Assembly (NCBI GenBank): GCA_947089855.1
Contig: CAMUML010000034.1
Location: 1 to 49,449, forward strand
From: an uncultured Eubacterium sp.
Lineage (GTDB): Bacteria; Bacillota; Clostridia; Lachnospirales; Lachnospiraceae
Length of the DNA: 49,449 nt
Reading direction: 5' to 3'
The notes under the pieces are model-generated. The model did not search any database. It was not told where the DNA came from and worked only from the letters and a program-made list of their open reading frames with translations. Every line of letters begins with the position of its first letter. Position 1 is the stretch's first letter. This document shows, one piece after another, positions 1 to 49,449 of this stretch. Both the position numbers and the translations under genes were made by a program.

Positions 1-2
1 AG

Positions 3-1121
3 GAATCACGGAGCATTTCGGAGAACACCACATGGGGCAAGCGGAAGCAGTTCGCAGACGGTAAAGGCAGCCTTGCCTACAGCACTTTCCTTGGATATGA
101 GAAAGGCGAGGATGGCAGCCTGAGAGTGAATCCGGAGCAGGCGGAAACGGTAAAGCTGATATACCAGTTGTTCCTGCAGGGACTAAGCCCGTATGCCATC
201 GGAAAGAAGCTGACGGGGCTTGGCATCAAAAGCCCCGCAGGGAAGGACACCTGGCACCAGAGTTCGGTCAAGAGCATCCTCACCAACGAGAAGTACAAAG
301 GAGACGCACTCCTGCAGAAGCAGTACACGGCGGACTTCCTTACGAAGAAGCGGAAAAAGAACCAGGGGGAGATTCCACAGTATTATGTGGAGGGGAATCA
401 CGAGGCGATCATCCCTCCCGAAACATGGGAGCTGGTGCAGGAGGAAATGGAGCGGCGGAAAAGTATGGACACGAGGTACAGCAGCGCGAGCATATTTTCC
501 TCAAAGATTAAGTGTTCCGAGTGCGGGAACTGGTACGGCTCCAAGGTATGGCACTCGCAGGACAAATACCGCAGGGTGATCTTCCAGTGCAACCGCAAGT
601 TCAAAAACGATAAGAAATGCCGGACGCCGCACCTTACCGAGGACGAGATAAAGGATGCCTTCGTGAAAGCCGTCAATGCGGTCATCCCGGAAAAGGATGA
701 GCTGATAGCGAACACCAAGGTGATGATGCGGACATTGTGCGACACCACGGAGCTGGAGGTGGAGCAGAGCCGGTTTCTGACTGAGACGAAGATGGTGGCG
801 GAAATGGTAAAAAGGATTGTGGCTGAAAACAAGGCTGCGCCCATGGATCAGGAGGAATACCAGAGACGCCGCAATGAACTGGTCGCAAGGTACGAGGCAG
901 CCAGGGAGGGGTACGAAAAAGCATCCGGGGAGATTTCCGACAGGCAGGGGAAGAGGAAAACCTATATGCGGTTTATCGGCGGGTTGCAAAAGCTGGATGG
1001 CTTCTGCGGAAAGTTTGATGAGGAGCTTTGGACGGCGCTCCTTGACTACGCCACGGTTTATGCCAGGGATGACATCCGCTTTACTTTTAAGGCAGGGAAT
1101 GAAGTGAAAGTTGATGGATAG
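3..1121 (+). CDS. Large serine recombinase, C-terminal part (5' end outside window)
   Basis: The reading frame is open to the window edge, so the N-terminal catalytic resolvase domain with its active-site serine is not seen. The visible part starts with the end of that domain and the linker (SISENTTWGKR), followed by a Recombinase domain (about 100-420) with the typical HQSSVKSILTNEKYKGDALL segment, a zinc-ribbon with Cys codons at 513, 522, 588 and 618, and a charged coiled-coil tail. This is the layout of large serine integrases of integrative elements and phages, which act alone to join attP and attB. The gene is GC-richer than the AT-rich genes that follow it. Together with the broken comM 3 kb downstream, it suggests that the window starts inside an integrated element. 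Whether it is the integrase for that particular junction is inference. Confidence 0.9.
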   Translation, partial: ESRSISENTTWGKRKQFADGKGSLAYSTFLGYEKGEDGSLRVNPEQAETVKLIYQLFLQGLSPYAIGKKLTGLGIKSPAGKDTWHQSSVKSILTNEKYKGDALLQKQYTADFLTKKRKKNQGEIPQYYVEGNHEAIIPPETWELVQEEMERRKSMDTRYSSASIFSSKIKCSECGNWYGSKVWHSQDKYRRVIFQCNRKFKNDKKCRTPHLTEDEIKDAFVKAVNAVIPEKDELIANTKVMMRTLCDTTELEVEQSRFLTETKMVAEMVKRIVAENKAAPMDQEEYQRRRNELVARYEAAREGYEKASGEISDRQGKRKTYMRFIGGLQKLDGFCGKFDEELWTALLDYATVYARDDIRFTFKAGNEVKVDG

Positions 1122-1163
1122 GTAAAAATGTGTGGTTTCACAGTAACACCATAAAATTTACTA

Positions 1164-1205
1164 TTGACAAAATGTGGCTACAATGATATATTTATTGTAG
1201 CCACA
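1164..1205 (+). promoter_or_regulatory. Promoter with overlapping 12-bp inverted-repeat operator
   Basis: A consensus-like promoter is visible: TTGACA at 1164-1169, a 17-bp spacer, and TATATT at 1187-1192. Overlapping it is a perfect inverted repeat, tgtggctacaat (1173-1184) and attgtagccaca (1194-1205), with a 9-bp spacer. The arms surround the -10 box, so a bound protein would block transcription. The gene just downstream encodes a ribbon-helix-helix protein, a family that binds such repeats, so autorepression is the natural inference. The promoter also rules out translation start choices upstream of about 1215. Confidence 0.8.
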
Positions 1206-1226
1206 ATAAATAGAAGGATGAAGGTT

Positions 1227-1967
1227 ATGGGAAAGGAAATAATTATTCGAGTTAGAATCGATGAAGCGGATAGTTTTGTTTTGAGTAATCTTGAAAAAAA
1301 ATACGGAATGACGAAATCTCAGATACTTAGAGAAAGTATAGAGAATTTTGAAGCAGTTCGGGAGAATAAAATGTATCCGTTAAGAATGAATAGACTTACT
1401 GAAACCTTTGGAGATAGCTATACGCTAAAAGCATATGGTGTTGTGGATGCTGATATTTTATTAGGGAAAGGCTTTTGGGCAGAACTTGAAGCTAATTATC
1501 ATATAAAAAGAGATGAGATTGTACGATTTGGCTCAAGTATTTTAGAAATGCACGATAATTTGCTTCGTATTAAGGGAGGCTCATTGGCTGAAATGCAAAC
1601 ATGTTTAAAAATTCTAAATAATAAGAGACGAAAGGGGGGATTAGGAATGAGTTACTATTCAATTGAGGGTGAAGATGATACAATTAAGACATTTGTTTTG
1701 GTTTCATATGAAGTGACACCAAAGGAAGAAGCCGTAATTGTTAAATTTTCATCAATGGATAATAGTGTGACATATGAGCTGCGTCCTGATATGCGATTCG
1801 AAAGTGTAGATGCTATTTGTAGTTCACTTCAGAGTAAACTTACAAAAGCTGTAGCCTCTGGTTATACAGTAAAAATATCAGAGTATTTTGCGCGTATGTA
1901 TGTCATGATTGGTTATGAGACAGAAGATGAGTTTGAAATGGATCAGTTTACAGCATCTAAATTGTAA
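1227..1967 (+). CDS. Ribbon-helix-helix DNA-binding regulator with unknown C-terminal domain
   Basis: The protein has 246 aa. I place the start at ATG 1227 because it has a short AAGG Shine-Dalgarno 4-5 nt upstream and because the alternative longer frame begins inside the promoter. ATG 1218 is also possible. Residues about 3-42 look like an RHH fold: a basic beta strand (IIIRVRID) and two helices (VLSNLEKKYGMTKSQILRESIENFEA). The remaining ~200 residues have mixed alpha/beta character, and I do not recognise them. The gene is AT-rich compared with the recombinase upstream and the flagellar genes. It is monocistronic, with its own promoter-operator before it and a hairpin after it. Likely a transcriptional regulator of the mobile element, probably acting on its own promoter; this is inference. 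Confidence 0.7.
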   Translation: MGKEIIIRVRIDEADSFVLSNLEKKYGMTKSQILRESIENFEAVRENKMYPLRMNRLTETFGDSYTLKAYGVVDADILLGKGFWAELEANYHIKRDEIVRFGSSILEMHDNLLRIKGGSLAEMQTCLKILNNKRRKGGLGMSYYSIEGEDDTIKTFVLVSYEVTPKEEAVIVKFSSMDNSVTYELRPDMRFESVDAICSSLQSKLTKAVASGYTVKISEYFARMYVMIGYETEDEFEMDQFTASKL

Positions 1968-1992
1968 ATAAAATGTTTTCGGGTAATAACCT

Positions 1993-2038
1993 ATCAAAAG
2001 AACCAGGACGGAAATGAACTGTCCTTGGTTCTTTTGAT
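1993..2038 (+). terminator. Stem-loop terminator after the RHH gene
   Basis: Arms 1993-2009 and 2021-2038 pair over 17 bp with a single bulged base and an 11-nt loop. A T-rich stretch follows at 2045-2050 rather than directly at the stem base, so termination is likely but not of the textbook form. Confidence 0.6.
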
Positions 2039-2126
2039 ATTCGGCTTTTTCCATACTAATTTTTGAAAAATCAATACTTTTATGTAAAGTACTGGCTGAC
2101 TGCACAGTTATAGACTTGACTCATGA

Positions 2127-2312
2127 AAAAGCAGGGAGATATTTCATGTGAATACGGTAAGCAACCTATATTCTTATATGAAAGAAACCTATAATCATTA
2201 CCGTGGCGTTGCCAATAAGTATATCAACCGTAATAATGCCCTGTTTTCTGTCGCTTTTCGGTGTACAGACGGGATATATCATTTGCAGTTCCAAACGGTA
2301 CTAGCCATTTAG
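2127..2312 (+). pseudogene. Remnant of IS1595 (ISXO2-like) transposase, C-terminal end only
   Basis: The frame from 2127 to the TAG at 2310 reads KSREIFHVNTVSNLYSYMKE, then a segment with NHYRGVANKYINRNNALF. This matches the pattern I know for the C-terminus of IS1595-family transposases, where a His-(I/V)-N-T-V motif is followed by a helix and a (Y/F)-(R/H)-G-V-x-x-K-Y-(I/L) segment. The rest of the transposase (DDE core and zinc ribbon) is missing; an in-frame TGA lies directly upstream. I see no clear inverted ends. It is a dead fragment left by earlier insertion and deletion in this accessory region. Family assignment is from memory of the motif. Confidence 0.55.
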
Positions 2313-2773
2313 AGAATTATTAATTAGGGGAAAATATAAAGAAACACAGTGTCTGAGCCGAGTGGAATAGTTTCTGTCTCACAGATGCTAACTTGAAAGG
2401 ATATTTGTCTTTTTTTGAGGAGGTGGTCTCTGGTGTTCAGAACTTTTCTTCTTGGGGTACGGAGGAAACTTAGTCACAAAGCACTTGCAGTCTGTCCAGT
2501 TTATACGCATCACACATGACGTCTTTTTCCAAATTTATATATTAACACATTTTTGACTAACATCAAATGTGTATATTTTGCAATTTAATTATAGAGGGAA
2601 AATTTTTGTTAAGCCGGAGAACATGGTGTTCTCTGACTTGTTTTCTTGTGAGAATTTAACGATAAATATAGTAGGATGGAATTTAAAGAAGTGAAGACTT
2701 ATGTAGAATTGAAGAGTATCTTAGAGATGTAGATGATTTTGGATATAGGTGTTAGTTAAAGTGGAGGTGTATG
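2313..2773. other. AT-rich intergenic region, no convincing gene
   Basis: No ORF here looks like a complete protein. A short frame at 2676-2732 (18 codons, MEFKEVKTYVELKS...) has coding-like composition but ends at TAG and resembles decayed coding sequence. A perfect 7-bp stem with a 3-nt loop, gagaaca/tgttctc at 2617-2633, is followed by a T-rich stretch and could be a weak terminator. A TATAGT at 2667-2672 may be the -10 box for the next gene, but I see no good -35 box at the right distance. Confidence 0.4.
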
Positions 2774-3538
2774 ATGGCCGTTAGTAAAAGTAAGACAATG
2801 AAAAGCATACAAAAAAACTTTTTGTCATATTTATTTGAAAGCATGAAAGTAATGTACAAAGACATAGTTATTTCGATATTTTTTATTATTTCTTCAAGTA
2901 CTACGCCTATATTTTCGATAAAAAATGGAGCAGTTTGGGTATTATTGTGGTATATCATCTCATTTTTCCTCTTGGTATCAGGGTGCTATTATAATTATAG
3001 GTATAACGAAGAGGGTATACGAAAAAAGAAATGGTATCGTCGCCATGGATTTGATGAAACGATGACGGAAAAGCAGAAGAATGAAATTAAGTGGTTTAAA
3101 AAAGCTAATATTGAATTAGGGGGCTGGACATTTCTTTTGATAAAAGTATCGATGGCTCTATTATTAGAAGCTCCTATGATTGGTGTTTCTTTAATGCATC
3201 AATTTTCTAATCATGAGAATTATATGGAAAATGAGAGGATGTTCTTTGTTGGGGTATTGATTGACACTTTGGCAATTACAGTTGCTGGAGGCTATTATAG
3301 TATTATTATTGATGCAGCGTCTGGTATTGTTGGAATAAAAAATAAGGTACGGGCTATATTGAATGTATTTGAAGGAAACATAATAAAAAAGCTATTTTAC
3401 CATTTGATTTCGTTAGTATTTTTGGGATATGCAGTTGTATATAGTTTTAATGAGTTTTCATGGTATGCACCCTTTGTCTTAGGGGTTTTATACATGATAT
3501 TTTTAGCTGTACCGGTAAAAGATGCTACAGTAAGATGA
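2774..3538 (+). CDS. Multi-spanning membrane protein of unknown function
   Basis: The protein has 254 aa if translation starts at ATG 2774, which lies 6 nt after a GGAGG (2763-2767). The adjacent ATG at 2771 is too close to that site. About five or six hydrophobic segments can be seen: around residues 35-50, 60-80, 122-145, 158-182, 205-225 and 230-248. A charged loop with a KKKWYRR cluster separates segments 2 and 3. There is no recognisable motif of transporters, kinases or toxins. It lies between the RHH regulator and the comM junction and has the AT-rich codon use of the element, so it is probably element cargo. I do not recognise the family. Confidence 0.65.
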   Translation: MAVSKSKTMKSIQKNFLSYLFESMKVMYKDIVISIFFIISSSTTPIFSIKNGAVWVLLWYIISFFLLVSGCYYNYRYNEEGIRKKKWYRRHGFDETMTEKQKNEIKWFKKANIELGGWTFLLIKVSMALLLEAPMIGVSLMHQFSNHENYMENERMFFVGVLIDTLAITVAGGYYSIIIDAASGIVGIKNKVRAILNVFEGNIIKKLFYHLISLVFLGYAVVYSFNEFSWYAPFVLGVLYMIFLAVPVKDATVR

Positions 3539-3612
3539 GGATAAATCTTGAAAGAAAATTTGTAAGCGATGCGGATGAAACTGATGTGGTAAAATTACCC
3601 GAAGAAGAGTAG
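3535..3612 (+). CDS. Possible 25-residue microprotein coupled to the membrane gene
   Basis: The frame starts with an ATG that overlaps the stop of the membrane-protein gene (ATGA), the usual arrangement of translational coupling. It encodes MRINLERKFVSDADE, then TDVVKLPEEE, and ends at TAG 3610-3612. Codon choice looks like coding sequence and the peptide is strongly acidic at its end. It may be a genuine small partner of the membrane protein, or the stub of a longer gene. The evidence is the overlap and composition only. Confidence 0.3.
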   Translation: MRINLERKFVSDADETDVVKLPEEE

Positions 3613-3682
3613 AAAACCAAAACTGGATTGAAATGATAAAACGAAGGGGGTACATATGTCATCAAGTATGGGAAGATAGTTA

Positions 3683-3886
3683 TTGGGTGAAATGCGGAGT
3701 GATGGTCAAGAAATGGTTCAGAAGCGAATAGATGATGAAGTTTCTCGAATCCAAATAATGGATATAACGAGGGCGGTAGCAACTCTGCTCGATGCGAATG
3801 TTGAGGAAGAGACTATCGAAAGGCTCCTGTGCAGATATTGGGATTTGCGACCAAGCGAGGCTCACAGGTTTATCCGTGAGGGATGA
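3683..3886 (+). CDS. Small helical protein of the element, start region broken by an amber codon
   Basis: The open frame gives up to 67 aa. The best ribosome site (aagggggt) precedes ATG 3656, which is in the same frame, but that frame runs only seven codons (MSSSMGR) before TAG at 3677-3679 and then continues open as LLGEMRSDGQEMVQ... to 3886. Translation of the main part would need readthrough or restart at TTG 3683, ATG 3692 or ATG 3713. The C-terminal half (DITRAVATLLDANVEEETIERLLCRYWDLRPSEAHRFI) looks like a compact two- or three-helix domain, of a kind I associate with small genes of clostridial mobile elements. Function unknown. It is either a pseudogene or a gene with a weak start. 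Confidence 0.5.
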   Translation: MGEMRSDGQEMVQKRIDDEVSRIQIMDITRAVATLLDANVEEETIERLLCRYWDLRPSEAHRFIREG

Positions 3887-3912
3887 AGAAGAGCGAAAGA
3901 TACAATGGGAAG

Positions 3913-3936
3913 TCCAGACTTCGGTCTGGATTTTTT
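3913..3936 (+). terminator. Rho-independent terminator
   Basis: The perfect 7-bp stem tccagac/gtctgga with a stable TTCG tetraloop (3913-3930) is followed directly by six T (3931-3936). It ends transcription of the small element gene and insulates the comM fragment from it. Confidence 0.9.
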
Positions 3937-3997
3937 ATTGTTTCAAAAGGGTGTGCATTTATATATGAAGAAATGCCGATTTCTAGCTGTTTGTGAG

Positions 3998-4056
3998 AGG
4001 GTGCATCGTTATAGGGTTGGGGGTGCATCGTTACAAGGTTAAGGGGTGCATCGTTG
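3998..4056 (+). repeat. Three short direct repeats at the element-comM junction
   Basis: The sequence gtgcatcgtt occurs three times, at 4001-4010, 4023-4032 and 4046-4055, each preceded by a run of G and with spacings of 22 and 23 bp. A looser copy (gggtgtgcattt) sits near 3950. The array ends only about 15 bp before sequence that reads as comM. The position suggests protein-binding sites in the arm of an attachment site, but nothing in the sequence proves it. Confidence 0.55.
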
Positions 4057-4572
4057 AATTGTATCAATTTCACTGTACCAATGAACCCCTGCCCTTGCGG
4101 CGCATACCCGGATATGAACCGATGCCATTGTACCCGCAGCGCGATCGACCGTTACCTTGGCAGGATTAGCCAGGCGCTGCTGGACCGCTTGGATATTTGT
4201 GTGGAGACGGCCCCTTTAACCTATGAAGAGCTGACTTCCTCTGCGGAAAATGAAAGCTCTGCGGTTATCCGTGCACGGGTCTGTGAAGCATGGGAGGTAC
4301 AAAAGGCACGGTTTGAGGGCAGCGGCATTTATTTTAACAGCCAGATACCTGCGGACAGGCTCAAAGACGCCTGCGGCATCGGGCCAAAAGAAGAACGGTA
4401 TTTGCGCGGGCTGTATCAGCAGGCAGGGCTGACTGCCCGGGCGTACCACAAACTCTTGCGTGTTGCAAGGACGATTGCCGACCTTTCGCATAAGAAAAAT
4501 GTAGATACCGGGCATCTTTCGGAAGCATTCTGCTACCGCAGCTTTGACCGGAAATACTGGGAAAGGCGGTAG
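4054..4572 (+). pseudogene. comM: comM (YifB-type Mg-chelatase-like helicase), C-terminal fragment
   Basis: Intact ComM/YifB proteins have about 500 residues: an N-terminal Lon-like domain, a central AAA+ ATPase and a C-terminal Mg-chelatase domain. ComM is a helicase that helps branch migration of incoming DNA in natural transformation. Here only about 165 residues remain. Recognisable family sequence begins at FTVPMNPCPCGAYPD, then a CHCT motif, the RYLGRISQALLDRLDI segment (ATPase sensor region) and the C-terminal domain ending FDRKYWERR. Walker A and B are missing. The frame upstream has no start with a ribosome site and is stopped by TAG at 4012. The coding sequence is otherwise undamaged, so the break looks like a recent insertion of the element to the left. 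The 4-bp gap to dprA shows the original operon. Confidence 0.88.
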
Positions 4573-4576
4573 GCGT

Positions 4577-5686
4577 ATGGAAAATAAAAAATATGCCTAT
4601 TGGCTGGCCAGTATCCCAGGCATATCCAATAGGGTATACCGGATCTTATTCCATGCATGCAAGGACGCCGCTGAAGTGTATGCGCAAAGCAGGGGGCAGC
4701 TTGAAAAAATCGCTGGGCTTTTGCCAAAAGATGTTGAGCAGATTTTAGGGTCGAAAAAAACATGGGATATAGAGGCGCGCTGGGAACATTTGATACAGGC
4801 AAAGATGTCTTTTGTAAGCGTGGAAGATATGGACTACCCACCGCAGCTGCGGGAATTGGCCGATGCGCCGTATGGCCTGTTTTACCGTGGGATACTGCCG
4901 CCGGTAGAGGGTTTTCGGGCGGCAGTGGTCGGTGCAAGGATGTGTTCGGAATACGGCAGGGGCATGGCGCGCGAAATTGCAAGGGAACTGGCCCTGCATG
5001 ATGTTGCAGTAGTAAGCGGCATGGCAGGCGGCATCGATGCGGCAGGGCACCGGGGCGCATTAGACAGCGGAGGCGAAACGTATGCGGTCTTTGGCTGCGG
5101 CGTAGATGTCTGTTATCCGAATTACCACAAACAATTGTATTATGAGATTGCACAGCATGGAGGGCTGCTTTCCGAATACTTGCCCGGCGAGCGGCCGATG
5201 CCATACCATTTCCCTAGGCGTAACCGGATTATCAGTGCCCTTTCGGATGTGGTACTTATAATAGAAGCAAAAGAAAAAAGCGGGTCATTGATCACGGCAG
5301 ATTATGCTTTGGAGCAGGGAAGGGATATTTATGCACTGCCAGGGCGTGTTACCGATGCTTTGAGCTTTGGCTGCAACCGGCTGATTGCACAGGGGGCTGG
5401 CATTATTTTATCTGTGGAAGATTTAATGGAGGACTTGTTTTTAGAAGCGCGGCGCAAAAAAGGACATACCGGGCAAGGCAAAAATTTTACGGGTTTGCAA
5501 AAATTTTCTCTTGAAAAAGAGGAACGGTTGGTGTATGGTGGTCTTGGCGTTCTGCCTGTAAGGCTGGAAGATTTGTTGGAAAAAACCGGGCTTGACGTCC
5601 AGACAGCAAGCCGGGTATTGGCATCACTTATGCAGAAAGGCCATATTGAAGAAATTTTTAAGAACCACTATAAAATAAAAACGTAA
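4577..5686 (+). CDS. dprA: DNA-protecting protein DprA
   Basis: The protein has 369 aa and starts at ATG 4577, four nt after the comM stop; the longer frame would overlap comM. DprA binds incoming single-stranded DNA and loads RecA during transformation; in many clostridia it is kept as a general recombination mediator. An N-terminal helical part with a helix-hairpin-like segment (ASIPGISNRVYRIL) is followed by the Rossmann-like DprA core, with YPPQLRELADAPYGLFYRG, AVVGAR, VVSGMAGGIDAAGH, FGCGVDVCYPNYH, FPRRNRIISALSD and KSGSLITADYALEQGRDIYALPG. The C-terminal ~60 residues look like the winged-helix DML1 domain (LEDLLEKTGLDVQTASRVLASLMQKGHIE). The protein looks full length. It is cotranscribed with comM and topA in the usual Gram-positive order; loss of the comM promoter side may alter its expression. 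Confidence 0.96.
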   Translation: MENKKYAYWLASIPGISNRVYRILFHACKDAAEVYAQSRGQLEKIAGLLPKDVEQILGSKKTWDIEARWEHLIQAKMSFVSVEDMDYPPQLRELADAPYGLFYRGILPPVEGFRAAVVGARMCSEYGRGMAREIARELALHDVAVVSGMAGGIDAAGHRGALDSGGETYAVFGCGVDVCYPNYHKQLYYEIAQHGGLLSEYLPGERPMPYHFPRRNRIISALSDVVLIIEAKEKSGSLITADYALEQGRDIYALPGRVTDALSFGCNRLIAQGAGIILSVEDLMEDLFLEARRKKGHTGQGKNFTGLQKFSLEKEERLVYGGLGVLPVRLEDLLEKTGLDVQTASRVLASLMQKGHIEEIFKNHYKIKT

Positions 5687-5702
5687 CTGGGAGTGAGTGA
5701 TT

Positions 5703-7820
5703 ATGGCAAAATATCTGGTAATTGTGGAATCACCGGCAAAGGTAAAGACGATAAAAAAATTTTTGGGGAAAAATTACGAAGTAACTGCTTCCAACGGGCA
5801 TGTCAGGGACCTGCCAAAAAGCCAGATGGGCATTGATTTTGAACATGGTTTTGAACCAAAATACATTACGATCCGCGGGAAAGGGGAAATATTGGCAAAG
5901 CTCCGCAAGGAAGTAAAAAAGGCCGACCGGATTTATCTTGCAACTGACCCGGACCGGGAAGGGGAGGCAATTTCCTGGCATTTATCCAAAGCGCTGAAGT
6001 TGGATGAAAAAAAAGAAGACAAACAGGTATACCGTATTAGTTTTAATGAGATTACAAAAAATGCAGTGAAGGCATCGCTAAAGCAGCCGAGGGAGATTGA
6101 TATGGACCTTGTCAATGCACAGCAGGCAAGGCGGGTACTAGACCGTATGGTAGGCTATAAAATCAGCCCCCTTTTATGGGAGAAAGTAAAACGCGGCCTT
6201 AGTGCAGGCCGGGTGCAGTCAGTTGCATTGCGTATTATTGCAGACCGTGAAAATGAAATTAACGCATTTATCCCGGAGGAATACTGGACTATTGATGCTG
6301 CATTCAAAATCCCAGGCAGCAAAAAAAAGCTGGAAGCGAAATTTTATGGGGATGAAAACGGCCGCATAAAAATAGGGGACGAAGCCCAGGCCGAACAGAT
6401 CAAGCAGGAGCTGGCCAGTGCTTCCTACTGTGTTTTGGATGTGAAAAAGAGCGAACGGTTAAAAAAGGCGCCGCAGCCGTTTACCACAAGCACGCTTCAG
6501 CAGGAGGCATCCAAAGTATTAAATTTTTCAACTTTAAAAACCATGCGCCTGGCCCAGCAGCTCTATGAAGGCATTGATATAAAAGGGGCCGGCGTTATTG
6601 GCCTGATCACCTATCTAAGGACCGATTCCGTGCGTATTTCAGAAGAAGCCGACGCACAGGCAAGGGATTATATTGGGAAACAATACGGGGAAGCTTACAT
6701 TGCAGTCCCTTCTGGGGAAAAGAAAAAATCCGGAAAGGTCCAGGATGCACACGAGGCTATCCGTCCAACAGACATTACAAGGACGCCGTCGCAGGTAAAA
6801 GAGTCGCTTTCCAGGGATCTGTTCCGGTTATATAACCTGATTTGGAAGCGGTTTGCCGCCAGCCGTATGAGTGCGGCCAAATATGAAACCACAAGTGTAA
6901 AAATAGGGGCAGGGCCGTACCGGCTTACAGTATCTGCTTCCCGGATTGCCTTTGACGGATTTTTATCGGTGTATTCCAGCGATGAGGATGAAAAAGGGGA
7001 AAACAATATGCTGTTAAAATCCATCGATGAATCTACGCCGCTTACGCTGGCAGACATAGCGTGCAAACAGCATTTTACCCAGCCGCCTGCGCATTTCACA
7101 GAAGCTGCGCTTGTCAAAACACTTGAAGAACACGGCATCGGCCGTCCAAGCACCTATGCCCCGACAATTACGACGCTGCTGACCCGCCGCTATGTCTTAA
7201 AGGAAAATAAAAACCTATTTTTAACAGAACTTGGCGAAGCAGTCAACGACATTATGAAGGAAGCGTTTACGACAATCGTAGATGAAGAATTTACGGCAAA
7301 TTTGGAAATGCTGCTTGACAAAGTGGAAGAAGGGGATGTAGACTGGAAAGTTATTGTAAGCAATTTTTATCCAGACCTTGAAGAAGCTGTCTTGAACGCT
7401 GAAAAAACGTTGGAGAAAGTAAAAATTGCAGATGAAGTAACAGATGTGGCCTGTGAAGAATGTGGCCGGAATATGGTCATTAAATACGGCCCGCACGGCA
7501 AATTTTTAGCATGTCCAGGCTTTCCGGACTGCCGCTGCACAAAGCCGTACCTCGAAAAGATCGGAATCGCCTGCCCGAAATGCGGCAAAGATATTGTAGT
7601 GCGCAAAACAAAAAAAGGCCGGCGCTTTTTTGGGTGCGAAGCAGGCCCGGACGACTGCGATTTTATGTCCTGGCAAAAGCCATCCAAAGAAAAATGCCCG
7701 CAGTGCGGCGGCTATATGGTAGAAAAAGGGAATAAACTGGCTTGTGCGAACGAGCAGTGCGGCTATGTAAGGGACAAGGATAAAGAGAAGGATAAGGAAA
7801 CTGGCAAGGACAAAGGGTGA
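5703..7820 (+). CDS. topA: DNA topoisomerase I
   Basis: The protein has 705 aa. ATG 5703 is 9 nt after GGGAG; GTG 5697 is too close. It is a type IA topoisomerase that relaxes negative supercoils through a covalent 5'-phosphotyrosine. The TOPRIM domain has the catalytic Glu in VESPAK (residue 9) and the metal-binding TDPDREGEA (81-89). The active-site tyrosine is Tyr304 in YLRTDSVRIS, and HEAIRPT and HGIGRPSTYA are the usual core motifs. Three C-terminal four-cysteine zinc fingers follow (CEECG...CPGFPDC, CPKCG...CEAGPDDC, CPQCG...CANEQC), as in most clostridial TopA. A short Lys/Asp-rich tail ends the protein. dprA precedes it by 16 nt. In Bacillus trmFO and codV-clpQ-clpY come next; here a 1.2-kb region of repeats lies before codY. 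Confidence 0.98.
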   Translation: MAKYLVIVESPAKVKTIKKFLGKNYEVTASNGHVRDLPKSQMGIDFEHGFEPKYITIRGKGEILAKLRKEVKKADRIYLATDPDREGEAISWHLSKALKLDEKKEDKQVYRISFNEITKNAVKASLKQPREIDMDLVNAQQARRVLDRMVGYKISPLLWEKVKRGLSAGRVQSVALRIIADRENEINAFIPEEYWTIDAAFKIPGSKKKLEAKFYGDENGRIKIGDEAQAEQIKQELASASYCVLDVKKSERLKKAPQPFTTSTLQQEASKVLNFSTLKTMRLAQQLYEGIDIKGAGVIGLITYLRTDSVRISEEADAQARDYIGKQYGEAYIAVPSGEKKKSGKVQDAHEAIRPTDITRTPSQVKESLSRDLFRLYNLIWKRFAASRMSAAKYETTSVKIGAGPYRLTVSASRIAFDGFLSVYSSDEDEKGENNMLLKSIDESTPLTLADIACKQHFTQPPAHFTEAALVKTLEEHGIGRPSTYAPTITTLLTRRYVLKENKNLFLTELGEAVNDIMKEAFTTIVDEEFTANLEMLLDKVEEGDVDWKVIVSNFYPDLEEAVLNAEKTLEKVKIADEVTDVACEECGRNMVIKYGPHGKFLACPGFPDCRCTKPYLEKIGIACPKCGKDIVVRKTKKGRRFFGCEAGPDDCDFMSWQKPSKEKCPQCGGYMVEKGNKLACANEQCGYVRDKDKEKDKETGKDKG

Positions 7821-7885
7821 GGCAGCCGGCAAGTGGATGTGGCGTATGTCTTTCTGGCTACCCGGACGCTGCAGCCAGAAGCCAG

Positions 7886-8079
7886 GGCTTTCCGGCTGTA
7901 CCGCTGCGAAATGCAGGTACCTCTAAGCATTCTGTGCCATGGTTACTGGTACCGGACGAACCGGGGATTGACCCGCCATCCGTGGCGGCAATCCCCAATT
8001 CCTGGCATCCGTGCCCGGAAATTCTGACGACGGCAGAATGCCAAGAGGTACCAGCATTTCTCCGCAGGTACAGCCAGAG
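7886..8079 (+). repeat. Palindromic structured element, copy A
   Basis: This non-coding segment starts about 65 bp after topA and folds into a long outer stem. ggctgtacc (7894-7902) pairs with ggtacagcc (8067-8075), and aaatgc..ggtacctct..gcattctg (7909-7933) pairs with cagaatgc..agaggtacc..gcattt (8033-8059). Inside are at least two hairpins: ggggattg/caatcccc (7963-7970 and 7989-7996) with an inner perfect ccgcca/tggcgg stem, and ttcctggca/tgcccggaa around 7999-8020. A second copy lies inverted at 8441-8668. ORFs that cross it are not conserved in frame between the copies. It is a MITE-like or structured-RNA element of a type I cannot name; it may also serve as the topA terminator. Confidence 0.8.
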
Positions 8080-8437
8080 TGAGCGCAAATATACAGACAA
8101 ACACTAAAATTTGCGTAATAATTCTGATTTACGAGCGCCATTATCTTGAATTGTATGGTAAACTTTAATGCCCGTGAGTATAAGTACACCAATTTACAAC
8201 TTTTCAGGTTTTGACATATTATTGTAAAAACTCAAACTATATATTGTATATATTTGTGACTATTTAATCTATATCTTGTACCTAAACAAAAACTTGTAAA
8301 CTGGTGTATAAGTACAAAATTTTGTATATAAACACCGTATGCAAGTAGTTTGGAAAGAAGTAAATTTGCACAAAGCAACCGGCTAAATTACAAAACCGCA
8401 AGCTATACATATATGTGTAGAACGCTGTCAATATACA
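8080..8437. other. AT-rich spacer between the two palindromic elements
   Basis: There is no gene here. The sequence is much richer in A and T than its flanks and contains an 11-bp direct repeat, gtataagtaca, at 8178-8188 and 8306-8316. TTGACA at 8211-8216 is followed by TATATA/TATATT 21-23 bp later, which is too far for a standard promoter. I cannot assign a function. Confidence 0.5.
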
Positions 8438-8440
8438 GCC

Positions 8441-8668
8441 GCATCCACAAGCGGGGGCTTTCCGGCTATGCTTGCGGAGAAATGCTGGAACCTCTTAGCA
8501 TTCTGTCATGACCAGAATTTCCTGGCATGGATGCCAGGAAAAGGGGATTGCCGCCACGGACGGCGGGTCAATCCCCGGTTCGTCCGGTACCAGCAACCTT
8601 GGCACAGAATGCTTAGAGGTTCCTGCATTTTGCAGCGGCATAGCCGGAAAGCCCCCGCTTGCGGATGC
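8441..8668 (-). repeat. Palindromic structured element, copy B (inverted relative to A)
   Basis: Read on the minus strand, this segment matches copy A at roughly nine of ten positions by eye. It is bounded by 31-bp inverted repeats, 8441-8471 and 8638-8668, with one mismatch, followed inward by a second pair of near-perfect arms (8480-8507 and 8600-8627). The inner hairpin tttcctggcat/atgccaggaaa is fully paired here, and ggggattg/caatcccc is kept. Where the stem bases differ from copy A the partner usually changes too, so pairing is preserved. The terminal repeat also founds the tandem array that follows. Confidence 0.8.
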
Positions 8669-8857
8669 AGCGGCCGAGAGGCCAATCCCAAAAACGTCCC
8701 CAAAAACAGTACCAACATAGCCGGAAAGCCCCCGCTTGCGGATGCAGCGGCCGTAAGGCCAACCCAAAAAGCGTCCCCACAAACAGTACCGGCATAGCCG
8801 GAAAGCCCCCGCTTGCGGATGCAGCAGCCGTAAGGCCAACCCACAAAAGCTTCCCAG
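8639..8857 (+). repeat. Tandem array of a 77-bp unit (two full copies and one partial)
   Basis: Units begin with catagccggaaagccccc at 8639, 8716 and 8793, exactly 77 bp apart; the third fades out near 8857. The first ~30 bp of each unit equal the terminal inverted repeat of palindromic element B, and the remainder is a C/A-rich stretch with GGCC pairs. The units abut each other with no unique spacers, and 77 is not a multiple of three, so the array is neither CRISPR nor a coding repeat. Confidence 0.9.
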
Positions 8858-8951
8858 CATCCAAAACATCCGCAATGGTTAACCAAGCCCATTGCAGGGT
8901 GGACAGCAGCCCGTTCATAGAAGTTATATTCATGAATTATAATCAAATTGG

Positions 8952-8980
8952 TTGAATTATCTGAAAAAGCATGTTATTAT
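8952..8980 (+). promoter_or_regulatory. codY promoter with overlapping CodY-box-like sequence
   Basis: TTGAAT (8952-8957), a 17-bp spacer and TATTAT (8975-8980) form a good SigA-type promoter. The sequence aattatctgaaaaag at 8955-8969 matches the known CodY box consensus AATTTTCWGAAAATT at 12 of 15 positions and covers the -35 box, so self-repression by CodY is likely. The match is by eye. Confidence 0.65.
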
Positions 8981-9033
8981 GTTTCAAGACGTCGAATACC
9001 GTAAAAAACCTAAGAGAAAAGGAGGGTGTGCCG

Positions 9034-9819
9034 ATGAGTGTTCAACTACTAGATAAGACAAGAAAAATAAATAAACTGCTTCATAATAATAATACATCCA
9101 AGGTGGTATTCAATGACATCTGTGAAGTGATGACGGATATTTTACAGTCGAATATCCTAGTGATCAGTAAAAAAGGGAAGGTGCTTGGAACCAGCCATTG
9201 CGCGGGTATTGTAGAAATAACGGAGCTGATCGTAGACGAGGTCGGGGAGCTGATCGACCTAATGCTGAATGAACGCCTGCTGGGGATCCTTTCCACGAAA
9301 GAAAATGTCAATCTGGAAACGCTTGGCTTTGTCCAGGACATCAAAAAATATTCCGCGATCATTACACCGATCGATATAGCCGGGGAACGTTTGGGGACGC
9401 TGTTTGTTTACCGAAGCGATGTGCCTTACGATATAGATGACATTATTTTATGCGAATACGGAACTACTGTTGTAGGGCTTGAAATGATGCGTTCGGTCAA
9501 TGAGGAAAATGAAGAAGAGAACAGAAAGGTCCAGATTGTACGTTCGGCTATCAGTACCTTGTCGTTTTCAGAGCTGGAGGCGATTATACATATTTTTGAC
9601 GAGCTGGATGGGACGGAAGGGATTTTGGTGGCAAGCAAGGTAGCCGACCGGGTTGGCATTACGCGGTCTGTTATTGTAAATGCGTTGCGCAAATTTGAAA
9701 GTGCCGGTGTTATTGAGTCACGGTCTTCAGGGATGAAGGGGACTTATATCAAAGTGGTTAACGATGTCGTTTTTTCGGAATTGGAAGCGATAAAGAAAAA
9801 GAATCAGAAGGGAATCTAA
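9034..9819 (+). CDS. codY: GTP- and branched-chain-amino-acid-sensing global repressor CodY
   Basis: The protein has 261 aa. ATG 9034 follows GGAGGG by 7 nt; a longer frame would start inside the promoter. CodY is a homodimeric repressor that binds DNA when isoleucine/valine and GTP are plentiful. The N-terminal half is the GAF domain (VQLLDKTRKINKLLH, then VLGTSHCAGI and NLETLGFVQDIKKYSAIITP). The C-terminal half is the winged helix: LSFSELEAIIHIFDELDG, then ASKVADRVGITRSVIVNALR and ESAGVIESRSSGMKGTYIKV, the DNA-reading part that is nearly invariant in Firmicutes. It sits directly upstream of flgB, as in Bacillus, where CodY represses the fla/che operon. CodY-box-like sites upstream of both codY and flgB fit that link here. 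Confidence 0.97.
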   Translation: MSVQLLDKTRKINKLLHNNNTSKVVFNDICEVMTDILQSNILVISKKGKVLGTSHCAGIVEITELIVDEVGELIDLMLNERLLGILSTKENVNLETLGFVQDIKKYSAIITPIDIAGERLGTLFVYRSDVPYDIDDIILCEYGTTVVGLEMMRSVNEENEEENRKVQIVRSAISTLSFSELEAIIHIFDELDGTEGILVASKVADRVGITRSVIVNALRKFESAGVIESRSSGMKGTYIKVVNDVVFSELEAIKKKNQKGI

Positions 9820-9825
9820 AATAGT

Positions 9826-9851
9826 GGGGCCGCGCTATCGGATCCCTTTTT
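9826..9851 (+). terminator. Terminator after codY
   Basis: ggggccg (9826-9832) pairs with cggatccc (9839-9846), with one bulged A and one GU pair, and is followed by TTTTT and, after CA, TTTTTT. It separates codY from the flagellar operon, so the operon depends on its own promoter at 9925-9952. Confidence 0.75.
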
Positions 9852-9906
9852 CATTTTTTGACAAAAAAGGGCAAAAGTTCCGTTAAAAAATTGAAATATC
9901 GTATAA

Positions 9907-9921
9907 ATTTTTCATAAAATT
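9907..9921 (+). promoter_or_regulatory. CodY-box-like site upstream of the fla/che operon
   Basis: The sequence atttttcataaaatt matches AATTTTCWGAAAATT at 13 of 15 positions (mismatches at positions 2 and 9). It lies directly upstream of the -35 box of the flgB promoter. CodY control of fla/che is established in Bacillus subtilis; here it is inferred from this site and from codY being adjacent. Confidence 0.55.
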
Positions 9922-9924
9922 CTC

Positions 9925-9952
9925 TTGTAAAAATCGTATAATAAATTATAAT
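9925..9952 (+). promoter_or_regulatory. Main promoter of the fla/che operon
   Basis: TTGTAA at 9925-9930, a 16-bp spacer and TATAAT at 9947-9952 form a SigA-type promoter. A second TATAAT at 9937-9942 has no -35 box at the right spacing. The AAGGAGG ribosome site of flgB lies 30 bp downstream. I see no SigD-type (TAAA-N15-GCCGATAT) element here. Confidence 0.65.
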
Positions 9953-9986
9953 ATAAGAGGGCTAAAAATTTGTAAGGAGGAATGTT

Positions 9987-10388
9987 ATGATAAGTTCATC
10001 GGCATTTGATTATATTAATGTATTAGACAAAGCAGCAGATGCAAGCTGGCTGCGTGAAAGTACGCTGGCCAACAATATTGCGAATGCTACGACACCGGGA
10101 TTTAAGCGTTACGATGTGGACTTCCAATCCCTTTTGGATATGGAACTGTCTGATTCTAAATACAATAGGAACTTAGACAGCAGGGTACATAATGTGCATT
10201 TAAACCATCTGACTGCTACCGCGCAGCTGGACGGGGCAGCTGAGGATTACATTTATCGTTCGGATGAGAACAATGTTGACATCCATACGGAAAATGTAGA
10301 GCTGGTTTCCGAGCAGCTGCGGTATCAGGCGCTTACCGATTGTATTACGCAGGAATTTACACGTATGCGGACTGCTTTGAGCAAGTAA
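9987..10388 (+). CDS. flgB: Flagellar basal-body rod protein FlgB
   Basis: The protein has 133 aa, the usual length. FlgB is a proximal rod subunit exported through the flagellar type III system. It has the N-terminal helix and the motif LANNIANATTPGFKRYDVDF shared by rod and hook proteins, and a C-terminal helix (VSEQLRYQALTDCITQEFTRMRTAL) that pairs with it in the coiled-coil core. The start follows AAGGAGG by 7 nt. It is the first gene of the operon. Confidence 0.97.
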   Translation: MISSSAFDYINVLDKAADASWLRESTLANNIANATTPGFKRYDVDFQSLLDMELSDSKYNRNLDSRVHNVHLNHLTATAQLDGAAEDYIYRSDENNVDIHTENVELVSEQLRYQALTDCITQEFTRMRTALSK

Positions 10389-10423
10389 TGCCAGTAGCGT
10401 AAAAACAGAAAGGGAGGGCAAGG

Positions 10424-10870
10424 ATGGGATTATTTCAATCATTTAATATCAGTGCATCCGGCATGACTGCGCAGCAGTTCCGGTCCGATATTATAGCAGA
10501 AAATTTAGCAAACGTTAAAACAACAAGGACGGAGGACGGTACGCCTTACCGGCGTAAGGTGGTTTCTTTCCAGGAGCGGGGCGTTAATACGTTTGACCGC
10601 TATTTTACAGAAAGCAAGAAGCGTGGCAGCCATATTGGCAATGGCGTAAAAGTGTCGGATGTTATCGAAGATGAATCTACAGATTTCATTATGGAGTATG
10701 ACCCGTCGCATCCGGATGCGGATGAAAACGGGTATGTTTCGTATCCGAATGTCAACCTTGTAACGGAGATGACTAACCTAATAGACGCAAGCCGTGCATA
10801 CGAAGCGAATATCACAGCATTTGGCGCAAGCAAGGCAATTGCGCAGGCAGGCTTGCAGATTGGCAAGTAG
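10424..10870 (+). CDS. flgC: Flagellar basal-body rod protein FlgC
   Basis: The protein has 148 aa, full length. It is a proximal rod subunit next to FlgB. It begins GLFQSFNISASGMTAQQFRSDIIAENLANV and ends with NLVTEMTNLIDASRAYEANITA, the two conserved terminal helices of the family. The gene starts after AGGGAGGGCAAGG. The last 13 bases before the stop, gcagattggcaag (10855-10867), recur at 10885-10897 in the gap after the gene, a small local duplication. Confidence 0.97.
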   Translation: MGLFQSFNISASGMTAQQFRSDIIAENLANVKTTRTEDGTPYRRKVVSFQERGVNTFDRYFTESKKRGSHIGNGVKVSDVIEDESTDFIMEYDPSHPDADENGYVSYPNVNLVTEMTNLIDASRAYEANITAFGASKAIAQAGLQIGK

Positions 10871-10987
10871 GCATCAATGGATCCGCAGATTGGCAAGCAA
10901 GTATAGGGCACTGGCAAGGGTTATAAGCTGGTAAAGATAAATCGAATAAAACAACGGATAGAATAATTTAATAGGAGCTGACGAAAA

Positions 10988-11302
10988 ATGAATGTTACCA
11001 ATGTTACCGAAGCATCAGAAGCAGCATTTGAAGCGGCACAGCAGCGTTTCCGGATTGCAGCGCAGGAAGAAACAGAAGATTTCCATACCGTATTCCAGTC
11101 TGCGCTTGGTGCGGTAAATGAAACAAATGATCTACATAACCAGGCAAATTCCGAGGTCATCCGGTTTGCGCTGGGCGAGTCCGAAAATACACATGACCTT
11201 TTAATTGCGCAGAATAAAGCAAATATGGCGCTGCAGTATACCGTTGCAGTGAAGGATAAGCTGATCGAAGGCTACCGCGAGATTATGCAGATGCAGATTT
11301 AA
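10988..11302 (+). CDS. fliE: Flagellar hook-basal body complex protein FliE
   Basis: The protein has 104 aa, the typical length. FliE joins the MS ring to the rod and is the first rod-type protein exported. The C-terminal family pattern is clear: FHTVFQSALGAVNETNDLHNQANSEV, then LGESENTHDLLIAQNKANMALQYTVAVKDKLIEGYREIMQMQI. ATG 10988 follows AGGAG. A 265-bp gap without a gene separates it from fliF; it contains only short imperfect repeats and the fliF ribosome site. Confidence 0.95.
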   Translation: MNVTNVTEASEAAFEAAQQRFRIAAQEETEDFHTVFQSALGAVNETNDLHNQANSEVIRFALGESENTHDLLIAQNKANMALQYTVAVKDKLIEGYREIMQMQI

Positions 11303-11567
11303 CGCCTCATAGCAGATGGTTTTCCATCCTTTTGGTACCGGATGCCTGCCAGGGCTGGTCTGCATAGGGCTTTTAGGCTGACACGAAGGAAACAGGCAAA
11401 AACAGTAGAAACAGGCATTAAGAAACGGCACTACACTTATTTTGGTAGAAGATAAAACCATGTAAAAAAACAACCGGATCATTCGAGATGAATTAGGATG
11501 AAGGACACAAGAGTAAGGACAAAGGAGTAAAATAAAAAGAACAAAGATATACGGAGAGTGAGTTAAA

Positions 11568-13187
11568 ATGCCTGACAGATTAAAGGGAATACTAAACAGT
11601 ATCGTGGAATGGTGGAAGCATTTCACAAAAAAACAGCAAATTATAATGGCAAGCTCGACACTAGTCGTAATACTTGCGATTGCTATTCTGGCTTTTGTAC
11701 TGACACGCCCGCAAATGGTTGTAATTAAAAATTGTGAGACAGCGAAAGAAGCGTCCACCGTACAGTCGCTTTTAAATGAAGCGGGTATCTATAATGAAGT
11801 ATCGGATAATGGGCTAGTTTTTTCTATAAAAAAGCAGGACCAGTCGGCGGCGAATATCTTGTTGGGGGCAAATGCAATCCAGACGGAAAATGAAGCGCTG
11901 CGTGATATTTTAAATGGCAGCATGAGTACTACGGAAGCGGATAAGACAAAGCTGTATAAAGAATACCAGGAAAAGCAGATGGCGACTGACCTGGAGTCGT
12001 TAAGCAATGTGGAAGAAGCGGTTGTAAATTTGAATCTTCCAAATGACGACGGTACCTTAATAGCAGACCGCCAGGAGTCTTCGGCGGAAGTCTTCCTTAC
12101 ATTAAACGGGGATATGTCGGAGGAACAGGCTTTGGGCCTTGCAAGGATGATCGCAACCGGGCTTGGCAATGAGACGACTGACAATATTTCTATTATGGAC
12201 AACAATATGAACCTGCTGTATTCTGGCGGGATGGACGGGACAACGACTGCGTCCGGCATGAGCTACAGCCAGCTTTCTATCCAGCAGCGGGTAGAAAGCA
12301 AAATGAAAAGCGATATAAAAAAGGTCCTGCTTGGCACTGGGCAGTTTCAAAATGTAGAAGTCGCAATGAACCTGCCGTTAAATTTTGACGATTCGAAAAC
12401 GACAAGCAAGACATACGGCGTGCCGGAAGGGCAGGCACAAGGCCCGTTAGAAAGCGAGAGCGTTTTTAACCAGGAAACGACCAATGGGGAAGGCGGCGTG
12501 CCTGGTACGGATGCCAATGGGGAGGAAGGCCCGAACTATATGCTGCAGGATGGGCAGCTTTCCACGCAGACGACCGAAGACGCGACCAGGAACTATGCGG
12601 TAAACCAGACGATACAAGAAATCGTGGGTTCCAAAGGGAATATCCTTTATGACCAGGCATCGATGGCAATTTCTGTTATGTCATATACAAAGTATGATGA
12701 AGAGGCGCTGCAAAACGATGGTACGCTGGATGGCACAACGTTTGATGAATACCGGGCGCAGATTGAACGCCAGGGGAGCCAGCAGCAGACGCTTGGGGAC
12801 GAATTCCTGACAGCGCTTTCCAATGCAACCGGGATACCGGAAGACAGGATTTCGATTATTGCCTACCAGGAGCCGGTATTTATTGAGGCGCAAGGGGGCA
12901 GGACCATTACCGATTACTTGGAAATCCTGCTGGCAGTCCTGATCTTTGCACTGCTTGGATTTGTCGTATTTATGAGTACACGCAAGGACAAGGCACCAGA
13001 ATTGGAGCCGGAATTGTCTGTTGAATCCTTGCTGCAGACAACCAAGGAAAATGAGGAGGAAAATTTGGAAGATATTGGTTTCAAAGAAAAATCCGAGGCA
13101 AGGGTACTGATAGAAAAGTTTGTAGAAGAAAAACCAGAGGCAGTTGCGTCTTTGCTGCGCAACTGGCTGAACGAAGATTGGGAGTAG
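11568..13187 (+). CDS. fliF: Flagellar MS-ring protein FliF
   Basis: The protein has 539 aa, close to the 536 of Bacillus. FliF forms the membrane-embedded MS ring on which the motor is built. There is one membrane helix near residues 25-46 and a second near 449-470. Between them are the periplasmic-side ring-building motifs with the YscJ/FliF N-terminal pattern (TAKEASTVQSLLNEAGI, ARMIATGLGNETTDNISIMD) and the FliF C domain. The cytoplasmic tail ends in KPEAVASLLRNWLNEDWE, the FliG-binding segment. An imperfect hairpin lies in the 56-nt gap before fliG. Confidence 0.97.
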   Translation: MPDRLKGILNSIVEWWKHFTKKQQIIMASSTLVVILAIAILAFVLTRPQMVVIKNCETAKEASTVQSLLNEAGIYNEVSDNGLVFSIKKQDQSAANILLGANAIQTENEALRDILNGSMSTTEADKTKLYKEYQEKQMATDLESLSNVEEAVVNLNLPNDDGTLIADRQESSAEVFLTLNGDMSEEQALGLARMIATGLGNETTDNISIMDNNMNLLYSGGMDGTTTASGMSYSQLSIQQRVESKMKSDIKKVLLGTGQFQNVEVAMNLPLNFDDSKTTSKTYGVPEGQAQGPLESESVFNQETTNGEGGVPGTDANGEEGPNYMLQDGQLSTQTTEDATRNYAVNQTIQEIVGSKGNILYDQASMAISVMSYTKYDEEALQNDGTLDGTTFDEYRAQIERQGSQQQTLGDEFLTALSNATGIPEDRISIIAYQEPVFIEAQGGRTITDYLEILLAVLIFALLGFVVFMSTRKDKAPELEPELSVESLLQTTKENEEENLEDIGFKEKSEARVLIEKFVEEKPEAVASLLRNWLNEDWE

Positions 13188-13243
13188 GAAAATTGCTGGC
13201 AGGCTGCCAGGGTTTGGCCTGCTGCAAGAGTTGAGGGAGAGAC

Positions 13244-14248
13244 ATGGCAGATAAGATGAGCGGCCTCCAGAAAGCAGCGGTTTTATTGATCGCATTGGGG
13301 CCAGAAAAATCAGCAAGTATTTTTAAATATTTAAAGGAGGATGAGATCGAAGAGCTGACGCTGGAAATTGCAAATACGAGAAGTATTGCACCCCAGTTAA
13401 AGGACGACATCATCAATGAATTTTATCAGGTATGTCTGGCACAGCAGTATATTTCCGAAGGCGGCATCGGCTATGCAAAAGAGCTTCTGGACAAAGCGCT
13501 TGGCGAGGAACATGCACAGCAGGTTATTACGAAACTGACGGCATCTTTGCAGGTGCGCCCGTTTGAATTTGTACGCAAGACGGATGCGAGCCAGGTATTG
13601 AACTTTATACAGGACGAACATCCACAGACGATCGCCATGATCTTGTCTTATCTGTCTCCAAACCAGGCATCCATGATTATCGGGTCGTTGGATCCGGAAA
13701 AACAGGCAGATGTAGCCAAACGTATTGCCATGATGGACCGTACGTCGCCAGATGTTATCAAAGAGGTAGAAAGCGTGTTGGAACGGAAACTGGCATCTTT
13801 GGCAAACCAGGATTACACAATTGTCGGCGGCGTCGATGCAATTGTAAATATTTTGAATACGGTAGACCGTAGTACAGAAAAGCATATTATGGAAGCGCTC
13901 GAAGTGGAAGAGCCGGAGCTGGCGGACGAGATCCGCAAGAAGATGTTCGTATTCGAAGACATCCTGTTGCTGGACGACCGCGCAATCCAGCGTGTGCTGC
14001 GTGACGTAGAAAACGGCGACCTTGCAATTGCATTGAAAGGCTCTAATGATGAGGTGAAAGGTGCAATCCTTAGAAACCTGTCCAAACGTCTTGCTGCTAT
14101 GATAGAGGAAGATATGGAGTTCATGGGCCCTGTACGAATGAAAGATGTGGAAGAAGCACAGCAAAAGATTGTTGCTGTAATACGTAAATTAGAAGATTCC
14201 GCTGAGATTGTCATTTCAAGGGGCGGAGGTGATGAAATCGTTGTCTAA
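13244..14248 (+). CDS. fliG: Flagellar motor switch protein FliG
   Basis: The protein has 334 aa. FliG is the switch subunit that touches the stator and converts ion flow into torque. It begins SGLQKAAVLLIALGPEKSASIFKYL (FliF-binding domain). The middle domain carries the EHPQ motif (DEHPQTIAMILSYL), and the C-terminal domain has MFVFEDILLLDDRAIQRVLRDV and the charged ridge region (LAIALKGSNDEVK, LRNLSKRLAAMIEED). The end overlaps fliH by 17 nt, indicating coupled translation. Confidence 0.98.
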   Translation: MADKMSGLQKAAVLLIALGPEKSASIFKYLKEDEIEELTLEIANTRSIAPQLKDDIINEFYQVCLAQQYISEGGIGYAKELLDKALGEEHAQQVITKLTASLQVRPFEFVRKTDASQVLNFIQDEHPQTIAMILSYLSPNQASMIIGSLDPEKQADVAKRIAMMDRTSPDVIKEVESVLERKLASLANQDYTIVGGVDAIVNILNTVDRSTEKHIMEALEVEEPELADEIRKKMFVFEDILLLDDRAIQRVLRDVENGDLAIALKGSNDEVKGAILRNLSKRLAAMIEEDMEFMGPVRMKDVEEAQQKIVAVIRKLEDSAEIVISRGGGDEIVV

Positions 14249-15167
14249 TTTATATAAAAGGCAAGTGAATCAGAACCGGGATGGTTTTTATACCCGTATC
14301 ATTGACCATAATGAGCTGTTGGAGCAAAAGTTGAGCGCCCTTTCTTATGAGCATGAGACGAAAATGCGCAGGCAGCGCCTGGCCGAAATGCAAAAACAGG
14401 CCAAAGGCCGCGCAGCTGCACCGGACGGCCAGAAAGGGCAGGAAGCTTTGGAAGGCCAGGAAGAAGGGGGCAGCCCACAGGATGGGCAGGAAGCGTTCAG
14501 CGAAGGGCTGTTTTCAGCAGGGCTCGGCGCTAACCTAACGGTTCCACCGGAACTGGAGATTGATTATGTAGAACAGGCAAAAGAAAAAGCGGAACAGATC
14601 GTGTCCAAAGCTACCGCGGATGCGGAAGAGATTTTAAAAAAAGCAGTCAAAGAAGCGGAAAACTTAAAAGAAGCTGCCAGAAAGCAGGCGGAGGCACAAG
14701 GCTATGCCCAGGGCATGGAGCATGCACAGGCGGAAGAAATGAAAATGCGCGAAGAGCTGCGCCAGCTGCGCCAGGAGCAGGAGCGTGCCTATACAGAACG
14801 CTTAAATGTAATGGAACCGGAACTGATGGATGCGGTAATTGAAGTGTTTGACAATGTACTACATACAGACTTTGCAGCGCGCAGGGAGATCCTGCTGCAT
14901 TTGATCCGCAATACCGTTTCGCATATTAAAAACAGCAAAGAGTTCCGTATCCGGGTCAGCGCTGCGGATTATGGGCGGGTATCTGCAAAACGGGATGAGG
15001 TCTATCAAAAAATTGGCGGTGAAGTGGTACTGGATGTCGTTATGGACGAATCGATGCAGGAAGGGCAGTGTACGATCGATACGGATGAAGGTATTTTTGA
15101 ATGCGGCATTGATGAGCAGCTTGCAAACCTTATCAGGGATTTAAAGGCGTTATCCTGCATGGACTAA
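14232..15167 (+). CDS. fliH: Flagellar export ATPase regulator FliH
   Basis: The protein has 311 aa from ATG 14232, which lies in the extended GGAGGTGATG ribosome site inside the end of fliG. TTG 14241 is an in-frame alternative with better spacing. FliH dimers hold the FliI ATPase inactive and dock it to the export gate. Visible parts are a Gly/Gln/Glu-rich low-complexity stretch around residues 55-100, then a long helical region with alanine/glutamate heptads (EQAKEKAEQIVSKATADAEE; QAEAQGYAQGMEHAQAEE) with the GxxxG-like spacing of FliH, and the conserved C-terminal domain (LHLIRNTVSHI, GQCTIDTDEGIFECGIDEQL). Sequence conservation is weak in this family, so position and layout carry much of the call. 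Confidence 0.93.
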   Translation: MKSLSNLYKRQVNQNRDGFYTRIIDHNELLEQKLSALSYEHETKMRRQRLAEMQKQAKGRAAAPDGQKGQEALEGQEEGGSPQDGQEAFSEGLFSAGLGANLTVPPELEIDYVEQAKEKAEQIVSKATADAEEILKKAVKEAENLKEAARKQAEAQGYAQGMEHAQAEEMKMREELRQLRQEQERAYTERLNVMEPELMDAVIEVFDNVLHTDFAARREILLHLIRNTVSHIKNSKEFRIRVSAADYGRVSAKRDEVYQKIGGEVVLDVVMDESMQEGQCTIDTDEGIFECGIDEQLANLIRDLKALSCMD

Positions 15168-15262
15168 GTTTTTTGGCGGCTTGGCTGCTTCGTGCGGGCA
15201 GTGCGGGCAGCTCTAGCCCTGTCGGGTGCATGCCTATGGTATAAGGACTGAGGGATGATATT

Positions 15263-16627
15263 GTGAATGGGCTTTACAACGAGAATAAAAGCAAGTTTTA
15301 CAGCAGCTTCCATAACAAATACATCACATTGACGGATCGGAATTATTATAATTGTTATGGAAAAGTGGCAAAAGTAGTCGGCCTTACCATCGAGTCGTTA
15401 GGGCCAAAGGCAAAATTAAAAGATTTATGCAAGATACGCATTGATATGGAGCAGGACACTTATGTTATGGCAGAAGTCGTTGGTTTCCGTGACAAGCGCC
15501 TGCTTTTAATGCCATTTGAAAATATGGATGGCATCGGCGTTGGATGCATTGTAGAAAATACAGGGCGTCCGCTGTCTATTATGGCAGGGGATGGCCTGCT
15601 TGGCCATACGTTGGATGGACTCGGAAGACCTACAGATGTAAGTGGAGAAGGGGAAGATGCTGCCCTGCCGCTGGCCAATGAGTATCCAGTTGAGGCAATG
15701 CCGCCGGATCCAATGGACCGTATCATTATCAATGAAGTATTGCCGCTTGGCGTAAAAGCGGTAGATGGCTTGATTACGGTTGGCAAGGGGCAGCGTATCG
15801 GCATCTTTGCCGGCTCCGGCGTTGGCAAAAGTACCCTGATGGGTATGTTTGCACGCAATACGCGGGCGGATATAAATGTGATCGCATTGATCGGGGAGCG
15901 CGGCCGTGAAGTCCGGGAGTTTATTGAAAACGACCTTGGCGAAGAAGGGATGCGCCGTTCCGTTGTCGTTGTGGCTACATCCGATAAGCCGGCGTTGATC
16001 CGTAACAAAGCGGCCAAAACAGCGACGGCCATTGCGGAATATTTTCGGGACCAGGGCAAGGATGTCCTGTTAATGATGGATTCCTTGACACGTTTTTGCA
16101 TGGCGCAGCGCGAGATTGGGCTTGCGTCCGGGGAACCGCCGGTAACCAGGGGATACCCGCCAAGCATTTATTCGGAAATGCCAAAATTATTGGAACGGGC
16201 CGGAAATTCCGATAAAGGGTCGATTACCGGCTTATATACCGTATTGGTAGACGGCGATGATTTTAATGAACCGATCACCGATACGGCACGCAGTATCCTG
16301 GATGGGCATATTGTATTATCAAGGAAGCTGGCGCAGAAGAACCATTACCCGGCTATTGATGTGCTTGCAAGCATTTCCCGATGTATGAGTGCGATAGCCG
16401 CCAGCGGGCATAAGTCTGCGGCAGGCAAGCTGCGCAATGTGCTGGGGACTTATGATGAAGCGGAAGATTTGATCAATATTGGCGCTTATAAAAATGGCTC
16501 CAATGTGGCGATTGACTATGCGATTCAAAAGATCAATGCCGTAAACCAGTTTTTAATGCAGGAAACGATGGAAAAATGTACCTTTGAAGATATAACAAAA
16601 CGCCTGGAAGGTATTTTTGCCGATTAG
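15263..16627 (+). CDS. fliI: Flagellar protein export ATPase FliI
   Basis: The protein has 454 aa from GTG 15263, with GAGGG 8 nt upstream; the ATG at 15255 is out of frame and stops at once. FliI is the F1-ATPase-like hexamer that powers unloading of export substrates. Walker A is GSGVGKS (184-190); ERGREVREFI and the Walker B region VLLMMDSLTRFCMAQREIGL, followed by GEPPVTRGYPPSIYSEMPKL, are diagnostic for the flagellar type III ATPases. The N-terminal ~30 residues differ from other FliI, as expected for the FliH-contact part. Confidence 0.97.
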   Translation: MNGLYNENKSKFYSSFHNKYITLTDRNYYNCYGKVAKVVGLTIESLGPKAKLKDLCKIRIDMEQDTYVMAEVVGFRDKRLLLMPFENMDGIGVGCIVENTGRPLSIMAGDGLLGHTLDGLGRPTDVSGEGEDAALPLANEYPVEAMPPDPMDRIIINEVLPLGVKAVDGLITVGKGQRIGIFAGSGVGKSTLMGMFARNTRADINVIALIGERGREVREFIENDLGEEGMRRSVVVVATSDKPALIRNKAAKTATAIAEYFRDQGKDVLLMMDSLTRFCMAQREIGLASGEPPVTRGYPPSIYSEMPKLLERAGNSDKGSITGLYTVLVDGDDFNEPITDTARSILDGHIVLSRKLAQKNHYPAIDVLASISRCMSAIAASGHKSAAGKLRNVLGTYDEAEDLINIGAYKNGSNVAIDYAIQKINAVNQFLMQETMEKCTFEDITKRLEGIFAD

Positions 16628-16664
16628 GCCAGGCGCAAAGAAAAAACAAAATGAAGGCAGTGGA

Positions 16665-17114
16665 ATGGCAAAATTTATATTTAAACTGCAAAGCATCCTG
16701 GATATTAAGCTAAAGCTGGAAAGCCAGGCAAAAATTGCATACGGGCAGGCAAATGCAAAACTAAAAAAAGAAGAAAGCGTCCTGCAGGCCATGATTATGC
16801 GCAGGGCTGATTATGAAAAGCGCGCGGTGGAATTGGTCAGCGGGGCCATCTGTATCCGTGACATCCGGGAAAACAAGCAGTTTATCGATGTTATGAAAAC
16901 GAAGATCCGCGCGCAGATGATGGTTGTGCGGACAGCGGAAAAGCAGGTGGAGGCAGCAAGGAAAAAGCTAAACGATATTATGATCGAACGGAAAACATTT
17001 GAAAAGCTGCGGGAAAAAGCATTTGAGGAATTTAAACAGGAAGTAGCTTACGAGGAAAACCAGGCAGTCAATGAGCTTGTCAGTTATACATACCATGACG
17101 GTGCGCCGGATTAA
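16665..17114 (+). CDS. fliJ: Flagellar export chaperone-like protein FliJ
   Basis: The protein has 149 aa from ATG 16665; the longer frame would overlap fliI and lacks a ribosome site. FliJ is the coiled-coil stalk of the export ATPase. It begins FIFKLQSILDIKLKLESQAK and is helical along its length, with heptad-like charged residues (AEKQVEAARKKLNDIMIERKTFEKLREKAFEEFKQE), the family pattern. Confidence 0.93.
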   Translation: MAKFIFKLQSILDIKLKLESQAKIAYGQANAKLKKEESVLQAMIMRRADYEKRAVELVSGAICIRDIRENKQFIDVMKTKIRAQMMVVRTAEKQVEAARKKLNDIMIERKTFEKLREKAFEEFKQEVAYEENQAVNELVSYTYHDGAPD

Positions 17115-17186
17115 GCGCACAGGGCTGCGGGAAGCTGCCATATCATATAGAAACGTTGGGAAGCAGGAACAGGAGGATAAGCTGAA

Positions 17187-18032
17187 ATGCCAGAACAAGC
17201 AATGGAAGCACAGCAGGATTCCAAAAAATTAGAAAAAGAACGGAAAAAAGAAGAAAAGCGGAAGAAAAAAGAAGCCAAAAAGGCGGCGAAGCAAGACCAT
17301 GAAATGGAAGAAGAGCAGGAAACCGCCGGTGGCAAGTTCGTAGTTGCGCTGGCAACAATTGTAATCATTGCGATCTGGCTTGGGATCCTTGCATTGGTTG
17401 TACGGCTGGATGTAGGCGGTTTTGGCTCTACTGTGCTTTATCCGCTTTTAAAAGATGTCCCATATGTAAATAAGATCCTTCCGGAAGTCCGGGTGGAAGA
17501 AGGCGAAGGCTCGGAGTATGGCTATGCTACCTTAGAGCAAGCAATTGCACAGGTCAAGAAGCTGGAAGGGCAGCTGGAAAAGGCGCTGCAGTCCAATAAA
17601 GACAGGAAAGCGAAAGTAGAAGACTTACAGGCGCAAGTGCGCAAACTGCGTACCTACCGGGATAATGAAGCGGAATTTGAAACGCTGCGGCAGGAATTTT
17701 ACGAGGAAGTTGTCTTTGGGGACAAAGCGCCGGATATAGAAGAATACAAGAAGTTTTACGAAGGGATCGCGCCGGATAATGCAGAAGTGCTGTATAAAGA
17801 AGTGTTGGAGCAGTCACAGTATGACGATAACGTAGATAAATATGTAAATACGTATTCTTCCATGAAAGCAAAAGAAGCTGCCGCTATCTTTGATACCATG
17901 ACCGACAACCTGTCATTGGTTAAGCGGATTTTGGAAAAAATGTCCGCGGAAAACCGGGCAAATATCCTTGCAGCGATGAATGAAGATACCGCTGCAAAGC
18001 TGACCGAAATGTTGGAGCCGTCAAAAAATTAA
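17187..18032 (+). CDS. MotE/YlxF-family membrane protein with MgtE-N-like C-terminus
   Basis: The protein has 281 aa. It begins with a highly charged Lys/Glu segment (residues 10-46), then one membrane helix (about 51-73), a long coiled coil (LEQAIAQVKKLEGQLEKALQ and onward to about 175), and a C-terminal helical domain (AKEAAAIFDTMTDNLSLVKR, then LEKMSAENRANILAAMNEDT) resembling the MgtE intracellular N domain. The same gene order, fliJ-ylxF-fliK, is seen in Bacillus, where YlxF is a flagellar operon protein. MotE proteins of this layout are thought to act as chaperones for the MotA/B-type motor or export assembly. The exact role is not known from sequence. Confidence 0.8.
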   Translation: MPEQAMEAQQDSKKLEKERKKEEKRKKKEAKKAAKQDHEMEEEQETAGGKFVVALATIVIIAIWLGILALVVRLDVGGFGSTVLYPLLKDVPYVNKILPEVRVEEGEGSEYGYATLEQAIAQVKKLEGQLEKALQSNKDRKAKVEDLQAQVRKLRTYRDNEAEFETLRQEFYEEVVFGDKAPDIEEYKKFYEGIAPDNAEVLYKEVLEQSQYDDNVDKYVNTYSSMKAKEAAAIFDTMTDNLSLVKRILEKMSAENRANILAAMNEDTAAKLTEMLEPSKN

Positions 18033-18170
18033 GGTATGGGTATGGTATAACCTGCCCCGCCTCCAAAGGCGCAGGCAGTTTATATAAAGCAGCAGCCTGC
18101 TGCAAGGTTATTGTGGCAAGCAGGGCAGCTGCCTACAAAAGGAAAGAAAATAAAGAAAGGAGAAAAGGGT

Positions 18171-19826
18171 ATGCCAGCAATTCAATTTATGGCTGCACAG
18201 GCTGTTTCGGATACTGCACAGGCGGCTATGCCAAAAGCAGAAACCAAAACGGTAAAGCTGCAGGGGCAGGGGATGCAGGCTGCATTTTCCAATTATATGC
18301 AGCAAAACTCTTCGAACCTCGCACAAGCCGCAAAGCAGCCGGGCGTTGCCGCGCAGGATGGGGCAAAAACCCAGACGCAGGCTGCGGATAGCCAGGTGCA
18401 GCAGCAATATGAAAAGCAGCAGGGGGCATCCGCTGCGCAGGCAGACAAGGTCAGCAATGCGGCTGACAGCACAAATACTGCAGATGGCGCCGTAGAAGAA
18501 GCGGTTACGGAAGCGGTAGGGGAAGCAGCCGAAAAGATCCAGGAAGCCATTAAGGAAAACCTTGGCGTAGACGATGCGCAGCTGCAGGCGGCAATGGAGC
18601 TGCTAGGGCTGACACAGGCGGATTTATTGCAGCCGCAAAACCTGGTTGCGTTGGCTGTCGAGCTGACGGGCAGTGCAGATGCCGGGATGATGCTTTTCCA
18701 TGAGGATTACCAGAATCTGATACAGGAGGTAGCCGTTATTACGCAGGACCTGCTACAGGATTTGGGGATGACAATGGATGAACTGATGGGCCAGTTAAAA
18801 GAAATGCCACAGCCAGACGTACCGTTGCAGCAGGATGTACCGCAGCAGGCAGTGGAAGCGCCGCAGGAAGCCCCAGTACAGGCAGAAATGCCGCAGACGC
18901 CGCAGGAAGCCCCGGTACAGGCAGGTGTGCCACAAGAGGCAGCAATGCCAGCCACCCAGCAGGAAACAGTGGCTGCTGCACAAACACAGCCGCAGGCACA
19001 GGCAGCAGAAACGGCGCAAACCAAGCAGGCAGCGCCAGGCCAGGAGGTCCAGGGGGAAAGGCAGCCACAGGCGCCGCAGGAAGTACCATCCGTTGCCCAG
19101 GCAGAGGAAACACCGGACGGGCAGCCAGGTACACAGCAGCAGGCACAGCCCCAAAATCAAAACCAGGCACAGCCCCAGGTGCAGCAGGAAACACAATTCC
19201 AGGAAGGGCGCCAGGCGGATACGGACAGAAGGGGGGATATGCAGGATACCCCGCGTTTTGATTTTACTTCCCATGTCCAGCAGCCAAATGTAGCCGCGCC
19301 TATAGCACAGGAAATACCAGTACCGCAGGCACCGGTGCCACAGGCGGCGATGCAGGAAGTAATTGACCAGATCGTCGAATATGCAAAGGTCAGCCTGTCC
19401 GAAGATGTAAAGTCGATTGAGATGCAGTTGAACCCGGAAAATTTAGGGAAAGTCTATCTGCATGTATCGGAAAAGCAGGGCAGCGTTACCGCACAGCTTA
19501 CCGCGCAAAATGAAAACGTCAAAGAAGCGCTGGTACAGCAGGCAGTGGCGATCAAAGAAGCGCTTAACCAGCAGGGTGTGAAAGTCGATGCAGTAGAAGT
19601 ATCGGCAGGCACGCATGAATTTGAAAGCAACCTGGAACGGGATGCGCGCGGCCAGGAAGAACAGGCCAGGCAGCAGGAAGAGCAGAATGCGAGGCGCAGT
19701 AGAAGGGGCATTAACCTGAATGAAATCGACGACTTGGATAACCTGTCCGGGCTGATGTCAGAGGAAGAAGCACTTGTTGCACGTATTATGCGCGACAATG
19801 GCAACAATGTGGACTACCGGGCATAA
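18171..19826 (+). CDS. fliK: Flagellar hook-length control protein FliK
   Basis: The protein has 551 aa from ATG 18171, with AGGAG 8 nt upstream; longer frames have no ribosome site. FliK is a secreted molecular ruler that switches the export apparatus from hook to filament substrates. Most of the protein (to about residue 400) is Gln/Ala/Pro/Glu-rich and low in complexity, with short repeats such as PQEAPVQAEMPQ. The C-terminal Flg_hook domain is clear: VSLSEDVKSIEMQLNPENLG, KVYLHVSEKQGSVTAQLTAQ, and KEALNQQGVKVDAVEVSAG. The skewed composition makes long false ORFs on the opposite strand. Confidence 0.92.
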   Translation: MPAIQFMAAQAVSDTAQAAMPKAETKTVKLQGQGMQAAFSNYMQQNSSNLAQAAKQPGVAAQDGAKTQTQAADSQVQQQYEKQQGASAAQADKVSNAADSTNTADGAVEEAVTEAVGEAAEKIQEAIKENLGVDDAQLQAAMELLGLTQADLLQPQNLVALAVELTGSADAGMMLFHEDYQNLIQEVAVITQDLLQDLGMTMDELMGQLKEMPQPDVPLQQDVPQQAVEAPQEAPVQAEMPQTPQEAPVQAGVPQEAAMPATQQETVAAAQTQPQAQAAETAQTKQAAPGQEVQGERQPQAPQEVPSVAQAEETPDGQPGTQQQAQPQNQNQAQPQVQQETQFQEGRQADTDRRGDMQDTPRFDFTSHVQQPNVAAPIAQEIPVPQAPVPQAAMQEVIDQIVEYAKVSLSEDVKSIEMQLNPENLGKVYLHVSEKQGSVTAQLTAQNENVKEALVQQAVAIKEALNQQGVKVDAVEVSAGTHEFESNLERDARGQEEQARQQEEQNARRSRRGINLNEIDDLDNLSGLMSEEEALVARIMRDNGNNVDYRA

Positions 19827-19859
19827 CAATTGGTAGGCACCAGGAAAGGAGTATAGCAT

Positions 19860-20801
19860 ATGGCAATTGTCCAGGGTGTGAAAGACGGGAAATTCGTAGA
19901 AGATACGAATGAGGTAAACGAGGAGAAAAAGAAGAAAAAAACAGCGAACAATGAGCTGGGCCAGGAGCAGTTTTTGCAGCTTTTAGTGGCGCAGATGCAG
20001 TATCAGGACCCTTTGGAGCCGACCAGCAATACGGAATGGGTGGCACAGATGGCAACGTTTTCTATGGTAGAGTCTTTAAATAATATGAAAACGGTAATGA
20101 TGGAACAGTCAGCGAACAACCTGGTCGGCAAATATGTGCTTGTCAAAGACGGGGAGGAATTTATCAAAGGCAAAGTCGATTACATAACGAAAGAAAACGG
20201 GGAAACAAAGATTGCCGTAAACGATAAGTTCTACAGCCTTGACAAACTGGATTCGGTTGTGGATGCAGAATATTACGAAGGTTCCGTTTTGGCAAATGAA
20301 CTGGAACAGATGATAAAATTGCTGCCAAATGAAGAAAACCTGACGACGTCGGACGAGGGCCTGATTAAATCGGCACGCGAGGCATATGAAAAGATGACCG
20401 ACGAGCAGAAAAAATTTGTTACGCAGGATAATATCAACAAACTGAACACACTCGAAACAAAGATGAACGCATTAAAAGCGACCGAATATACCGGGATGGT
20501 CAGGGAGCTGCCGTCGGTAAGCGAAATCGGGCAGGCTACTGGGGAAACGCTGGATAATTACAAAAAGCAGTTTGAAAAAGTACGTGATTATTATGAAGCT
20601 ATGACCGATGCGCAGAAGAAAAATGTAGCGGATGAAACAATCGAGCAGTATAACCAGGTGAAAGAAGCGGTTCAGGCGGCAGGCGGGGGCAGTACCGGCG
20701 ATACCGAAGATCCAGAAAGCCCGGACGCTGTTTCTACGATTTTAAATAAGATTTTGGAAGAATTAAAAAATCAAAACCAGGGAAGCACTGGAAACGCATA
20801 A
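19860..20801 (+). CDS. flgD: Hook assembly scaffold FlgD with extra C-terminal helical repeats
   Basis: The protein has 313 aa. FlgD caps the growing hook and leads FlgE polymerisation. Residues 30-80 are the FlgD core (LGQEQFLQLLVAQMQYQDPL, then EWVAQMATFSMVESLNNM), and 88-135 resemble the beta-rich middle part (VGKYVLVKDGEEFIKGKVDY, KFYSLDKLDSV). A short Gram-positive FlgD such as that of Bacillus ends near here (about 140 aa). The extra ~170 residues contain two helical repeats, 168-204 and 231-271, each with an AYEKMTDEQKKFV-like core, resembling repeats of clostridial surface proteins. A Gly/Ser/Glu-rich linker and a final helix end the protein. Confidence 0.92.
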   Translation: MAIVQGVKDGKFVEDTNEVNEEKKKKKTANNELGQEQFLQLLVAQMQYQDPLEPTSNTEWVAQMATFSMVESLNNMKTVMMEQSANNLVGKYVLVKDGEEFIKGKVDYITKENGETKIAVNDKFYSLDKLDSVVDAEYYEGSVLANELEQMIKLLPNEENLTTSDEGLIKSAREAYEKMTDEQKKFVTQDNINKLNTLETKMNALKATEYTGMVRELPSVSEIGQATGETLDNYKKQFEKVRDYYEAMTDAQKKNVADETIEQYNQVKEAVQAAGGGSTGDTEDPESPDAVSTILNKILEELKNQNQGSTGNA

Positions 20802-20874
20802 AAAGCCGTAGTCTTAGCCGGATACTGGCAGGGCACGGACGCTTTGCATATCAGGCATGGAAAGGGAGGAATTT

Positions 20875-21276
20875 ATGAAAGGAATCGAGAAACAATTCAC
20901 TTCCATTCAACAGATGACGGATCAGTATCTGACGCAAAAAAGCGATACAGCGAACGATGCAGGGCCGCGGACGTCTTTTGAAGAAGTGTTAAGGCAGACG
21001 CAGGAAACCCAGCGGGCAGCGCAGCCGCTTAAATTTTCCAAACATGCCGCCATGCGCCTGGAAAACCGCAATATCAGCCTTTCCAGGGAACAGAATGAAC
21101 GGCTGGAAACAGGCGTCAAAAAAGCAGGGGAAAAAGGGATCCACGACTCCCTTGTACTCGTCGACTCCTTGGCCTTTATTGTAAACGTACCAAATAAAAC
21201 GGTCGTCACTGCATTGGAAAAAAGCGAGGCAGACGAAAATATTTTTACCAATATAGATGGCGCTGTGATTATATAG
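20875..21276 (+). CDS. Flagellar operon protein (TIGR02530-like)
   Basis: The protein has 133 aa from ATG 20875, with GGGAGG 5 nt upstream. It belongs to the small conserved family found between flgD and flgE in many Gram-positive fla operons. The recognisable core is LKFSKHAAMRLENRNISLSREQNERLETGVKKAGEKGIHDSLVLVD, with FIVNVPNKTVVTAL near the end. No biochemical role is known to me. Its place suggests a part in hook assembly or its control. The N-terminal 40 residues are polar and variable. Confidence 0.85.
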   Translation: MKGIEKQFTSIQQMTDQYLTQKSDTANDAGPRTSFEEVLRQTQETQRAAQPLKFSKHAAMRLENRNISLSREQNERLETGVKKAGEKGIHDSLVLVDSLAFIVNVPNKTVVTALEKSEADENIFTNIDGAVII

Positions 21277-21295
21277 CCAGGACCGATTGGGAGGC

Positions 21296-21325
21296 TGCGG
21301 CTTCTGACTGACAGAGGAAGCCGCA
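21296..21325 (+). other. Intercistronic hairpin before flgE
   Basis: Perfect 9-bp arms tgcggcttc (21296-21304) and gaagccgca (21317-21325) with a 12-nt loop and no T run. This looks like an RNA-stabilising or processing hairpin rather than a terminator, because flgE is part of the operon. Confidence 0.6.
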
Positions 21326-21373
21326 CAGCGCCAGGCTAACAGCAGTCAATATAAATCAGGAGGTCATTTCATT

Positions 21374-23569
21374 ATGATGAGAGCATTGTATTCGTCTGTA
21401 GCAGGGCTTCGTACCCATCAGACGAAAATGGACGTAATCGGCAACAATATCGCAAACGTAAATACCGTGGGCTTTAAATCCTTCCGTGCGACATTCGCTA
21501 CGATGGGGTATCAGAATACATCTTTTGCATCTGGCCCGAATGCAGCTACCGGCAAAGGCGGCGTCAATGCAAAACAGATTGGTATGGGTTCTACTTTTGC
21601 TTCTACGGCTGTAGACATTGAAACCGGCGGTGCCAATGAATCTACCGGCAAAGCCTTTGACCTGAAACTGTCCGATACCAATTCGACCAGCTTCTTTATT
21701 GTCAATACCGGTACGGAAAACCTGTTTACCAGGGCAGGCGCTTTTACCGTAGACGGTGCGGGCTACCTGTGTATGGAATCTACCGGCTACCGGGTAATGG
21801 GCTGGCAGACCGATGCAAACGGCAATATCGTAAAAGATACCGTTACCCCGCTGCGTATCATGTCCCCGCAGAGCCAGACGTCACAGCCGGAATATACGAC
21901 GCAGGCAAAATGTTCCGGAATCTTGGATGACAACAATGCCAATGCCAATTCCGACAAGGGCTATATTATGACCCTGAATTTCTACGATAACCTGGGCTAT
22001 GCCTACAATGCAAGGTTTTCCGCCCAAAAGACGGGCGAACCGAAAGACGGGCAGTATACGATAAACCTAGTGGATATTTTGGACAGCAACGGCAAGTCCA
22101 TTATTTCCGGCACCGATGTCAAGCTGGGCGATTTATTCGGTACGGGCAGCGTTGCACAGGGCAGCAATGTGGACGTTACCGACAGCTATACGCTGGCAAG
22201 CGGGATGTCGAATGCGTTAAAAAGGCTGGCAATGCCGACGGATGCGGCTACGCTTACGTATAAGTTCCCGTCCGAATTTGTCAACGAGCGTTTAAAAACA
22301 GATCTGCCAGAAGGCCTGACCATCCAATATACGGCCCGTAATACCAATAACCCGGATACAACTGCAAACCCAGGCGATACGACGGTTACCATCTGGAACA
22401 GCAGCGGTATGGATGTTACTTCTACCTACACAAATATGTTTCCAAATCTGATCACAGCTGCGGTACCAGGTAACACAGACCAGACCAACCCGACTCCGGC
22501 CGGTAATACAATTGCCAATACCGTAACGGTAAATAGCATGATAGCAGAGTGGGACGACAGGAACCTGTTGGGTACAACGCAGCAGACGACAACCGACCAG
22601 GCTGGAAATACTACCACTACGACAGTGCGGGTATTGTCCAGTTCACAGCTGGAACAGCTGGCAGGTGCGTTTAATTTAAATATTGATACAAGCGCAAGGG
22701 TTGTCGTTACAGCGGGGGCGGCTGACCAGCAAGGGAACCCGACTTATACATTGACAGCGCTAAACCAAGGCGATCAGGTAGCTGATGGGGTGGTTACAGC
22801 ATTGAACGGCGCGGGCCAGCGTGACTATACGTTATGGGACTATATCAACCAGTCTTATGTTACGACTGCTACCGCGGAAGAGATCAATAACGCCGACATC
22901 TTTACAACTGACCTTCCGGTCGACCTGGAGTTCCGTTATAACGTAGGCGACGGCTCCTTTACAATTGTAACCCCATCCACGGATGGCTTTACGATGCAGT
23001 TTTCTACCGCGGACGGCGCATTGACTTATATCGGCCAGGACGGCAGCTTGACACAGACGCTCCGGATGTCGATGTTCCAGACGGAGGATAACCCGTTTTC
23101 CGACATCCAGATAGATTTTTCTACCCTCCAAAACCTTGCGAACGGCAAGACCAACACGGCTGCGATCGCGCCTGGCGGCCTGACGCTGGAAGGGGAAGGC
23201 AAGATGGTCGGTACGATGACCGGCCTGCAGGTAGATAATGCCGGCAAAGTTTTCGCATCCTACAGCAACGGCAATTCCGAACTGCTTGGCCAGATAGCAG
23301 TAGCCAGGTTTGCAAATGCCGCCGGCCTGGAAAGCATAGGGGACAACTGCTACCGCACGACGATGAATTCCGGCCAGTTCGACGGCATCGGCGTGGAAAT
23401 GGATTCCGACGGTTCCTCGATAGACAGCGGGACTTTGGAAATGTCAAACGTAGACCTTGCAACGGAGTTTACCACAATGATTACCACCCAGCGTGGCTAC
23501 CAGGCAAATTCCCGCGTGATTTCTACCTCAGACAGTATTTTGGAAGAATTAGTCAACTTAAAGAGGTAA
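21374..23569 (+). CDS. flgE: Flagellar hook protein FlgE
   Basis: The protein has 731 aa, long for a hook protein (about 260 in Bacillus, 400 in enterics). The N-terminus (MRALYSSVAGLRTHQTKMDV, IGNNIANVNTVGFKSFRATF) and C-terminus (MSNVDLATEFTTMITTQRGY, QANSRVISTSDSILEELVNL) are the conserved rod/hook core helices. The middle is a Thr/Asn/Gly-rich, beta-rich expansion that would form the outer, surface-exposed hook domains. No cysteine protease or other enzyme motif is visible in it. GGAGG lies 10 nt before the start. Hairpins lie on both sides of the gene. It is called flgG in older Bacillus annotation. Confidence 0.93.
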   Translation: MMRALYSSVAGLRTHQTKMDVIGNNIANVNTVGFKSFRATFATMGYQNTSFASGPNAATGKGGVNAKQIGMGSTFASTAVDIETGGANESTGKAFDLKLSDTNSTSFFIVNTGTENLFTRAGAFTVDGAGYLCMESTGYRVMGWQTDANGNIVKDTVTPLRIMSPQSQTSQPEYTTQAKCSGILDDNNANANSDKGYIMTLNFYDNLGYAYNARFSAQKTGEPKDGQYTINLVDILDSNGKSIISGTDVKLGDLFGTGSVAQGSNVDVTDSYTLASGMSNALKRLAMPTDAATLTYKFPSEFVNERLKTDLPEGLTIQYTARNTNNPDTTANPGDTTVTIWNSSGMDVTSTYTNMFPNLITAAVPGNTDQTNPTPAGNTIANTVTVNSMIAEWDDRNLLGTTQQTTTDQAGNTTTTTVRVLSSSQLEQLAGAFNLNIDTSARVVVTAGAADQQGNPTYTLTALNQGDQVADGVVTALNGAGQRDYTLWDYINQSYVTTATAEEINNADIFTTDLPVDLEFRYNVGDGSFTIVTPSTDGFTMQFSTADGALTYIGQDGSLTQTLRMSMFQTEDNPFSDIQIDFSTLQNLANGKTNTAAIAPGGLTLEGEGKMVGTMTGLQVDNAGKVFASYSNGNSELLGQIAVARFANAAGLESIGDNCYRTTMNSGQFDGIGVEMDSDGSSIDSGTLEMSNVDLATEFTTMITTQRGYQANSRVISTSDSILEELVNLKR

Positions 23570-23618
23570 TTAGCACAAATTAAATAGAAACGGTACGCAA
23601 GCATAGAAAAACGGCAAT

Positions 23619-23647
23619 GGGCGGCTGTAAAGGCTATACAGCCGCCC
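23619..23647 (+). other. Intercistronic hairpin after flgE
   Basis: Perfect 11-bp arms gggcggctgta (23619-23629) and tacagccgccc (23637-23647) with a 7-nt loop, and no T run after it. It is the most stable intercistronic hairpin in the operon. As the 3' border of the hook message it could block exonucleases; this is inference. Confidence 0.7.
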
Positions 23648-23725
23648 TGCCAGCCAGAATCTGCAGACACCGCTAATGGTACCATAGGCCATACACTACT
23701 CATAGGAGCCACAGGAGTATTAACC

Positions 23726-23944
23726 ATGATTGAAGTAACCAGATTAAATGAGACAAAACTACTGATCAATTCTGACCAGATCGAATTTGTAGAGGAAACG
23801 CCCGATACAGTCATTTCTTTCTTATCCGGTAAAAAAATAATTGTAAAAGAAAGTAGACAAGAGATACAAAATCTAGTAATATTATATAAGAAAAAAATAG
23901 TGAGTGATTGTTTAATATTCCGCGGCCCCGCAGAGCAAGCCTAG
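23726..23944 (+). CDS. swrD: Small flagellar protein SwrD/FlbD
   Basis: The protein has 72 aa, the family length. It begins MIEVTRLNETKLLINSDQIE and has FVEETPDTVISFLSGKKIIVKES, the FlbD/SwrD signature. In Bacillus SwrD (formerly YlzI) increases flagellar motor torque and lies between flgE and fliL. Here motA and motB come directly after it, which fits a link to stator function. Confidence 0.93.
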   Translation: MIEVTRLNETKLLINSDQIEFVEETPDTVISFLSGKKIIVKESRQEIQNLVILYKKKIVSDCLIFRGPAEQA

Positions 23945-24004
23945 ACTGTAAAGCTGCGCAAGGAGTGTTACACAACAGAAAAAAAATATGGTAGGTGAAA
24001 AAAA

Positions 24005-24814
24005 TTGGATATATCAACATTGTTCGGCTTCATAGTCGGCGTAGTTATGATGGTTTTTGGTATTACGTTTAGCACAAACGATATGTCAGTGCATTTCAAT
24101 GTTATCGCAGAGTCGTTTATTGACATCCCTTCGATCATTATCACAATTGGCGGTTCCCTTTGCGGCGTGGTCGGAAGTAATAAGCTGGCCAATACCATTG
24201 CCTCTTTCAAAGCATTTTCCCTGACATTAAAGGAGCCGCACGCTGATGCGGGGGAGGCGATCCAGAATATTATCAACATGTCTAACATTGCCAGGAAAGA
24301 AGGGCTGCTCGCATTGGAAGAAGCCGCCAACGGCATTGAAGACGAATTCCTGAAAAAAGGCATTATGCTTGTGGTAGACGGTACGGATCCGGAATTGGTG
24401 CGCGGCATTATGGAGACGGATCTGACCTGTATTGAAACAAGGCATAAATCGGTGATCGGGTTTTACCAAAAATGGGGCGCGTTAGGCCCTGCCTGGGGTA
24501 TGATCGGTACACTGATCGGTTTGATCAAGATGTTAAAGGACTTATCCGATTCTTCCTCGATTGGGCCGAATATGGCGGTTGCCCTGTTGACGACGTTGTA
24601 TGGTTCCATTATCGCGAACTGGCTGTGCGAGCCGGTAGCGTCAAAATTAACGGTAAATAACGATCTGGAAATGATGGTAAAGGAAATTACGGTGGAAGGG
24701 CTTCTGTCGATTCAGGCAGGCGAAAACCCACGTGTTATTGAAGAAAAACTGAAATCCTTCCTGGCACCGGCTGTCCGTGAAGGGATGAACGGCAAAGACG
24801 GCGGAGGTGAATAA
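24005..24814 (+). CDS. motA: Flagellar motor stator protein MotA
   Basis: The protein has 269 aa. The start is TTG 24005, with AGGTGA 6 nt upstream; the ATG at 23988 is out of frame and stops early. MotA forms the ring of the proton- or sodium-driven stator. Four membrane segments are visible, the first two at about 5-22 and 35-55. The cytoplasmic loop has RKEGLLALEE, and GALGPAWGMIGTLIGLIKML in the third membrane segment carries the conserved Pro. The fourth segment (NMAVALLTTLYGSIIANWLC) is typical. motB follows after 3 nt. Confidence 0.97.
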   Translation: MDISTLFGFIVGVVMMVFGITFSTNDMSVHFNVIAESFIDIPSIIITIGGSLCGVVGSNKLANTIASFKAFSLTLKEPHADAGEAIQNIINMSNIARKEGLLALEEAANGIEDEFLKKGIMLVVDGTDPELVRGIMETDLTCIETRHKSVIGFYQKWGALGPAWGMIGTLIGLIKMLKDLSDSSSIGPNMAVALLTTLYGSIIANWLCEPVASKLTVNNDLEMMVKEITVEGLLSIQAGENPRVIEEKLKSFLAPAVREGMNGKDGGGE

Positions 24815-24817
24815 CAG

Positions 24818-25759
24818 ATGGCAAGACAGAAAAAAGAACAAGCCCCTACCGGCGGCGCGCCGGCGTGGATGGCGACTTTTAGCGATCTGATGAACCTGTT
24901 GCTTTGTTTCTTCGTACTTTTATTTTCCATGTCAACGGTGGATGAAGAAAAGTTCCAGGCATTGATTGCATCCCTGCAAAGCCAGTACAGTATCTTGACA
25001 GGCGGCGGGCATTCCGTCGGTGAAGGCCGGATGATCTCGGCAGGCATTAACCAGATGCAAAAGTACGACGTGTATTTTAACAATAAGGCGACGACTTCCG
25101 GCGAAGGCAAATCGGATGCAGAAAAAAAAGACGTTTTACATACGCTGGCTGAAAATGACGGGGAAAACCATAACCCGGAAGAAGGCTACGCCAACGAAGC
25201 CGGCAATTCCAAAGGGGTAGAGTCCGCAGAGGAAACGCCGCAGATTACACAGGCTGCTGCCGAAGAAGTAATGGAAGCGGCGCAGATGTCCGAATCGGAA
25301 CGCATGGCGGAACGTGCGGAAAAGCTGCTGCAAAAGTACGGTATACAGGATATGGTGGATGTGCAGTTTAATGGGCAGCATGTCACAATGACTTTAAACG
25401 GCGCGGTTTTATTTGCATCGGGGTCGTCTGAATTAATGCAGGGGGCAAAGCCGCTTATGAAAAAAATAGGCAAGATCCTGCAAAAGTTCCCAAAACGCAC
25501 GATAGAAGTAGAAGGGCATACGGATAATGTCCCAATCCATAATGGCAGGTATGAAGACAACAATGTCCTGTCGATGTACCGGGCGCTGTCCGTTGCAGAT
25601 TTTATCCGGGGCAATGCAAAGGTCGACCCGGCTTATATCAAATCTTCCGGGCGCGGGGACTATGTCCCGGTTGCAGATAACGCTTCGGCACAGGGGCGCG
25701 CACAAAACCGCAGGGTTGAGATAAAGATTTATAATTCCTATAATTCGCAAGACTTATAA
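24818..25759 (+). CDS. motB: Flagellar motor stator protein MotB
   Basis: The protein has 313 aa. MotB anchors the stator to peptidoglycan and carries the ion-binding Asp. Residues 16-40 are the single membrane helix with Asp23 in WMATFSDLMNLLLCFFVLLF, the conserved ion-binding position. An acidic linker of about 100 residues follows, longer than in Bacillus. The C-terminal OmpA-like domain has VLFASGSSELM, IEVEGHTDNVPIHNGRYEDN and GRAQNRRVEIKI. The ion used cannot be told from this alone. Confidence 0.97.
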   Translation: MARQKKEQAPTGGAPAWMATFSDLMNLLLCFFVLLFSMSTVDEEKFQALIASLQSQYSILTGGGHSVGEGRMISAGINQMQKYDVYFNNKATTSGEGKSDAEKKDVLHTLAENDGENHNPEEGYANEAGNSKGVESAEETPQITQAAAEEVMEAAQMSESERMAERAEKLLQKYGIQDMVDVQFNGQHVTMTLNGAVLFASGSSELMQGAKPLMKKIGKILQKFPKRTIEVEGHTDNVPIHNGRYEDNNVLSMYRALSVADFIRGNAKVDPAYIKSSGRGDYVPVADNASAQGRAQNRRVEIKIYNSYNSQDL

Positions 25760-25850
25760 ATCCGCCAGCCCGGCCGTTTCATAAATCTAATAAAATGGCA
25801 TCCTGTTTTGATATTTTATGCCGTTTCTATTGAATGAAGGAGTAAGACAG

Positions 25851-26369
25851 ATGAAAAAGAATTTAATGTCTGTGCTGATTATGGCACTCGTATTTGTGAA
25901 TGTGGTATTGTCGGCGGTTATTATGATTACGCTTGTGCCGGCAACCAAACAGGCCAATCAGCTGATTGAAGAAGTATGCGGGGCAATTGAGTTGGAGCTG
26001 GACAGCGGCAAAGTATTTAATCCGAATACGATCCCGGTAGAGCAGACAGACGTCGTAGAATTGACCGATGAACCGGCGACTTATACGCTGCGCAAGACTG
26101 GCACAGATTCTAATTACTGTACCACAAAGGTGGCGATCACTTTAAACAAAGAAGATTCGGATTATGAAGAAAAGAAGCCGCTGATCGCAGGCAGGGAAGG
26201 GCTGCTGAAAGATATTGTATCCAGTACCTTTCCAAAATATTCTTATGAAGAGGTAATGAGTACAGAAGGGCAGGAGCGGCTCCGTGACGATATACTGCAG
26301 CAGATGCAGGAATTATTTGATTCGGATTTTATTATTGCCGTTACGTTGTCCGAAACGAATTACCAGTAA
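25851..26369 (+). CDS. fliL: Flagellar basal-body-associated protein FliL
   Basis: The protein has 172 aa from ATG 25851, with AAGGAG upstream. FliL surrounds the stator and supports torque. It has one N-terminal membrane helix (about 5-27) and an extracytoplasmic domain with the C-terminal pattern EGRERLRDDILQQMQELFDS-like (here EGQERLRDDILQQMQELFDS). Conservation is low, but the position just before fliM supports the call. Confidence 0.9.
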   Translation: MKKNLMSVLIMALVFVNVVLSAVIMITLVPATKQANQLIEEVCGAIELELDSGKVFNPNTIPVEQTDVVELTDEPATYTLRKTGTDSNYCTTKVAITLNKEDSDYEEKKPLIAGREGLLKDIVSSTFPKYSYEEVMSTEGQERLRDDILQQMQELFDSDFIIAVTLSETNYQ

Positions 26370-26405
26370 ACACAGCATAAAATATATGACAGGTGGTGAG
26401 AATTC

Positions 26406-27383
26406 ATGGCTGATGTCCTGTCTCAAAATGAGATAGATAATCTACTGAAAGCCTTAAGCAGCGGCGAGGTTGATGTAGATGAAATGAAAGATGCAGAAGA
26501 AAAACCAGTCAAGAATTACGATTTTAAAAGGCCCTCCAAGTTTTCAAAAGAGCATCTGCGGACGCTGGAAATTATTTTTGAACATTATGGGCGGCTGTTA
26601 TCTACGAACCTTCCAGTATATTTAAGGAAGAATATACAAGTAGAAGTAGTCAATTCGGAAGCGGTTACGTATTCCGAGTTTGCAAATTCGCTTTCAAACC
26701 CGATGCTTTTGGGCGTGATCAATTTCTCGCCGCTAAAAGGCACAATCCTGATGGAAGTAGCGACGAATATCGGCTATGCTATGGTAGACAGGATGCTGGG
26801 CGGTTTGGGCGAGCCGTTGTCGAAGTCGCGGGAGTTTTCAGAGATCGAGCTTTTGATCATTGAACGGCTGCTTACTGTTTGTGTAAACCTCCTGCGGGAA
26901 CCGTGGAAAAATGTCGTGGAATTAAATCCAAGGCTGGAGCGGATTGAAACAAATTCGCAGTTTGCGCAGATTATCTCACCAAGTGAAATGATCGCAATTG
27001 TAACGATCAATATCAAAATCGGTGAGGTGGAAGGGCTTATGAATATGTGCCTTCCTTATATTACGCTGGATGTGGTTATGGATAAGCTGAATACAAAATT
27101 CTGGTATTCCAGCCAGCAGGAAAAAGAAGAAATATCCTATGGGGATATGGTGGAGAGCCTTTTGGAAAAGGCACAGATACCAGTCAAAGCGGTATTAGGG
27201 CACAGTTCCTTTGCCGTTAGTGATTTTGCAGGGCTGCAGGTAGGTGATATTATCCGTCTGGACACAAAAGTAGAAGATGAACTTGGGGTCTATGTGGGAA
27301 GCATTAAGAAGTTTACGGCACTGCCTGGTGTGGCAGGGGATGATTATGCGGTCAGGATAACATCAATTATTAGGGAGGAATAA
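26406..27383 (+). CDS. fliM: Flagellar motor switch protein FliM
   Basis: The protein has 325 aa. FliM forms the C ring and binds phosphorylated CheY. The N-terminal CheY-P-binding motif is VLSQNEIDNLLKAL. The middle domain begins FKRPSKFSKEHLRTLEIIFE and contains GVINFSPLKGTILMEVATNI. The C-terminal SpoA domain has LQVGDIIRLDTKVEDEL. It ends 6 nt before fliY. Confidence 0.98.
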   Translation: MADVLSQNEIDNLLKALSSGEVDVDEMKDAEEKPVKNYDFKRPSKFSKEHLRTLEIIFEHYGRLLSTNLPVYLRKNIQVEVVNSEAVTYSEFANSLSNPMLLGVINFSPLKGTILMEVATNIGYAMVDRMLGGLGEPLSKSREFSEIELLIIERLLTVCVNLLREPWKNVVELNPRLERIETNSQFAQIISPSEMIAIVTINIKIGEVEGLMNMCLPYITLDVVMDKLNTKFWYSSQQEKEEISYGDMVESLLEKAQIPVKAVLGHSSFAVSDFAGLQVGDIIRLDTKVEDELGVYVGSIKKFTALPGVAGDDYAVRITSIIREE

Positions 27384-27389
27384 AACTTT

Positions 27390-28571
27390 ATGGATGGAGT
27401 ATTATCACAAGAAGAGATTACCGCACTTCTGCAGAGTGGTGAAGATTCACCGCAGACAGCTTCTGCCGTGAACAACAGCGAGACAGTGACGGATGATGAA
27501 CGCGATACGATTGGCGAAATTGGCAATATCAGCATGGGGACGGCTGCTACAACGCTGTTTTCCCTGGTTAACCACAAAGTTGATATATCCACGCCGGTAG
27601 TATCGATGGCAAACTGGGAAGATATTGTCAGCCAGTACGAGCGGCCGTGTGTGTTTATCCGGATTTCCTATACCGTGGGCCTTGGCGGGAGCAGCCTGCT
27701 TGTGCTGAAAGAACAGGATGTAAAGGTAATCACCGACTTAATGATGGGCGGGGATGGTACCAATACGGATGTAGAGCTGGGCGAGCTTCATTTAAGTGCG
27801 ATCAGCGAGGCGATGAACCAGATGATGGGTTCTGCCGCTACTTCGCTTTCGTCGATGTTAAATAAGACGATCGACATAAGCCCGCCGGAAGCGAACCTGG
27901 TTGATATGACGGACAGCTTGGACGAAGGGGAGATTGATGAATTCCTGACCGGGAATTTTGTCAGGATTTCGTTTAAAATGGAAATCGGGGATTTGGTAAA
28001 CAGTACGATTATGCAGCTGTATCCAGTTTCTTTTGCAAAGGAAATGTGCGAAAGCATTATGCATAATATGACAAAAGATATGGAAACAAATACAGCCGGA
28101 AGCCCGCAGCCTGCGCCAGCACCATCACAGCCAGCACCGCAGCCGCAGCAGCAGCCAACGCCGCAGCCAATGATGCAGCAGCCGATGCAGGATCCGTCTA
28201 TGATGCAGCAGCCAATGTACCAACAGCCGATGATGCAGCAGCCGATGTACCAGCAGCCAATGATGCAGCAGCCGGTAAATGTACAGCAGGCACAGTTCCA
28301 AAGTTTTTCCGGAGATTTCAACCCGGCTATTTTCCAAAAAGAAAATATCGACCTGATCATGGACGTGCCATTAGAGGTTACCGTAGAACTGGGACGTACA
28401 ACGAAGTCCATTCAAGAAATTCTTGATTTTGCGCCAGGTACAATTATAGAACTTGATAAGATTGCCGGAGAACCGATTGACATACTGGTAAATGGAAAGT
28501 ATGTCGCAAAAGGGGAAGTTGTAGTAATCGAAGAAAGTTTTGGTGTGAGGATTACAGAAATTATAAAATAA
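27390..28571 (+). CDS. fliY: Motor switch phosphatase FliY (CheC-like and FliN domains)
   Basis: The protein has 393 aa, the Gram-positive form of FliN. An N-terminal motif VLSQEEITALLQSG resembles the CheY-P-binding peptide of FliM. A CheC-like domain (about 35-220) has two phosphatase motifs, EIGNISMGTAATTLFSLV and SEAMNQMMGSAATSLSSM. A linker of about 70 residues is rich in Met, Gln and Pro, with repeats of PMMQQPMYQQ. The C-terminal SpoA/FliN domain has LEVTVELGRTTKSIQEIL, APGTIIELDKIAGEPIDILV and GEVVVIEESFGVRITEI. FliY dephosphorylates CheY-P at the switch and forms the C-ring base. Confidence 0.96.
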   Translation: MDGVLSQEEITALLQSGEDSPQTASAVNNSETVTDDERDTIGEIGNISMGTAATTLFSLVNHKVDISTPVVSMANWEDIVSQYERPCVFIRISYTVGLGGSSLLVLKEQDVKVITDLMMGGDGTNTDVELGELHLSAISEAMNQMMGSAATSLSSMLNKTIDISPPEANLVDMTDSLDEGEIDEFLTGNFVRISFKMEIGDLVNSTIMQLYPVSFAKEMCESIMHNMTKDMETNTAGSPQPAPAPSQPAPQPQQQPTPQPMMQQPMQDPSMMQQPMYQQPMMQQPMYQQPMMQQPVNVQQAQFQSFSGDFNPAIFQKENIDLIMDVPLEVTVELGRTTKSIQEILDFAPGTIIELDKIAGEPIDILVNGKYVAKGEVVVIEESFGVRITEIIK

Positions 28572-28601
28572 TTGCTAACGCTTATTGGTTTGTGTTATAA
28601 T
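28572..28601 (+). promoter_or_regulatory. Internal promoter before cheY
   Basis: TTGCTA (28572-28577), an 18-bp spacer and TGTTATAAT (TATAAT at 28596-28601 with an extended -10 TG at 28593) form a good SigA-type promoter starting right after the fliY stop. It could supply cheY and the downstream export and chemotaxis genes independently of the main promoter. Confidence 0.6.
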
Positions 28602-28658
28602 AGATAAGGATGTCACATTAGACAAAATAATAAATTATTGAAATAAGGGAGAACAATT

Positions 28659-29021
28659 ATGGCAAAGAGAGTTTTAATTTGTGATGACGCAGCATTTATG
28701 AGGATGATGATCAAGGACATCTTGTCTAAGAATGGCTACGAGATTGCCGGTGAAGCAGAAAATGGTGCAAAGGCAGTCGAAAAATATAACGAAACGAAGC
28801 CAGATCTTGTGCTGATGGACATTACGATGCCTGAGATGGATGGTATCCAGGCTTTAAAGGCAATCCGTGAACTAGATTCCAGTGCCTGTGTAATTATGTG
28901 TTCCGCAATGGGCCAGCAGGCAATGGTTATAGAGGCAATCCAATCGGGTGCAAAAGACTTTATTGTAAAACCATTTCAGGCGGAACGTGTGCTGGAAGCG
29001 GTGAAAAAAGTAGTTGGCTAA
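28659..29021 (+). CDS. cheY: Chemotaxis response regulator CheY
   Basis: The protein has 120 aa, a single receiver domain. The phosphorylation site is Asp54 (LVLMDITMPEMDG), with acidic Asp9/Asp10 in LICDDA, a Ser in CSAMGQQ, and Lys in VKPFQ as the conserved switch residue. CheA phosphorylates it; FliM and FliY bind it at the motor. AGGGAG precedes ATG 28659. The stop is 1 nt before the next start. Confidence 0.97.
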   Translation: MAKRVLICDDAAFMRMMIKDILSKNGYEIAGEAENGAKAVEKYNETKPDLVLMDITMPEMDGIQALKAIRELDSSACVIMCSAMGQQAMVIEAIQSGAKDFIVKPFQAERVLEAVKKVVG

Positions 29022-29022
29022 G

Positions 29023-29406
29023 ATGACGATGACAGCCGCGGCGAGCTCTTTTCTTAGCAGCTTGAGCCAGCTTATGAGTGTCCTTGCGATTTTTGTTATT
29101 GTGCTGTTAATCACATGGGTATCGACCCGTTGGATCGCAGGGTACCAGAAGGTGCAGATGCAAAGCCAGAACCTTAAGGTTGTTGAGACATTGAAGCTTA
29201 CCGCGAATAACTACATACAGATAATAGAAGCAGGAGATGTATACCTTGTCATTGCAGTCAGCAAGGACCACGTAGAGAAGCTGGCGGAATTTACGAAGGA
29301 CCAGTGGAAGGCGCAGTCTGTGGATGTGGCAGGGCAGAAGACAGACATGGGTAGCAGTTTCCATGACATTTTTGATAAAGTAAAACATCATCTTCCAAAA
29401 AAGTAA
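29023..29406 (+). CDS. fliO: Flagellar biosynthetic protein FliO (FliZ)
   Basis: The protein has 127 aa from ATG 29023, 1 nt after cheY; no separate ribosome site is visible, so translation is probably coupled. FliO helps FliP assemble into the export gate. It has one membrane helix (about 16-36, MSVLAIFVIVLLITWVS) and a small cytoplasmic domain with VVETLKLTANNYIQIIEAGD and VYLVIAVSKDHVEKLAEF, the FliO pattern. Confidence 0.92.
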   Translation: MTMTAAASSFLSSLSQLMSVLAIFVIVLLITWVSTRWIAGYQKVQMQSQNLKVVETLKLTANNYIQIIEAGDVYLVIAVSKDHVEKLAEFTKDQWKAQSVDVAGQKTDMGSSFHDIFDKVKHHLPKK

Positions 29407-29417
29407 GGCAGATTGTA

Positions 29418-30245
29418 ATGAATACAGGAAAGAAAATAGTTTGCATGGCGTCATTTATGCTTGCCATAGTGGCGCTTACCATTTGCCTGATGTTTTGCTG
29501 TCAGCATCATGCGTATGCTTCGTCTAGGGATGAAGTCGGCAGGTTTGATCAAGCGGATGATCAGGAAGATACAACGGATATAAATGATGGGTTCCGTGTT
29601 ACCTGGGGGAATGAAGAAGGTGGGATCTCAGCGCCAATCCGGATGCTGATCGTATTGACCGTGCTTTCTTTGGTACCGTCTATATTGATTATGCTGACAT
29701 CATATACCAGGATTGTCGTTGTGCTTCATTTTGTAAGGACAGCCCTAGGTACACAGTCGTCGCCGCCAAATCAGGTTATGGCGGGTTTGGCGCTTTTTTT
29801 GACACTGTTTATTATGTCGCCTGTGTTTTCACAGGTAAATGAGGATGTGATCAAGCCGTTGGACGCAGGCGAGATTACATTGGAGGAGGCGGTGGAACGC
29901 GCGGAAGAGCCGTTCCGTAATTTTATGTATCCGAATACACAGCAAAAAGATGTCAATATGTTTTGTGAAATTGCAGACATTACGTATGAAGACTTGGATG
30001 AAGTCCCGATGACGGTTATTATTCCAAGCTTTATTATCAGTGAACTTCGGACAGCCTTTATTATCGGTTTTATGATTTATATCCCATTTATTGTGATTGA
30101 CATGGTTGTTTCATCAGTCCTGATGTCAATGGGTATGATGATGCTTCCTCCGACTACTATTTCGATGCCATTTAAAATATTGCTGTTTGTACTGGCAGAT
30201 GGATGGAACCTCGTAATTCGGGAACTCGTCCGGACGTTTAAATGA
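29418..30245 (+). CDS. fliP: Flagellar export gate protein FliP
   Basis: The protein has 275 aa. It starts with a cleavable-type signal sequence (residues 1-33, ending HAYAS), usual for FliP. The family motifs are SILIMLTSYTRIVVVLHFVR, ALGTQSSPPNQVMAGLALFL, and AFIIGFMIYIPFIVIDMVVS with SVLMSMGMMMLPPTTISMPF. FliP forms the core of the export channel with FliQ and FliR. Confidence 0.98.
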   Translation: MNTGKKIVCMASFMLAIVALTICLMFCCQHHAYASSRDEVGRFDQADDQEDTTDINDGFRVTWGNEEGGISAPIRMLIVLTVLSLVPSILIMLTSYTRIVVVLHFVRTALGTQSSPPNQVMAGLALFLTLFIMSPVFSQVNEDVIKPLDAGEITLEEAVERAEEPFRNFMYPNTQQKDVNMFCEIADITYEDLDEVPMTVIIPSFIISELRTAFIIGFMIYIPFIVIDMVVSSVLMSMGMMMLPPTTISMPFKILLFVLADGWNLVIRELVRTFK

Positions 30246-30274
30246 AAATCCAATCTGTTTAGGAGGTATGTCCT

Positions 30275-30544
30275 ATGATTACAGAAGGGCAGGTTATGGA
30301 CATCTCACGGGATGCCATTTATACAATTATTTTAACTGCGGCGCCATTGCTCCTTGTATCGCTGGTTGTCGGCCTGGTTATCAGTATTTTTCAGACAGTC
30401 ACGTCGATTCAGGAACAGACGCTGACATTTGTGCCAAAGATTTTGGCTGTATTTGCTGCAATGCTCTTAATCGGTGCATGGATGCTGAATAATATGTCAA
30501 CGTTTATGGTAGAACTGTGGTCGGACTTCAGTTTGTATGTGTGA
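30275..30544 (+). CDS. fliQ: Flagellar export gate protein FliQ
   Basis: The protein has 89 aa and two membrane helices, the family length and topology. Motifs are GQVMDISRDAIYTIILTAAP, LVVGLVISIFQTVTSIQEQT and LTFVPKILAVFAAMLLIGAW. AGGAGGT lies 7 nt before ATG. Confidence 0.98.
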   Translation: MITEGQVMDISRDAIYTIILTAAPLLLVSLVVGLVISIFQTVTSIQEQTLTFVPKILAVFAAMLLIGAWMLNNMSTFMVELWSDFSLYV

Positions 30545-30562
30545 TCAGGATAGGAATGTACG

Positions 30563-31351
30563 ATGGTCGATGCGGCGTTCTCATTACAGACAGTTGAATA
30601 TTTTTTATTGATTCTGGTGCGGATTTCCACCTGTATTTTTGCGGCACCTTTTTTTAACCTAAGAGGCATACCGACCAGGACGAAAGTAGGAGTGGCAGGC
30701 TGTATTGCAATTATGCTGGTAGGTGTTTTGCCGGAGCAGCACCTTGCTTATACAAGTATAATGGAATATGGAATTATTGTAATCAAGGAAGGAATTACAG
30801 GCTTGCTGATCGGTTATTCAGCCAGTATCTGTAATTCTATTGTTTTATTTGCAGGTACATTGATCGATATGCAGATAGGGTTGTCGATGGCACAGGAATT
30901 TAACCCGATGACGCAGATGAATGAAAGCATTACCGGCAATTTTTATAATTATATGGTTATGCTGCTTCTGATGTCTTCCAACATGTACCAGTATGTGATC
31001 CGTGCAGTGTGCGATTCTTATAAGCTGATACCAATTAACCAGCAGGTTTTCCAGTGGGACTACCTGTTGGGCGGGATTTCGGATTATATGTCCAGCTTGA
31101 TTATGCTGGGGTTTCGGATTACGCTGCCGGTATTTGCCTGTATGATGGTAACAAACTGTATCCTTGGAATTATGGCAAAGGTAGCGCCGCAGATGAACAT
31201 GTTTGCAGTCGGTATGCAGATGAAAGTGCTGTTTGGGCTGTCAATTTTGTTTTTGGCTGTTTCCCTGCTTTCCGGGGTAGCGGATTCTGTTGCACGGGTA
31301 ATGAAGCAGATGGTTGTATATATGATAAAAGGGATGTATACCAGTGGTTAG
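30563..31351 (+). CDS. fliR: Flagellar export gate protein FliR
   Basis: The protein has 262 aa and six predicted membrane helices. Family sequences are RISTCIFAAPFFNLRGIPTR, IGYSASICNSIVLFAGTLID, MAQEFNPMTQMNESITGNFY and APQMNMFAVGMQMKVLFGLS. Its end overlaps flhB by 8 nt. Confidence 0.97.
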   Translation: MVDAAFSLQTVEYFLLILVRISTCIFAAPFFNLRGIPTRTKVGVAGCIAIMLVGVLPEQHLAYTSIMEYGIIVIKEGITGLLIGYSASICNSIVLFAGTLIDMQIGLSMAQEFNPMTQMNESITGNFYNYMVMLLLMSSNMYQYVIRAVCDSYKLIPINQQVFQWDYLLGGISDYMSSLIMLGFRITLPVFACMMVTNCILGIMAKVAPQMNMFAVGMQMKVLFGLSILFLAVSLLSGVADSVARVMKQMVVYMIKGMYTSG

Positions 31352-32483
31352 GGGACAAGATAGGATACCAGGGTGGATGCCCCTGGATTTGCAGTGGTTT
31401 GCAAAAGACGGCGAGGGCGGCGAGAAAACAGAGGAACCTACCTCAAAAAAGTTAAACGATGCCAGAAATGACGGGAAAGTGGCTAAGAGCCGGGAATTGG
31501 ACAATGGCGTGGGGCTTCTTGTACTGTTTTTGATGCTCCGGGCTACGATTGGCAGCCTTGGGGAAAGCATGCTGGGGCTGTTCGATACATTTTATAATTT
31601 TATACCTGATTTTATCGCGGATAACCGCGGCGGCCCGACTGGGCGGTCTGTTTCACAGCTGCTGCGGGTAGCGGTCATGGATGCGTTTGACATGGTGGTC
31701 CCGTTTTTTGTGGTCGGTGTGATCGCAATGGTTGTGATCAACATTTACCAGGTTAAATGGAAGATAACGACAAAGCCGATGCATCCAAATATGGGAAAAT
31801 TTAACCCGGTCAATGGGTTTAAGCGTTTTTTTTCCAAGGATTCTTTGATCGAGCTTTTAAAATCAGTGGTTAAGATCGTTTTGATCGCGGCTATCGCTTA
31901 TATGTCGGTCAAAGACCAGTATGAAGAGGTGCTCCTGCTGTATGATATGGCGTTGATGCCTGCGATTATGCAGATCGGCACTTTGATCTTGGACATGGGG
32001 ATCCGGATTGCGGCTGCCTTTCTGATCGTTGGTATTGCCGACTATATCTATCAGAAATGGAAGTTCCATGAAGATATGAAGATGACAAAGCAGGAAGTCA
32101 AGGATGAATATAAAAATGCAGAAGGCGACCCGCAGATCAAAGGCCAGCAAAGGGCCAGGATGCGCGAGGCGTCGCAGCGGCGTATGATGCAGGATGTGCC
32201 AAAAGCCGATGTTGTCATTACAAACCCAACACATTATGCCGTAGCGTTAAAATATGACGCCGATGAGGCACAGGCGCCGGTCGTGCTGGCAAAAGGTACG
32301 GATTACCTTGCTTTGCAGATTAAGGAAAAGGCAAAGGAAGCAGATGTAGAAATTGTGGAGAATAAGCCGCTGGCACGTATGCTTTATGCGAATGTAGAAA
32401 TTGGGGAAGAGATCCCGCCTGAACTGTACCAGACGGTAGCAGAGATTTTAGCGGCGGTATACCGTTTGAAAAATAAGCTTTAA
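31344..32483 (+). CDS. flhB: Flagellar export switch protein FlhB
   Basis: The protein has 379 aa from GTG 31344, which overlaps fliR and has AAAGGGA upstream; ATG 31377 is a possible later start. FlhB sets substrate specificity of the export gate after self-cleavage at NPTH, found here at residues 294-297 (VITNPTHYAVALKYD). Four membrane helices precede it, after the family start KTEEPTSKKLNDARNDGKVA. LARMLYANVEIGEEIPPELY is the conserved C-terminal part. Confidence 0.97.
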   Translation: MVRGQDRIPGWMPLDLQWFAKDGEGGEKTEEPTSKKLNDARNDGKVAKSRELDNGVGLLVLFLMLRATIGSLGESMLGLFDTFYNFIPDFIADNRGGPTGRSVSQLLRVAVMDAFDMVVPFFVVGVIAMVVINIYQVKWKITTKPMHPNMGKFNPVNGFKRFFSKDSLIELLKSVVKIVLIAAIAYMSVKDQYEEVLLLYDMALMPAIMQIGTLILDMGIRIAAAFLIVGIADYIYQKWKFHEDMKMTKQEVKDEYKNAEGDPQIKGQQRARMREASQRRMMQDVPKADVVITNPTHYAVALKYDADEAQAPVVLAKGTDYLALQIKEKAKEADVEIVENKPLARMLYANVEIGEEIPPELYQTVAEILAAVYRLKNKL

Positions 32484-32682
32484 AAAACGAAAGATCAAAT
32501 AGGAGAACAGGCTGTAGAAAAAGGAAAATTGTATAAAAAACAGGCTGTGGAAAAAAGGGAAGGCTATTTGGAAGAAAATTTAGAAAGAAGCTGTGGCAGA
32601 ACATGCAGTTAAGCAATGAATTAGAAAAAACGGTTAGAAAACGATTTATGATAGAAACAAAGGAAAGGTGGGATTGACGAAT

Positions 32683-34716
32683 ATGAGAAAAGCAGATGTG
32701 GGCGTTGCATTATATCTTTTGGCAGCGATTATATTCTTTATTATACCAATCCCAAATCAATTATTGGATGTGATGCTGGCATTAAATTTGTCCATTGCAT
32801 TAGTTGTGCTATTTAACTGCTTGTTTGTGCAGGAAGTCCTGGATATGTCGTTTTTCCCAACTTTACTGCTTTTTACGACGATTTTTAGGATTTCTTTGAA
32901 CGTATCGTCGACCAGGCTGATTTTGTCGACTGGGGATCCGGGCAACGTGGTACAGACGTTTGGCGCTTTCGTGGGCGGCAATGATTTAGTAATTGGTACG
33001 ATTGTCTTTATTATCCTGGTAATTATCCAGTTTGTCGTAATCAATAAAGGTTCCGAACGTGTGTCGGAAGTAACGGCGCGTTTTACGCTGGATGCGATGC
33101 CTGGTAAACAGATGGCGATCGATGCGGATTTAAATACAGGTGCGATTGACGACCGGGAAGCAAAGATCCGGCGTGAGAAGATCCAGCAGGAGTCCTCGTT
33201 CTTCGGTTCTATGGACGGTGCTACGAAGTACGTAAAGGGGGATGCGTCGGCAGGCCTTTTGATCACATTCGTCAATTTAATAGGCGGTACCGTTATGGGC
33301 ATGATGCGCGAAAATTTGGAAGCGCTGGATGCACTGCAAAAGTATGGCGTCTTAACGATCGGCGACGGCCTTGTTTCACAGATGCCTTCTTTGATGATCT
33401 CGCTTGCAACTGGTATCCTTGTAACCAAAGCATCCAAAGAGGCCGACATCAGCGATATTCTCGTATCGCAGCTGTTCGGTATCCCAAAAGTGCTTTATCT
33501 GGTAGGCGCTACGCTGATTTTTTTGGGGCTTGTAACGCCGTTAAATGCATTTTTGTTTTCCGCGTTTGGCTTGATGTATATTATTGTTGGCAGGGGAATG
33601 AATAAGACAATGGCAGTGGAGGCAATTGAGGAAGAAACAACGCAGGCTGAAGAAGAAGCAGAGGAAATCCGAAAGCCCGAAAATGTTGTCTCTTTGCTGC
33701 AGGTTGACCCGATTGAGCTGGAATTTGGCTATGGTATTATCCCGCTTGCAGACGTAAACCAGGGCGGCGACCTATTGGACCGTGTGGTTATGATCAGGCG
33801 GCAGATTGCATTGGAGCTTGGTACTGTTGTACCGATCATCCGCCTGCGCGACAATATCCAGCTAAATCCGAACCAGTATATCATTAAGATCAAAGGGATA
33901 CAGATTACGGAAGGCGAGATTTTATTTGACCATTATATGGCGATGAACCCTGGGTATGTAGAAGAGGAGATTACAGGCATCCCGACCTTTGAGCCGTCGT
34001 TCCACTTACCGGCGATCTGGATTACGGAAAGCCAGAGGGAGCGTGCAGAGAGCCTGGGCTATACGGTTGTAGACCCGCCATCCATTATTGCTACGCATTT
34101 AACAGAAGTGATCCGCAGCCATATCGCAGAACTGCTGACAAGGCAGGATGTACAGAACCTGATAGACAATGTAAAAGAAAACAATCCGGTGCTGGTCGAC
34201 GATTTGGTGCCAAAGCTGCTTGGCATAGGCGAAATCCAAAAAGTATTACAAAACCTGCTGTCGGAAGGGATTTCTATCCGCGATTTGCTGACAATATTTG
34301 AAACGCTTGCCGACCATGCTACAACGTCCAGGGATACGGATGTATTGACGGAATATACAAGGCAGGCATTAAAGAGGGCGATTTCAAACCGTTACTTTAT
34401 GCCGAATGAAGCGACCAGTGTGGTAACATTGGATCCAAATGTAGAACAGGAAATCATGTCTTCGGTAAAACAGACCGAACAGGGGGCATACCTGACCATC
34501 GACCCAGAGCGGACAAAGCTGATCATGTCTTCGGTTGAGGCTGAGATTTCCAAATTGGAAAACCTTGGGAAAAACCCGATCATTGTCACTTCGCCGATTG
34601 TACGTATGTACTTTAAGAAGATGACAGAAGAATATTTTAAAGATCTTATTGTAGTATCTTATAATGAAATTGATTCGAATGTAGAATTACAGTCAGTTGG
34701 GATGGTGACAGCATAA
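32683..34716 (+). CDS. flhA: Flagellar export gate protein FlhA
   Basis: The protein has 677 aa from ATG 32683; GTG 32668 is in frame but crowds the ribosome site. A gap of about 200 bp before it is A-rich without a gene. FlhA forms the cytoplasmic nonameric ring that docks chaperone-substrate complexes and couples ion flow to export. The N-terminal half has about eight membrane helices with the FHIPEP signature (ERVSEVTARFTLDAMPGKQM, AIDADLNTGAIDD). The C-terminal cytoplasmic domain begins near residue 330 and includes VVPIIRLRDNIQLNPNQYII and IRDLLTIFETLADHA. flhF starts immediately at the stop. Confidence 0.98.
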   Translation: MRKADVGVALYLLAAIIFFIIPIPNQLLDVMLALNLSIALVVLFNCLFVQEVLDMSFFPTLLLFTTIFRISLNVSSTRLILSTGDPGNVVQTFGAFVGGNDLVIGTIVFIILVIIQFVVINKGSERVSEVTARFTLDAMPGKQMAIDADLNTGAIDDREAKIRREKIQQESSFFGSMDGATKYVKGDASAGLLITFVNLIGGTVMGMMRENLEALDALQKYGVLTIGDGLVSQMPSLMISLATGILVTKASKEADISDILVSQLFGIPKVLYLVGATLIFLGLVTPLNAFLFSAFGLMYIIVGRGMNKTMAVEAIEEETTQAEEEAEEIRKPENVVSLLQVDPIELEFGYGIIPLADVNQGGDLLDRVVMIRRQIALELGTVVPIIRLRDNIQLNPNQYIIKIKGIQITEGEILFDHYMAMNPGYVEEEITGIPTFEPSFHLPAIWITESQRERAESLGYTVVDPPSIIATHLTEVIRSHIAELLTRQDVQNLIDNVKENNPVLVDDLVPKLLGIGEIQKVLQNLLSEGISIRDLLTIFETLADHATTSRDTDVLTEYTRQALKRAISNRYFMPNEATSVVTLDPNVEQEIMSSVKQTEQGAYLTIDPERTKLIMSSVEAEISKLENLGKNPIIVTSPIVRMYFKKMTEEYFKDLIVVSYNEIDSNVELQSVGMVTA

Positions 34717-36288
34717 ATGATAATCAATAAATTTCAGGGCAAGACGGAGAGTGAGGCAGTCGAAAAGGCCAAAAAAGAAATGGGGCCGGATGTTGTAATT
34801 ATGAGTGTCAAAACTTTAAAGCCAAAAGGCGTGTTCCGTGCGTTCCGAGGCATTGTATATGAAGTGACAGCTGCCCTGGAAGAAAACGAGGCAGACAAAT
34901 CCAGCCAGACGGCAAAGGCGGATGCGCCGGGTGCGATGAAGCAGCCTGAGAGCATTAGCCTGGCTGCAGATGAGCGGATACAGATCCCGTTTGCGCCGCC
35001 ACAGCCGTCGCCTGGCCAGCCTCCCAGCGCGTTGGCGCAGCTGCAGCGGGCGGCTGGCCAGGGTGCGCCGGCAGCCGGGCAGGCGGTATCTGCCCAGCAT
35101 CCAGCAGGCAGCATGCAAAAGGAAGCCGTCCGCCAGGAAGGGCCTGGCCTACAGGCAGTGCCAAATACCAGCCCTGTCCCGCAGGGCGCGCCCGCAGCGG
35201 CTGGCAGCATAGGACGGCAATCTGGCAGCTATGGTATGCAGGGGGCTGGAAATGGGCAGGATTCCAGCAGGTACCAGCCTGTAGCGGATACCCCGGCACG
35301 CTACAGTATGCAAACGGCAGGCCCCCAAATATCATCCGCCAGTACAGTGCCGCCTGGCCCCGTACCATCCAGCCCTATGGCCCCGTCCAGTTCGATCGAA
35401 GAGCGTCTGGACAGCCTCCAGTCCCTCCTGGAAGACCGCATTTCTGCAGAAAAGCAAAGCCAGGAGGACGGCCTTTCAGACGGTCAGGCGCAGGAAGGGT
35501 TCTCATTTGTGAAAATGCTCTATCAGACATTGCTCGACAATGAAGTGCATGAAAAATATGCCAATCAGATTTTAGATGAGCTGGAAAAAATTTCCAGTAA
35601 AGGCAATAACATAGATTATATATTATCGCATATTTACCAAAAGCTGATATTAAAATTTGGCCAGCCAAAGCCGATCGATTTCCGGAAGTCCAGGCTCAAG
35701 GTAGCGTTTTTTATTGGGCCTACCGGTGTTGGCAAGACTACTACGATCGCAAAAATTGCTTCGCGCTACAAAGTCGACGAAGGGAAAAAAGTGGCGTTTT
35801 TAACGGCGGATACCTACCGTATCGCAGCAGCCGAGCAGCTGCGTACCTATGCGAATATTTTGGATATGCCGCTTACGATCGTATATTCTTCAGAGGAATT
35901 AAAAGATGCCGTTGACAGTTTCAAAGATTGTGACCTTATCCTTGTGGATACGGCAGGATTTTCACATAAAAATGCTGCGCAGTGCGAGGACGTAAAGAAT
36001 ATGCTTGGGGCTATTACCGGGAAATACGATACAGAAGTTTATCTGGTCTTAAGTGCAACTACAAAATACCGTGATCTGCAGGAAATATGTAATACGTACC
36101 GGGCTTTTGCAGATTATAAGCTGGTTTTCACCAAGCTGGACGAAACCTCATGTTACGGTAACTTGTTAAATATCCATTTATATTCAGGTGCAAGCTTGTC
36201 TTATGCAACCTATGGGCAGAATGTGCCAGATGACATCGAGGTGTTTGATACACAAAAGATTGTGAAAAAATTACTTGGAGGGGATTAA
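34717..36288 (+). CDS. flhF: SRP-type GTPase FlhF
   Basis: The protein has 523 aa, longer than Bacillus FlhF (366) because of a Pro/Gln/Ala/Ser-rich stretch of about 160 residues (70-230) in the basic/linker domain. FlhF determines where flagella are built. The N-terminus has KFQGKTESEAVEKAKKEMGP. The NG domain has P-loop GPTGVGKTT starting at Gly334, ADTYRIAAAEQLRTYANILD, the DTAGF switch motif and VFTKLDETSCYGN. flhG follows after 3 nt and is its regulatory partner. Confidence 0.96.
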   Translation: MIINKFQGKTESEAVEKAKKEMGPDVVIMSVKTLKPKGVFRAFRGIVYEVTAALEENEADKSSQTAKADAPGAMKQPESISLAADERIQIPFAPPQPSPGQPPSALAQLQRAAGQGAPAAGQAVSAQHPAGSMQKEAVRQEGPGLQAVPNTSPVPQGAPAAAGSIGRQSGSYGMQGAGNGQDSSRYQPVADTPARYSMQTAGPQISSASTVPPGPVPSSPMAPSSSIEERLDSLQSLLEDRISAEKQSQEDGLSDGQAQEGFSFVKMLYQTLLDNEVHEKYANQILDELEKISSKGNNIDYILSHIYQKLILKFGQPKPIDFRKSRLKVAFFIGPTGVGKTTTIAKIASRYKVDEGKKVAFLTADTYRIAAAEQLRTYANILDMPLTIVYSSEELKDAVDSFKDCDLILVDTAGFSHKNAAQCEDVKNMLGAITGKYDTEVYLVLSATTKYRDLQEICNTYRAFADYKLVFTKLDETSCYGNLLNIHLYSGASLSYATYGQNVPDDIEVFDTQKIVKKLLGGD

Positions 36289-36291
36289 GTT

Positions 36292-37161
36292 ATGGATCAG
36301 GCAGAACAACTGAGGAACGTATTAAGGGCCAAGAATGTCCGTCCTGTATCCAACGCAAGAGTTATCACAATAACCAGCGGGAAAGGCGGAGTTGGAAAAT
36401 CCAATACGGCGGTAAACCTGGCCGTACAATTACGGAAACTGGGAAAAAAAGTAATAATTTTTGATGCGGATATGGGCCTTGCCAATGTGGAAGTCATGTT
36501 TGGCGCAATTCCGAAATATAATTTAAGTGATATGATCTATCATGGCAAACAGATAAAAGAAATTATCACCGAAGGCCCTATGGAGATTGGGTTTATTTCC
36601 GGCGGAAATGGCATTACCGGGATGAATAACCTGTCCAGGAGCCAGCTTACCAGGCTGGTCAACAACCTGGTGGAGCTGGACGAAATGGCGGATATTATCC
36701 TGATCGACACAGGGGCAGGGATTGCGAATAACGTTATGGAATTTGTAATGGCAAGCCCGGAAGTGCTGCTGGTCATTACGCCTGAGCCAAGTTCCCTGAC
36801 AGACTCCTATTCTTTGATCAAAGCATTGTACGGCAACCCAGGGTTTGTCCGCCATAGTACAACGATTGAAGTGGTTGTAAACCGCACAATTTCGCCAGAC
36901 GACGGCCAGATTGTATACGATAAGCTTAGTTCCGTTATATCCAAGTTTCTGCAGGGGGATGTACACTTCTTTGGTACGGTCCCGCAGGATGTGCTTTTGG
37001 AGAAATCAGTACGCGCGCAGCGGATCATATCGTTGACAACCCCAAATGCACGTTCCTCAAAAGCATTTGAACGGCTTGCAAAAAGGCTTGTGGATGGGGA
37101 AACAGACGTAGAACCGCAGAAACAAGGGATCCGGCAGCTTTTGTTCAATTTTTTCAGATAA
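36292..37161 (+). CDS. flhG: MinD-like ATPase FlhG (YlxH/FleN)
   Basis: The protein has 289 aa. FlhG limits flagellar number by stimulating the FlhF GTPase. An N-terminal stretch (MDQAEQLRNVLR) matches the FlhF-activating DQAxxLR motif. The deviant Walker A is SGKGGVGKSN (29-38), then KVIIFDADMGLANVEVMFG and LIDTGAGI. A C-terminal amphipathic end (GIRQLLFNFFR) could be the membrane-targeting helix. Confidence 0.95.
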   Translation: MDQAEQLRNVLRAKNVRPVSNARVITITSGKGGVGKSNTAVNLAVQLRKLGKKVIIFDADMGLANVEVMFGAIPKYNLSDMIYHGKQIKEIITEGPMEIGFISGGNGITGMNNLSRSQLTRLVNNLVELDEMADIILIDTGAGIANNVMEFVMASPEVLLVITPEPSSLTDSYSLIKALYGNPGFVRHSTTIEVVVNRTISPDDGQIVYDKLSSVISKFLQGDVHFFGTVPQDVLLEKSVRAQRIISLTTPNARSSKAFERLAKRLVDGETDVEPQKQGIRQLLFNFFR

Positions 37162-37176
37162 CGCAAGGGGTGAAGG

Positions 37177-37917
37177 ATGATTTCTAATATTATTCAGGCA
37201 GGCAACAAGGTAGATTTATGCATGGTGCAGCAGATCGAGCAGGAACGTAAGACGGGCGTGCGTGCGCATATTTACAAAAGCCAGGTGACCAACCTTTTTG
37301 AAGACGGGGGGCTGGAGCTTTCCATGCCGATGGAGTCAGGCAAGCTGGTGCTGCTGCCAATCGGAACACGCTTTGAATTTGTATTTTATGCCGCTGACGG
37401 GCTGTACCAAAGTGTCGGGCTAGTAGAGGAACGCTATAAGTCGAATAATATGTATATGCTGCGCGTAAGCTTAAAAAGCCCGCTTTGTAAATTCCAGCGC
37501 CGTGAGTACAGCCGGATGTCCTGCGCCATAAATATGGCATATTATGGGATTACCCAGCAGCAGGCATTGAAAACCCCACAGGATGAGTGTATCCAGCTTA
37601 TCCAGCAGCCGGAGGTCGAAAGCACGCGCAGGGAAGGTGAAATCGTAGATATTAGCGGCGGCGGCGTCCGGTTTATGACGGATGCTGAAAATAAAAATGA
37701 TGGCTATATCCTGATCGGGCTGCGGTTAGGCAGCGGCGGGCAGGAAAAAACATATTACATACCAGCTCATATCCTGACGTCGGCAATCGTGCCAGGCAGC
37801 CCAGGGCGTTTTGAAAACAGGGCGGAGTTTATTATTAAAGACCGTTTTGTCAGGGAAGAGATTATGAGGTTTATTTTTGACGAGGAACGCAGGAACAAAA
37901 GCAGCCGTCCAGTCTAA
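37177..37917 (+). CDS. PilZ-domain c-di-GMP effector (YcgR/DgrA type)
   Basis: The protein has 246 aa. The N-terminal ~100 residues form a YcgR-like beta domain (VDLCMVQQIEQERKTGVRAH, PIGTRFEFVFYAADGLY). The PilZ domain follows, with the RxxxR motif at Arg109-Arg113 (RREYSRMSC) and DxSxxG at Asp158-Gly163 (VDISGGGVRF), the residues that clamp a c-di-GMP dimer, so binding is likely. Proteins of this type act as a brake or clutch on the motor. Its position between flhG and cheB ties it to flagellar output; in Bacillus the homologue is encoded outside the operon. Confidence 0.9.
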   Translation: MISNIIQAGNKVDLCMVQQIEQERKTGVRAHIYKSQVTNLFEDGGLELSMPMESGKLVLLPIGTRFEFVFYAADGLYQSVGLVEERYKSNNMYMLRVSLKSPLCKFQRREYSRMSCAINMAYYGITQQQALKTPQDECIQLIQQPEVESTRREGEIVDISGGGVRFMTDAENKNDGYILIGLRLGSGGQEKTYYIPAHILTSAIVPGSPGRFENRAEFIIKDRFVREEIMRFIFDEERRNKSSRPV

Positions 37918-37975
37918 ATAGGCCGGATGGCCGCAACCAGAAAAAAGCAGGTGCAATAGGGACAGGGATGAGAAT

Positions 37976-39157
37976 ATGAAAAAAAATATTTTGGTTGTAG
38001 ATGACTCTGCACTCATGAGAAGGGCCATTTGTGATATAGTGAATACAAGTAATGAGTATGAAGCGACAGATACATGCAGGGACGGGCTGGAAGCATATGA
38101 AAAAATTAAAAATAACAGCTATGATGCCGTGCTTTTGGATATTAATATGCCAAAGATGAATGGGCTGGAGCTTCTGCAAAAATTGCAAAAAGAGAATATT
38201 CGTACTACGGTAGTTGTAGTCAGCTCGCTGGCTACAGAAGATGCCGACATTACAATTCAGGCATTGGAATATGGTGCCATCGACTTTTTAACAAAGCCCC
38301 AGAATATCATCGAAGCCAAAGGGGAGCATTTCCGCCGGGAGCTGACGACGTTATTGTCTTCGATCCTGCCGCGGGCAAAGCAAAAGGCGCCTGGCCGTCC
38401 AGGGGCATTCCAGCGGCCGGCCGGAGGCAGTACGCTGGCAGCTGCGAAGGCGGCGGTCAGTACTACAGCAGCCGCGAGGACAGTCGTCAGCAACGCAGCT
38501 GCTGCCGCCAAAGCAGCTAGCGGGGCCACGCAGGCAACGGCCGCCCGTAAAGTGCCGCATAAGCAGGCAACGGGCAATAATCGGCTGGTTGCGATTGCTT
38601 CCTCTACCGGCGGGCCGAAGTCGCTCCAAAGCGTCATCCCATTTTTAGAAAAACGGATCGATGCACCGATTGTGCTTGTGCAGCATATGCCGTCAGGCTT
38701 TACCAAGTCTATGGCAGAACGGCTGAATGAATTAAGCAAGGTGGAAGTCCGGGAAGCAAAAGATAATGATATTTTGAAAAAAGGCTGTGTCTATGTGGCA
38801 CCAGGAGGGTTTCATCTTGAAATCGTGCCTTTGAAAAGCGGTGGGCATAAGATCCATCTTTCGGATGCGCCGCCAATCGGCGGCCTGCGTCCATGTGCGA
38901 ACATTATGTATAAATCGCTGAAAAAATCTACCTTTGATGAAATTGTCTGCGTAGTTTTGACAGGCATGGGCGCGGATGGCACGGAAGGGATTTCTGAATT
39001 AAACAAAGTAAAGCCGATCTATGTAATTGCGCAGGATGAACCAACCTGCGTCGTATATGGGATGCCGAAAGCAATTGCCGAGGCAGGGCTTGTAGATGAA
39101 GTAGTACCGCTTGCGAATGTTCCCAAACGAATACTGAATCAGGTGGGAGAGGGGTAA
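37976..39157 (+). CDS. cheB: Chemoreceptor glutamate methylesterase CheB
   Basis: The protein has 393 aa. The N-terminal receiver domain has acceptor Asp55 (AVLLDINMPKMNG) and the C-terminal methylesterase has catalytic Ser210 (IASSTGGPKSL), His237 (VLVQHMPSGFT) and an Asp in GMGADGTEG. CheB demethylates and deamidates receptors in adaptation. The linker (about 133-200) is alanine-rich and longer than usual. cheR, the matching methyltransferase gene, is not in the window. Confidence 0.97.
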   Translation: MKKNILVVDDSALMRRAICDIVNTSNEYEATDTCRDGLEAYEKIKNNSYDAVLLDINMPKMNGLELLQKLQKENIRTTVVVVSSLATEDADITIQALEYGAIDFLTKPQNIIEAKGEHFRRELTTLLSSILPRAKQKAPGRPGAFQRPAGGSTLAAAKAAVSTTAAARTVVSNAAAAAKAASGATQATAARKVPHKQATGNNRLVAIASSTGGPKSLQSVIPFLEKRIDAPIVLVQHMPSGFTKSMAERLNELSKVEVREAKDNDILKKGCVYVAPGGFHLEIVPLKSGGHKIHLSDAPPIGGLRPCANIMYKSLKKSTFDEIVCVVLTGMGADGTEGISELNKVKPIYVIAQDEPTCVVYGMPKAIAEAGLVDEVVPLANVPKRILNQVGEG

Positions 39158-39163
39158 AGTAAT

Positions 39164-41278
39164 ATGGATGTAAGCCAATATCTGGAAATTTTCATTGATG
39201 AGACAGCAGAGCATATCCAAAGCTTAAGCGACAATATTATGGCTTTGGAAAACGAGCCGGAGGACCATGACGTTATAAATGAGATCTTCCGGGCGGCCCA
39301 TTCGCTGAAAGGAATGGCAGGTACGATGGGCTTCAAGCGTATGCAGCATTTGACGCATGATATGGAAAATGTTTTCCAGGAAGTACGCAATGACAAGATT
39401 AAAGTCAATGGCGATATTATTGACGTGCTGTTCCAATGCCTGGATGCGATTGAAGGCTATTTAAATATTATAAAAGAAACTTCAGACGAAGGTACCAATG
39501 ACAACGAAGGCATTATCGCGTCCCTAAATGGGATCTTAAAAGGGAATGCCGGTGTAGAACAAAAAGAGGAAGCGAAGGAAGCGCCGCAGCAGGAGCCCGC
39601 ACAAGGGTCCGGCCATTCCAAAAAATACTTTGATATTGAATTGTCGGAAAAAGACCGTGAAGCGCTCAAAGCGGCAGAAGACAGCGGGAGGGTGCTTTTT
39701 GGGTTTACCGTCTATGTACAAAAAGAATGCCTGTTAAAAGCCGCACGTGCGTTTTTGGTGTTTAAGGCAATTGAAGAGTTTGGCGAAATTATTGTATACA
39801 GCCCAAGCTCGCAGGATATTGAAGATGAAAAGTTCGATCTGGATTTCAGCTTTTTTGCAGCAGCCGATAAAGAAGGTGTAGAAGAACTGATCCATGCGTC
39901 GAAAGGGGTATCGGAAATTGAGGATGTTGTCGGTGAACAGTTAAAATACGAAACGATCGTAGGCAAAGAAGCAGAAAAGAAAGAAGCGGAGCCGGAAAAA
40001 GCAGTACCTGCAGCAGCCGCGGATACTTCCGCAGCGGTACCGGCGCCGGTGGCCAAAGACAGCAAAGCGAAGGCACAGGGAGGGGCTGGTAAAGGAAAAG
40101 CAGCCAATAAGCCGGTTGCGAGCCGTACCGTGCGTGTCGATATAGAAAAACTGGATGCCCTGATGAACCAGGTCAGCGAACTTATTATTGCAAAGAACAG
40201 CCTTGTTTCGATCAGTGCCAGCGATGCCGGGGACGGAGCGCAAAGCCAGTCTTTCCGCGACCAGATAGAATACCTGGAACGGATTACGACCAGCCTGCAT
40301 GAATCGGTTATGAAAGCAAGGATGGTCCCGATTGAAAGCGTAGTTGCAAAATTCCCGCGTATGATCCGTGACTTGTCGCGTAAGCTGGATAAGAAAATGG
40401 AACTTTATATGACGGGGGAAGATACGGAGTTAGACCGGACCGTAGTAGACCAGATTGGCGACCCGCTGCAGCATTTGCTGCGTAATTCTGCAGATCATGG
40501 ACTGGAAAGCACCGAGGTACGTAAACAGCGGGGCAAGCCAGAAGTTGGTTCCATTAATTTGAAAGCATACCAGGAAGGCAATAATGTCGTAATCGAAGTC
40601 GGCGACGACGGGAACGGCATTGATACCGAAAACGTAAAACAAAAAGCGATCGAACGCGGACTGGTAACGCCGGAGCAGGCGGAGAACCTGACACAGAAGG
40701 AAATTATAGACTTTTTGTTTATGCCGAGCTTTTCTATGGCGAAAAAGATCACAGACGTATCCGGCAGGGGCGTAGGCCTTGATGTCGTAAAATCCAATAT
40801 CGAAACGCTTGGCGGCGATGTGGAAGTAAAAAGCAAGCTGGGCGAAGGTTCTACTTTTATTGTCCGCCTGCCGCTTACACTTGCAATTATCCAGGCATTG
40901 CTTGTACAGATCCATGACGAACTGTTTGCCATAGCATTGGCCTCTATTATTACGATAGAAGACGTTGCCGTATCCGATATTAAATATGTGCAGGCAGAAG
41001 AAGTGATCAACCTGCGCGGCAATGTTATCCCGTTAATCCGCCTAAACGAAGTGCTGGATATTGAACCGCCGGAAGAAGAACCGGAAAGCATGACCGTTGT
41101 AATTGTCAGCAAAGGCGAAAAACAGGCCGGCCTTGTAGTAGACAAGCTGTTGGGCCAGCAGGAGATCGTTATTAAGTCGCTTGGCAAGTTTATCAGCAAC
41201 AGCAAGATTATCAGCGGCGCGACGATTTTGGGCGATGGTGAAATTGCATTGATTTTGGATGTAAATACATTAATGTAA
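39164..41278 (+). CDS. cheA: Chemotaxis histidine kinase CheA
   Basis: The protein has 704 aa. Domains in order: P1 with phosphoacceptor His46 (FRAAHSLKGMAGTMGF), P2 (about 165-265, CheY/CheB docking), an Ala/Lys/Pro linker, P3 dimerisation (VRVDIEKLDALMNQVSELII), P4 kinase (N box LLRNSADHGLE, G1 DDGNGID, G2 GRGVGLDVVKSNIETLGG), and P5 (INLRGNVIPLIRLNEVLDIE), which couples to receptors with CheW. All catalytic motifs are present. Confidence 0.98.
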   Translation: MDVSQYLEIFIDETAEHIQSLSDNIMALENEPEDHDVINEIFRAAHSLKGMAGTMGFKRMQHLTHDMENVFQEVRNDKIKVNGDIIDVLFQCLDAIEGYLNIIKETSDEGTNDNEGIIASLNGILKGNAGVEQKEEAKEAPQQEPAQGSGHSKKYFDIELSEKDREALKAAEDSGRVLFGFTVYVQKECLLKAARAFLVFKAIEEFGEIIVYSPSSQDIEDEKFDLDFSFFAAADKEGVEELIHASKGVSEIEDVVGEQLKYETIVGKEAEKKEAEPEKAVPAAAADTSAAVPAPVAKDSKAKAQGGAGKGKAANKPVASRTVRVDIEKLDALMNQVSELIIAKNSLVSISASDAGDGAQSQSFRDQIEYLERITTSLHESVMKARMVPIESVVAKFPRMIRDLSRKLDKKMELYMTGEDTELDRTVVDQIGDPLQHLLRNSADHGLESTEVRKQRGKPEVGSINLKAYQEGNNVVIEVGDDGNGIDTENVKQKAIERGLVTPEQAENLTQKEIIDFLFMPSFSMAKKITDVSGRGVGLDVVKSNIETLGGDVEVKSKLGEGSTFIVRLPLTLAIIQALLVQIHDELFAIALASIITIEDVAVSDIKYVQAEEVINLRGNVIPLIRLNEVLDIEPPEEEPESMTVVIVSKGEKQAGLVVDKLLGQQEIVIKSLGKFISNSKIISGATILGDGEIALILDVNTLM

Positions 41279-41292
41279 CGGGGGTGCTGAAT

Positions 41293-41754
41293 ATGGATTA
41301 TATGGAAGTGGTGGAAGAGACAAAAAAGCAGTACATTGTTGTAAAGATTGGCAGCGAACAGTACGGCATTGATATTGGTTATATTGACAATATTGTAAGG
41401 ATGCAAAAGATCACCAGGGTGCCGACCTCACAGTATTATTTTAAAGGCGTCATCAACCTGCGCGGCGAAGTCATTCCGGTTATGAGCATCCGGCGTAAAA
41501 TGGGGCTTGCAGATGATGAATATACAAGTGCATCCAGGATTATCATCTTGAAATTTGAACAAAAAGATGCCCTTGGTATTGTAGTCGATGAAGTAAAGGA
41601 AGTTATTAACTTGGGCACGTCCAATATTGATAAAGTGTCACACAGTACTACAGAAGGAAAAGAAATGTTTATCAACGGCATTGGCAAAAACGGCGATGAA
41701 CTGGTATCATTGTTTGATATTAATTCAATTATTGACGAGCATGAGGCTGTTTAA
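41293..41754 (+). CDS. cheW: Chemotaxis coupling protein CheW
   Basis: The protein has 153 aa from ATG 41293, with GGGGGTG 6 nt upstream; GTG 41284 and ATG 41302 are alternatives. It is a single CheW domain that links receptors to CheA. Motifs are VVKIGSEQYGIDIGYIDNIV, GVINLRGEVIPVMSIRRKMG and LGIVVDEVKEVINL. The gap after it carries a hairpin. Confidence 0.97.
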   Translation: MDYMEVVEETKKQYIVVKIGSEQYGIDIGYIDNIVRMQKITRVPTSQYYFKGVINLRGEVIPVMSIRRKMGLADDEYTSASRIIILKFEQKDALGIVVDEVKEVINLGTSNIDKVSHSTTEGKEMFINGIGKNGDELVSLFDINSIIDEHEAV

Positions 41755-41787
41755 AAGTATTTGGCAGGCGTAGTGCGTTCTGGGCAG

Positions 41788-41825
41788 CCGCTGCAGGCTT
41801 GGCACATGGTGCAGGCTTGCAGCGG
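41788..41825 (+). other. Intercistronic hairpin before cheC
   Basis: Perfect 8-bp arms ccgctgca (41788-41795) and tgcagcgg (41818-41825) enclose a GC-rich loop with additional partial pairing. There is no T run, so it is not a classic terminator. It lies in the 146-nt gap between cheW and cheC. Confidence 0.5.
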
Positions 41826-41900
41826 AAACCGGCGCATGGGAAGCCCCACAGGGCAATGCGGATGAATGGATAAAAACAAATAGTTTGCAGGGAGAATGAA

Positions 41901-42521
41901 ATGGGGAAATTTACGTTTGACGAAATAAACAGTATGTATTTTGACGTATTAAGGGAAATCGGCAATATTGGTGCAGGGAACGCAACGACTTCTGTAGCCA
42001 CATTACTGAATCTGAAACTAAACATGCAGGTGCCAAATGTCAAATTAATTGCAGTACAGGAGCTAAATACCGCGATCGGTTCGGAAGAAGAAGAGATTGT
42101 AGGCGTATATTTGGGTGTGCATAATGGTATTGACGGCAGCCTGATGTTCCTTTTAAAGATGGATGCGGCACATTATCTGGTCAACCATCTTCTAGGCAGG
42201 GATCCAAACTATAAAGAACCGTTTGACGAGATGGACCTTTCTGCCATGAAAGAGATTGGGAATATTATTGCCAGCTCCTACCTTACGGCAATCGCCACAA
42301 TGACAAACCTGACGATTGAACCCTCTGTTCCATACATTTCTGTTGATATGGCGGGTGCAATCTTAAGCATTCCGGCAATCCAGTTTGGACAGTATGGGGA
42401 TAATGCGCTTTTAATAGAAACATCGTTTGAAGCCGAGGCCAGTCTGGAAGGTTATTTTATCCTTCTGCCGGAATTGGATTCCTATGACAAAATTTTGCAG
42501 TCGTTAGGAATTATACTTTAA
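41901..42521 (+). CDS. cheC: CheY-P phosphatase CheC
   Basis: The protein has 206 aa, the family length. Two phosphatase motifs are present, LREIGNIGAGNATTSVATLL and MKEIGNIIASSYLTAIATMT, each with the E-x2-N signature. CheC hydrolyses CheY-P weakly and does so better with CheD bound, which is encoded next. Confidence 0.97.
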   Translation: MGKFTFDEINSMYFDVLREIGNIGAGNATTSVATLLNLKLNMQVPNVKLIAVQELNTAIGSEEEEIVGVYLGVHNGIDGSLMFLLKMDAAHYLVNHLLGRDPNYKEPFDEMDLSAMKEIGNIIASSYLTAIATMTNLTIEPSVPYISVDMAGAILSIPAIQFGQYGDNALLIETSFEAEASLEGYFILLPELDSYDKILQSLGIIL

Positions 42522-42564
42522 TCGGTACAGGAAAAGGACGTTTGTAGAAAGTGGGAGTTTACAG

Positions 42565-43050
42565 ATGAATCGGATGATAAAAGTAGGAATGGCAGACCTT
42601 AATATCTGCAGGAGTCCGGATGTGATCACTACGCTTGGGCTAGGTTCTTGTATTGGGATTGCGATATATGATCCAGTTACCAAAATTGGCGGGCTGGCGC
42701 ACATTATGCTGCCAGACAGCACAAAGATAAGGAATAATTCCAATATCGCAAAATTTGCGGATACTGGGATTACGGAACTGGTAAACCGGATGGCGCGGGC
42801 AGGGGCATCCAGGGCACGTATGGTAGCAAAGATCGCAGGCGGCGCTAAGATGTTTGAGGTAAGCGGCGCAGATGTAATCGGCAATATTGGGCAGAAAAAC
42901 GCATTGGCTTCTAAAAAGAAATTAAAAGAACTGGGCATCCGCCTGATTGCAGAAGATACTGGCCTAAATTACGGCAGGACGGTGGAGCTGCATTGTGATA
43001 CGGGTGAATATTACATAAAATCAGTAGGCAAGACACTGAAAATAATATGA
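42565..43050 (+). CDS. cheD: Chemoreceptor glutamine deamidase CheD
   Basis: The protein has 161 aa. The Cys-His catalytic motif is seen in TLGLGSCIGIAIYDPVTKIG and GLAHIMLPDS; ARMVAKIAGGAKMF is also typical. CheD deamidates receptor glutamines and binds CheC, forming the third adaptation system known from Bacillus. Confidence 0.97.
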   Translation: MNRMIKVGMADLNICRSPDVITTLGLGSCIGIAIYDPVTKIGGLAHIMLPDSTKIRNNSNIAKFADTGITELVNRMARAGASRARMVAKIAGGAKMFEVSGADVIGNIGQKNALASKKKLKELGIRLIAEDTGLNYGRTVELHCDTGEYYIKSVGKTLKII

Positions 43051-43066
43051 GTCAGGGGGATTTTAT

Positions 43067-43348
43067 ATGAAAACAAAGCAGATTCCTGCCATTGTGATGC
43101 TGGCTGCCGGTTTTGCGATGTGTATTATATCGTATGTAAACGGTTATGGTATTTCTTTTTTAATACGGTCAATGTTTTGGGTACTGATCGGGTTTTACAT
43201 ACTTGGCTATATTATCAAAATTATCCTGGACCGGAGCATATCCAGCCTGGATGAAGAATTTACAGCAGAAGACCTGGGGTTTATAGACGGTGAAATCCTA
43301 GAAGACGAAGAAACGGAAGAAACCGGTGCGGTGCAAAACAAGGAATAA
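43067..43348 (+). CDS. Small two-helix membrane protein with acidic tail
   Basis: The protein has 93 aa. Two hydrophobic helices (about 7-27 and 33-52) are followed by a strongly acidic C-terminal tail (LDEEFTAEDLGFIDGEILED, then EETEETG). It lies between cheD and sigD with ribosome sites on both sides, so it is a genuine operon member. I do not recognise a named family and can give no function beyond a membrane protein with a cytoplasmic acidic tail. Confidence 0.75.
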   Translation: MKTKQIPAIVMLAAGFAMCIISYVNGYGISFLIRSMFWVLIGFYILGYIIKIILDRSISSLDEEFTAEDLGFIDGEILEDEETEETGAVQNKE

Positions 43349-43390
43349 GCCAAAAAGAAAGAATAAGCCAAAAAGCCTGGAGGTTATGGC

Positions 43391-44158
43391 ATGAAAAAAG
43401 TTTCAAAAGAGCAGCTTTGGGAAATGTATCAGGCCAAGCAGACACCGGAAGTAAGGGAACAGATTATCCTGGAATACGCGCCGCTTGTAAAAGTGGTAGC
43501 TGGCAGGCTAAGTATGTACCTCGGGTATAATGTGGAATATGATGATTTGGTCAGTTACGGAATTTTTGGGCTCATCGATGCGATTGATAAATTTGATACA
43601 AATAAAGAAGTAAAGTTTGAAACCTATGCAAGCCTTCGGATACGTGGTGCCATTTTAGACCAGATACGGAAGATGGACTGGATCCCGCGTACTGTCCGTC
43701 AAAAGCAAAAAAAGATAGAAGAAGCAGTAAAGCGGGTAGAAATGCAAACAGGCAAAACGGCGTTGGACGAAGAGGTTGCACAGGAGCTTGGCGTATCAAA
43801 TGATGAATTTTTAGAGTGGCAGTCGCAACTAAAAATTACAAACATAGTATCGTTAAATGAATTTATAGAACAAGGTACGGAACCAGTCATGGATTCCAGG
43901 CATAATTCCCATTTTATCCAGCCGGAAGAACGGGTACAGGAAACCGAATTAAAAGAAAAGCTGCAAGAAGCAATGGAGCGGCTTACGGAAAAGGAGAAAA
44001 AAGTCATCCTTTTATATTATTATGAGGATCTGACGCTAAAGGAGATCAGTAGGGTTTTGGAAGTCTCAGAGTCCAGGGTATCGCAGCTTCATACAAAGGC
44101 ACTCTCAAAGATGCAAAGGACAATGGGCCCTTACATGGATATATTAGTCAAAAAATAG
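43391..44158 (+). CDS. sigD: RNA polymerase sigma factor for late flagellar genes (SigD/FliA)
   Basis: The protein has 255 aa, as in Bacillus SigD (254). Region 2 is VEYDDLVSYGIFGLIDAIDK with FETYASLRIRGAILDQIRKM and DWIPRTVRQKQKK; region 3 follows. Region 4 is LTEKEKKVILLYYYEDLTLK with ISRVLEVSESRVSQLHTKAL. SigD transcribes flagellin, cap, autolysin and chemoreceptor genes. Being at the end of a 34-kb operon, its level depends on how many polymerases reach the end, as established in Bacillus. No anti-sigma (flgM) gene is in the window. Confidence 0.97.
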   Translation: MKKVSKEQLWEMYQAKQTPEVREQIILEYAPLVKVVAGRLSMYLGYNVEYDDLVSYGIFGLIDAIDKFDTNKEVKFETYASLRIRGAILDQIRKMDWIPRTVRQKQKKIEEAVKRVEMQTGKTALDEEVAQELGVSNDEFLEWQSQLKITNIVSLNEFIEQGTEPVMDSRHNSHFIQPEERVQETELKEKLQEAMERLTEKEKKVILLYYYEDLTLKEISRVLEVSESRVSQLHTKALSKMQRTMGPYMDILVKK

Positions 44159-44175
44159 AAAAAGAGGGTGGTTGT

Positions 44176-44502
44176 ATGACAGTACGTCCAATCCATTTGA
44201 ATGGGATGATACAAAATACGCAGGATGTAAGTGCGATAAAACATCAGGAAAATACAAAACCTGCAGTAGAGCAGCAAAATATCCAGATACGTGAGGAACA
44301 AAAAGAACAAAGCCAGGCGCAGGAAGTACAAAAAAAAGATAACGCGGATAAACAGCAGAAAAAGTACGATGCTAAGGAAAAAGGGTCCAACGAATACGAA
44401 GAACGCAAAAAAAAGAAAAAAAGGGAAAAAAAAGAAGACCTTCCAGATGGGAGCGTTAAAATAAAGAGCATGATGACAGGCGGGTTTGATATAAAAGTAT
44501 AA
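44176..44502 (+). CDS. Lys/Glu/Gln-rich protein of unknown function after sigD
   Basis: The protein has 108 aa. After a short start (TVRPIHLNGMIQNTQDVSAI) it is almost entirely charged and polar (Gln, Glu, Lys), ending in a dense Lys/Glu run (YEERKKKKKREKKEDLPDGS) and a conserved-looking tail VKIKSMMTGGFDIKV. It would be disordered or a single long helix. AGAGGG precedes the ATG. No known family is recognised; the context suggests a flagellar accessory protein. Confidence 0.7.
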   Translation: MTVRPIHLNGMIQNTQDVSAIKHQENTKPAVEQQNIQIREEQKEQSQAQEVQKKDNADKQQKKYDAKEKGSNEYEERKKKKKREKKEDLPDGSVKIKSMMTGGFDIKV

Positions 44503-44537
44503 AGCGAGTGAAAGGGTTTTATCAGAGAGGGAAATAA

Positions 44538-45416
44538 ATGACGGTAGTAGAAATCATATTATTAATTGTTGGAATGCTTTTCATTTTAGCAAGTTTTTGG
44601 GTAACAGAAAAACTTTCACCAGAAGAACTCGAACATATATCCGAACTAAGCAAAGAGGAAATGGGCGTTATGCTTCGGCATGAACTAGACCGTTCCAAGC
44701 AGAAAGTTGTGGATATGGTAGAAGATACGATAGATGCCAGCAAAGAGCAGACAGAGCGTTCGCTGGAAAAACAGACAAATGAAAAAATTATGGCAATTAA
44801 TGAATATTCAGATACTGTATTTGAAAAAATGAATAAAACACATAATGAAATTATGTTTTTATACAGTATGCTGAATGACAAGCATTCAGAACTTACCAGT
44901 TTTTCCTCAGACCTGGCCCAAAAGCTGCAGGATTTTAAGCAGCAGGAAGAGGAAATGACCAAACAATACTTAACCCAGCTGAAAAACCAGCAGCCACAGG
45001 CAGATGGGGCCCTGAAAGCGGACAGTGGAAAACCGCAGGCAGCGGCGGCAAAAACCAAGACTGCTGCAAAAACAAGGGCAAAGGCAAAAACTGCGGCAAA
45101 AGCGGCATCTGATAAAAAACCACAGGATAAAGAAAAAACGATTGAACCAATTTTTGTATATGAACCACAAGGCCAGGAAGTCGTACCAGTCGAAAGCCAG
45201 GCCGCGCCAGCAGGCGTAGACGGCAGGAAAACAAAGAAAGCTGCCATAGCAAAAGCACAAAAGGTGCCAGAGGCGCCGGAAGAAGAGGTCAATGTAAAGG
45301 AAGAAATTATCCGCCTGTATGAAGAAGGGAAAGATTCGGTAGCAATTGCAAAGAAACTTGGTGTAGGCGTAGGAGAGGTACGCCTAATTCTTGGCCTTTA
45401 TAAAGGAGATTCGTAA
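44538..45416 (+). CDS. Membrane-anchored coiled-coil protein with C-terminal HTH-like segment (DUF6115/SwrB-like)
   Basis: The protein has 292 aa. An N-terminal membrane helix (residues 3-22, VVEIILLIVGMLFILASFW) is followed by a long helical region (to about 150), an Ala/Lys/Gln-rich linker, and a C-terminal segment VKEEIIRLYEEGKDSVAIAK, then KLGVGVGEVRLILGLYKG, which looks like a helix-turn-helix. The position right after sigD and the anchor-plus-HTH layout match Bacillus SwrB, which activates flagellar type III export assembly. The link to SwrB is inference from layout and place. Confidence 0.7.
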   Translation: MTVVEIILLIVGMLFILASFWVTEKLSPEELEHISELSKEEMGVMLRHELDRSKQKVVDMVEDTIDASKEQTERSLEKQTNEKIMAINEYSDTVFEKMNKTHNEIMFLYSMLNDKHSELTSFSSDLAQKLQDFKQQEEEMTKQYLTQLKNQQPQADGALKADSGKPQAAAAKTKTAAKTRAKAKTAAKAASDKKPQDKEKTIEPIFVYEPQGQEVVPVESQAAPAGVDGRKTKKAAIAKAQKVPEAPEEEVNVKEEIIRLYEEGKDSVAIAKKLGVGVGEVRLILGLYKGDS

Positions 45417-46298
45417 ATGAAGTTTAAATACTACCTGCGGGGGGCAGGATTTGGGGTGATTACTGCAACAGTAGTGCTTTCTGTTGCATTTTTATTTCAG
45501 GATACTTTAACCGATGCCGAAATTATCGAGCGTGCCTCTAAACTGGGCATGGTTATGCAGGAGGGCGGCACAGCAGGGATGCTAGCCGACGTATCAAAAG
45601 AAGGCGCCTCTGCAGCCGACTTAGAAAATACAGGCAGCAAACCAGAAGGTACACAAAAAGGCGATGCGGCAGTGCCAGGCCAGGAAACCGGTAAAGAAGG
45701 CAGTGCCAAAGGCAGCAGCACCGCGTCCGAAGGCGGCAAACCAGCGTCTGGCCAGTCCAGCGCCCAAAGCGCCGACGAAGGCAAAGATTTGGACAGTAAA
45801 GCAGGATCCGGTAAAACCGGTACATCCGGCAACGAAAAAGATACCTCCGGTTCCAATAAAACCAGTACATCCGGCAACGAAAAAGATACGCCTAATTCCG
45901 GAAACGATGCACCTGATGCCAACAAAGCCGGTACATCCAATCCAGCAAAAGGCCAGCAGGCATCCAGCCAGGGCACCAGCGGGGGCGGTACCAGCCAGGG
46001 GGCGTCTGGCGGTTTGGAAGCTTCCGGCAAGAATACGGATGGCGCCGGGGACAAGCCTAATCCTGCAGGCCAGGGGCAGGCTGCTGCAGACGGCAAGGTA
46101 GAGATCACAATTGAATCTGGCGATGTATCACGTATTGTATCCAGCAAGGTGAAAGAAGCCGGCCTGGTCGAAGATGCGGCGGATTTTAATGCTTACCTTG
46201 GGGCACATGGGTATGACAACCTGCTGCAGCCGGGTACTTATGAAATAGAAAAAGGGGCTTCGTTTAGCCAGATTGCACAGATACTTACCTCGCGGTAG
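45417..46298 (+). CDS. Membrane-anchored protein with LysM/MltG-N-like C-terminal domain
   Basis: The protein has 293 aa and starts immediately after the previous stop. It has an N-terminal anchor (about 9-30), a short conserved segment (TDAEIIERASKLGMV), a linker of about 150 residues dominated by Gly, Ser, Lys, Thr, Asp with imperfect repeats (TSGNEKDTSGSNK), and a C-terminal ~70-residue domain (VEITIESGDVSRIVSSKVKE, then LVEDAADFNAYLGAHGYDN, LLQPGTYEIEKGASFSQIAQ). That domain resembles the small LysM-like half of YceG/MltG, but the catalytic transglycosylase half is absent. Possibly a cell-wall-binding accessory of flagella. Confidence 0.65.
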   Translation: MKFKYYLRGAGFGVITATVVLSVAFLFQDTLTDAEIIERASKLGMVMQEGGTAGMLADVSKEGASAADLENTGSKPEGTQKGDAAVPGQETGKEGSAKGSSTASEGGKPASGQSSAQSADEGKDLDSKAGSGKTGTSGNEKDTSGSNKTSTSGNEKDTPNSGNDAPDANKAGTSNPAKGQQASSQGTSGGGTSQGASGGLEASGKNTDGAGDKPNPAGQGQAAADGKVEITIESGDVSRIVSSKVKEAGLVEDAADFNAYLGAHGYDNLLQPGTYEIEKGASFSQIAQILTSR

Positions 46299-46314
46299 CC
46301 ATTATAAGCGGGTA

Positions 46315-46350
46315 ACCATCCAGGCCAGGGTATTTGGATACCTGGATGGT
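46315..46350 (+). terminator. Hairpin at the end of the flagellar operon
   Basis: Perfect 10-bp arms accatccagg (46315-46324) and cctggatggt (46341-46350) lie 17 nt after the last stop. No T run follows, so termination strength is uncertain; it may instead protect the 3' end. Confidence 0.45.
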
Positions 46351-46468
46351 ATATGTGCCAGGCATGGGGGATATTTGGACGCTGGATGCGGGAAGCTGTC
46401 TGAATATTAATAAAGCGTCTGGGAACCCCAAAAGCGTAAACAGGCCATCCAAAAACATAAGAAACTGC

Positions 46469-46497
46469 TTGCACATCGTAAGAACGTGTGGTATAGT
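46469..46497 (+). promoter_or_regulatory. rpsB-tsf promoter
   Basis: TTGCAC (46469-46474), 17-bp spacer, TATAGT (46492-46497) preceded by TG (extended -10). This gives rpsB and tsf a leader of about 150 nt and makes them independent of the flagellar operon. Confidence 0.75.
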
Positions 46498-46560
46498 ATA
46501 CCAGTCTATAAAAATCACATATGTGGAGCGGTACAGGTGCCTTTGCAGGCCAAATCCAAA

Positions 46561-46589
46561 AGCCGGTTTTCCAAAACGGCTGTGTTTTT
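46561..46589 (+). promoter_or_regulatory. Hairpin with T run in the rpsB leader
   Basis: agccg (46561-46565) and cggct (46577-46581) pair, extended by tttt/aaaa after one bulged G, followed by GTG and TTTTT. It has the form of a terminator between the promoter and the gene, so it may be an attenuator, possibly controlled by S2 as in other bacteria. Which S2 leader class it belongs to cannot be told by eye. Confidence 0.45.
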
Positions 46590-46651
46590 GTGTGCAAGGT
46601 CGTATTGCATTTGGAAGCATATGGAAGAAAAACCAGATGGAGGAGAAAAAA

Positions 46652-47395
46652 ATGAGTGTTATTTCAATGAAGCAGCTGCTGGAAGCAGGTGTCCATTTTG
46701 GGCATCAGACAAGAAGATGGAACCCAAAAATGGCTCCATATATTTATACGGAGCGTAACGGCATTTACATTATAGACCTGCAAAAGTCTGTAGGCAAGGT
46801 AGATGAAGCCTATAATGCGGTAGCAGATATTGTAGCAAATGGCGGTACGATTTTATTTGTCGGCACAAAGAAGCAGGCACAGGATGCCATCCGTGCAGAG
46901 GCAGAGCGTTGCGGCATGTATTATGTCAATGAAAGATGGCTGGGCGGCATGCTTACCAATTTTAAGACGATCCAAAGCCGTATCGGCAAATTAAAGAGTA
47001 TTGAAAAAATGGAAGAAGACGGTACCTTTGATGTACTTCCGAAAAAGGAAGTCCTTGCATTAAGGCGCCTTCACGAAAAATTGGAACGGAACTTAGGCGG
47101 CATTAAAGAGATGAAAAGGCTCCCAGATGCTATCTTTATCGTAGACCCAAAGAAAGAAAGGATCTGTGTGCAGGAAGCACATACACTGGGGATTCCGTTA
47201 ATCGGTATTGCAGATACCAACTGTGATCCGGAAGAGCTGGATTTTGTAATCCCTGGCAATGACGATGCTATCCGTGCGGTAAAATTGATCGTGTCGAAAA
47301 TGGCAGATGCAGTTATCGAGGCAAAACAAGGGGAAGCAGAAGAAGTAGAAATGGCTGAGATGGCACAGGAAGAAGAAGCATTGGCAGAAGCATAA
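46652..47395 (+). CDS. rpsB: Ribosomal protein S2
   Basis: The protein has 247 aa from ATG 46652, with GGAGG 8 nt upstream. The much longer open frame from 46334 runs through the promoter and leader and is not real. S2 of the 30S subunit: [56 protein letters not shown] and [20 protein letters not shown]-like (here [20 protein letters not shown]) are universal. An acidic tail ([18 protein letters not shown]) ends it. Confidence 0.99.
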
Positions 47396-47432
47396 TATTA
47401 CAGACCAGTAAATTCGTTGGAGGAAAAATAAA

Positions 47433-48371
47433 ATGGCTATTACAGCAGGAATGGTAAAAGAGCTGCGTGAATTAACCGGTGCAGGCATGATGGACTGCAA
47501 GAAGGCGTTGAGCGAGACAGACGGGGATATGGATGCTGCCGTAGAATTTTTAAGGAAAAACGGACAGGCAAAGGCAGAGAAAAAAGCTTCCCGTATTGCC
47601 GCAGAAGGTATTGTAAAAGTAATTGTGGAAGATGATAAACGGGCAGCGATCGTAGAAGTAAATTCAGAGACAGACTTTGTTGCAAAGAATGAGAAATTCC
47701 AGGATTATGTAGCAAAGGTAGCAAAACAGGTGCTCGCTTCCAATGCAGCAGATATGGATGCGTTTATGCAGGAAGCTTGGCTGGAAGATACCAGCAAGAC
47801 CGTAAAGGATTCTTTAGTAGAGCAGGTTGCTGTTATCGGTGAAAACCTGAAAATCCGCCGGTTTGAAAAAGTAGAAGCGGAAAACGGCTGCGTAGTTGAT
47901 TATATCCACGGCGGTGGACGTATAGGCGTAGTGGCAGTTGCAGAGTCTTCTGTAGTCAATGATACCGTAAAAGAAGCAGTGCGCAACCTGTGCATGCAGA
48001 TTGCAGCTTTAAATCCAAAATATATCAGCAGGGATGAAATCAGCGCAGAGTATATTGCACATGAAAAAGAGATCCTGCGCGCCCAGATTATGAACGACCC
48101 GAAGGAATCCCAAAAACCGGAAAAGGTTATCAATGGTATGATCGAAGGGCGTGTCAATAAGGAATTAAAAGAAATCTGCCTTGTCGACCAGGTATATGTA
48201 AAAGCAGAAGATGGCAAGCAGACCGTTGCTAAATATCTGGAACAGGTTTCCAAAGAAGCTGGTACCCCTGTATCCATCAAGAAGTTTATCCGGTTTGAAA
48301 CAGGAGAAGGAATAGAGAAGAAAAATGAAGACTTTGCTGCAGAGGTTGCAGCACAGATGGGAGGAAACTAA
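47433..48371 (+). CDS. tsf: Translation elongation factor Ts
   Basis: The protein has 312 aa. EF-Ts exchanges GDP for GTP on EF-Tu. The N-terminal UBA-like domain is ITAGMVKELRELTGAGMMDC, KKALSETDGDMDAAVEFLR. The core carries ETDFVAKNEKFQDYV and YIHGGGRIGVVAVAES, and the C-terminal dimerisation part EGRVNKELKEICLVDQVYVK. GGAGG precedes ATG; the pair rpsB-tsf is universal. Confidence 0.99.
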   Translation: MAITAGMVKELRELTGAGMMDCKKALSETDGDMDAAVEFLRKNGQAKAEKKASRIAAEGIVKVIVEDDKRAAIVEVNSETDFVAKNEKFQDYVAKVAKQVLASNAADMDAFMQEAWLEDTSKTVKDSLVEQVAVIGENLKIRRFEKVEAENGCVVDYIHGGGRIGVVAVAESSVVNDTVKEAVRNLCMQIAALNPKYISRDEISAEYIAHEKEILRAQIMNDPKESQKPEKVINGMIEGRVNKELKEICLVDQVYVKAEDGKQTVAKYLEQVSKEAGTPVSIKKFIRFETGEGIEKKNEDFAAEVAAQMGGN

Positions 48372-48373
48372 TA

Positions 48374-48748
48374 AGAAAAGTTTCCAGTCAAAATTCCTTG
48401 AAAACACGGGAAAATCAAGCATTACAGCGTGTTTTGTGAATATAAAGAGGGTATCATAAACTATTGTAAATTATCGTAAAATATCACAGTGATTTTGGTA
48501 AAGATTTGGTACGGATTTTGGTAAGAGATTTTACCAAAGTTATTCACGAAAAGTTTACTTGCTTATTCACTTGTTTTGGAAGGAATGAAGCATCAATCAA
48601 TAATTTAAACATTAGCATAAAGGCATTACTGATTGTAAAATACAGTTGGTAGTGCCTTTATTTTAGTACTTAAAAATAGAATATCAAATATCACCCGCCA
48701 AAATTGGCGAACGTAAAAATATACTCAAACCAGAAAGGAACAAACCAG
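48374..48748. other. AT-rich gap after tsf, with terminator and short palindromes
   Basis: There is no gene. A weak stem aaaacacg/cgtgtttt (48401-48435) follows tsf. The motif gattttggtaa is repeated near 48491 and 48514, the second forming a perfect 8-bp palindrome tttggtaa/ttaccaaa (48517-48538). A further palindrome cgccaa/ttggcg (48696-48709) lies upstream of the next gene and could be an operator. Confidence 0.5.
48618..48665 (+). terminator. Strong rho-independent terminator after tsf
   Basis: Twenty-base arms (48618-48637 and 48641-48660) pair throughout with a few GU pairs and a 3-nt loop, followed by TTTT. The A run on the left side makes it potentially bidirectional. Confidence 0.85.
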
Positions 48749-49135
48749 ATGGCAAAGATTGACAATATAGTACGCATAGTAGAATTTGAATCAGAAAATG
48801 GCCTCTATTCCCAAATGGAAAATGACCTGAATATTTATTTTAATGAGGAATATTCAAAATGCCTTAAACTGAAAAATTTCCATCTGATAGACAGGAACCA
48901 TGCAATACTTTATTTTGAGGAAGACCCGGATATAATCATGGCAAGGTTCAATTTCAATGGAGAAGTATTAGACGTAGAAGGCATACCGGGCATAAACTTT
49001 TTCTGTTTACAGGAAATTTCACTCATAGACAGCCTTGGAACCATCAACATAGGCGATACAGAATATGGCATTGAAAAAATAGAATATGCAGTTGGACTTT
49101 ATGGTTCAAAACACGTAGATATTTATTTGGGCTAA
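48749..49135 (+). CDS. Unrecognised 128-residue protein
   Basis: The protein has 128 aa from ATG 48749, with AAAGGAA upstream. It is acidic, with mixed alpha/beta character (IVRIVEFESENGLYSQMEND, HAILYFEEDPDIIMARFNFN, GTINIGDTEYGIEKIEYAVG). No signal peptide, membrane helix or catalytic motif is evident. The AT-richer codon use differs from tsf. The following gene lies 40 nt downstream, so they form a likely operon. I do not recognise the family; such genes are common in accessory regions of this group. Confidence 0.65.
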   Translation: MAKIDNIVRIVEFESENGLYSQMENDLNIYFNEEYSKCLKLKNFHLIDRNHAILYFEEDPDIIMARFNFNGEVLDVEGIPGINFFCLQEISLIDSLGTINIGDTEYGIEKIEYAVGLYGSKHVDIYLG

Positions 49136-49175
49136 CCAGATAAATATATTCAAAAGAAAGTGGGGAATAATATTT

Positions 49176-49449
49176 ATGACAGAAAATAGATCCAGACAGT
49201 ACACAGACAATCAGTACAGCCGGACACCCGACCATGAATTAGGGTCAGGATTTTCAAACTATGGCAGGTTAATGGTGGAACTGAACAACAGACAGTACTA
49301 TCCAAAAGAAGTATATGAAAATTTCTTTAACGAAAACGGCCTGGATGCCTATGAAACATTCGACAAGAATACAGACCATGCAAAATTGTTAGAGACAGTA
49401 TACAGCATCCTGCAAACGCTGTTATCTAATATTGACATGTACCGGAAAA
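49176..49449 (+). CDS. Unrecognised protein, N-terminal part (cut by window end)
   Basis: The first 91 residues are visible, from ATG 49176 with a GTGGGG site about 10 nt upstream. The sequence is polar and rich in Asn, Tyr and Arg at the start (TENRSRQYTDNQYSRTPDHE), then a helical part with YPKEVYENFFNENGLDAYET and AKLLETVYSILQTLLSNIDM. No family is recognised. Probably cotranscribed with the previous gene. Confidence 0.6.
   Translation, partial: MTENRSRQYTDNQYSRTPDHELGSGFSNYGRLMVELNNRQYYPKEVYENFFNENGLDAYETFDKNTDHAKLLETVYSILQTLLSNIDMYRK

Follow-up and report, generated by a model that had tools for sequence, protein, structure and literature searches.

TwoAYGGAY copies between topA and codY in a Lachnospiraceae genome: probable members of a dispersed, MITE-like palindromic DNA family

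TwoAYGGAY, entry RF01731 of Rfam, was introduced by its discovery paper as a probable RNA, scored there as probably not cis-regulatory, with sequences coming from the human gut, Gammaproteobacteria and Clostridiales (PMC2864571). Rfam itself gives the family the type Cis-reg and places it in clan CL00106, the clan into which E. coli CsrB also falls when scanned as part of this work. Sequestration of CsrA by TwoAYGGAY has been proposed in a motif study (PMC4333381), and the family is mentioned in passages of three further papers (PMC11701678, PMC7657543, PMC11661157). The Rfam 12 paper warns that eukaryotic MITEs may pass for microRNA families, in a passage that does not name TwoAYGGAY (PMC4383904), and our literature search found no paper describing TwoAYGGAY as mobile.

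The window, i.e. the whole stretch of 49,449 nucleotides analysed here, comes from an uncultured Eubacterium sp. and carries two copies of this family, A and B, in the 1213-bp gap between topA and codY. Both match the full RF01731 model above its gathering score of 43, copy A with 88.3 bits over 7901..8067 of the minus strand and copy B with 106.8 bits over 8472..8638 of the plus strand, and both A-Y-GGA-Y terminal loops are present in each of them. A preliminary description of this locus had matched the copies to no known RNA or MITE family and had named such a match among the results that would speak against it; the RF01731 match is one of these. It had also put A on the plus strand and B on the minus strand, and here the Rfam match reverses the assignment, the conserved strand being minus for A and plus for B. 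What it had read directly from the letters stands: the two copies sharing about nine of ten bases and a multi-hairpin fold are found at 88.6% identity between B and the reverse complement of A (193 bases, ungapped alignment), with folding beyond that of shuffled sequences, and every letter it gave for three compensated stem pairs is right. Matches to the ToxI and sX7 RNAs fall below their cut-offs and were disregarded.

Whereas Rfam models the centre only, the palindrome seen here runs further outward. Namely, the inverted arms at 7855-8078 and 8461-8684 are complementary at 86% of positions across 224 nt, and we aligned 18 strong copies from the window's genome, each comprising the core with 45 bases on either side. 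On the basis of the inverted repeat, this alignment and the fold, copy B occupies 8436..8684 of the plus strand with both outer arms, its outer stem beginning near 8438, while the inverted repeat and the alignment place copy A at 7855..8078 of the minus strand, with the 3' outer arm retained and the 5' outer arm unrecognisable past about 8078; the earlier extents are to be revised at these two points, although both copies are where they had been reported. Folded together with its outer arms (8434-8675), copy B reaches -159 kcal/mol, whereas shuffled versions average -88 kcal/mol (z -14; 0/200 shuffles), and the opposite strand of the region folds too (z -15), as is to be expected of a palindrome. 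The sequence and the RF01731 alignment locate the first and second GGA hairpins of copy A through their loops, both ACGGAU, at 8007..8012 and 7978..7983 of the minus strand, and, together with the fold, those of copy B at 8518..8541 (loop AUGGAU, 8527-8532) and 8543..8576 (loop ACGGAC, 8556-8561) of the plus strand. The 5' ends of A and B face each other across an AT-rich spacer at 8079..8435 (30% G+C over 8090-8430). Three tandem 77-bp units at 8639..8869 of the plus strand begin within the 3' outer arm of copy B; short tandem repeats lie 3' of other copies in this genome as well, e.g. in L007, L008, L009 and L015.

The two copies are far from alone. RF01731 has 20 matches in the window's genome, to which our model R1 adds weaker copies beside those of L007 and L015 and one copy in L003 that is cut by a contig end. 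Among 13 genomes of the genus, six hold from at least 7 to at least 40 copies and in seven none was found; these copy numbers, like the counts of carriers, are to be read as minima, given strict filters and the scoring of at most 6 candidates per genome in the family and at most 105 in the genus. Outside the window's genome, 117 loci were retrieved from at least 144 places, with at most four per genome. Many dispersed copies that are patchy among relatives, as in MITEs, are what a search for further copies, suggested in the preliminary description, brings out (20 here; 0 to 40 in the 13 genomes). Furthermore, topA and codY are adjacent in congeners too, and in the 8 of 12 other genus genomes with a stretch reaching both genes, the gap, as extrapolated from partial topA alignments, measures about 178, 239, 138, 162, 182, 90 and 215 bp, and 669 bp in one. 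In G401, whose gap is not among these eight, we saw an element-like stretch in the retrieved locus, from which topA is absent.

We consider it probable that A and B belong to a dispersed, non-coding, MITE-like DNA family with TwoAYGGAY at its centre, in which pairing would be mainly a matter of DNA and the GGA hairpins would be cargo. In this proposal, the family is a long imperfect hairpin whose conserved centre would be what Rfam describes as the TwoAYGGAY RNA; in relatives with intact ends it is seen to be dispersed, to exist in internally deleted versions too, and to have inverted terminal repeats as well as 7-bp target duplications; and the window's copies would represent a subtype with other ends, which presumably reached the topA-codY gap by insertion. 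The family would be moved by a transposase acting in trans. Pairing of the long stem would owe less to RNA selection on each copy than to arm-to-arm template switching, or to the mobile source copies having to form a hairpin or cruciform, and the two GGA hairpins would be conserved cargo.

Evidence comes from relatives such as Roseburia, where the same core lies inside elements of ~310 bp with inverted ends. In particular, the palindrome in several genomes extends outward to the ends GGTGTCAAAAGG ... CCTTTTGACACC (GATTCGGGTGTCAAAAGG-type ends). The end pattern matches 26 and 30 times in genome G176, as against 2 and 0 times for a reversed control pattern, and by hand count 34 of these 56 end matches form 17 inverted pairs, nine of them ~302-306 bp and eight 65-195 bp in length. 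We also scanned 84,980 species genomes for the ends only, independently of the core, at an end spacing of 262-292 bp, and obtained 63 intervals at 62 loci in 31 assemblies, as judged by title. Lachnospiraceae or its genera, including Roseburia hominis and R. porci, appear in 27 of the 31 titles, the remaining four being Oscillospiraceae, Muribaculaceae, Clostridia and Bacillota. Model R1 found the core in 61 of the 63 intervals and missed it in L273 and L309. What is more, exact 7-bp direct repeats occur at the element edge in 24 of the 63, with 0.41 expected from swapped flanks, and almost all of them sit at one offset, immediately outside GATTCG-GGTGTC. A smaller, partly overlapping set gives exact repeats in 9 of 23 (3.2% for swapped flanks) and repeats with at most one mismatch in 13 of 23 (9.1%). 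When all subtypes are pooled and palindrome edges are used, a direct repeat of at least 7 is seen in 13 of 122 elements against about 2.7% for swapped flanks. This signal is weak, since an element's true end does not always coincide with the edge of its palindrome; for one subtype, the ends-only set decides the matter. Finally, a core-less 98-bp form with an identical junction is present at three loci, possibly with some similarity in the flanks, and we do not claim three independent insertions; it suggests, short of proof, that the core is dispensable for spread.

Since inverted ends enclose the core and 7-bp target duplications flank it in relatives, we describe the TwoAYGGAY family as MITE-like, and the evidence that TwoAYGGAY is the interior of a MITE-like element in relatives is what is new here. 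The resemblance to MITEs covers, in those relatives, the short and non-coding nature of the elements, their inverted ends, target duplications, internal deletions and many copies, while Rfam's entry ends where the palindrome of the relatives still continues to transposon-like inverted repeats. On the other hand, the family differs from MITEs in having several end types around one core, and in an interior with two GGA hairpins that has been preserved in many genera. Transposition alone does not account for such wide conservation of the core, a point against our main explanation. No parent transposon was seen either: in a non-exhaustive search of 20 stretches with single ends, there was no ORF of at least 150 aa between paired ends. 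That an Rfam cis-regulatory RNA from a CsrA-binding clan appears in relatives as the interior of a transposable element alters how its covariation, its copy number and its regulatory label should be read.

The window's own subtype is less clear-cut. The sequence common to the copies of this genome extends beyond the core by about 50 bases on its 5' side and 46 on its 3' side, and these shared flanks are not inverted repeats of each other, unlike the ends in relatives; consequently, A and B are filed as MITE-like and not as proven MITEs. A target duplication was not established for the window's copies, the ends of the subtype not being sharply defined. Mobility of this subtype is suggested by its copy number, its patchiness and the occupied topA-codY site.

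The arrangement of A and B is typical: by hand count, 38 pairs of neighbouring copies lie no more than 3 kb apart, and 33 of these are oriented head to head (p 2e-15 against 25%). Together with the multicopy, intergenic and palindromic character of the copies, this recalls the REP/BIME repeats, which depend on a RAYT (Y1) transposase for their movement; the mobile unit would then be the head-to-head pair. We regard such an origin as highly unlikely. TwoAYGGAY elements are much longer, and a Y1 transposase is not enriched in carriers (32/65 as against 187/332 other genomes, p 0.34). The 7-bp target duplications of the relatives are, to our knowledge, not expected of Y1 enzymes. Spacers of the pairs are mostly unrelated, save for 123 bp (79% identity) common to the A/B pair and a pair on contig C17, for which reason we rejected the pair plus spacer as a single mobile unit. 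The C13 pair has a spacer of 2.4 kb containing a 434-aa ORF, for which Pfam gave no match, and in some head-to-head pairs (L105, L125) the cores are only 82-92 bp apart. In G402, several contigs (C6, C51, C116, C117, C126, C146) have a plus-strand copy no more than about 250 bases from their start; these repeats thus seem to be points at which draft assemblies break, and our count of pairs is probably too low. Members of a weaker subfamily, scoring 48-60 bits with R1, keep the outer stem (L019 1501-1665, L020 1501-1666, L007 1060-1226, L015 561-729); the members in L019 and L020 have loops other than AYGGAY, and the members in L007 and L015 each form a head-to-head pair with a normal copy. By eye, L002 has, about 200-300 bases upstream of its core, a minus-strand partner with both outer arms and no centre, as if a hairpin had been deleted.

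The position of copy B upstream of codY on the same strand, taken with the Rfam type, would also fit a cis-regulatory RNA leader. However, the downstream gene, called as the longest ORF, shares the strand of the copy in 54 of 134 cases and is oppositely oriented in the other 80, which largely refutes this reading, and we saw no common function among the genes beside the copies (27 ORFs), whose roles are unrelated. Copy A, moreover, is directed at the 3' end of topA, and the discovery paper had itself, as noted above, doubted cis-regulation. The chance that these are leaders is accordingly close to negligible.

What keeps the long stem paired is central to the choice between RNA and DNA. The preliminary description had taken the preserved pairing as a sign of selection on a folded RNA or a DNA cruciform, with arm-to-arm correction as the alternative. 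The pairing is real, and the question was well put. Namely, two-sided changes are found in 20 of 88 stem pairs among the 18 strong copies, against a shuffled mean of 7.6 and with 20 reached in 0 of 500 shuffles, while 97.7% of cells in the alignment are paired; most of the change resides in the outer helix (17 of 36 pairs two-sided), nearly all of which lies outside the Rfam core. An RNA stem tolerates G-U and not A-C. In DNA, every G-T read from one strand becomes an A-C when the complementary strand is read, and a DNA process therefore predicts equal numbers of G-U and A-C mismatches. In our main set (150 distinct elements, 42 genomes), isolated mismatches of the long stem comprise 108 G-U and 119 A-C, with 87 and 98 in the outer part and 21 and 21 in the core part, and over all aligned positions the counts are 367 and 382. 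It is the RNA-selection part of the earlier interpretation that these numbers do not bear out. By the same method, 6S RNA, for which 30 of 39 matches were used, gives 12 isolated G-U against 1 A-C and, with a weaker contrast, 37 against 18 over all aligned positions. Nor is the equality merely a matter of fresh decay, as mismatches shared by at least two copies of a genome number 6 G-U and 7 A-C (single ones, 33 and 34; 12 genomes, with 13 skipped for low identity among copies).

That said, a second set of 53 TIR-bounded elements, chosen after setting aside seven loci whose two genomes also figure in the main set, has 53 G-U against 29 A-C (p 0.011), and the small hairpins have 21 against 10 (p 0.07), while the pooled long stems have 161 against 148 (p 0.49). 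A weaker RNA-level constraint on the elements is thus possible. From these counts we conclude that it is mainly as DNA that the long stem is preserved; the mechanism may be arm-to-arm template switching, which has been described for hairpins in general (PMC8794818). Fast arm correction was not seen in 11 recent copies of G176, which differ from their consensus 67 times in one arm and once in both, and this tells against the DNA-level account. A further feature is clearly strand-specific: in the 5' arm of copy B (8486..8498, plus strand), T 8486 and T 8496 face T 8624 and T 8614 as conserved T.T mismatches 10 nt apart, and CTTAG at 8494-8498 stands opposite CTTAG at 8612-8616 around one of them, at the same positions in relatives. 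Isolated U.U mismatches outnumber A.A by 173 to 8 in the core stems and by 53 to 1 in the second set, and the CTTAG/CTTAG feature looks like one that binds a protein. The evidence that the covariation of this family is a poor guide to RNA function is likewise new, and the case warns that a palindromic mobile element can mimic a structured RNA by covariation alone.

Of 196 distinct elements, 161 have GGA in loop 1, 165 in loop 2 and 138 in both, and a TCC-bearing loop occurs a single time; this count includes 50 of 61 TIR-bounded cores and omits L019 and L020. The carriers that we found nearly all possess flagella genes and CsrA as well. In 397 genomes of the bacterial family, CsrA is present in 61 of 65 carriers as against 148 of 332 others (p 6e-15, Fisher, kinship ignored), while the Y1 transposase, serving as control, is linked neither to carriage nor to CsrA (p 0.11). 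Flagellin, present in 64 of 65 carriers and 149 of 332 others, predicts carriage at least as well, and with 205 genomes having both genes, CsrA and flagella are inseparable as predictors. The two GGA hairpins resemble a pair of CsrA-binding sites, and a putative binding of CsrA is deduced from this motif and the co-occurrence only.

Each copy could accordingly be asked to be what the motif study cited at the outset would have it: a small RNA gene in the manner of CsrB or RsmZ, whose GGA hairpins would sequester CsrA and thereby act on flagellar genes in flagellated Lachnospiraceae. The paired GGA hairpin loops and the clan shared with CsrB, RsmY and RsmZ agree with this, as do the loop and co-occurrence counts. 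We nonetheless find it unlikely that the copies are such genes. The long palindromic stem shows little G-U bias; 7 to 40 dispersed, lineage-specific copies do not look like a small group of sRNA genes; cores as close as those of L105 and L125 leave little room for promoters; and TwoAYGGAY differs from these RNAs in being dispersed and mobile. There is also no CsrA hit in the window's genome, in which flagellin is present, though that genome is only 89.7% complete, and carriage is predicted by flagellin no less well than by CsrA.

A combination of the MITE-like reading with this function may be entertained as a tentative possibility. Namely, a transposable hairpin might persist because each insertion adds putative CsrA sites, so that copy number would tune, or depend on, the CsrA-flagellum circuit; the long stem would then be constrained as DNA and only the GGA hairpins as RNA, with several end types acquired around one core. 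Why, inside its bacterial family, the element should be nearly restricted to hosts that have both flagella and CsrA becomes a concrete, testable question, and so does any action of the conserved GGA hairpins on CsrA. Within the genus, CsrA gives no hit in G405 either (under 90% complete) and is present in the other 11 genomes. Five of the genomes (G398, G399, G400, G404 and G401) have extra CsrA-like ORFs of ~110-160 aa beside the usual 73-80 aa, with up to six CsrA matches per genome.
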